This document shows positions 1 to 33,339 of a stretch of 33,339 nucleotides of DNA, one piece after another. Origin of the DNA: Flavobacteriaceae bacterium (GTDB taxonomy: Bacteria > Bacteroidota > Bacteroidia > Flavobacteriales > Flavobacteriaceae). The stretch spans positions 3,202 through 36,540 of the forward strand of contig NVRM01000014.1 of assembly GCA_002400885.1 (NCBI GenBank). Direction: 5' to 3'. A program made the position numbers and the translations under genes. The notes beneath the pieces were generated by a model, which saw only the letters and a list, made by a program, of their open reading frames with translations, was not told the origin of the DNA and searched no databases. Numbering within the stretch: the stretch's first letter is position 1; every line of letters starts with the position of its first letter.

Positions 1-3000
1 ACAATAGCGATTGAAGATGCAATTTCTTGTGTCAACGGAGGCGAAGATATTCGAATAGAGATAGATTCAGTTGTTAGTGATAGAGCACAATTTGAGTTTT
101 CTGATGATAATGGAAGCACTTGGCAAGCTACAAACCTACCGGTCGATTTTTATGATTTAGCCGTAGGAACACATCAATTTTTAATAAGACATAAAGTAAC
201 GAAGTGTGAATATTCAATAAGCCATACAGTAGTAGAGTCTAATACATTTACAGCAGTTGCAAATGTTGTGAGTGATGTGGATTGTATAGGGACAGCTACT
301 AGTGAAGTCACTTTTGAATTGATCGATGCCACATACGCCGGAGGGTTTAACTGGACCGTATTTGATTTAACAGACGTTCCTGTAGTAGGACTTACAGGGG
401 TAGGAGTTGCAAATGTTGTAACATCAATTCAAAATATCGCTGCCGGTTCGTATTACGTAGCCATCACGCAAACAGGTTTTCCTGAATGTACAAACAAGGC
501 ATACTTTACTATTTTAGAACCAGCGATTACTTTATCAGGAAACTATACAACGACTAATATTACCTGTCTTGGAAAGGATGGAACGTTAGATGTCCTTCCT
601 GTTGGTGGATGGGGTAACTACGAATATTATGTAGGTACGGCAGTTCCAACTGCTGGAGATTGGAAATCCACTTCGTTATTTACAGGGCTTACACCAGGTA
701 CGTACCAAGTTTTGTTACGCGATGCTGGAGGATGTGAAATTCCATTGGTAGATGTTACGTTTAATAATCCAGCTGCGATCACAGGAAACTTAATAATTAA
801 GGCTCCTAACTGTACTGGGAACGATGGAGTATTGGAAGTAACTGGAGTTACAGGTGGACAAGGAACAAATTATCAATACCAATTAATTTTAAATGGAACA
901 CCTATTGGAACTCCACAGTCCAGTCCTATATTTTCAGGATTAGGTATCGGTAGTTATAAAGTTGAAGTATCAGATCAATGGTCTTGTACTGCCACCATAG
1001 CGGGAGGTGCTACCGTATTATTTGATACATTAATTCCAGTTGTTACTCTTGTAAAAGAAAAGGACTGTACTGCAACTCCAAAAGGTGAAATTACAGTGAG
1101 TGTCACAGGAGGATCTGGAAATTATAGTTATGAAATACAAGAACCAGACGGGACCGTATCTACAGGTACTTCTGGTGTTTATACAAATTTAACCCAAGAA
1201 GGTATTTACAGCTTTACGATTACAGATGTCACTACAAATTGTGTTAGCCAAGTAATCACCGAAGAGTTGTTCGCTGCATCCAATGTTGTAATAGATTCCT
1301 TAGTGCCAACCGAGACCCTATGTATAGGTGCTGCCAACGGAACGATTACCGTAATTTTAGCAGATACTATTTTTGGAACAAATGACAAACCGCCATATAC
1401 CTATCAAATAACGGTTGGTCCTGTATTAGCTGCCTCTCAAAGCAGCAACGTGTTTACAGGGTTGCTAGCAGGTAAATACACGGTTGAAGTTACAGGAACA
1501 AATGCTTGTTCAGTAACAAAGGATATTACCATAGATGATGCAACAGCTATAAGTCTTGATACGGTAGACCTTGTTCAATTCGGATGTACGGCTGGGAATA
1601 CGCCTAATACCGCAAGTATTACGGTAAGCACAGTAACAGGAGGAACAGGAAATTATATGCGTTACGAGTTTGTGAATTCTGACGGAACTATAGTTCAGAA
1701 AGGAGCTAGTAATGAATTAATAATTGCTTTTGATAGCGCCGCAGCAGATACTTATTCTGTAAAGATGGGAGGAACTACTTTTGGTGAGTTTACTGTGAAT
1801 GTTTATGACAGTAATGGCTGTATCGGAACTACTATAAAAACTATTTTAGCATTTGATGAAATTAACAGCGCAACTATAACTGTTGTGGAACCTATTTCAT
1901 GTGTTAATGGAGGCGATGCTATTCGAATAGAGGTAGTTTCAGATGTTAGTGATAGAGCACAATTCGAGTTTTCCGATGATAATGGAGTCAATTGGCAAGC
2001 TGCAAACTTTCCTATAGATTTTATCGATTTAAAGGTAGGAACACATCAATTTTTAATAAGACATAAAGTAACGAAGTGTGAATATCCAATAAGCCATACA
2101 GTTGTAGAGTCTAATACATTTACAGCAGTTGTAAATGTTGTGAGTGATGTGGATTGTATAGGAACAGCTACTAGTGAAGTTACTTTTGAATTGATCGATG
2201 CCACATACGCCGGAGGGTTTAACTGGAGCGTATTTGATTTATCAGACGTTCCTGTAGGACTTACAGGGGTAGGAGTTGCAAATGTTGTAACATCAATTCA
2301 AAATATTGCTGCCGGCTCGTATTACGTAGCCATCACGCAAACAGGTTTACCTGAATGTACAAATAAGGCCTATTTTACGATTGCTGAACCAGCGAAGGAT
2401 TTAACAGGAACATACACAAGTACGAATATTACCTGTGATGGAGATGATGGAATCTTAGAAATTATACCTGTCGGTGGATGGGGTAATTACGAATATTATG
2501 TAGGTACGGCAGTTCCAACTGCTGTAGATTGGAAATCCACTTCGTTATTTACAGGGCTTACACCAGGTACTTACCAAGTTTGGTTACGCGATGCTGGAGG
2601 ATGTGAAATTCCATTGGCAGATGCTACGTTTAATAATCCAGATCCAATCACAGGAAACCTAATAATTAAGACTTCAAACTGTACTGGGAACAATGGAGTA
2701 TTGGAAGTAACTGGAGTTATAGGTGGTCAAGGAACAAATTATCAATATCAATTAATTTTAAATGGAACTCCTATTGGAGATTCACAGTCCAGTCCTATAT
2801 TTTCAGGATTAGGTGTCGGTAGTTATGAAGTTGAAATTACGGATCAATGGTCTTGTGCTGCTACCATCCCAGGAGTTGCCACCGTATTATTTGATACGTT
2901 AATTCCTGTTGTTAGTATTGTAAAAGCAATAGATTGTACTGTAACTTCAGACGGAGAAATTACAGTAAGTGTCACAGGAGGTTCAGGAACTTATAGTTAT

Positions 3001-6000
3001 GAAATGACTCTGCCAGATGCTGTGACTAAAGTTAAAAATACTACCGGTATTTATACAGGATTAAGCCAAGTAGGTGCGTATCGTTTTACGATTAGAGATA
3101 CCCTTACAAAATGTAAAGTTTCAATCACAGAATGGTTAAAGGCACCGTCCGATGTTATAATCGGCTCGTTGATTCCTACAGCAGTCTTATGTGAAGGAGA
3201 AGCCAACGGAACAATTACTGTAAACTTAGCGCCATCAATTCCAGGGATTTCGAATGACGAACCACCTTATACTTATGAAATAACAGGTACAAAGAGTGTT
3301 AGTGCTCAAAGTAGCAATGTATTTACGGGCTTACCTGCAGGTAAATATACAGTGCTAGTTACTTCTGTAAAAGGTTGTAAGGAGACCAAGGATATAATTA
3401 TTACAGAACAGAAAGCTGTTACTATTTCGACGGTTGTATCGACCTTTGTTTGTACGTCCAATAATCTAACCGATATAGTAACGGTCACAGCGACTGGTTC
3501 TAATGGAACGCCAGGCTATTTATTCAGTATAGACGGTGTGAATTTTACAAACGTAAAAACGTTTGCTATTGTTGATATGGGCATTGATCAGGAAATTACT
3601 ATTACTGTAAAAGATATAAATGGATGTACGGCAACAGAGACAATTACTATAAAACCATTGCCAACAATTACAGGCATTGCAGTGACACCAAATAAAGCAA
3701 TTTCTTGTACAAACCCAGAGAATGTAACTGTGACTGTTACAGGTGGTTCGGGAGATTTCACCTACGAGTTATTGCCAATAGGAACAGGTTCACAAACTTT
3801 TGTGAGTCAGTCCGCAGATTTTGACTTACCAAGCGTAGGAAGTTATACCTTTAAAGTAATTGATAATAGTACGGGCTGTTTTATCTTAAGTACTCCTTAT
3901 ATAGTAGCGCCTTACGATACGATTTCTGTAACAGCTACAGCAACGACTCCGATTACCTGTTTTGGAGAGCGTAATGGAAGCCTTACTTTTGAAGTGTTTA
4001 ATTATGGAGATAATTATACATGGGATGTACGAGACGAATTAGGAGCAAGTGTTGCTACTGGTACAGGGAATGTCACCACTGTAAACCCTGTAACAATTAC
4101 AAGTTTGCCAGGAGGTAATTACACCGTATATATTGTTGCTACCGATCCTGCTTTTTGTGATGCTACTAGTAATGTAATTACTATAGGGTCGCCAAGTACT
4201 GCTTTAAATGTAGTTTTGAATGTAACACATAAACTTACCTGTGATCCAGGTACTGATGGTGAGATTACGGCGATAGGCGAATTTGGCTGGGGTACTTATG
4301 AATACCAACTCTCACAAGGATCAGTTATTTCAGAGCCGTATTCTACGAACAATGTCTTTAAAGATTTAGTAGCCGGAACGTATATTGTGACGGTAAAAGA
4401 TGCGTTGGGTTGTGCATATTCAGCAGACATTGATATTAGTACACCAAGCCCAATTACTGCCTTCGCTAGGGCCAATACCTTAATCTGTTCTGGTGATGTA
4501 GACGGAGAAATTACAGTTACCGCAAATGGAGGGCAAGGAGCCGGGACTTATGTTTATAGTTTAATCAATGCTTTTGGAACTGCGACAGTACTGCAAACAT
4601 CGCCTGTATTTAATAATCTTGTAGCGGGTACTTATACTGTTTTAGTCACAGATAATTTAAACTGTGATGTGATTACCTTACCTGTTACCATCGTAGCTCC
4701 TAGTCCGGTTATTGTGGCTGCGCGCCTTACCAACAGAATTAGTTGTACAAAGGATGCGATTATTGAAATTACGGCATCTGGAGGAGATGGAGGTCCTTAT
4801 ACTTATAGTATAGATGGAATTAATTTCAATGGAGTAAACAAATTTAATTTAAGTCCTGCAACCATTACAACCTATCAGTTTTTTGTAAGAGATGGAAGTG
4901 GTTGTGTATCCTATGTTTCCAATGGAATCACGGTGCGACCAATAAATCCTTTAAAGGTAATTATAGACGGTATCAATGCGAATATCACTTGTAATGGCGG
5001 AAATAATGCGGTAATCTCGGCCATCACTTCTGGGGGGATGGGGAATTACAGGTATGAATTACTGGATGGAAACGATGTGGTCTTAGATGGCCCTCAAAAC
5101 TCCAGTATATTTACAGATTTAAGTGCCGGAATTTATAAAGTAAGAGTTTCTAGCTTGGATTGTGAGGAAACCTCCACTCCTTTTGCGATCACAGAACCTA
5201 AAGAATTGCGATTAGCGAGCCCAGCAAGTTTTACAAATATAACTTGTTTTGGAGAGGAAGATGGTACCATTACGGTGCATGCAGCCGGGGGGACAGGGAA
5301 ATTGATTTATAGTATCGATCAGATTAAATACGTAAGTAATAATGTCTTTACAAATATGGAGTCAGGTAGCTATACTGTAATAGTACAAGACGAAAATGGT
5401 TGTTATATAAATGAAGACATCGTTATTGTGGAGCCTGCATTGCTAAAAATGACCTTTGGACTTGTAAACAAGGAGAAATGTATAGATGATAAAGATGGAC
5501 GTATAGAAGTGATCATTACAGGAGGAACTCCACCGTACTTCACCAAATTAAATACAGATGGAATTTTTGTTCAAGGAAAGTTAAATTATGATAATTTACT
5601 GGGAGGATTCACGTATGTTATTTATGTAGAAGATAGTGTAGGTTGTACGCAGAATTTAGTGATTAAATTTGATGCTCCTGTAGATCTTAATTTTGGAACT
5701 ACGATAGATTATGGCTGTGATGGGAATATGAAAATCATTGCCTCGGTGGATGCCAAATTTGAAAATGATGTCACTTACACTTTAGTAAGTACTACAGATT
5801 CGTTTACAAATACTACGGGGGTTTTTGAAAATTTAAGTCCTGGAGCCTATTTGGCGGAAGCAGAACATGTCAATGGATGTGTCCCTGCTCAATCTTTTGT
5901 AGATCTAATTGATATACGTCCAACAATAGTAACCTTGGAGGAATCATTTGTAAATACAATTACTGCCCATGTGGAGTTCGGAATGGCTCCATATGAATAC

Positions 6001-6399
6001 AGTTTAGATGAAGATGATTTTACTAGCTCTAATGAGTTTATAGTAAATAAAACAGGGATGTATACGGTAGATGTAAGAGATGCCAGAGGGTGTATTTCGA
6101 CAGCTACTATTTATATAGAATTTATCAAGGTATTTATCCCGAACTTCTTTACTCCAGATGGAGATGGAAACAATGATTATTGGTACCCTCAAAAATTAAT
6201 GGGTTATCCGAATATAAAAGTAACTGTATTTGATCGTTATTCTAGATTGATTATTGAATTTAGAGGGCCTCAAGTAGGATGGGATGGTAGACTGAATGGG
6301 AAAGCACTTCCTTCTGGTGATTACTGGTATGTGATAGATTTGGATGGATTACAAGGTGATAAACGTAAAATGATGGGGAATTTCACACTCTACCGTTAA
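1..6399 (+). CDS. Giant SprB-like repeat adhesin with T9SS type B sorting domain (5'-truncated by window)
   Basis: The reading frame is open from base 1, so the gene begins upstream of the window and 2132 codons are visible. The GTG at 268 is internal: the frame continues upstream with repeat sequence matching the copy at 1873-2140. The protein is an array of about 80-residue SprB-type repeats. Each has an early Cys (for example ITCFGEEDG), a GG.G.Y.Y core, an F..L..G.Y.V stretch and a closing D..GC. The last roughly 90 residues (FIPNFFTPDGDGNNDYW ... GNFTLYR) match the gliding-motility-associated C-terminal, T9SS type B sorting domain. By family knowledge such proteins are exported by the type IX system and displayed on the surface, often for gliding or adhesion. 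The PorP/SprF gene follows after 17 bp, the usual partner arrangement. It is not necessarily SprB itself. Its ligand is unknown. Confidence 0.93.
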   Translation, partial: TIAIEDAISCVNGGEDIRIEIDSVVSDRAQFEFSDDNGSTWQATNLPVDFYDLAVGTHQFLIRHKVTKCEYSISHTVVESNTFTAVANVVSDVDCIGTATSEVTFELIDATYAGGFNWTVFDLTDVPVVGLTGVGVANVVTSIQNIAAGSYYVAITQTGFPECTNKAYFTILEPAITLSGNYTTTNITCLGKDGTLDVLPVGGWGNYEYYVGTAVPTAGDWKSTSLFTGLTPGTYQVLLRDAGGCEIPLVDVTFNNPAAITGNLIIKAPNCTGNDGVLEVTGVTGGQGTNYQYQLILNGTPIGTPQSSPIFSGLGIGSYKVEVSDQWSCTATIAGGATVLFDTLIPVVTLVKEKDCTATPKGEITVSVTGGSGNYSYEIQEPDGTVSTGTSGVYTNLTQEGIYSFTITDVTTNCVSQVITEELFAASNVVIDSLVPTETLCIGAANGTITVILADTIFGTNDKPPYTYQITVGPVLAASQSSNVFTGLLAGKYTVEVTGTNACSVTKDITIDDATAISLDTVDLVQFGCTAGNTPNTASITVSTVTGGTGNYMRYEFVNSDGTIVQKGASNELIIAFDSAAADTYSVKMGGTTFGEFTVNVYDSNGCIGTTIKTILAFDEINSATITVVEPISCVNGGDAIRIEVVSDVSDRAQFEFSDDNGVNWQAANFPIDFIDLKVGTHQFLIRHKVTKCEYPISHTVVESNTFTAVVNVVSDVDCIGTATSEVTFELIDATYAGGFNWSVFDLSDVPVGLTGVGVANVVTSIQNIAAGSYYVAITQTGLPECTNKAYFTIAEPAKDLTGTYTSTNITCDGDDGILEIIPVGGWGNYEYYVGTAVPTAVDWKSTSLFTGLTPGTYQVWLRDAGGCEIPLADATFNNPDPITGNLIIKTSNCTGNNGVLEVTGVIGGQGTNYQYQLILNGTPIGDSQSSPIFSGLGVGSYEVEITDQWSCAATIPGVATVLFDTLIPVVSIVKAIDCTVTSDGEITVSVTGGSGTYSYEMTLPDAVTKVKNTTGIYTGLSQVGAYRFTIRDTLTKCKVSITEWLKAPSDVIIGSLIPTAVLCEGEANGTITVNLAPSIPGISNDEPPYTYEITGTKSVSAQSSNVFTGLPAGKYTVLVTSVKGCKETKDIIITEQKAVTISTVVSTFVCTSNNLTDIVTVTATGSNGTPGYLFSIDGVNFTNVKTFAIVDMGIDQEITITVKDINGCTATETITIKPLPTITGIAVTPNKAISCTNPENVTVTVTGGSGDFTYELLPIGTGSQTFVSQSADFDLPSVGSYTFKVIDNSTGCFILSTPYIVAPYDTISVTATATTPITCFGERNGSLTFEVFNYGDNYTWDVRDELGASVATGTGNVTTVNPVTITSLPGGNYTVYIVATDPAFCDATSNVITIGSPSTALNVVLNVTHKLTCDPGTDGEITAIGEFGWGTYEYQLSQGSVISEPYSTNNVFKDLVAGTYIVTVKDALGCAYSADIDISTPSPITAFARANTLICSGDVDGEITVTANGGQGAGTYVYSLINAFGTATVLQTSPVFNNLVAGTYTVLVTDNLNCDVITLPVTIVAPSPVIVAARLTNRISCTKDAIIEITASGGDGGPYTYSIDGINFNGVNKFNLSPATITTYQFFVRDGSGCVSYVSNGITVRPINPLKVIIDGINANITCNGGNNAVISAITSGGMGNYRYELLDGNDVVLDGPQNSSIFTDLSAGIYKVRVSSLDCEETSTPFAITEPKELRLASPASFTNITCFGEEDGTITVHAAGGTGKLIYSIDQIKYVSNNVFTNMESGSYTVIVQDENGCYINEDIVIVEPALLKMTFGLVNKEKCIDDKDGRIEVIITGGTPPYFTKLNTDGIFVQGKLNYDNLLGGFTYVIYVEDSVGCTQNLVIKFDAPVDLNFGTTIDYGCDGNMKIIASVDAKFENDVTYTLVSTTDSFTNTTGVFENLSPGAYLAEAEHVNGCVPAQSFVDLIDIRPTIVTLEESFVNTITAHVEFGMAPYEYSLDEDDFTSSNEFIVNKTGMYTVDVRDARGCISTATIYIEFIKVFIPNFFTPDGDGNNDYWYPQKLMGYPNIKVTVFDRYSRLIIEFRGPQVGWDGRLNGKALPSGDYWYVIDLDGLQGDKRKMMGNFTLYR
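28..1899 (+). repeat. Super-repeat copy A of the adhesin (seven SprB-type domains)
   Basis: Unit measured from the codon of the first conserved Cys to the equivalent codon of the next unit. First-Cys codons of its domains start at 28, 283, 565, 811, 1066, 1321 and 1585. Spacings are 255, 282, 246, 255, 255, 264 and 315 bp. Motif order includes FNW, GWGNYEYY, GGQGTNYQYQ and GGSGNYSYE. The unit probably starts a few residues before base 1. Confidence 0.85.
1900..3705 (+). repeat. Super-repeat copy B of the adhesin (seven SprB-type domains)
   Basis: First-Cys codons start at 1900, 2155, 2434, 2680, 2935, 3190 and 3451. Spacings are 255, 279, 246, 255, 255, 261 and 255 bp, nearly the same ladder as copy A. 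Bases 2035-2835 are about 95% identical to 163-966 by eye, with one 3-bp deletion (one Val codon near 2260). Similarity falls off sharply after about 2890. Confidence 0.85.
3706..5478 (+). repeat. Diverged super-repeat copy C of the adhesin
   Basis: First-Cys codons start at 3706, 3958, 4240, 4486, 4744, 4990 and 5245. Spacings are 252, 282, 246, 258, 246, 255 and 234 bp. DNA identity to A and B is largely gone, but the register and the diagnostic order remain: GDNYTWDV for FNWSVFD, GWGTYEYQ for GWGNYEYY, GGQGAGTYVYS for GGQGTNYQYQ. A further partial unit (Cys at 5479 and 5716) leads into the C-terminal domain. Confidence 0.65.
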
Positions 6400-6416
6400 T
6401 TTAATTAGAAGATTTC

Positions 6417-7349
6417 ATGAAAAAAATAATTATTTTTATATGTATATTATGTACTTTTTTGGCAAGAGGGCAGGAGTTTAGTATGCCTTTGTTAAGCCAG
6501 TACATATCAGAAAACCCCTATATAATATCTCCTACTTTTGCGGGGATAGGTCCTTATTTCCAGTTGCGTGTAAGTGGTATGGAACAGTGGGTTGGTTTGA
6601 AAAATGCTCCAGGAACGCAGACTATTTCTTTAGATGGACGTTTGGGAGATGTGGATGGTGTAGGAATGTTATTATTTAATGATAGTAATGGGAATACTAA
6701 ACAGTACGGTGGACTTATTAGTTATGCACATCACTTAACGCTAAACGATTATAGAGATCAGTTTTTGTCCTTTGGGATATCGTATCGCTTTACACAGTTT
6801 AAATTAGATGTTTCTAATTTTAATGGCGATGATCCTTCTGTATATGGAGATAAATCTACTTTTAATTCTAATTTTGATGTGGGGGTTTTATACCGTTTTG
6901 AAAGTTTTTATTTGAGTTTAAATACGTCCAATATTTTAGATAAGAGTGCTCGTGCATTTGCAGATAGCGAGCCACTTAAACTTAGGAATTACTCCTTGTA
7001 TACAGGTTTTATCTTTGATAATAACCCATATCATCAATTAGAAATTTCCATGTTTGGGCGTTATTTTGAAAGTGATACACGTTCTAGTATCGACCTGAAT
7101 GTTAAATACAGGAAATTATATGGGGAAAACTATTTTTGGGCCGGAGCAAGTATTAGGACCACAAATGATACAGGTTTTAAGCCTGTAAGTCTTACTCCAA
7201 TGGCGGGTTTAAAACACGATAAATTTTATGTCTCTTATGGATTTGAAGTCAATTTGGGGAGTATTATACAATATAATATGGGAACGCATCTAATCACCTT
7301 AGGAATGGATTTCTTATACAATCCAAGCAGCAGGAGATGTACACAATAG
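6417..7349 (+). CDS. PorP/SprF family type IX secretion system membrane protein
   Basis: 310 residues with an N-terminal signal peptide (MKKIIIFICILCTFLARG, probable cleavage before QEF). The mature start (SMPLLSQYISENPYIISPTFAG) is the PorP/SprF opening, in which a short helix is followed by an outer-membrane beta-barrel rich in alternating aromatic strands. Family members are integral outer-membrane proteins; SprF is needed to export or attach the adhesin SprB, and each large adhesin tends to have its own SprF-like partner encoded just downstream. The 17-bp gap to the adhesin stop codon suggests one transcript. A strong terminator follows. The specific pairing with the upstream adhesin is inferred from position. 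Length is normal for the family. Confidence 0.93.
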   Translation: MKKIIIFICILCTFLARGQEFSMPLLSQYISENPYIISPTFAGIGPYFQLRVSGMEQWVGLKNAPGTQTISLDGRLGDVDGVGMLLFNDSNGNTKQYGGLISYAHHLTLNDYRDQFLSFGISYRFTQFKLDVSNFNGDDPSVYGDKSTFNSNFDVGVLYRFESFYLSLNTSNILDKSARAFADSEPLKLRNYSLYTGFIFDNNPYHQLEISMFGRYFESDTRSSIDLNVKYRKLYGENYFWAGASIRTTNDTGFKPVSLTPMAGLKHDKFYVSYGFEVNLGSIIQYNMGTHLITLGMDFLYNPSSRRCTQ

Positions 7350-7390
7350 CAGATATCTGCTAAATGGGCTACGGTACTCTAGTATACGTC

Positions 7391-7454
7391 AAAAAAAAGA
7401 GGTTGAGAAGCATTGATTACTGATTCCAGTATCTTTCTTCTCAACCTTTTTTTT
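7391..7454. terminator. Bidirectional rho-independent terminator
   Basis: Ten-bp perfect stem GGTTGAGAAG (7401-7410) / CTTCTCAACC (7437-7446), flanked by an A-run on the left and a T-run on the right. It can therefore end the adhesin-sprF transcript on the plus strand and hflX on the minus strand. Confidence 0.85.
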
Positions 7455-7502
7455 GTAATTATATATAAAATATAGGAAGTGTATTTCTAAGTACTACTTT
7501 GA

Positions 7503-8720
7503 TTACTTTTCCCCCAACTCATCATATTCCTGATACAAAAAGTCATTGTAAGGGAAACGAGAGATATGAATATCTTTTACCGCATCAAAAACCATTTCTT
7601 TAAAAGCTTCTAAATTATCTTTGTTTAAGGCAGAGATGAAAATACACTTGTCTTGGAGGTTATTCATCCAAGTTTTTTCCCATTCTTCCAAGGTGAAATG
7701 AGCTTTGGTTTTTTCAGTTACCAAATCATCTGTATCGATGGTTTCGTGGGTATAGGCATCAATTTTATTAAACACCACAATCGTTGGTTTATCAGCACTT
7801 TTTATATCGGCCAAAATACCATTTACGGAGTCCATATGGTCTTCAAAAGAATCATGAGAGATATCTACAATATGTAATAATAAATCGGCTTCTCTTACTT
7901 CGTCCAAGGTAGACTTAAATGATTCTACCAGTTGTGTAGGTAATTTTCTAATAAAACCAACGGTATCTGTAAGTAAGAAAGGAATGTTTTTAATAACTAC
8001 CTTTCTAACGGTGGTATCCAAGGTCGCAAAAAGTTTGTTTTCTGCAAAAACGTCACTTTTACTCACCACATTCATTAAAGTGGATTTTCCAACGTTTGTA
8101 TACCCAACTAAGGCTACACGTACCATTTTACCACGGTTTTTACGTTGTACAGCCATTTGACGGTCTATGACAAGTAATTTTTTTCTAAGCAGGGTTATTT
8201 TATCACGAATAATACGTCTGTCTGTTTCAATCTCAGTCTCACCAGGTCCACGCATTCCTATTCCCCCTTTTTGTTTGTCCAAATGCGTCCAAAGTCGGGT
8301 TAAACGCGGTAGTAAATATTGACACTGTGCTAGTTCTACTTGTGTTCTTGCATAAGAAGTTTGAGCACGAGCTGCAAAAATATCTAGAATCAAGTGTGTA
8401 CGATCCAGTACTTTACAATCTAGTATTTTTTCTATATTTCTAAGTTGTCCAGGTGATAGTTCATCATCAAAAATAGCAGTTTCAATCCCGCGTTCTGTCA
8501 TGTAAGCAAGTACTTCGTCTAGTTTTCCAACACCGATGAAGGTTTTTGGATTCGGTTTTTCCATCTTTTGAGTAAAACGTTTTACGGCTTTACCTCCAGC
8601 GGTTAAAGTTAAAAACTCTAATTCATCTAAGTATTCTGTGACTTGTTCTTCGCTTTGCTTCTGGGTAATTACACCTATCAATACGGCTTTTTCCGAGCTA
8701 ACTACTTTTGGATCTATCAT
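7503..8720 (-). CDS. hflX: GTPase HflX
   Basis: Ribosome-associated GTPase; in studied bacteria HflX splits stalled or heat-stressed 70S ribosomes. The open frame reaches an ATG at 8750 (415 codons), but the start is placed at the internal ATG at 8718-8720 (MIDPKVVSSE, 405 aa). A promoter -7 element lies inside the extra stretch, and the extra residues are not typical of the family. Numbering from 8750, the HflX N-terminal domain includes GIGMRGPGETEIETDRR (about 163-179), the P-loop GYTNVGKS is at 216-223 and the G3 motif DTVGF at 262-266. A C-terminal region follows the G4-like NKID. The gene stands alone and converges on the adhesin-sprF unit. Confidence 0.93.
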   Translation of the reverse strand: MIDPKVVSSEKAVLIGVITQKQSEEQVTEYLDELEFLTLTAGGKAVKRFTQKMEKPNPKTFIGVGKLDEVLAYMTERGIETAIFDDELSPGQLRNIEKILDCKVLDRTHLILDIFAARAQTSYARTQVELAQCQYLLPRLTRLWTHLDKQKGGIGMRGPGETEIETDRRIIRDKITLLRKKLLVIDRQMAVQRKNRGKMVRVALVGYTNVGKSTLMNVVSKSDVFAENKLFATLDTTVRKVVIKNIPFLLTDTVGFIRKLPTQLVESFKSTLDEVREADLLLHIVDISHDSFEDHMDSVNGILADIKSADKPTIVVFNKIDAYTHETIDTDDLVTEKTKAHFTLEEWEKTWMNNLQDKCIFISALNKDNLEAFKEMVFDAVKDIHISRFPYNDFLYQEYDELGEK

Positions 8721-8724
8721 GGGG

Positions 8725-8732
8725 CAAAGGTA
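8725..8732 (-). promoter_or_regulatory. Putative hflX promoter -7 element (TAnnTTTG)
   Basis: On the minus strand TACCTTTG lies 4 bases before the chosen ATG, matching the Bacteroidota -7 consensus TAnnTTTG. No good -33 TTG is seen at the usual distance. If used, transcription would start at or very near the ATG, giving a leaderless or near-leaderless mRNA. Confidence 0.45.
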
Positions 8733-8797
8733 CAAATTGTGTTGATACATAGGATTAATAAAAGAATTTAATACATTCGCTCTTAAAGCGAACTACT

Positions 8798-9769
8798 ATG
8801 TCTATGATATTCTCTAAAAAAAAGAATAAAAAGCCCGTTACTATTGGGTTTTATAACCTAGAAAACTTATTTGACACCACGGATGATAAAAATACATTTG
8901 ACGATGATTTTACGCCTGCTGGAAAAAAACAGTGGAATTATGGACGTTATCAGAAAAAAATTAAAAAATTAAGCAGTGTCATAGCTCAAATAGGGACTGA
9001 TAAATCTAAACTACCACCCGTTTTAATGGGGGTCGTTGAAGTAGAAAACAAAGAGGTGTTATCGGATTTGGTTCTACACAAAAATTTAGCTGATTTTCAC
9101 TACGGATATGCACATTATGATTCGCCAGATGAACGTGGGATAGATGTGGCATTGCTGTATCAGAAAAAAGAATTTGAATTGTTGGAATCAAAAACCTATC
9201 CTTTGTTATTGACCAGACCTGATGGAAGTCGAGATTATACCAGGGATGTACTGTATGTTAAGGGGCGTTTAAAAGGGGAACTGATGTATATTTTAGTAAA
9301 TCACTGGCCATCTAGAAGATCAGGTGAGGATACTTCCGAAATAAACAGGATAAAAGCAGCGGAATTAGTGGGGTCTATTGTAGACGGTATTCAATTAGAA
9401 GATCCATCCGCCTCTATTATGATCATGGGTGATTTTAATGATGATCCCACGAACAAGAGTATTAAAGAAATATTATTGTCTAATACGAGTTTGCACAATC
9501 CTATGGAAAGTCTGCTTGCTAAAGGAAAGGGAACATTGTCTCATAAAAGAACGTGGCATTTATTTGATCAGATCATTTTTACCAAGAACTTTTTTGAGAA
9601 GAATACTACCGGTTTTTCTTTCCGATATGCCGACGTGTTTAATAAGAAATTTGTAAAAGTTTTTAAAGGTAAATATAGGGGGACCCCATTTAGAACCTAT
9701 GTAGGTAAATGGTATAAAGGAGGGTTTAGTGATCATTTTCCGGTATACATATACTTAAATAAGGGATAA
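8798..9769 (+). CDS. Endonuclease/exonuclease/phosphatase family protein
   Basis: 323 residues with the metal-dependent EEP fold motifs in order: IGFYNLENLFDT near the N-terminus, GVVEVENKEVL, GIDVALLY, NHWPSRRSG, IMGDFNDDP and the closing SDHFPVY, which carries the catalytic Asp-His. Family members cut nucleic acids or phosphodiester/phosphoester bonds; the substrate cannot be told from sequence. There is no clear signal peptide: the N-terminus is MSMIFSKKKNKKP, very basic, so a cytoplasmic location is likely. Divergent from hflX. A six-bp hairpin (TTCGCT/AGCGAA, 8776-8792) sits just before the ATG where a ribosome site would lie. An alternative start is the second Met, two codons in. Confidence 0.9.
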   Translation: MSMIFSKKKNKKPVTIGFYNLENLFDTTDDKNTFDDDFTPAGKKQWNYGRYQKKIKKLSSVIAQIGTDKSKLPPVLMGVVEVENKEVLSDLVLHKNLADFHYGYAHYDSPDERGIDVALLYQKKEFELLESKTYPLLLTRPDGSRDYTRDVLYVKGRLKGELMYILVNHWPSRRSGEDTSEINRIKAAELVGSIVDGIQLEDPSASIMIMGDFNDDPTNKSIKEILLSNTSLHNPMESLLAKGKGTLSHKRTWHLFDQIIFTKNFFEKNTTGFSFRYADVFNKKFVKVFKGKYRGTPFRTYVGKWYKGGFSDHFPVYIYLNKG

Positions 9770-9804
9770 GGAGCATCTAGATCTTTTGGATTGAATAGGT
9801 GATC

Positions 9805-9853
9805 ATACCGCATAAAAAAGCCACTAGTCATTAGTGGCTTTTTTATGCGGTAT
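9805..9853. terminator. Bidirectional terminator with 22-bp perfect arms
   Basis: Perfect inverted repeat 9805-9826 / 9832-9853 around a 5-base loop (GTCAT). It carries an A-run in the left arm and a T-run in the right arm, with GCCACTA/TAGTGGC at the top of the stem. It lies between two convergent genes and can serve both. Confidence 0.85.
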
Positions 9854-9877
9854 TTTGGATGGTGAAGACCTTGGAAG

Positions 9878-10969
9878 TTAATTAGGGAGATTTGTTTTGT
9901 CATCAATAATAATTCCCATTTTTTTTGCCCTGTTTTTCCAGCCTTCTCTTGCCAGTAATTGCAAGTCGGCATGGCTATCACTCTCATCCATGATTTCTAG
10001 ACCTAAGAGGGTTTCTATAATGTCCTCTTGGCTGACTAAACCACTTACAGACCCGTATTCATCTACGACTAAGGCAATGTGTTCCCTTTTACTTATTAAG
10101 GTGTCAAACAATGCAGGGATGGATAGGTTTCTCTCTGTAACTAAGATTTCTCTCTTGATTGTTTTTAAGGAGTCATTTCCCTTTTTATTGATGATGGCTT
10201 GGTATAAGTTATCCTTTAAAAAATATCCGGTTATATTATCTGAATCCTCATGAAAGAGAGGGATTCTTGAATATTTCAATTCTTTATTTTTGGAGAAAAA
10301 TTCTTGAATACTCATGTCTTCATCGGCTATTTCCATCACCGTTCTAGGGGTCATAATACTTTTTACTTTTACATCTTTAAAATTGATTAAGTTTTTGATG
10401 ATGGTACTCTCAGATTCTAAAAAAACACCTTCTTCTGTAGCTATTTCTGCCATCGCACTAAAATCTTCTCTACTCAAAGCACTACCATGGCCCGATTTCC
10501 CTATCAATTTTGTGGTTAATTGCAATGTCCATAAGATTCCTGTCCATTTTAAGATAAACACCATGGCCGTTAGGGTTTTTGCGGTAAAACTTGCTAGTTG
10601 TTTCCAGTAAGTAGCACCGATGGTTTTAGGAATTATTTCTGAAACTACCAGAATTAAAATGGTCATTATTGCAGATACAATACCTACAATATTTACACCT
10701 AATATATTAATGTCATAGTCCAAAGACTCTGCATGTACTCCCACCATAATAGCTCCAACAGTATGTGCTAGGGTGTTTAAAGTTAAAATAGCAATGATGG
10801 GTTTGTCAATGTCATTTTTTAAGGCATCCAATGTTTTTGCATAGCCTAACCCTTCCTTCTTTTTTATATTGATAAATGTAGGATTGATACTCAATAATAC
10901 TGCTTCTAAAATAGAGCATAGAAAAGATATAAAAATAGAAATTGAAGCAATTAGTAATAATGTCGTCAT
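9878..10969 (-). CDS. CNNM/CBS-domain membrane protein (hemolysin/CorC-like family)
   Basis: An N-terminal CNNM (DUF21) transmembrane domain of about 180 residues has several hydrophobic segments and the family signature VVSEIIPKTIGA. It is followed by a CBS pair (from about MTPRTVMEI to VSGLVSQEDIIETLLGLE). Relatives are linked to magnesium or other divalent-cation efflux; the name hemolysin is historical. The frame opens at 11005, but the ATG at 10969 (MTTLLLIASISIF) puts the first membrane helix at the N-terminus and is preferred. The protein ends soon after the CBS pair, so the C-terminal CorC_HlyC domain found in longer relatives is absent. Its single-gene unit is bounded by terminators on both sides. 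Confidence 0.88.
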   Translation of the reverse strand: MTTLLLIASISIFISFLCSILEAVLLSINPTFINIKKKEGLGYAKTLDALKNDIDKPIIAILTLNTLAHTVGAIMVGVHAESLDYDINILGVNIVGIVSAIMTILILVVSEIIPKTIGATYWKQLASFTAKTLTAMVFILKWTGILWTLQLTTKLIGKSGHGSALSREDFSAMAEIATEEGVFLESESTIIKNLINFKDVKVKSIMTPRTVMEIADEDMSIQEFFSKNKELKYSRIPLFHEDSDNITGYFLKDNLYQAIINKKGNDSLKTIKREILVTERNLSIPALFDTLISKREHIALVVDEYGSVSGLVSQEDIIETLLGLEIMDESDSHADLQLLAREGWKNRAKKMGIIIDDKTNLPN

Positions 10970-11002
10970 GAAAATAGAAGTTGGTTTAGAAGTTGAAAGA
11001 TA

Positions 11003-11038
11003 CAAAAAAATCGCCTAGAAATAGTTTTCTAGGCGATT
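11003..11038 (-). terminator. Rho-independent terminator of the DUF3078 gene
   Basis: Thirteen-bp perfect arms 11009-11021 / 11026-11038 with a TAGT loop. On the minus strand the stem is followed by a run of seven T (RC of the A-run just left of the stem), placing it 26 bases after the DUF3078 stop codon. Confidence 0.88.
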
Positions 11039-11063
11039 CTGAATAGTTTTGTTAATAGGTGTA

Positions 11064-11948
11064 TTAAAATCCGTAATTAACGCCAATTCCAAAGACCTCT
11101 CTTGTTTGAAATCCTCTTACAGCATTGTCGTCATAAACTGTTTGGAAAGTTAAATTTGCAGATAAATACTTATTAATGGTCATTACCAAATTCATGGTGT
11201 AATCCAAATCTATATTTTTTGGCTCTTCCAAATAATTGGTATACAAGGTCAATATGTTTTCCATAGACACATTGTTCATCAATTTTAATTTGTAGTAACC
11301 AGAGGCATTTAAACCTAATTCATATCGGCTACTCTTTCCTGCATCTACTCCAAAATAACTATCATCCAAGATGCCTCTCATAGCTCTAAGGTCTTTATCT
11401 ATAAAAGTGATTTTAGAGGTTAAAGGTGCAATGTTGAATTTTAGGTTGTCATTTTTTTTCCATAACATACCAGGACCAAAAGTTAGGTATCCAGGAGATA
11501 GAAGGTTGGTGAATTCATCTCTGATTTCTTTTCCGGCAGTATTTTTTCCGTATTTATACCCTTTAGAAAACTGTGTTTTTAAATTTAGAAAGGCAGAGTA
11601 GTACCAGTTTCCAAATGCTTTTTTACCATATAAAGAGTTGAATTCGAAACGGTCATCTGTTTTTTTCTCAAACTCGCTATTGGCTGTTTTTGTCAATCCA
11701 TAAGAAGCGATGATTTTGTTATCCCAAGTAATATCTCCCTTGATATAATTGAAATCGTAATTAATTCCTAAGGTTGCGGATACATTATTTTCTCCTCCGG
11801 TAGTCCATTTAGAAAAGGAAGATTGATTGAATAAAAATGATACGTTACCTCCTTTTTTCCATCCATCTTTAGGTGTTTCTACCTTGTCTTGTGCATAAGA
11901 AATTGCGCATACGCAAACAAATGCTACTGAGAGCAATACTTTTTTCAT
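11064..11948 (-). CDS. DUF3078 domain-containing outer-membrane protein
   Basis: 294 residues with a clear signal peptide (MKKVLLSVAFVCVCAISYAQ, cleavage likely before or after the Gln). The mature part begins DGWKKGGNVSFLFNQSSFSKWTTGG in the style of DUF3078 proteins and continues as amphipathic strands rich in Tyr, Asn and Lys, ending in a strand closing with Phe (GIGVNYGF). This fits an outer-membrane beta-barrel of unknown function. DUF3078 genes often lie beside DUF2480/SufE genes in Flavobacteriia; here a 704-bp gap separates them. It has its own promoter and terminator, so it is probably monocistronic. The role is not known. Confidence 0.88.
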   Translation of the reverse strand: MKKVLLSVAFVCVCAISYAQDKVETPKDGWKKGGNVSFLFNQSSFSKWTTGGENNVSATLGINYDFNYIKGDITWDNKIIASYGLTKTANSEFEKKTDDRFEFNSLYGKKAFGNWYYSAFLNLKTQFSKGYKYGKNTAGKEIRDEFTNLLSPGYLTFGPGMLWKKNDNLKFNIAPLTSKITFIDKDLRAMRGILDDSYFGVDAGKSSRYELGLNASGYYKLKLMNNVSMENILTLYTNYLEEPKNIDLDYTMNLVMTINKYLSANLTFQTVYDDNAVRGFQTREVFGIGVNYGF

Positions 11949-11973
11949 AATAAATGTGTTTTCAATTTTTTTT

Positions 11974-12006
11974 CAAATATAGTATTATACTACTACTGTA
12001 AGACAA
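11974..12006 (-). promoter_or_regulatory. Promoter of the DUF3078 gene
   Basis: Minus-strand TATATTTG (11974-11981) matches TAnnTTTG. A TTG (12004-12006) sits 22 bases upstream, within the broad Bacteroidota -33/-7 spacing. The -7 element is 25 bases before the ATG. Confidence 0.5.
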
Positions 12007-12396
12007 TTTTTTCCGGAAAAGGTCACTTATTTAACTAAAAATCGAAAGAGTGCTCCTGTAATTTGTTGAAGGTTAGGTTTTCGGAGTTAAATAAAAATAG
12101 TATGAGATGAGAAGAAGTGAAACAGAAGAAATTTTTGGTTGGTTATTAAAAAAATAAACCTGTTTTTTTAATAATAAAGTGTGGAATCTAAACGAATTAA
12201 CTTGAGAATCTATTTGTCCAAATAATGAATAAGTCCAGTATCATATGGTATTACTAGTGGTGCCTTATTTTATCTTTAAGTTTCATCACCAGAAGAATTT
12301 TTTCGATACCAAATTTTTGTAGTGTTGTTATTAATTTACAGCAGATGTTATGATAGGAAGGAGTGTTTTTTATCTTCTTTATGTCTTTTTTTAAAG

Positions 12397-12436
12397 CTGT
12401 AGTTGTTTTAAAATGTAGATTTTAAAACAACTACAG
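12397..12436. repeat. Orphan 17-bp perfect inverted repeat (hairpin)
   Basis: Arms 12397-12413 and 12420-12436 (CTGTAGTTGTTTTAAAA and its complement) with a six-base loop TGTAGA. There is no T-run after the stem on either strand and no gene within about 215 bp, so it is not an ordinary terminator. Confidence 0.8.
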
Positions 12437-12652
12437 TCTTAAACGTTTCTGAATTTTCATCATTTCCTGACGTCTCCTCAAGGTCTTTAGAGAACAAAGA
12501 TGCGATAGTTTTGTTAAGACTTCGTTTTTGGGTTTTCTCTGATTTTCTCTAATAAGCCGTGGTGAAACCGTATGGCAGTTTGTGTTTTTATAGCTGTTTA
12601 ATTTCTACAAATACACGAAACAACACAGAGCTATACAAGTGATAGCAATTGG

Positions 12653-13153
12653 TTATTTTTTATACAGAGGCACCGTAGAACAAGCTTCTCCAAAAAACAG
12701 TGATTTAACAACGGGTTGTAGTTTTTCTATCAAGCGGATATAAGCTGTTTCGGGAATTGGTTTACTAGAGCATCCTTTAATAATAACAGGTTTGTCCGTA
12801 AACTGTTCCGTAGGTATATTTGAAATAATTTTTTCAAATATAGAGGTTTCCAACTGTTCTAAATCGCCAATAATAATATGGCGAGCATGTTGTGTAAGCT
12901 GGGTGCTAATTAGTAAATAAGCCCAGGATGGAATGATGGCGTCAGAAGAACAGGTTAAACTTACATAACTGTCTTTATACTGAGACCAATCATGGTTTTT
13001 AACCTGTTCTCTAAAATCTTTCTCTTTGAGTATTAGTTCTTGGAACAACCAAGGTTTAATATCAAAAATAACACGGGATCCTACAGGGTAATAATCCTCT
13101 AAATCCAATGTAATTAGTTTGCTGTTTGCAACTCGATTAACTATTTCTGACAT
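12653..13153 (-). CDS. DUF2480 family protein
   Basis: 166 residues, soluble, no signal peptide or membrane segment. Recognised as DUF2480 by overall sequence: MSEIVNRVANSKLITLDLEDYYP at the N-terminus, DIKPWLFQELILKEKDFRE, and a Cys-bearing C-terminus (KGCSSKPIPETAYIRL). Function is unknown. The family is essentially restricted to Bacteroidota and is consistently found after sufE and the DUF59 gene, which suggests a link with iron-sulfur cluster supply. Here it is the last gene of that run, 26 bp after the DUF59 stop. No clear terminator follows. Confidence 0.88.
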   Translation of the reverse strand: MSEIVNRVANSKLITLDLEDYYPVGSRVIFDIKPWLFQELILKEKDFREQVKNHDWSQYKDSYVSLTCSSDAIIPSWAYLLISTQLTQHARHIIIGDLEQLETSIFEKIISNIPTEQFTDKPVIIKGCSSKPIPETAYIRLIEKLQPVVKSLFFGEACSTVPLYKK

Positions 13154-13179
13154 GTGTAATGGGTTAAATTATTCCTGAA

Positions 13180-13500
13180 TTATAAAAAACCTAACTCTAG
13201 TTTGGCTTCTTCACTCATTAAATCTTGCGTCCATGTTGGGTCAAAAGTAATTTCTACTTCACAACCTTTCACTTCTTCCAATTCCTTTACTTTTTCCTCA
13301 ACTTCTATAGGTAAAGTTTCTGCCACTGGACAGTTTGGAGAGGTTAATGTCATTAAAATTTTAACGTCATTTTCATCACTGATCATCACGTCATATATCA
13401 ATCCTAATTCGTAGATGTCTACGGGTATTTCTGGATCAAAAATTGCTTTTAATTGTCCTATAATTTTACTTCCTAAATCTTGTACGCGTTCGCTGCTCAT
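13180..13500 (-). CDS. DUF59/MIP18-type iron-sulfur assembly protein (SufT-like)
   Basis: 106 residues carrying the MIP18 (DUF59) fold: IFDPEIPVDIYELGLIYDV, then LTSPNCPVAETLP with the conserved functional Cys in a Thr-Ser-x-x-Cys-Pro context, then a C-terminal strand VEITFDPTWTQDLMSEEA. Related proteins assist maturation or transfer of Fe-S clusters. It sits between sufE and the DUF2480 gene (gaps 41 and 26 bp), the order usual in Flavobacteriia. Length fits the family. Whether it is functionally SufT is inferred. Confidence 0.92.
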   Translation of the reverse strand: MSSERVQDLGSKIIGQLKAIFDPEIPVDIYELGLIYDVMISDENDVKILMTLTSPNCPVAETLPIEVEEKVKELEEVKGCEVEITFDPTWTQDLMSEEAKLELGFL

Positions 13501-13541
13501 AGTTTCTTAATTCAATCTAAATAAATGCAAATATACGAATC

Positions 13542-13964
13542 TTATCCTAACTTTGACTGGTAAGCTAAAGCATATAACTTTAGTTGTTTCACCATGGCTA
13601 GTAGTCCGTTAGCTCGGGTAGGGGATAAGTGTTCTGTGAGTCCTATTTCGTTAATAAAAAACAAATCGGCACTCATAATATCCATCGGAGATTGCTCCGA
13701 TAAAATACGGATTAATAAGGCGACGATTCCCTTGGTTAAAATAGCATCACTATCTGCGGTAAAAGAAATTTTATCAGCTGCAATGGCTGCATGTAACCAT
13801 ACCTTAGACTGACAGCCCATTATCAAGTTGTCATCTGTTTTAAAACTGTCCGCTATAATGGGTAAGTCTTTACCTAATTCAATAATATATTCATAGCGTT
13901 CCATCCAATCTTCGAACATCGAAAATTCATCTATTATTTCCTTTTGTATCTCTTTGATACTCAT
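13542..13964 (-). CDS. sufE: SufE family sulfur acceptor
   Basis: 140 residues. SufE accepts persulfide sulfur from the cysteine desulfurase SufS and passes it to the SufBCD scaffold. The conserved motif around the acceptor Cys is present (MGCQSKVWL, Cys51), in the same position as in the E. coli protein. The rest, including FEDWMERYEYIIELGKDLP and LSPTRANGLLAM, is typical. First gene of a three-gene minus-strand run with DUF59 and DUF2480. The sufBCDS genes are not in this window, and the region beyond the start is the divergent PfkB gene, so the SUF locus is split here. Confidence 0.95.
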   Translation of the reverse strand: MSIKEIQKEIIDEFSMFEDWMERYEYIIELGKDLPIIADSFKTDDNLIMGCQSKVWLHAAIAADKISFTADSDAILTKGIVALLIRILSEQSPMDIMSADLFFINEIGLTEHLSPTRANGLLAMVKQLKLYALAYQSKLG

Positions 13965-14002
13965 ATTTTTGTGTATTTGTGTTTTACGTAATAAATTTCA
14001 AG

Positions 14003-14010
14003 CAAAATTA
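14003..14010 (-). promoter_or_regulatory. Promoter -7 element of the sufE operon
   Basis: Minus-strand TAATTTTG matches TAnnTTTG, 38 bases before the sufE ATG. It lies back to back with the plus-strand element at 14034-14041. No good -33 TTG is seen. Confidence 0.5.
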
Positions 14011-14033
14011 GGTAAAAAATAATGTGAATTACT

Positions 14034-14041
14034 TATTTTTG
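14034..14041 (+). promoter_or_regulatory. Promoter -7 element of the PfkB kinase gene
   Basis: TATTTTTG matches TAnnTTTG and is followed by CA, as in many flavobacterial promoters. It is 38 bases before the ATG. The -33 TTG is not evident. Confidence 0.5.
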
Positions 14042-14079
14042 CAAAAATAAATAAAAGATCGTATTTAATATATAACTGT

Positions 14080-15000
14080 ATGAGTAAATTATTAGTAGTT
14101 GGAACAGTGGCATTTGATGCTATCGAAACACCGTTTGGAAAAACAGATAAAATATTAGGAGGAGCAGCAACCTACATTGGGCTTTCGGCATCTCACTTTG
14201 GTGTAGATTCAGGAATTGTATCGGTAGTAGGAGGAGATTTTCCTGCTGATTATTTACACATGTTAAATGCAAAAAACGTAAATACCGACGGTGTTGAAAT
14301 TGTAAAAGAAGGAAAAACTTTTTTCTGGTCTGGAAAGTATCATAACGATATGAATACAAGAGACACCTTAGCAACAGAATTGAATGTTTTAGAGCATTTT
14401 AAGCCTGTAGTTCCTGAGAATTATAAGGACAGTGAAATTGTAATGTTAGGTAATTTACACCCAATGGTACAATCATCTGTATTGGATCAAATGACTGTAA
14501 AACCTAAATTAGTAGTATTAGATACTATGAATTTTTGGATGGATATCGCCTTGGACGATTTGTTGAATGTAATTAAACGTGTAGACGTAATTACCATAAA
14601 CGATGAAGAAGCTAGACAATTGAGTGGAGAATATTCTTTAGTAAATGCTGCTAAGAAAATTCACGAAATGGGACCTAAATACGTAGTGATTAAAAAAGGA
14701 GAGCACGGTGCCTTACTGTTTGATCATGGAAAAATGTTTTATGCACCAGCATTGCCATTAGCAGAAGTTTTTGATCCAACAGGAGCAGGAGATACTTTTG
14801 CAGGAGGATTTGCAGGATACCTTGCAAAAACAGAAGATTTATCTTTCGACAATTTAAAAAATGCGGTGATTTATGGATCTAATCTAGCATCGTTTTGTGT
14901 AGAGAAATTTGGAACAGAACGCATGCAAGAATTAACGGCAGACGAAGTGAAAGAAAGACTGGAGCAATTTAAAGAATTGACTCAGTATACTATCAAATAA
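14080..15000 (+). CDS. PfkB-family carbohydrate/nucleoside kinase
   Basis: 306 residues of the ribokinase/PfkB fold: N-terminal VVGTVAFDAIETP and GGAATYIGLSASHFG (substrate lid/first PfkB signature region). The second signature DPTGAGDTFAGG is at residues 232-243, with the catalytic base Asp238. Family members phosphorylate sugars, nucleosides or related alcohols; the substrate cannot be assigned. It precedes the amidophosphoribosyltransferase gene by 87 bp with a hairpin between, an order I recall as common in Flavobacteriia, which suggests but does not prove a purine or nucleoside role. Confidence 0.92.
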   Translation: MSKLLVVGTVAFDAIETPFGKTDKILGGAATYIGLSASHFGVDSGIVSVVGGDFPADYLHMLNAKNVNTDGVEIVKEGKTFFWSGKYHNDMNTRDTLATELNVLEHFKPVVPENYKDSEIVMLGNLHPMVQSSVLDQMTVKPKLVVLDTMNFWMDIALDDLLNVIKRVDVITINDEEARQLSGEYSLVNAAKKIHEMGPKYVVIKKGEHGALLFDHGKMFYAPALPLAEVFDPTGAGDTFAGGFAGYLAKTEDLSFDNLKNAVIYGSNLASFCVEKFGTERMQELTADEVKERLEQFKELTQYTIK

Positions 15001-15008
15001 CAACCTAT

Positions 15009-15040
15009 AAAAATTCCGCTATATTGCGGAATTTTTATTT
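15009..15040 (+). terminator. Terminator or attenuating hairpin after the PfkB gene
   Basis: Eleven-bp perfect arms AAAAATTCCGC (15009-15019) / GCGGAATTTTT (15026-15036) with a TATATT loop, then more T/A. Because no clear promoter is seen before the next gene, partial read-through into purF is possible. Confidence 0.75.
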
Positions 15041-15087
15041 TAAGATAATCACACAATACAACTAACACCACAGAACACAACTACATT

Positions 15088-16986
15088 ATGAGTGATGCAA
15101 TAAAACACGAATGCGGAATTGCAATGGTTCGTTTAAAAAAACCATTAGAATTTTATCAGAAGAAATACGGTACTGCTTTTTATGGCCTTAATAAAATGTA
15201 TTTATTAATGGAAAAACAGCACAACCGTGGTCAAGATGGTGCTGGAATTGCAAGTATTAAATTTGATGTTGCACCAGGAACCCGTTATATCAGTCGTGTA
15301 CGTTCAAATGCCGCACAACCTATTCAGGATATTTTTGCGCAAATAAATACGCGATTAGAAACTGCTTGGGAAGGAAACGAAGATAAAAAGGAAGACGTAG
15401 CATGGCAATTAAACAATCTACCTTATTTGGGGAACTTGTTTTTAGGACATGTACGTTATGGAACTTTTGGAAATAATAGTATAGAAAGTGTGCATCCGTT
15501 TTTACGCCAAAGTAACTGGATGCATCGTAATTTATTAGTAGCTGGAAACTTTAATATGACCAACTCTAGTCGTTTATTTGACGATTTAGTGGAAATAGGA
15601 CAGCATCCAAAAGAAATGACTGATACCGTTACGGTAATGGAAAAAATCGGCCATTTTATTGATGATGAAGTGTTGGATTTATACCACGAATTAAAGAGTG
15701 AAGGTTATAGTAAAAAAGATGCGTCTCCTATTATTGGAGAACGTATGGATATTGCCAATATATTACAGAAATCAGCAAAAAACTGGGATGGTGGTTATGC
15801 CATTGCAGGGGTGTTAGGGCATGGTGATGCGTTTGTGTTACGTGATCCTGCTGGAATCAGACCTACCTTTTATTACGAAGATGATGAAGTGGTAGTAGTT
15901 GCCTCTGAACGTCCTGTAATTCAAACGGTATTTAATGTTGCTATTGAAGATGTAAAAGAATTGGACCGAGGTCATGCCTTGATTATGAAGCAAAATGGAA
16001 AGGTAACTGTAGAACAGATCTTAGAGCAATTGCCTAAAAAATCCTGTTCTTTTGAACGTATTTATTTTTCTCGTGGTAGTGATGCCGATATTCATAGAGA
16101 ACGCAAGAAATTAGGGAAATTAGTATTTCCTCATATTTTAAAGAAGATAGATGGTGATATGAAAAACACCGTATTTTCATACATTCCTAATACTGCAGAA
16201 ACATCGTTTTACGGATTAAGAGAAGCAGCAGAGGATTACTTAAATTCTCAAAAAGCTGAAATTTTATTGGCGGCAAAAAACACCTTGTCACCCGAGAAAG
16301 TAAAAGAAATTTTAGCACAGCGTCCACGTATTGAAAAATTAGCGATTAAAGATGCTAAACTACGTACGTTTATTGCAGATGATAAAAGTAGAGATGATTT
16401 AGTAGCGCATATTTATGATGTTACCTACGGAATTGTAAAACCTACCGATAACTTGGTGATTATTGATGATAGTATTGTTCGTGGAACGACATTAAAAATG
16501 AGTATCATCAAAATATTGGATCGTTTGTCTCCTAAGAAAATTGTGATTGTTTCTTCGGCGCCACAAATTAGATATCCTGATTGTTATGGGATAGATATGG
16601 CACGTTTGGGTGATTTTATTGCTTTTAGAGCAACGATCGAATTGTTAAAAGATCAAGGGAAAGAAGCATTGATTTCTGAAGTGTATGCAAAATGTAAGCA
16701 TCAGCAAGGAAATGACGATAACACCATTGTAAATTTTGTAAAAGAAATATACATGCCATTTACCGATACTCAAATTTCGGATAAAATTGCACAGATGTTA
16801 AAAACCAAAGATACCAAAGCAGACATTCAAATTATCTATCAAACAGTAGAAGATTTACATATTGCCTGTCCAGATCATCTAGGTGATTGGTACTTTACCG
16901 GAGACTATCCTACACCAGGAGGAATGCGTGTAGTAAACGATTCTTTTATTAATTTCTATGAAGGAAATAATAAGAGAGCGTACTAA
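15088..16986 (+). CDS. purF: Amidophosphoribosyltransferase, long Bacteroidota form
   Basis: 632 residues: an N-terminal class II glutamine amidotransferase domain joined to a phosphoribosyltransferase domain, the architecture of PurF, which makes 5-phosphoribosylamine from PRPP and glutamine in the first committed step of purine synthesis. The nucleophile Cys9 (HECGIAMV) is preceded by eight residues, implying propeptide removal as in the Bacillus-type enzyme rather than simple Met removal. Other marks are HNRGQDGAGIAS, GHVRYGTFG, DPAGIRP and the PRPP loop VIIDDSIVRGTT (457-468). It is longer than the usual roughly 470-500 residues, with inserts and a C-terminal extension (to NNKRAY). Some Bacteroidota carry both this form and a standard PurF, so the main PurF role is likely but not certain. 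Confidence 0.88.
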   Translation: MSDAIKHECGIAMVRLKKPLEFYQKKYGTAFYGLNKMYLLMEKQHNRGQDGAGIASIKFDVAPGTRYISRVRSNAAQPIQDIFAQINTRLETAWEGNEDKKEDVAWQLNNLPYLGNLFLGHVRYGTFGNNSIESVHPFLRQSNWMHRNLLVAGNFNMTNSSRLFDDLVEIGQHPKEMTDTVTVMEKIGHFIDDEVLDLYHELKSEGYSKKDASPIIGERMDIANILQKSAKNWDGGYAIAGVLGHGDAFVLRDPAGIRPTFYYEDDEVVVVASERPVIQTVFNVAIEDVKELDRGHALIMKQNGKVTVEQILEQLPKKSCSFERIYFSRGSDADIHRERKKLGKLVFPHILKKIDGDMKNTVFSYIPNTAETSFYGLREAAEDYLNSQKAEILLAAKNTLSPEKVKEILAQRPRIEKLAIKDAKLRTFIADDKSRDDLVAHIYDVTYGIVKPTDNLVIIDDSIVRGTTLKMSIIKILDRLSPKKIVIVSSAPQIRYPDCYGIDMARLGDFIAFRATIELLKDQGKEALISEVYAKCKHQQGNDDNTIVNFVKEIYMPFTDTQISDKIAQMLKTKDTKADIQIIYQTVEDLHIACPDHLGDWYFTGDYPTPGGMRVVNDSFINFYEGNNKRAY

Positions 16987-17045
16987 GGAGATATTAGATT
17001 TTAGTAGTGAGCATCGAGATGAACACTACTATCTTTATAAAAATT

Positions 17046-17081
17046 AAAAGCCTGCATTCGGATATCAATGCAGGCTTTTTT
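17046..17081. terminator. Bidirectional terminator
   Basis: Thirteen-bp arms AAAAGCCTGCATT (17046-17058) / AATGCAGGCTTTT (17067-17079), loop of eight. T-rich sequence follows on both strands, so it ends purF (+) and the LytTR operon (-). Confidence 0.85.
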
Positions 17082-17093
17082 AATGAGAAATTT

Positions 17094-17858
17094 TTATTCG
17101 TCCTCTCCATTATGCATCTCTTTTAAACTATTTAAAAAATCATTTCTTCTATTTCTAGAAACAGGAACGTTTGTGTTGCCAGACAGTACAACATACCCCT
17201 CGTTTAAATATTTTTCTATAAAATTCAGGTTTATTAAGTGGGACTTATGTACCAAATAAAAACCTTGATGTTCTAGTAGTTTTTTGAAATGACCAATGCT
17301 ATATGAACTTAAAAATGAGTCGTTTTTATTCAGGTAAATTTTTGTGTATCCATCCGTTCCTTCACAGTGAATAATGTCTCTAATTTTTAAAAATTCCAAG
17401 CCGTTTTGACTGGGTACAATTATTTTCTTGTCTTGAAAAAGTTGAACACCTAAATTTTTAATTAAGTTTTTGTTTTTTTCTAAGGCGGTTTTTTCTTCTA
17501 TATTTTTACAGGCATTATGTACGGATTTTATCAAATCGTCATTGTCTACTGGTTTTACTAAATAACCGATGGCAGATTGGTTGATCGCTTCAATGGCATA
17601 ATCATCAAAAGCAGTGGCAAAAATGATTTCAAAATTAGGTGTTTTAATTCTTTTTAATAATTCAAATCCATTTATCTCGGGCATAGCGATGTCCAGAAAC
17701 ACCAGTTGAGGGAGTAACTTATGAATTAAGTCAATACCTTCTTTTGGTTTGGTTGTGGTAGCGATGATATTTAATTTAGGGCAAAAGCGTTCTATTTTGT
17801 TTTGAAGTGTAGCGATTGCTTTTGGTTCATCGTCAATTATAATTACAGAGATACTCAT
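17094..17858 (-). CDS. LytTR-family response regulator
   Basis: 254 residues. The receiver domain (1-120) has the acidic pair Asp9-Asp10, phospho-acceptor Asp56 (LVFLDIAMP) and the conserved Lys in YLVKPVDN. It is followed by a LytTR DNA-binding domain (about 150-250) with HCEGTDGYTKIYL, LVHKSHLINLNFIEKYL and PVSRNRRNDFL. Regulators of this type bind direct-repeat sites and usually pair with LytS/YehU-type kinases. The kinase gene ends 3 bp upstream, so the two are co-transcribed and probably cognate. Last gene of a four-gene operon. Target genes are unknown. Confidence 0.94.
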   Translation of the reverse strand: MSISVIIIDDEPKAIATLQNKIERFCPKLNIIATTTKPKEGIDLIHKLLPQLVFLDIAMPEINGFELLKRIKTPNFEIIFATAFDDYAIEAINQSAIGYLVKPVDNDDLIKSVHNACKNIEEKTALEKNKNLIKNLGVQLFQDKKIIVPSQNGLEFLKIRDIIHCEGTDGYTKIYLNKNDSFLSSYSIGHFKKLLEHQGFYLVHKSHLINLNFIEKYLNEGYVVLSGNTNVPVSRNRRNDFLNSLKEMHNGEDE

Positions 17859-17861
17859 CGT

Positions 17862-18659
17862 TTATAAATTTAAATTAAAATCCAACACCACTTTGGTTCC
17901 TGTTTTTCCTGTTTCTGATACATCTTGGATAGAATAACTAATATCAAAAAGGTTACTTTCTTTTAATAACTGAAGCCGGTCTTCTACAACATTGGAAGAA
18001 TGTGGTTTATGTCTGTTTAAGAGGTTTTTTTGTAATTGTTTTGATTTGAGTATTCCAATGCCATCATCCTCAATGTAAATGCGAAACCCATGGTGTATTT
18101 TTTTAAAAGTGATACTTACAGTTCCCTTTGTGCTTTTATGAAAAATTCCGTGGTTTATAGCGTTTTCTACAATGGGTTGTAGGATCATTACTGGTAGTTG
18201 CTCATCTTCTATATCTAACAAAGGATCTATAATTATGACATAGTTTAATTTGTCTTCAAAACGTAATTTTTCTATTTCTAAATAATTATTTAAAAGCTTA
18301 ATTTCATCTGCGATACTTATTTGTTTCTTTCGAGAATACTCGAAAAACAAACGCATTAACTTGGAGAATTTTGACAGGTATTTTTCCGAGCTTTCTACAT
18401 CATTCATTTGTATATAATACTGAATAGCATTTAGAGAATTATGTACAAAATGTGGATTCATTTGCCCGCGTAAAGCATTTAATTGTAATTCGTGTACTTT
18501 TTCTTGATGGGCTAGCGCTTCTTTTAATTTTTGTTGTATTAACTCATTTTTACGTGTATTAAAGACCACAAATAAAAAGACGAGTGCTCCAATAACCAAT
18601 AAAATGATAGAGAACAGCACTAGAAATATGTTTTCGATGTCAATTTCTGGATCCTGCAT
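17862..18659 (-). CDS. LytS/YehU-type sensor histidine kinase
   Basis: 265 residues. One N-terminal membrane helix (about 11-33), a coiled linker (35-63), then the His_kinase domain with the phospho-acceptor box QMNPHFVHNSLNAIQYYI (His70) and an ATPase domain with N box PIVENAINHGI and G box EDDGIGI. The canonical box reads NPHFLFNSLN; Phe-to-His beside Asn is a small variation. There is essentially no extracellular sensor: only about ten residues precede the helix. Signal perception is therefore likely delegated, and the polytopic protein encoded just before (20-bp overlap) is the obvious candidate. The response regulator follows after 3 bp. Confidence 0.93.
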   Translation of the reverse strand: MQDPEIDIENIFLVLFSIILLVIGALVFLFVVFNTRKNELIQQKLKEALAHQEKVHELQLNALRGQMNPHFVHNSLNAIQYYIQMNDVESSEKYLSKFSKLMRLFFEYSRKKQISIADEIKLLNNYLEIEKLRFEDKLNYVIIIDPLLDIEDEQLPVMILQPIVENAINHGIFHKSTKGTVSITFKKIHHGFRIYIEDDGIGILKSKQLQKNLLNRHKPHSSNVVEDRLQLLKESNLFDISYSIQDVSETGKTGTKVVLDFNLNL

Positions 18660-19263
18660 AAAAACCGAATGTTATAAAACCGTATAAAATAATATTTAAA
18701 AATGTTAAAGCCAATCTGTAGTTTAAGGTAGATACAATACCTTTTTGCCTTTGTAGCATTTCTAAAGGTAAAAAACCAATATGAAAGATCAATAAGCCTG
18801 AGATGATCCAAAATTTTCTGGAGGTCAGATAATTAATGACAGCATCCTGTTTTAGTAAATCAGAATAATAAAGTGTGGCACAAAATAAAAAGATGACGGC
18901 TCCTGTTCTAAATGCATAGCCCCATAAATGAATAAAAAAATTCTCATAAACTAAAGAACTAATAATAGCACCTAAAAATACGAGGGATAGTAGCAATATT
19001 AATTTTGGACGTTTTAGAAAACTAGCAAACCAATGCAGGTAAAAAGAATAGCTTATTGTAATAAATAGATTATACACAAATTGGCTTTTACGCTGGTAGA
19101 GATGTGGGATAATATATCCTGAAAACTCCGTAAGGAGCACATACAGTAGGAAAAAAACAAAGTACCTTTCCGTAGTGTCTTTGTAATTTTTCCATTGTAC
19201 TATCGCCATTATAAAAGCAATTATTTGTGAAGTCCACAATAAGATGTCTAATACGGATCTCAT
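18640..19263 (-). CDS. Polytopic membrane protein, probable partner of the kinase
   Basis: 207 residues with about six or seven hydrophobic segments: near 5-20, 34-52, 64-82, 88-105, 110-130, 150-168 and 185-203. There is no signal peptide and no recognisable catalytic motif. Its TGA stop lies inside the kinase gene (20-bp overlap), implying translational coupling and a stoichiometric product. The seven-helix layout recalls the membrane portions of 7TM sensor kinases, here encoded separately. I do not recognise the family. Function as a sensory or transmembrane module for the adjacent kinase is inference from gene order. Confidence 0.8.
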   Translation of the reverse strand: MRSVLDILLWTSQIIAFIMAIVQWKNYKDTTERYFVFFLLYVLLTEFSGYIIPHLYQRKSQFVYNLFITISYSFYLHWFASFLKRPKLILLLSLVFLGAIISSLVYENFFIHLWGYAFRTGAVIFLFCATLYYSDLLKQDAVINYLTSRKFWIISGLLIFHIGFLPLEMLQRQKGIVSTLNYRLALTFLNIILYGFITFGFYAGSRN

Positions 19264-19265
19264 TA

Positions 19266-19787
19266 TTAGTTTCCGTTATAGTTGTCCGGTTCTCCGGAGC
19301 TTCCGTAGTTTAACGCATCGATGTCAGTTGAGTTTATCGGGCGCTCCTTTGCGGTGTAAAATGAATTCTTAATCGCGTTTTTTGATGGCTTGTTTACAGA
19401 TGATTGGTGTGTAGGAGAAAGAAAAACGGTTGATTTATAAAGACTATCCGCTCCTTTTTTGGCTCCAAAATAGATACGTATTCCTAAGCCTTGGTAGCCT
19501 TTTTCTTTAGAGGCTTTTTTTACATAGGCCAAATAGTTTTCTAAATTCTCTAAGGTAAAAAATACTTCTCTATGGTCTTTAAATTTTTCCGTTGAGTTTT
19601 TTCCTAAATTTTTATTTACATATTGATTAATGTATTTATATTGATGGTCTACATAATTTTTTTCGTATTGAATTGCTGTTTTTTTATTGATAAGCCCAGT
19701 TGGTTTTTTAGGTGTATTTTCTGCTGGAGCTGTGCAGGAAAAGGTCATAACAAGCATCAGCAATGACAATAGTTTAATAGTTTTCAT
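19266..19787 (-). CDS. Small lipoprotein, first gene of the LytTR operon
   Basis: 173 residues. The N-terminus (MKTIKLLSLLMLVMTFSCTAPAE) is a lipoprotein signal with lipobox-like FSC, acylated Cys18. The mature part is hydrophilic and basic, with DHREVFFTLENLENYLAYVKKA and GLGIRIYFGAKKG resembling a small alpha/beta domain. The C-terminus is Asn/Gly/Ser-rich (NYGSSGEPDNYNGN). It ends 2 bp before the membrane-protein start, so it belongs to the operon. No known domain name can be given with confidence. A role as envelope-facing sensor or ligand-binding partner is inferred from context only. No TAnnTTTG element is evident upstream. Confidence 0.82.
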   Translation of the reverse strand: MKTIKLLSLLMLVMTFSCTAPAENTPKKPTGLINKKTAIQYEKNYVDHQYKYINQYVNKNLGKNSTEKFKDHREVFFTLENLENYLAYVKKASKEKGYQGLGIRIYFGAKKGADSLYKSTVFLSPTHQSSVNKPSKNAIKNSFYTAKERPINSTDIDALNYGSSGEPDNYNGN

Positions 19788-19869
19788 AGTGTTGAGTTTG
19801 TTTTAAGTGATTAATATAGTGAATTTTTACGGGCGGTCTTATGCGAGCCGTTATTTTGTTTAATGCAAA

Positions 19870-19895
19870 CAGCGCTAGCCTTTATGCTAGCGCTG
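19870..19895. repeat. Ten-bp GC-rich inverted repeat
   Basis: CAGCGCTAGC (19870-19879) and GCTAGCGCTG (19886-19895) around CTTTAT. On the minus strand it is followed by TTTG only, so its value as a terminator is doubtful. Confidence 0.7.
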
Positions 19896-20404
19896 CTCAG
19901 ACCTATTTAATTAATTCAATCATTCTATGAACATAGAAAATGATACTTCAAAGGTGCTTTATTATAGGGGAGTTTACTATAGTCAATCTTTTAGTGTTTA
20001 ACTTGATAGTATGAATGGTAAGGTTCAATAGATAAACGTTTCTTGCTTTTAAATGGATTATTAACATTGTCCTTGCAGAAGCGTTTAATGGAGAAGATTA
20101 TATTTTTGGATACATCTGAAAAAACGAACTTTTTAAGTTAGCTCCTTTATTATTGCTGCCTTGTAATTTGTGTGTATTAATTAAACGATAGAGTGGAATT
20201 GTAACCTGTTGGTTTATCTCAGGAGCTCGTTAATTGCACCCTAAAATCAGGACTTAAAATGGATCGAAGCAGTATTGGGTATACGCTTAATTAGAGCGTC
20301 ATATAAATGAAGCCTTGATGAGTGAACTTAGGTTTGCTCCTTGATTTTAAGTGTCATAAAGACGGTCTCGTAAGAGCTGGTCTTACTTCAGTTATTGCGT
20401 TGTG

Positions 20405-20456
20405 AAAACGATACTTGTATAAGTAAACGTGGGTTTAGTAACCAAGCATCGTTTTT
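20405..20456. terminator. Imperfect hairpin downstream of ssb, possible terminator
   Basis: Arms 20405-20417 (AAAACGATACTTG) and 20443-20455 (CAAGCATCGTTTT) with one A/C mismatch and a 25-base loop. The A-run on the left gives a T-run on the minus strand about 37 bases past the ssb stop codon. Weak because of loop size. Confidence 0.4.
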
Positions 20457-20492
20457 AAGAAAATTCTGATTTTTTCAATAATAGTACACTCA

Positions 20493-20828
20493 TTATTTCC
20501 CTCCTAAGAGCATGATTTCATTCACAACTACTTCTGTTGTATAGCGTTTGTTCCCTTCTTTGTCGTCCCAAGTACGTGTGGTCAATTTTCCTTCAATGGC
20601 AATTTCTTTTCCTTTAGGTGCAAATTTTTCGATAATTTCAGCCACTCCATTCCATGCCACTAAGTTGTGCCATTCCGTTTGGATAATTTTTTCTCCTATT
20701 TTATTTTTGTAGGAGTCGTTGGTGGCTATAGATAGCTTGGCTACTTTAGTTCCGTTTTCTAAGGTATTGATTTCTGGTGTGTTTCCGATGTGTCCTATTA
20801 AATGAACACTGTTTTTTAATGATCTCAT
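20493..20828 (-). CDS. ssb: Single-stranded DNA-binding protein, short paralogue without acidic tail
   Basis: 111 residues from the ATG at 20828 (MRSLKNSVHLIGHIGNTPE); an upstream in-frame ATG at 20855 adds nine atypical residues and is not used. The OB-fold SSB core is complete: VHLIGHIG, KLSIATNDSYK, TEWHNLVAWNGVAEIIEKF, KGKEIAIEGKLTTRTW and YTTEVVVNEIMLL. It stops at LLGGK directly after the last strand, with no linker and no acidic DDxPF-like tip, through which house-keeping SSB recruits repair proteins. Short tail-less SSBs of this kind occur as accessory paralogues in Bacteroidota, so another full-length ssb is expected elsewhere. Divergent from the NUMOD4 gene. Confidence 0.93.
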   Translation of the reverse strand: MRSLKNSVHLIGHIGNTPEINTLENGTKVAKLSIATNDSYKNKIGEKIIQTEWHNLVAWNGVAEIIEKFAPKGKEIAIEGKLTTRTWDDKEGNKRYTTEVVVNEIMLLGGK

Positions 20829-20877
20829 ACTATAATGTTTAAATTTCACTGGCATTCATTAGTTCATGTCAGCAGTG

Positions 20878-20885
20878 CAAAAATA
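20878..20885 (-). promoter_or_regulatory. Promoter -7 element of ssb
   Basis: Minus-strand TATTTTTG followed by CA, matching TAnnTTTG, 49 bases before the chosen ATG. It supports transcription starting upstream of both candidate start codons. Confidence 0.5.
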
Positions 20886-20960
20886 GAAGAGTAACAGGGA
20901 GTTAGAAGGTTTTTAAGTGCTTACTTCCGTATGTAACTGTTTGTAAATAATTGTAGTCGT

Positions 20961-20990
20961 TTGAATTCGAGTAATTTAGTTGTATATTTG
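20961..20990 (+). promoter_or_regulatory. Promoter of the NUMOD4/zinc-ribbon pair
   Basis: TTG (20961-20963), 19-base spacer, TATATTTG (20983-20990). This is a full match to the Bacteroidota consensus TTG-N19-TAnnTTTG, the best in the window, 23 bases before the ATG. Confidence 0.7.
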
Positions 20991-21013
20991 TAACGTACTT
21001 AAATAATGGTTAT

Positions 21014-21565
21014 ATGATAATAGATTTTAAAAACGAGGTCTGGAAGCCTTACAGGGAGGATTTGTGGAGCGAATTCGAGTTGTTTGAAGTTTCAGATTAC
21101 GGACGCGTAAAGTCGCGAAAAGTAGATCAAGAAGAGTTCGCTTTAGTGAAAACTAATTTGACAGGAGGTTATAAAATGTTCTGGATTGCAAAAAACGGAG
21201 GGAAAAGAACTTCTTGTTATGTACATAGAGCAATTGCCAAAGCTTTTTTGGAAAACCCAGAAGATAAAAAATATGTAACGCACTTGGATTTTGAAAAGAT
21301 TAACAACGAAGCTGCTAATCTAAAATGGTTAACAAGACCCGAAGTTGCACAACATCAGAAAAGTAATCCTTTGGTAATAAAAGCTTCTAAAGTCAGAAAA
21401 TATTCGAAATTAACGGAAGCAAAAGTAAAGTTGATTAAACGAAAAATTAACGACCCGAATAGAAGAACTCGCATGAAGATGATTGCCAAACAATTTGGAA
21501 TTTCTGAAATGCAATTATACCGAATTAAATCAGGTGAAAACTGGGGTAGTGTGACGGAGGATTAG
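21014..21565 (+). CDS. NUMOD4-HNH endonuclease-like protein with C-terminal HTH
   Basis: 183 residues in three parts. A NUMOD4 motif (8-35: EVWKPYREDL, then FEVSDYGRVKS) is followed by an HNH-type core (70-106: VHRAIAKAFLENPEDK, then THLDFEKINNEAANLKWLT) with candidate metal/catalytic residues His71, His90, Asn98 and Asn102. A C-terminal helix-turn-helix (132-178: KLTEAKVKLIKRK, IAKQFGISEMQLYRIKSGENW) completes it. NUMOD4/HNH proteins are known mostly from homing endonucleases and phages; this one stands free, with no intron or intein around it. The residue before His90 is Thr where relatives usually have Asn. It could be an active nicking or homing-type nuclease or a domesticated DNA-binding protein. 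It has a strong promoter and is followed 41 bp later by the zinc-ribbon gene. Confidence 0.87.
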   Translation: MIIDFKNEVWKPYREDLWSEFELFEVSDYGRVKSRKVDQEEFALVKTNLTGGYKMFWIAKNGGKRTSCYVHRAIAKAFLENPEDKKYVTHLDFEKINNEAANLKWLTRPEVAQHQKSNPLVIKASKVRKYSKLTEAKVKLIKRKINDPNRRTRMKMIAKQFGISEMQLYRIKSGENWGSVTED

Positions 21566-21606
21566 GAATAAATAAAGAATTTTCTAACATTAAGAAAACT
21601 CTGAAT

Positions 21607-21963
21607 ATGAAGGATGATGATAAAATTTGCTTAGAGTGTGACAAAACAGTCCATGGTCGGATTGATAAAAAGTTCTGCTCGGATTATTGTAGGAATTCTT
21701 ACAATAATAAGGTGAATCCCGAGAGTAGAAAATTGATTAGAAATACAAATAATAGATTGCGGAAAAACTATAAAGTTTTAACAAAACTCAATCACCTAGG
21801 TAAAACCAAAGTTGGTAAGATTAGCTTACTTGATGCGGGTTTTATTTTTAATTATTTTACATCTGTCTATATTACTAAAACGGGAAATACTTATCATTAT
21901 ATTTATGATCAAGGGTATCTGAAATTAGAAAATGATTATTTTCTCCTAGTAAAAAATAATTAA
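21607..21963 (+). CDS. Small zinc-ribbon protein (DUF2116-like)
   Basis: 118 residues. An N-terminal zinc ribbon (Cys8-x2-Cys11 ... Cys24-x3-Cys28: ICLECDKTVHGRIDKKFCSDYC) is followed by RNSYNNKVNPESRKLIRNTNNRLRKN and a C-terminal half with KISLLDAGFIFNYFTSVYITK and GNTYHYIYDQGYLKLENDYFLLV. I recognise the layout as a recurrent Bacteroidota family of unknown function, probably nucleic-acid binding. Placed 41 bp after the NUMOD4 gene in the same direction, so likely co-transcribed. The stop codon lies within the left arm of the terminator hairpin. Confidence 0.85.
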   Translation: MKDDDKICLECDKTVHGRIDKKFCSDYCRNSYNNKVNPESRKLIRNTNNRLRKNYKVLTKLNHLGKTKVGKISLLDAGFIFNYFTSVYITKTGNTYHYIYDQGYLKLENDYFLLVKNN

Positions 21964-22030
21964 AATTTATAATAAAGATCAAGGGATATCATTGTATGAA
22001 TACTCTTTGTTCTTTATTATAAATTTTAAT
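21959..22030. terminator. Bidirectional terminator with 20-bp perfect arms
   Basis: Arms 21959-21978 and 22011-22030, AT-rich, 32-base loop, filling the whole gap between the convergent zinc-ribbon gene (+) and PepSY gene (-). The left arm includes the zinc-ribbon stop codon. Confidence 0.7.
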
Positions 22031-22034
22031 AAGA

Positions 22035-22829
22035 TTATTCCTCCAACTTTTTTTGCTTTATAACGGATGCTTTCTTAGCCCGTTTGGCCTTGTTACTTCT
22101 TTTTTTATACCACATATAAATCCCTGTAAGGGATAAAACAGAAACAGTCAGTCCTAGAATAAAAATCCAAATACCTTCAAATTTTTTCCCAAAGAAAGCT
22201 TTTCCCGTATGCATGTCCATAATTAATTTATGGAGTTTGATGCTTGTTGTTTTACGAGAACTAGTGCTTGTTGAAATTGGAAATTCTAAGGCTTGAAAAG
22301 AACTGTCCTTACGCCAAGAGATTCCATTGTTATTACTTATAAATAATGTTTTATGGTCAGAGACAATAAGCGTACTATCATTAGGGCTTTCTATTTGATG
22401 TATTTCTCTGTTAAATTTCAATTCCGTTATTTGAGATGAAAGATCCATTTTGAAAAGTCCCTTTTTTGTTCCTATCCAAATACTAGAAGCAACTTTTTTA
22501 ATGCAATGTACTTGGATGCCTTCTATACTAGGAATGCTAATTAAACGGTCTTTTTCTACTTGAAATAGGCCATTTGTAGTTCCTATGTAACGTAGGTTTG
22601 GAGTGAGGCTTAAACTGGCTCTAATACGGTTATTTTTGTCAGATTTTTCACTACTTGAAAGTGCATTGGAATATCCAGGAAGCCAGGATACATTTACAAT
22701 AGGTTCGCTAGAAGTGTCTTTGTAAGTGTTTTCAAAGGTGATTAATAAAGCAGTAATCCCCACGATAAAAGTGGGGATACTTAGGATCAATCCAATCCAG
22801 TTATGATATTGCCTTGTTTTTTTTAACAT
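22035..22829 (-). CDS. PepSY-associated transmembrane-type protein with internal propeller-like segment
   Basis: 264 residues. N-terminal helix (about 9-31: HNWIGLILSIPTFIVGITALL), the His-Trp-Ile-Gly start typical of PepSY-associated TM proteins. C-terminal KLIMDMHTGKAFFGKKFEGIW is followed by a second helix (about 219-240) and a basic cytoplasmic tail. Between them lie about 150 periplasmic residues with propeller-like blades (LRYIGTTNGLFQVEKD, SIWIGTKKGLFKMD), as in two-component-regulator propellers. Proteins with PepSY_TM helices are often encoded with iron or siderophore receptors and may act in ferric reduction or quality control. Here it follows the receptor gene by 8 bp in one operon. 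Shorter than four-helix PepSY_TM reductases, so an accessory role is more likely. Confidence 0.8.
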   Translation of the reverse strand: MLKKTRQYHNWIGLILSIPTFIVGITALLITFENTYKDTSSEPIVNVSWLPGYSNALSSSEKSDKNNRIRASLSLTPNLRYIGTTNGLFQVEKDRLISIPSIEGIQVHCIKKVASSIWIGTKKGLFKMDLSSQITELKFNREIHQIESPNDSTLIVSDHKTLFISNNNGISWRKDSSFQALEFPISTSTSSRKTTSIKLHKLIMDMHTGKAFFGKKFEGIWIFILGLTVSVLSLTGIYMWYKKRSNKAKRAKKASVIKQKKLEE

Positions 22830-22837
22830 TTTGTTAC

Positions 22838-25213
22838 TTAAAACGAATATTTAATTCCTGCCAAGAACACGCGACCTAAGGTGCTTTCGTGTTCGTAGGT
22901 AGTAGATTTATCAGTGAATTTTGTTTTATCATTGGATAAACTATCAAATATATCCGATACACGAAAAACTAAGGAAGCACCATTTCCTAACGATTTTTCT
23001 ATTCCTAAATCAGAAAACCACATGGTTTTTTCTGTTTCTATTTTACTCTTTTTAGGACCTACTGCATTTATCGATATTTGTAACTGCGTATTGTAAGGCA
23101 AGGTGAAATCATTGATGGCTTTTGCAGACCATTTGTATTGATCTTTTAAAGCATCACCTTTGTACTCTCCACTTGTTATTTTTGATTTGAACAGTGAGTA
23201 ACTTGCATTTAATTGCCAAAATTCAAAGGCAGAAATACCGGTCATAAATTCTACACCTTTTGTCCAAGCACGTCCAGTGTTTAAAGGTTTTTCTGTAGTA
23301 ATTCCTTGGGCGTCTTCTGACAATGTTTTTTGAATGACATCGTTAATATCTCTGTAAAAGATATTGGCTCCAATATTAAAGTGCTTAAAGTTTTTTAAAT
23401 AACCAACTTCATAAGCCCATGCTTTTTCTGGCATCAAATCTGGGTTTCCAGTCTTAAAATAGTCAGCTTCTTTTTCTTCTAAATATGGATTTAAATCTTT
23501 AAAACCAGGACGGCGAATACGTCTTCCAAAATTAAAAGTAATGTATTGGGTCTTGTCTATATTTGCCGTAAGAGAAATATTAGGCAATACAATATTATAG
23601 TCCGCTTTTATTTGATTGTTTACGTTTGCTGTTTCAGATCTAAGTTGGGTGAATTCATATCTAATTCCTGCATTAATTCTCAAAAACGAATAGGTAAATT
23701 CATCACTAGCATAGATTGCCTGGGTGGTTTCCTTTAAGGTGAAATTATCCTTACCGTCTGCACCAACAGACCAGCTAAGATCTTTATACTTAAATTTGTT
23801 TTTACGAGCATTAAAATCACTTGTTTCTGAAATTCCTGTATAGCCTAGTTTTAGGTCTTGCGATCCTATTTTAAGACTGTTAAGTCCAACAGACCAAGTG
23901 TAAGTATCACGTTGGTTACGTTCAATTTTATCTTCAACTTTAGGAGTTAAATCTAACCATCTACCGTCTTCACTAACCTTGTGAGTTGTTTTTAGTTCGT
24001 TTTTATCTTGGTTAGATCTCATGTAACTAAAATCGGCAAACAATTGTGCATTGTTTTTTAATGAATGGTTAATCGCAGCCATTACTTGTTGGTAGTCGCT
24101 CGGTTGTTTACGGGTCTTTATTTCTTGGGCACCTTCCTTAAAGCTTTTGTCTGCAGCTGTTTTTTGCATGTCGTTTACTTTGGATCTACCCTCTTGTTGT
24201 GAACCGTAAATATACGTAGCGCTTATTTTTGTTTTTGGAAGTATTAAATAGTCAAATCCTGTTCTAAAGGTTTGGTTTAATGTATGTCTATCTTCTATTT
24301 CCATTTTTCTTTCATGTCCAGAAGTTTTTCCGTCTTTAAAAGAAGTTTTTAGCTTTTCCTCTTCTTTAATCAAGTTTTTTTCTTGATAATCGTAGTTTCC
24401 AAAAATAGTAAATTTCTCTGTTTTGTGTGAGATTCCAAATCCTCCAGCGAGTCCATGGCTATTTCCAACCATTACCTGTACGTTTCCTTTGGTTCCGTAG
24501 GCATGGTTTTCTTTTAAAACAATATTTACAATACCATTGATTCCTTCGGATTGGTATTCTACGCCAGGAACAGATAGTATCTCAATATACTTAATACTAC
24601 TTGCAGGAATTTGATCGATAATAGATTCTCTGTTTTTCCCTCTTAGTCCTGTATCTTTTCCATTAATAAGTACTTTAGTATACGCACTTCCAAGTCCTCT
24701 GTATTTAATATTTCTATTCTGTCCAAGACTTCCGTCCATGGCGATGGAGGGCATGTTTTTTAAAATATCTCCTGCATTTCCTCCTGTTTGAGAGATAAGA
24801 GAGCTTACTTTATATTTTACATAAGTTGGTTTTACAACACTTATATTATTGTTTCCTTGTACTACAACTTCGGAAAGGATGTTTTTTTCTGGCTGTAAGG
24901 TGATGTCTTTAATTTCTATGCGTTCACCATTGTGAATGGTAATAACATCGGATTCAAATGAAATGAGTCCCACATATGAGATCTGCACTAAATAAGTCCC
25001 TGTTTGGATATTATTGAAGTAAAAATACCCTTGATCATCGGACATAGTACCGTGAGTTTTGTTCGTAATTGTGTTTTTTAATACGACTGTTGCGTAGGGT
25101 AAAACTTCTGTATTATTGTCGATTATATTTCCTGTAATTGTACCTGTTTCTGATGCATATAAGTTTGCAAATAAACCTTGAATACACAGTAAAATAAGAA
25201 TTGCCTGTTTCAT
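22838..25213 (-). CDS. TonB-dependent-receptor-like outer-membrane protein with carboxypeptidase-regulatory N-domain
   Basis: 791 residues: signal peptide (MKQAILILLCIQGLFANLYAS), then a carboxypeptidase-regulatory-like domain (about 22-110: GTITGNIIDNNTEVLPYATVVL, YLVQISYVGL). A plug domain follows (about 125-235: GDILKNMPSIAMDG, KVLINGK, IEILSVPGVEYQSEGINGIVNIVL), then a beta-barrel of the outer-membrane beta-barrel family 3 type ending GIKYSF. Such proteins import iron chelates, metals or other nutrients using TonB energy. The ligand is not evident. Context (PepSY-type gene downstream, hemerythrin and LuxR regulator upstream) points to iron or redox. It has its own promoter with an overlapping palindrome. 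Confidence 0.92.
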   Translation of the reverse strand: MKQAILILLCIQGLFANLYASETGTITGNIIDNNTEVLPYATVVLKNTITNKTHGTMSDDQGYFYFNNIQTGTYLVQISYVGLISFESDVITIHNGERIEIKDITLQPEKNILSEVVVQGNNNISVVKPTYVKYKVSSLISQTGGNAGDILKNMPSIAMDGSLGQNRNIKYRGLGSAYTKVLINGKDTGLRGKNRESIIDQIPASSIKYIEILSVPGVEYQSEGINGIVNIVLKENHAYGTKGNVQVMVGNSHGLAGGFGISHKTEKFTIFGNYDYQEKNLIKEEEKLKTSFKDGKTSGHERKMEIEDRHTLNQTFRTGFDYLILPKTKISATYIYGSQQEGRSKVNDMQKTAADKSFKEGAQEIKTRKQPSDYQQVMAAINHSLKNNAQLFADFSYMRSNQDKNELKTTHKVSEDGRWLDLTPKVEDKIERNQRDTYTWSVGLNSLKIGSQDLKLGYTGISETSDFNARKNKFKYKDLSWSVGADGKDNFTLKETTQAIYASDEFTYSFLRINAGIRYEFTQLRSETANVNNQIKADYNIVLPNISLTANIDKTQYITFNFGRRIRRPGFKDLNPYLEEKEADYFKTGNPDLMPEKAWAYEVGYLKNFKHFNIGANIFYRDINDVIQKTLSEDAQGITTEKPLNTGRAWTKGVEFMTGISAFEFWQLNASYSLFKSKITSGEYKGDALKDQYKWSAKAINDFTLPYNTQLQISINAVGPKKSKIETEKTMWFSDLGIEKSLGNGASLVFRVSDIFDSLSNDKTKFTDKSTTYEHESTLGRVFLAGIKYSF

Positions 25214-25247
25214 GATGTCCTCTTAAATTTTGAGATTAAACAAGCTG

Positions 25248-25278
25248 CAAAAATAAAGTCAAAACATAGAGTTTACAA
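25248..25278 (-). promoter_or_regulatory. Promoter of the receptor/PepSY operon
   Basis: Minus strand: TTG (25276-25278), 20-base spacer, TATTTTTG (25248-25255) followed by CA. The -7 element is 34 bases before the receptor ATG. Confidence 0.6.
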
Positions 25279-25295
25279 TCCCTTTATATAGGGAT
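25278..25295. promoter_or_regulatory. Palindrome ATCCCT-N6-AGGGAT over the receptor promoter
   Basis: ATCCCT (25278-25283) and AGGGAT (25290-25295) flank six bases and touch the -33 TTG. A third AGGGAT is at 25321-25326. Position suggests an operator; the binding protein is unknown. Confidence 0.4.
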
Positions 25296-25328
25296 ATTGC
25301 AGAGGCTATTAATTATAAGTAGGGATGC

Positions 25329-25919
25329 TTAAGAGTCTAATTGAATTATTTTTTTTGTGATCGCGTAAATAGTCAGTCCTGGGAGACTTTTAATCCCTGT
25401 TTTTTCTGTAATATTTTTTCGGTGACTTATCACCGTGTGGATACTAATAGAAAGTGTATTTGCTATTTCTTTATTAGAGAGCCCGTCTATTAAATGGATT
25501 AAAATATCCGTTTCCCGTTCGGTTAGAGTAGCCTGCTGATTACTGGAGTCTATTTTCTGATGTTGCGATATTTTAATAAGTTTCGAAATAATATTTTTTG
25601 CAGTCTCCGTTATCGTTATTTGTTCGTCAAATTTACGAAGTATATCTTGGTCAAAATAAGAGTAAACAAGTGCCATCCATCGGGTAGAAGGATAGGTGTT
25701 TTTTATTTTTATAAAGTCCTTATTCCTGTTTTGTAAAAGAGAGGGGTTTAATATAACCACGGTGTTTTGCTCTTTTTTAATAATGGTATCTAAGTATTTT
25801 AAATCAGAATATTGACTAATAGAAAAACGATGGTTAGATTTTAAAAGAATATGTGAGAGTCCTTCCGAAACGATATGGGAGGGTTCTAAAAGTAGTATAT
25901 GTATTCGCTGCCTATCCAT
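25329..25919 (-). CDS. LuxR-family regulator with degenerate receiver domain
   Basis: 196 residues. N-terminal half resembles a receiver (HILLLEPSHIVSEGL, then VVILNPSLL), but the phospho-acceptor position is Asn58 instead of Asp and only one acidic residue (Glu12) remains in the usual pair. Ordinary aspartyl phosphorylation is therefore unlikely. The C-terminal half is a complete LuxR/GerE HTH (about 130-190: LTERETDILIHLIDGLSNKEIANTLSISIHTVISHRKNI). It overlaps the hemerythrin gene by 8 bp, so the two are translationally coupled. No histidine kinase is nearby. It may respond directly or through the hemerythrin protein to O2, NO or iron. This is inference. Confidence 0.88.
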   Translation of the reverse strand: MDRQRIHILLLEPSHIVSEGLSHILLKSNHRFSISQYSDLKYLDTIIKKEQNTVVILNPSLLQNRNKDFIKIKNTYPSTRWMALVYSYFDQDILRKFDEQITITETAKNIISKLIKISQHQKIDSSNQQATLTERETDILIHLIDGLSNKEIANTLSISIHTVISHRKNITEKTGIKSLPGLTIYAITKKIIQLDS

Positions 25920-26622
25920 TAGAATGCTCCTTTTCTATGTTTTCAATTAAAGGAAGTAATATTTTTTCTTCTATACTGGAGTGAATCCCTAAATCATATT
26001 CTAATTCAAATAAGGTATGTAGAAATTTACGCCTCGTAGTGTGTTCGTTTTTTATAACGATATGTTTGAGTAATAAATTCTTTAAATCCGATAGTTTCAC
26101 TTCGATGTCCGAATGATGCTCTCTGTATCCTTTTACCGAGAAATCGGAATCAGTGTCTTGGGTATTGTCTAATAATTGAGTAAAGTAAGGGAACACAATT
26201 TTATCTTCATATTCCATATGTTCTACAACTTCGTTAAAATAATCGGTAAAAAAACGTTCTATTAGTGCAATGTCATTGGATGTATTATGCTCGCGAAGAA
26301 TACTGATATAATTTAAAATTTTCGGATACACTTCGTTTTTATAATACAAGTGACTGTTTCTTAAAAAAAGAATGATTAATTGAATGTCTTTTAAGGAGTG
26401 TATTTCTTCTTTGTTTGGGAATAAGCCATTGTACAAATTTCCTAAAACAATAAATACGTTTACATCGATGTTATTTTCTTCACAGACTTGTTTCACGGTT
26501 TTATCGTAGACCAAAAAATCAATATTTAAATGTTCTAGAAATAAAAGTAAGTGATAATTTTCGTTGATGAGTTCTGCAACTTCTGTCGCCGGACTTATAT
26601 ATGTTTTACGTACTAGGTACAT
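25912..26622 (-). CDS. Hemerythrin-domain protein, YtfE/ScdA (RIC)-like
   Basis: 236 residues. The C-terminal two-thirds has the di-iron ligand pattern of YtfE-type repair proteins: His91, His135 with Glu139 (HMEYE), His169 or His170, and His214 with Glu218 (HSSIE). Spacings are nearly those of E. coli YtfE (84, 129/133, 160, 204/208, from memory). The N-terminal 65 residues align with the ScdA/DUF542 helper domain, but its Cys-Cys-Gly-Gly motif is replaced (DFLVYDKT, about 35-42). Family members release NO or iron and repair Fe-S centres damaged by nitrosative or oxidative stress. Coupled with the LuxR gene by an 8-bp overlap; has its own promoter. Confidence 0.88.
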   Translation of the reverse strand: MYLVRKTYISPATEVAELINENYHLLLFLEHLNIDFLVYDKTVKQVCEENNIDVNVFIVLGNLYNGLFPNKEEIHSLKDIQLIILFLRNSHLYYKNEVYPKILNYISILREHNTSNDIALIERFFTDYFNEVVEHMEYEDKIVFPYFTQLLDNTQDTDSDFSVKGYREHHSDIEVKLSDLKNLLLKHIVIKNEHTTRRKFLHTLFELEYDLGIHSSIEEKILLPLIENIEKEHSNG

Positions 26623-26638
26623 GGTAGTATGTTTTAGG

Positions 26639-26674
26639 CAAAAATACGTATAAGCTTTCTAATTGACATCAATT
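26639..26674 (-). promoter_or_regulatory. Promoter and palindrome upstream of the hemerythrin gene
   Basis: Minus-strand TATTTTTG (26639-26646), 16 bases before the ATG, with TTG (26670-26672) 23 bases further up. The -33 area lies in the 14-bp palindrome AATTGA-CA-TCAATT (26661-26674), a candidate operator. Confidence 0.45.
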
Positions 26675-26711
26675 TTATCAGTTATTGGTGGTGCTTCTCG
26701 TTTATAAATGT

Positions 26712-26750
26712 GTAAAAAAAAAGGCGAAACTTATAAGTTTCGCCTTTAAT
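26712..26750 (-). terminator. Terminator of the aldehyde dehydrogenase gene
   Basis: Arms AAAGGCGAAACTT (26720-26732) / AAGTTTCGCCTTT (26735-26747). On the minus strand a run of nine T follows the stem. It sits 22 bases after the stop codon. Confidence 0.88.
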
Positions 26751-26769
26751 ATGATATTTTGTCTTGGTT

Positions 26770-28302
26770 TTACAAGTCAAATTTAATTCCTTGTGCCAGT
26801 GGTAATTCGGTGGTGTAGTTAATAGTGTTTGTTTGTCTTCTCATATACACTTTCCATGCATCTGATCCAGACTCGCGTCCACCACCTGTTTCTTTTTCAC
26901 CTCCAAAAGCACCTCCAATTTCGGCACCTGAAGTTCCGATGTTTACATTGGCTATTCCACAGTCAGACCCTTGTTGGCTTAAGAAAAATTCTGCTTCTCT
27001 TAAGTTGTTTGTCATGATGGCACTTGATAAGCCTTGTCCAACGCCGTTTTGAATGTCCATAGCGTTTTCAATAGTTCCACTATATTTTAATAAATATAAA
27101 ATAGGAGCAAAAGTTTCGTGCTGTACTATTTCAAACGTATTATCTGCTTCTGCAATGGCTGGTTTTACATAACAGCCACTTTCATATCCTTTTCCTTCTA
27201 GAACGCCTCCTTCTACGAGGATTTTTCCACCTTCTTCTACTACTTTAGTTAAGGCATGTTGGTACATTTTTACTGCATCCGTATCAATTAACGGCCCTAC
27301 ATGATTGTTCTCATCTAAAGGATCACCGATACGCAACTGTCCATAAGCGGCGACCACGGCATCTTTTACTTGATCGTACATAGATTCGTGGATGATTAAT
27401 CTACGGGTAGAGGTACAGCGTTGTCCTGCGGTTCCTACGGCACCGAATACAGCACCTATTACGGTCATTTTAATATCGGCATCTGGGGTAACAATAATGG
27501 CATTATTACCTCCTAATTCTAGTAATGATTTTCCTAAACGTCCTGCGACTGTTTGTGCTACTATTTTTCCCATTCGGGTAGATCCAGTGGCAGAAATTAA
27601 AGGGATTCTTTTGTCGGTAGTCATAAATTCACCTACATTATGATCTCCATTTATAATACAAGATAGTCCTTCTGGTAAATTGTTTTCTTTGATGACTGAT
27701 GCGATTATATTTTGGCAAGCAATACTACATAAAGGTGCTTTTTCTGATGCCTTCCAAACACATACATCACCACAAATCCAAGCCAAGGCAGTATTCCATG
27801 CCCAAACGGCTACAGGGAAATTAAATGCAGAAATAATTCCCACAACTCCTAAAGGATGGTATTGTTCGTACATTCTATGACCTGGGCGTTCCGAGTGCAT
27901 GGTAAGTCCATGCAACTGACGTGATAAACCAACTGCAAAATCACAGATGTCTATCATTTCTTGAACTTCTCCGAGTCCTTCTTGTAATGACTTCCCCATT
28001 TCATAAGAAACTAGTTCTCCTAAGGGTTGTTTTAATTCTCTTAATTTATCACCAAACTGACGTACTATTTCTCCACGTAATGGAGCAGGCTTCATGCGCC
28101 ATGTTTTAAATGCTGCGGTGGCAGTTTCCATTACTTTTTCGTAATCTTCACGAGTAGTAGTTGTTACTTTTCCAATAATGGCACCATCTACAGGGGAGAT
28201 GGAAGAGATTGTTTCTCCTGAACCAAAATTATTTAAACCCGTGGAGGTTCCGTTATTTATTTCTTTAATACCTAATTGTTTTAGCATTAACTGTATGTCC
28301 AT
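26770..28302 (-). CDS. Antiquitin-type (ALDH7) aldehyde dehydrogenase
   Basis: 510 residues of the NAD(P)-dependent aldehyde dehydrogenase family: GIISAFNFPVAVWAWNTALA (cofactor-binding region), the catalytic Glu in LLELGGNNAIIV, the catalytic Cys in GTAGQRCTSTRR, and the antiquitin signature GGEKETGGGRESGSDAWK followed by MRRQTNTINYT. ALDH7 enzymes oxidise alpha-aminoadipate semialdehyde in lysine degradation and also other aldehydes. The lysine-pathway role is the likely one but is inferred from the signature. Monocistronic, with its own terminator. No exact TAnnTTTG element was found upstream. Length is typical. Confidence 0.93.
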   Translation of the reverse strand: MDIQLMLKQLGIKEINNGTSTGLNNFGSGETISSISPVDGAIIGKVTTTTREDYEKVMETATAAFKTWRMKPAPLRGEIVRQFGDKLRELKQPLGELVSYEMGKSLQEGLGEVQEMIDICDFAVGLSRQLHGLTMHSERPGHRMYEQYHPLGVVGIISAFNFPVAVWAWNTALAWICGDVCVWKASEKAPLCSIACQNIIASVIKENNLPEGLSCIINGDHNVGEFMTTDKRIPLISATGSTRMGKIVAQTVAGRLGKSLLELGGNNAIIVTPDADIKMTVIGAVFGAVGTAGQRCTSTRRLIIHESMYDQVKDAVVAAYGQLRIGDPLDENNHVGPLIDTDAVKMYQHALTKVVEEGGKILVEGGVLEGKGYESGCYVKPAIAEADNTFEIVQHETFAPILYLLKYSGTIENAMDIQNGVGQGLSSAIMTNNLREAEFFLSQQGSDCGIANVNIGTSGAEIGGAFGGEKETGGGRESGSDAWKVYMRRQTNTINYTTELPLAQGIKFDL

Positions 28303-28366
28303 GTTGTTTGAAGTTTTTTATTTTGTCTAGGCTAATTTACAACTAAATAAAAGAATTTTCCAAGGA

Positions 28367-28402
28367 AAAAAAAGAAAGCCGTTTCAATGAAGAAACGGCT
28401 TT
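28367..28402 (-). terminator. Terminator of the sigma-factor/barrel operon
   Basis: Eleven-bp arms AAAGCCGTTTC (28375-28385) / GAAACGGCTTT (28392-28402), six-base loop. A T-rich run follows on the minus strand. It lies 41 bases after the barrel-protein stop codon. Confidence 0.85.
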
Positions 28403-28443
28403 ACTTTATCATTATTTGGTAACCAACCAAATAAATAAACCAA

Positions 28444-29643
28444 CTAAAACTTAAAGTTTAACCCGGTATAAATCCCTAAATAATACGGCTGAAAATCGCC
28501 AGTACTTTTAGAAAAGGTATTGGTTTGTACTTTTAGCATAGGACTTACGTTTATGTAGATGTTTTTGTGAATTAAGTAATCTACATCCACCCCTATATTT
28601 CCGCTAAAGTTTATATCTTTTAAATTAGAAGCTTCTCCAATACTGGTTCTAAAACCGTCTGCTTCTATTAATAATTCGTTTTTGTTTAAAAATAAGGTGC
28701 TAAAACCACCAACAATATTTACGCCTAATTTTCCACCTGTTATTTGGTATTTAATTTCTAAAGGAATTTCTATATAACCAAATACCTGATCGATACTCCC
28801 TGTGTGACTATTTGGATAGGAACCAGGTTTTTCCATTTTCTTTGTATATGACCCTGCAGGAATTTTAGAAGTAGTCCTTGAAATTCCGGCAATATCAGTT
28901 AAACTAATAATGGCGACTCCAGGAGGAAGCTGAATGTTATTGGTCGTATAACCTACCCCTACTAGGTTTACTCCTGATTGTACACTGAATTTATTGTTTA
29001 GTTTGAATGCAATTTTTATTCCATGTGAAAAATTAGATTTTCCTGAGACGCTATTGTTCTCAAGCTCATGATTCACAGGTGATGAACTTGACCCAAACGA
29101 GCTAAAATAAATTGGCGCCACATTATAGGCAATAGACCATCGTTTTTCTTTAGAGAATTCGGGAGCTGAAATTTCCTTATTTAAAGGGAGGTTTTCACCG
29201 TCTTTTAGTGTAAATGATACATTTGGTTGTTTTTGTCTCACTTTTTCCAAAATTGTAAATTCCTCTAATTCAGTTTCGGTAATCTGTTTTTGTGCGTTCA
29301 AAGGAATCACCTTTGTAGGTAGTTTTAAGGTGCCGTTTTTTAAAAGTGTTTGTGTTTTTGCCTCTCCGGTTTGTACAATACTTTTAATGGTATCTTTCTG
29401 CTTAAAAATAAATTGCTGGATTTCACTGAAATTATTGGGTGCAATATATTTGTTTCCAAGTGTGATAAATGCAAGTAACATTGCGGCAATACTTGTAACG
29501 CGCATCCAAAATGCTGTTTTCTTTTTTGGTGATTTTACCACCATGTTTTGTTCGATAAAGTTCCAAGATTTATTAGGGGGTAACACCTCAAAGTCTTTTA
29601 ACTTTTCTTGAAATAATCTATCTATGTTTTTCTCTTCTCTCAT
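28444..29643 (-). CDS. Membrane-anchored protein with C-terminal outer-membrane beta-barrel, probable anti-sigma partner
   Basis: 399 residues. A short cytoplasmic N-terminus (1-44: REEKNIDRLFQEKLKDFEVLP, then PPNKSWNFIEQNM) in the style of flavobacterial anti-sigma regions, one membrane helix (about 45-63), and a charged linker to about 165. The C-terminal half (about 168-399) is predicted as an OMP_b-brl_2/PorT-like barrel (WSIAYNVAPIYFSS, GYIEIPLEIKYQI, KLGVNIVGGF, ending GLNFKF). There is no cleavable signal, so one chain may join inner-membrane anchor to outer-membrane barrel. The ECF sigma gene lies 9 bp upstream, so this is probably its regulator. Anti-sigma activity is inferred from position and layout only. 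Confidence 0.8.
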   Translation of the reverse strand: MREEKNIDRLFQEKLKDFEVLPPNKSWNFIEQNMVVKSPKKKTAFWMRVTSIAAMLLAFITLGNKYIAPNNFSEIQQFIFKQKDTIKSIVQTGEAKTQTLLKNGTLKLPTKVIPLNAQKQITETELEEFTILEKVRQKQPNVSFTLKDGENLPLNKEISAPEFSKEKRWSIAYNVAPIYFSSFGSSSSPVNHELENNSVSGKSNFSHGIKIAFKLNNKFSVQSGVNLVGVGYTTNNIQLPPGVAIISLTDIAGISRTTSKIPAGSYTKKMEKPGSYPNSHTGSIDQVFGYIEIPLEIKYQITGGKLGVNIVGGFSTLFLNKNELLIEADGFRTSIGEASNLKDINFSGNIGVDVDYLIHKNIYINVSPMLKVQTNTFSKSTGDFQPYYLGIYTGLNFKF

Positions 29644-29652
29644 TAGGCGTAC

Positions 29653-30189
29653 TTAACCAGATATTTGGTCACTTAATATAGATTCTACTTTCTCTTTTAG
29701 TATGAATCTTGCTCTTGATAAATTTGATTTTGAGGTGCCCTCGGCAATGTTTAAAAAACTAGATATTTCTTTGTGAGTGTACCCGTCAAGTACATAAAGA
29801 TTAAAAACCAATCGGTATCGTTCTGGTAATTCTTGTATCAGTTTCAATAACATGTCCAACGATACTTCATCTTCGTCTACATCTACTATTACTTCGTCTG
29901 GAATGTTTTCTGTGACAATGTTTAATACATTTTTTTTACGATATTTTTGCAAAACTGTATTGACCATTATTCGCTTCATCCATCCCTCAAACGAACCTTT
30001 AAAATTAAACTGTTCTATTTTGTGAAATATAGTAATAAAACCATCTTGAAAATTATCCTGTGCTTCTTGTTTATTGTTCGAATATTTTAGGCACAGAGCA
30101 AAGAGCTTACTCCCATAAAGTTCGTAAACCGTGGCTTGTGCTGTCTTATCATTAAGAGCACATTGTTTTATTAATTTATTTAAACTCAA
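29653..30189 (-). CDS. ECF-type RNA polymerase sigma factor
   Basis: 178 residues: sigma region 2 (about 10-85: AQATVYELYGSKLFALCLKY, EAQDNFQDGFITIFHKIEQF, FEGWMKRIMVNTVLQKYRK) and region 4 (about 115-170: LIQELPERYRLVFNLYVLDGY, HKEISSFLNIAEGTSKSNLSRAR). There is an acidic linker (DEVIVDVDEDEVSLD). The start is TTG (30187-30189): an in-frame stop lies 15 bases upstream, no ATG intervenes and the N-terminus aligns with family starts. The membrane/barrel gene follows after 9 bp. Two short palindromes (30188-30201 and 30208-30220) cover the start region, so autoregulation is possible. Confidence 0.92.
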   Translation of the reverse strand: MSLNKLIKQCALNDKTAQATVYELYGSKLFALCLKYSNNKQEAQDNFQDGFITIFHKIEQFNFKGSFEGWMKRIMVNTVLQKYRKKNVLNIVTENIPDEVIVDVDEDEVSLDMLLKLIQELPERYRLVFNLYVLDGYTHKEISSFLNIAEGTSKSNLSRARFILKEKVESILSDQISG

Positions 30190-30220
30190 ACGTGAACGTT
30201 TAATTTATATCTATTAGATA
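30188..30220. promoter_or_regulatory. Two palindromes at the sigma-factor start region
   Basis: AAACGT-GA-ACGTTT (30188-30201) overlaps the first bases of the sigma gene, and TATCT-ATT-AGATA (30208-30220) lies just upstream. They may be operator sites or chance AT-rich palindromes. Confidence 0.3.
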
Positions 30221-30253
30221 CCAGAGTTGTTCTAAGGTTGCGTAAATTTACAT

Positions 30254-30261
30254 TACTTTTG
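30254..30261 (+). promoter_or_regulatory. Promoter -7 element of the LuxE-like gene
   Basis: TACTTTTG followed by CA matches TAnnTTTG. It ends 2 bases before the first in-frame ATG (30264), which would place transcription start at or after that ATG, so the next ATG (30279) is favoured as the start codon. Confidence 0.5.
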
Positions 30262-30278
30262 CAATGTTTAAAAATTTT

Positions 30279-31256
30279 ATGGATACAAATCAACTATTTA
30301 ACATTCAGGACGATGTGGATTTTGAGCGAGAAGCGCTTGAAATATTTCATTACCAATCCAATCAGAATCAAGTCTATGCGCAGTTTTTAGATTTTCTGAA
30401 AGTTGATACCTCACGAATTAAAAAGCTAAAAGATATTCCTTTTTTACCCATTCAGTTTTTTAAATCTCATACGGTGCTTAGTTCCAAATCACCCGTAGTT
30501 CAGACTTTTTTAAGTAGTGGTACCACTGGAGTAATCCCCTCAAAACATCATGTGACGGATATTGCTATTTACGAACAAAGTTTTAGAATGTGCTTTCAGC
30601 AATTTTATGGTTCTGTGGAGGATTTTACCATTTTGGCCTTGTTGCCTTCTTATTTGGAAAGAGAGGGTTCTTCGTTAATATATATGGTAGATGCACTTAT
30701 TAAGGATACAAAAAATAAGGATAGTGGTTTCTATTTGGATGATTATGACTTGATTTCTAAAAAGTTACATGCGTTAAATAATGCAGGTAAAAAAGTGTTG
30801 TTAATAGGGGTGACTTATGCCTTATTGGATTTAATTGAAAAAGAAAAATTCAAGTTAACAAACACCATTATTATGGAAACGGGAGGGATGAAAGGCCGTC
30901 GAAAAGAAATGATTCGCACAGAGTTACATCAGAAACTTTGTACCGGTTTTGGTCTAGAGGTAATTCATTCAGAGTATGGAATGACAGAGCTATTAAGCCA
31001 GGCCTATTCTAATGGGGAGGGCTTGTTTATTTGCCCGAATTGGATGAAAGTGATGATACGTGACACGGAAGATCCATTGTCTTATTTAGACCTTGGTAAA
31101 TCTGGAGGGATAAATGTGGTAGATCTTGCTAATATTGAGTCTTGTTCCTTTATAGCGACCCAAGATTTAGGGAAACTTCACAAGGAAAATCTATTTGAGA
31201 TACTAGGTCGTTTTGATCATTCGGATATCAGGGGTTGTAATTTATTAGTGCAATAA
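30279..31256 (+). CDS. LuxE-like acyl-protein synthetase / adenylate-forming acyltransferase
   Basis: 325 residues from the second in-frame ATG (first ATG at 30264 gives 330). It has the LuxE/PaaK-type adenylate-forming motifs: TFLSSGTTGVIPSKH (phosphate loop), ETGGMKGRR, HSEYGMTELLSQAY, and the C-terminal GRFDHSDIRGCNLLVQ. The Cys six residues from the end corresponds in place to the acyl-accepting Cys of LuxE. In luminous bacteria LuxE activates fatty acids for the LuxCD reductase; no luxA-D genes are here, so bioluminescence is not implied. Free-standing relatives occur in polysaccharide and lipid loci of Bacteroidota. Substrate unknown. Converges on the TetR gene with a single base between the stop codons. 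Confidence 0.87.
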   Translation: MDTNQLFNIQDDVDFEREALEIFHYQSNQNQVYAQFLDFLKVDTSRIKKLKDIPFLPIQFFKSHTVLSSKSPVVQTFLSSGTTGVIPSKHHVTDIAIYEQSFRMCFQQFYGSVEDFTILALLPSYLEREGSSLIYMVDALIKDTKNKDSGFYLDDYDLISKKLHALNNAGKKVLLIGVTYALLDLIEKEKFKLTNTIIMETGGMKGRRKEMIRTELHQKLCTGFGLEVIHSEYGMTELLSQAYSNGEGLFICPNWMKVMIRDTEDPLSYLDLGKSGGINVVDLANIESCSFIATQDLGKLHKENLFEILGRFDHSDIRGCNLLVQ

Positions 31257-31257
31257 T

Positions 31258-31860
31258 TTAAGCTTTTAAACAATTGATATAGAGTTTAAGTTGCTGTACA
31301 AAATTTATATAATGGGCCTTGTTACTATCTAATTGCCGTAAGGTTTGCACCCCTTCTATGGATGCTATAATAAACATAGCGCTCGCATCACTGTCTACAA
31401 AACGTGCAATATGTCCATTCATTTTACCATCTTGAATGAGCAATACGAGTGCAACGGCCCACTTGTCTGTTATTTTTTTTAGTTCGTCCTTAAATGTTTT
31501 ATTAATCACACTTAACTCTGTAATAAAATTGGTGAGCGGACTTCCTGTGTCTGTGAGTGTTCGTTTACTGTTTATAAATTTTTCATCCAAGCAATCGGTT
31601 AGGATAAAAATGGGATTTCCTTTAAGCTTTAAAGGAGCTATAAAATCGCGTGTAATATTGTCACTTATTATTTCTCTGATAATAGTGAGTGTAAAATCCT
31701 CTTTACTTTTAAAATGATAATAAAAGGATCCTTTTGTTATCTTTAGTTCAGATATTAATTTGTCGATACTCGTGCCATGATAGCCATATTTATTAATAAG
31801 CTCATAGCCTTTACTCAGCAATTGTTGCCGAGTAAGCTCTTTCTTTATACTTTGTCTCAT
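31258..31860 (-). CDS. TetR/AcrR-family transcriptional regulator
   Basis: 200 residues. N-terminal TetR HTH (about 9-55: TRQQLLSKGYELINKYGYHGTSIDKLISELKITKGSFYYHFKSKEDF), then an all-helical ligand-binding domain (about 75-198) of no specific subfamily, with Leu/Ile-rich helices and an internal IASIEGVQTLRQL. Such proteins usually repress their own or neighbouring genes until a small hydrophobic ligand binds. Target candidates are its own promoter, which contains an ATTATCTT-N6-AAGATAAT palindrome, and genes outside the window. It is convergent with, not divergent from, the LuxE gene, so a regulatory link to that gene is uncertain. Confidence 0.92.
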   Translation of the reverse strand: MRQSIKKELTRQQLLSKGYELINKYGYHGTSIDKLISELKITKGSFYYHFKSKEDFTLTIIREIISDNITRDFIAPLKLKGNPIFILTDCLDEKFINSKRTLTDTGSPLTNFITELSVINKTFKDELKKITDKWAVALVLLIQDGKMNGHIARFVDSDASAMFIIASIEGVQTLRQLDSNKAHYINFVQQLKLYINCLKA

Positions 31861-31881
31861 AGGAGGTATACCGTTAAGAAT

Positions 31882-31903
31882 ATTATCTTATTAGGAAGAT
31901 AAT
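31882..31903. promoter_or_regulatory. Candidate TetR operator palindrome
   Basis: ATTATCTT (31882-31889), six bases, AAGATAAT (31896-31903): 22 bp in all, 22 bases upstream of the TetR ATG. On the minus strand a TTGAC motif just upstream gives a promoter-like arrangement in which the palindrome would fill the spacer. Confidence 0.5.
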
Positions 31904-31941
31904 GTCAATTTTTTTTGGGAAAGTACAAAAAATGATGGGAT

Positions 31942-31977
31942 AAAAAAAACCACTTATCCTAAGACAAGTGGCTTTTT
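31942..31977 (-). terminator. Terminator of tyrS
   Basis: Stem CCACTT (31950-31955) / AAGTGG (31966-31971) with A/T extension. The run of eight A on the left gives a T-run after the stem on the minus strand. About 30 bases past the tyrS stop codon. Confidence 0.75.
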
Positions 31978-31998
31978 ATAAGGTCTATTGAGAATAGT

Positions 31999-33288
31999 TT
32001 ACTCTGTAATTTTAAGTAAAAAGTATGTTTTTTTACCACGTTGTAGTAAAACAAATTTATCAGCAATTAGGTCTTTAGTCGCTACTTTAAAAGTATCAGT
32101 AACCTTTTCTTTGTTTACTGAAATAGAATTTTCTTTTAAAGCTCTACGAACTTCACCATTAGATTTTAAAAAACCTGTGTTTGAAAAAGCGTCTACAATG
32201 TCTATTCCTTCAGTTATCTGTGCTCTTGAAATTTCGGACATTGGTACCCCTTCAAAAACATCTAAAAATGTTTGTTCGTCTAAAGCTTTGATATCATCAG
32301 CAGTAGATTTTCCAAACAATATATTTGAAGCTTTGATCGCATTGTCATAAGCCTCCTGACCATGAGTCATAATGGTAACTTCTTCTCCAATTTTCTTTTG
32401 AAGTAAGCGTTGATGTGGTGCTTCCTTATGTGTTGCAATTAATGCTTCGATCGTTTCTTGATCTAAGAACGTAAATATTTTAATGTATTTTTCGGCATCT
32501 ACATCACTAGTGTTTAACCAATATTGGTAGTATTTGTAGGGAGATGTTCTCTTTGCATCCAACCAAATATTTCCATCAGTTGATTTTCCAAATTTAGTAC
32601 CATCCGCTTTGGTAATAAGTGGGCAAGTAATGGCGTAGGCCTTTCCTCTGGCTTTACGTCTTACTAATTCTGTACCTGTGGTAATATTACCCCATTGGTC
32701 AGAACCTCCCATTTGTAATACACAATTTTTTTCTTTGTATAAATGGTAAAAATCGTAGCCTTGAAATAACTGATAGGTAAACTCGGTAAAAGACATTCCT
32801 ACAGAAGATTCAGAACTCAATCTTTTCTTTACAGATTCTTTTGCCATCATATAATTAACGGTAATGTGCTTTCCAGTATCACGAATAAACTCTATGATCG
32901 AAATTTCTTTCATCCAATCGTAGTTGTTTACTAGTTGAGCCTCGTTTTCACTTCCATCATTAAAATTAATGAAACGTTCTAATTGTGCTTTTATTCCAGC
33001 GACATTTTTATTTAAGGTAGCTTCGTCCAACAAGTTGCGCTCGTCAGATTTTCCCGAAGGATCCCCAACCATTCCAGTAGCGCCTCCCACTAGTGCAATA
33101 GGACTGTGTCCTGCTATTTGGAAGTGGCGCAATAGGATAATAGGTACTAAACCACCAATGTGTAGGGAATCCGCCGTAGGGTCGAATCCGATATAACCTG
33201 TAGTTTTGTTTTTTAATAGGTATTCTTCAGTATCGGGCATGATGTCGTGTAACAAGCCTCTCCAACGTAATTCTTCAACAAAATTCAT
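31999..33288 (-). CDS. tyrS: Tyrosine--tRNA ligase
   Basis: 429 residues, the usual length. Class Ic tRNA synthetase that charges tRNA-Tyr: N-terminal [18 protein letters not shown] with the HIGH-type motif HIGG at 43-46, the tyrosine-binding [27 protein letters not shown], and the KMSKS-type loop KFGKS at 232-236. A C-terminal S4 RNA-binding domain follows (about 365-427: VSKEK-like [31 protein letters not shown]). Expressed from its own promoter. No T-box-like leader is visible in the 51 bases available upstream. Confidence 0.97.
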
Positions 33289-33310
33289 AATCGGTATTTA
33301 AAATATCTTA

Positions 33311-33318
33311 CAAAGATA
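33311..33318 (-). promoter_or_regulatory. Promoter -7 element of tyrS
   Basis: Minus-strand TATCTTTG matches TAnnTTTG, 22 bases before the tyrS ATG. The -33 TTG is not at the usual distance in the sequence available (window edge is close). Confidence 0.5.
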
Positions 33319-33339
33319 AAAATCAATGTACAATATACA

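Follow-up and report, generated by a model that had tools for sequence, protein, structure and literature searches.

A hemerythrin–LuxR gene pair in a flavobacterium as a probable CdhR-type iron-limitation switch for the adjacent TonB receptor operon

Does a hemerythrin-like protein encoded beside a LuxR-type regulator govern the TonB-dependent receptor operon that follows it in a Flavobacteriaceae genome and, if so, in response to which signal? The question is raised by four minus-strand genes, here termed HEM, LUX, TBDR, and PEP in that order (Table 1), within a 33,339-nucleotide stretch of contig NVRM01000014.1, hereafter the window. The original prediction had read them as a hemerythrin–LuxR pair, coupled by an 8-bp overlap, that senses iron, O2, or NO and controls an operon for the receptor and a PepSY-type membrane protein. 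The gene layout was confirmed, with all four open reading frames (ORFs) at the coordinates first noted, the 8-bp HEM/LUX overlap in place, and Pfam in agreement with all four domain types, including Plug, CarboxypepD_reg, and OMP_b-brl_3 (6e-58) matches in TBDR. The gap between LUX and TBDR measures 115 bp, and PEP follows TBDR after 8 nt. The HEM-LUX-TBDR-PEP order is kept in a congener (genome G003, locus L041), with identities of 87%, 75%, 84%, and 69%, respectively; the window genome and G003 are only 75% to 80% complete. A terminator-like hairpin is predicted to isolate HEM-LUX from the upstream aldehyde dehydrogenase gene. At the other end of the locus, an inverted repeat seen by eye (AAAATTTATAATAAAGA / TCTTTATTATAAATTTT, 21961–22029) lies between PEP and a convergent small ORF (21607–21963) and is probably a bidirectional terminator. 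This treble-clef-like ORF comes after another (21014–21565) with NUMOD4, HNH_3, and resolvase-HTH similarity, resembling a homing endonuclease relative, and both are conserved in G003.

Table 1. Coordinates of the genes and predicted regulatory elements of the locus, and of the second hemerythrin–LuxR pairs
Feature	Position	Strand	Remarks
HEM, di-iron hemerythrin-like protein, proposed iron sensor	25912..26622	-	236 aa; PF01814, 3.6e-9
LUX, putative NarL/VraR-type activator with predicted pseudo-receiver	25329..25919	-	196 aa; GerE, 3.6e-15
TBDR, TonB-dependent receptor	22838..25213	-	791 aa; CarboxypepD_reg, Plug, OMP_b-brl_3 barrel
PEP, two-helix PepSY_TM-type membrane protein with propeller-like insert	22035..22829	-	264 aa; PF03929, 8.5e-11
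Predicted LUX operator TATCCCTATATAAAGGGATT	25277..25296	-	core ATCCCT-N6-AGGGAT at 25278-25295
Upstream half-site ATCCCTA	25320..25326	-	31 bp from the palindrome; direct repeat in the window genome and G003
-7 element TATTTTTG of the receptor operon	25248..25255	-	spacing from palindrome to TTTG, exactly 25 nt
-7-like element TATTTTTG of the HEM-LUX unit	26639..26646	-	read from sequence; no operator ahead
Terminator-like hairpin	26720..26747		perfect palindromic stem, then T run
Second HEM-LUX pair, window's own genome (L002, L043)	G000:C87:3962-4630		contig stops short of the porin/imelysin block
Second HEM-LUX pair, G003 (L004, L042)	G003:C73		heads porin, imelysin, di-haem oxidoreductase, RidA, porin block

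The description of HEM as a YtfE-like di-iron protein proved apt for fold and ligands, but not for family membership. The six YtfE-type ligands (H91, H135, E139, H170, H214, and E218) are present on a four-helix bundle, are invariant in 17 diverse homologues, and remain intact in 78 of 81 homologues; YtfE and ScdA provide the only meaningful profile matches in the PDB, as well as the structural matches of the predicted model (pLDDT 83.8). By contrast, the NCBIfam RIC model gives HEM 44.3 bits against a cut-off of 204.7, and the N-terminal CC motif is absent from the window protein and from 16 homologues in the alignment, so that HEM was rejected as a RIC/YtfE/ScdA repair protein. Two of the three exceptions to ligand conservation come from a paralogous type of pair with a degenerate hemerythrin (L059, 9100–10387; L060, 9702–10990); the ligands are lost there, yet the receptor downstream of the L060 pair has a well-phased operator (see below).

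LUX matches VraR over its full length, with Asn58 aligned to the VraR phosphoacceptor Asp. Across the pairs, this position is occupied by Asn in 61 of 62 cases and by Ser in the remaining one, never by Asp, and the receiver is thus predicted to be a pseudo-receiver that can no longer be phosphorylated. With the phosphoacceptor replaced, LUX was rejected as a phosphorylated two-component response regulator; no histidine kinase gene was found beside LUX-type genes in the neighbourhoods inspected. Nine of the 81 HEM genes are fused to a helix-turn-helix (HTH) domain, and in four fusions (L054, L055, L057, and L058) the hemerythrin domain passes nearly straight into the HTH, the receiver being absent. 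These receiver-less fusions point to the hemerythrin, rather than a kinase, as the input and are the best evidence that HEM likely supplies the signal to LUX; in the separate proteins, HEM would do so by contacting LUX.

Among 249 Flavobacteriaceae genomes, the window HEM type was confined to the window genus; the remaining four matches of the search are RIC-type genes, and the expectation that the pair would accompany this receptor across the family was therefore not borne out. When 395 Bacteroidia genomes were sampled, the best matches included at least 14 further genomes with HEM beside a LuxR gene or fused with one. The receptor linkage is restricted to the window genus, and in other families the homologous pairs are associated with other iron genes. 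Both the window genome and G003 carry a second pair, its HEM being approximately 40% identical; the G003 copy is directly followed by a block of porin, imelysin, di-haem oxidoreductase, RidA, and porin genes. Porin/imelysin-type blocks also surround the pair in L047 and lie next to fusions or pairs in L055, L058, L084, L090, and L132, flavodoxin genes lie beside pairs in L049, L050, L080, L082, L083, L084, and L088, FeoAB is encoded directly downstream of the pair in L045, and a TonB receptor gene lies downstream of the degenerate pair in L060. One further locus (L046, 9753–11078) has the reversed order, LuxR preceding hemerythrin, and its surroundings showed no iron gene linked to an operator.

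Published counterparts of the pair are PG1236-PG1237 (CdhR) of Porphyromonas gingivalis, BT0519-BT0520 of Bacteroides thetaiotaomicron, and the fused PIN17_RS10465 of Prevotella intermedia (PMC10434189). Iron depletion upregulates PG1236-CdhR approximately 7-fold and BT0519-0520 16- to 20-fold (PMC10434189), and CdhR has been reported as an activator of hmuYR (PMC3832793; PMC10101095). The B. thetaiotaomicron genes that match the pair neighbours are among the most iron-regulated, with 37- to 598-fold changes for the flavodoxin region and 69- to 324-fold changes for BT2473-2482, which encode CcsA, a porin, a thiol oxidoreductase, and a peptidase M75 (PMC10434189). The same study describes iron-starvation switching in Bacteroidetes as poorly understood and the action of CdhR as unclear (PMC10434189). 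The basis for assignment to the CdhR type is the published description together with close relatives in Bacteroides that have the BT0515-0520 neighbourhood. Like those systems, the window pair combines a hemerythrin gene adjacent to a LuxR-type regulator gene on one strand with a link to iron or heme acquisition, namely TBDR-PEP downstream and an operator common to hmuY, flavodoxin, and imelysin operons. From its sequence and surroundings, we take it to be a flavobacterial member of this known but mechanistically unexplained class of Bacteroidetes regulators.

Alignment of the receptor promoters of the window and G003 revealed a conserved ATCCCT-N6-AGGGAT element, the exact core of which occurs once per genome in both; similar elements are found in other pair-linked promoters. 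With one mismatch allowed, the pattern showed no excess over control in four congeners, and only the exact site is specific. Motif discovery drew on 100 non-redundant Bacteroidales regions preceding HEM, porin, and flavodoxin genes and excluded the window genus. It returned a 20-bp palindrome, AATACCTATTAATAGGTATT, of 20 bits with a log-likelihood gain of 720; shuffled regions gained 42 to 52, and those of other genes 82. The search is seed-dependent, because a rerun with fewer seeds reached only 377, at an off-register, weaker optimum, although both optima are several-fold above the controls. Scores of at least 10 bits were obtained for 84% to 91% of the HEM, porin, and flavodoxin regions and for none of 17 DUF2023 regions; a matrix built from hemerythrin promoters alone, off register, reached the same level in 9/18 porin, 7/18 flavodoxin, and 1/100 other promoters. 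Many of the raw background matches of the 20-bp palindrome are divergent genes sharing the hemerythrin promoter, and a 25-bit site inside a coding ORF (G000:C5:38170) was excluded from the counts. The receptor promoters of the window (20.3 bits, with 0 of 1,000 shuffles scoring as well), G003 (20.4 bits), and L060 (19.7 bits) all lie outside the training set. The predicted operator is conserved in G003. Of the two regions originally proposed for LuxR footprinting, 25240–25330 contains this operator, whereas sequence scoring found no recognisable site in 26630–26680. In the literature searched, which covers a minority of subscription journals, no account of the operator was found.

In 61 of 75 site-bearing regions, TTTG follows the palindrome by exactly 25 nt (HEM, 42/45; porin, 8/12; flavodoxin, 8/15; receptor, 3/3, including the window), and in 22 of 29 occurrences the TAnnTTTG -7 element starts at a single fixed distance past it (0.26 expected, for a broader range). 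This fixed spacing to the -7 element would place the operator near -42, overlapping the -33 region, which in the Bacteroidetes promoter layout is the place of a class-II activator. The palindrome can be read as a NarL-type 7-2-7 site, TACCTAT-NN-ATAGGTA, the consensus NarL heptamer being TACYYMT, and its half-sites are consistent with the DNA-binding domain of LUX. We infer that LUX binds the box in the receptor promoter.

In four Bacteroides genomes, the combination of half-site, spacing, and -7 element gave 24 matches, compared to 2 control matches. Behind these boxes lie a flavodoxin gene in each of the four genomes, the porin/imelysin operon, genes for TonB receptors, for calycin-like lipoproteins, for enolase, and for an AraC regulator, and a small number of others, and the promoter of the Bacteroides pairs themselves also carries the box. 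In B. fragilis and B. faecis, each of the four HmuY genes detected belongs to a same-strand operon headed by a box; one of these operons (B. fragilis, L232) comprises the box, a TBDR, HmuY, and a PepSY protein with a long insert. Promoters of the glycolytic enzyme enolase with an operator at the fixed spacing recur in several Bacteroides genomes (L176, L191, L198, L210, and L212), and a site was likewise noted for a pyruvate formate-lyase-like gene (L187).

The label of PepSY-type membrane protein holds for PEP insofar as it matches PepSY_TM, but the match is split by a long insert and only two transmembrane helices are kept, with the propeller-like insert between them. The insert matches the propellers of two-component sensors (3va6/3ott) and the C-terminus matches FoxB (7abw); the single-sequence model is confident only for the two helices, and histidines remain near both ends of the protein. 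PEP was rejected as a FoxB/PiuB-type PepSY_TM siderophore reductase, as it has this two-helix build in place of several PepSY-bearing transmembrane helices. A search of 390 Bacteroidia genomes matched almost exclusively the propellers of unrelated sensors, and the distant B. fragilis homologue, the PepSY_TM protein of the box-TBDR-HmuY operon (22% identity over 267 columns), surfaced only via the HmuY operons. Judging from these comparisons, the build of PEP appears nearly private to the window genus, with a distant, longer relative in B. fragilis, and the window TBDR-PEP operon looks like a reduced form of the B. fragilis box-TBDR-HmuY-PepSY arrangement.

Collectively, we consider it probable that HEM and LUX constitute a CdhR-type iron-limitation switch that activates TBDR-PEP through the palindrome at 25277–25296. 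HEM would hold a di-iron centre and report iron status to LUX, a NarL-family activator with a non-phosphorylatable receiver. When iron is scarce, HEM would lose its iron, and LUX would be freed or activated; a LUX dimer would then bind the palindrome, perhaps aided by the upstream half-site, and, overlapping the -33 region, recruit RNA polymerase to the receptor promoter, such that TBDR and PEP would be produced to take up iron or heme. The direction of this response is taken from the homologues, which are published as induced by iron depletion. Control of the receptor operon by the pair, with iron as the theme, is accordingly the part of the original prediction that is most likely correct, given the operator at fixed spacing, the iron-gene neighbours, and the iron-depletion induction of homologues (PMC10434189). 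Some observations fit this switch less well. The hemerythrin promoter of the window genus is without an operator (best score, -0.2 bits), and half-site scans found no genome-wide excess of the half-site/spacing/-7 pattern in that genus, so that its regulon may be small; its HmuY-like loci have no phased box. The porin promoter that would be the target of the second G003 pair, also outside the training set, scores only 8.5 bits (31 of 1,000 shuffles as good), and no obvious iron gene lies within 10 kb of the pairs in L046, L048, L051, L052, L053, L056, and L057. Furthermore, the pair with the ligand-less hemerythrin (L059, L060) still has a receptor promoter with the box, and PG1237 is termed a repressor in one paper (PMC2671838).

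That HEM itself senses iron is our inference, and the main rival for the signal is a redox or O2 input, whereby HEM would respond to O2, to peroxide, or to the redox state of the di-iron site and LUX would tie redox, instead of iron supply, to receptor expression. Hemerythrin-like centres of BTS/BTSL2 do react with O2 and H2O2 (PMC12022348), and cdhR and the hmu operon of P. gingivalis are reported to be lower under microaerophilic conditions (PMC10101095). However, the linked genes and box-bearing operons serve iron or heme uptake or encode flavodoxin rather than oxidative-stress functions, and homologous pairs are induced by iron depletion (PMC10434189), which makes redox sensing unlikely as the primary input, even though the two signals may be inseparable in such a centre.

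Slightly less likely again is that the palindrome belongs to another regulator and that HEM-LUX is merely its iron-regulated target or neighbour; as regards the operator, this is the leading alternative, since only association connects the box with the pair. Strong sites do occur in genomes in which no pair was detected (G313, G357, G411, G412, and G488), and the box at the pair's own promoter in Bacteroides is what would be expected of a target. Against this, the 7-2-7 form of the palindrome suits the LUX DNA-binding domain and is unlike a Fur box. The degenerate palindrome used in the class-wide scan was too permissive for counts to be read by themselves, but among the matches listed 13 of 19 in pair-bearing genomes are strong sites compared to 5 of 85 in others, kinship being ignored. 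In addition, hmuY operons carry the box, and CdhR is the reported hmuYR activator (PMC3832793; PMC10101095). Finally, that HEM is a YtfE/ScdA-like repair or NO-response protein with an NO-responsive LuxR gene, in line with the NO branch of the original prediction, is most improbable despite the common fold and ligands, considering the RIC score and missing CC motif, the true RIC genes of the family, which have a DFCC motif, adjoin respiratory or Rrf2-like genes, and have no LuxR partner, and the lack of any linked NO gene in the pair neighbourhoods inspected.

Beyond this locus, we are inclined to view hemerythrin-gated pseudo-response regulators as a widespread iron-starvation activator of Bacteroidales, present also in a flavobacterium and acting alongside or instead of Fur-type control. 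Di-iron occupancy, not phosphorylation, would gate a NarL-type activator on AATACCTA-N4-TAGGTATT, at a fixed class-II-like position before hmu, receptor, imelysin, and flavodoxin operons. The candidate operator with its fixed spacing, together with the pseudo-receiver and the receiver-less fusions, makes the CdhR-type mechanism directly testable and, if the mechanism is true, a bacterial hemerythrin would act as a transcriptional iron sensor, analogous to the eukaryotic FBXL5 and BRUTUS.

Comparison with known systems delineates what is particular to the window. FBXL5 and plant BRUTUS use a hemerythrin domain with a labile di-iron centre to report iron (PMC12022348), but the likeness is by analogy only, as these eukaryotic ubiquitin ligases have no DNA-binding partner and are not homologous to the window pair as systems. 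HEM shares the fold and the six di-iron ligands with YtfE and ScdA, whereas it lacks the CC motif, falls far under the RIC cut-off, and is partnered with a DNA-binding protein. LUX resembles NarL/VraR-type response regulators in its receiver-like N-domain, GerE HTH, and 7-2-7-like operator, but has neither the phosphoacceptor Asp nor an adjacent kinase gene in view, its input probably coming from the hemerythrin. The B. fragilis L232 TBDR-HmuY-PepSY operon, headed by the box, and the strongly iron-regulated xusABC of B. thetaiotaomicron likewise combine a TonB receptor with a PepSY-type membrane protein, whereas the window operon lacks HmuY and DUF4374 genes and encodes a PepSY protein shortened to two helices. 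The closest counterparts, PG1236-CdhR, BT0519-0520, and the P. intermedia fusion, have a hemerythrin followed by a LuxR-type regulator in one operon, or fused to it, and are linked to heme and iron uptake genes; the window pair differs in that its own promoter is without a box, its box is of the ATCCCT variety, and it adjoins and probably controls the TBDR-PEP operon.
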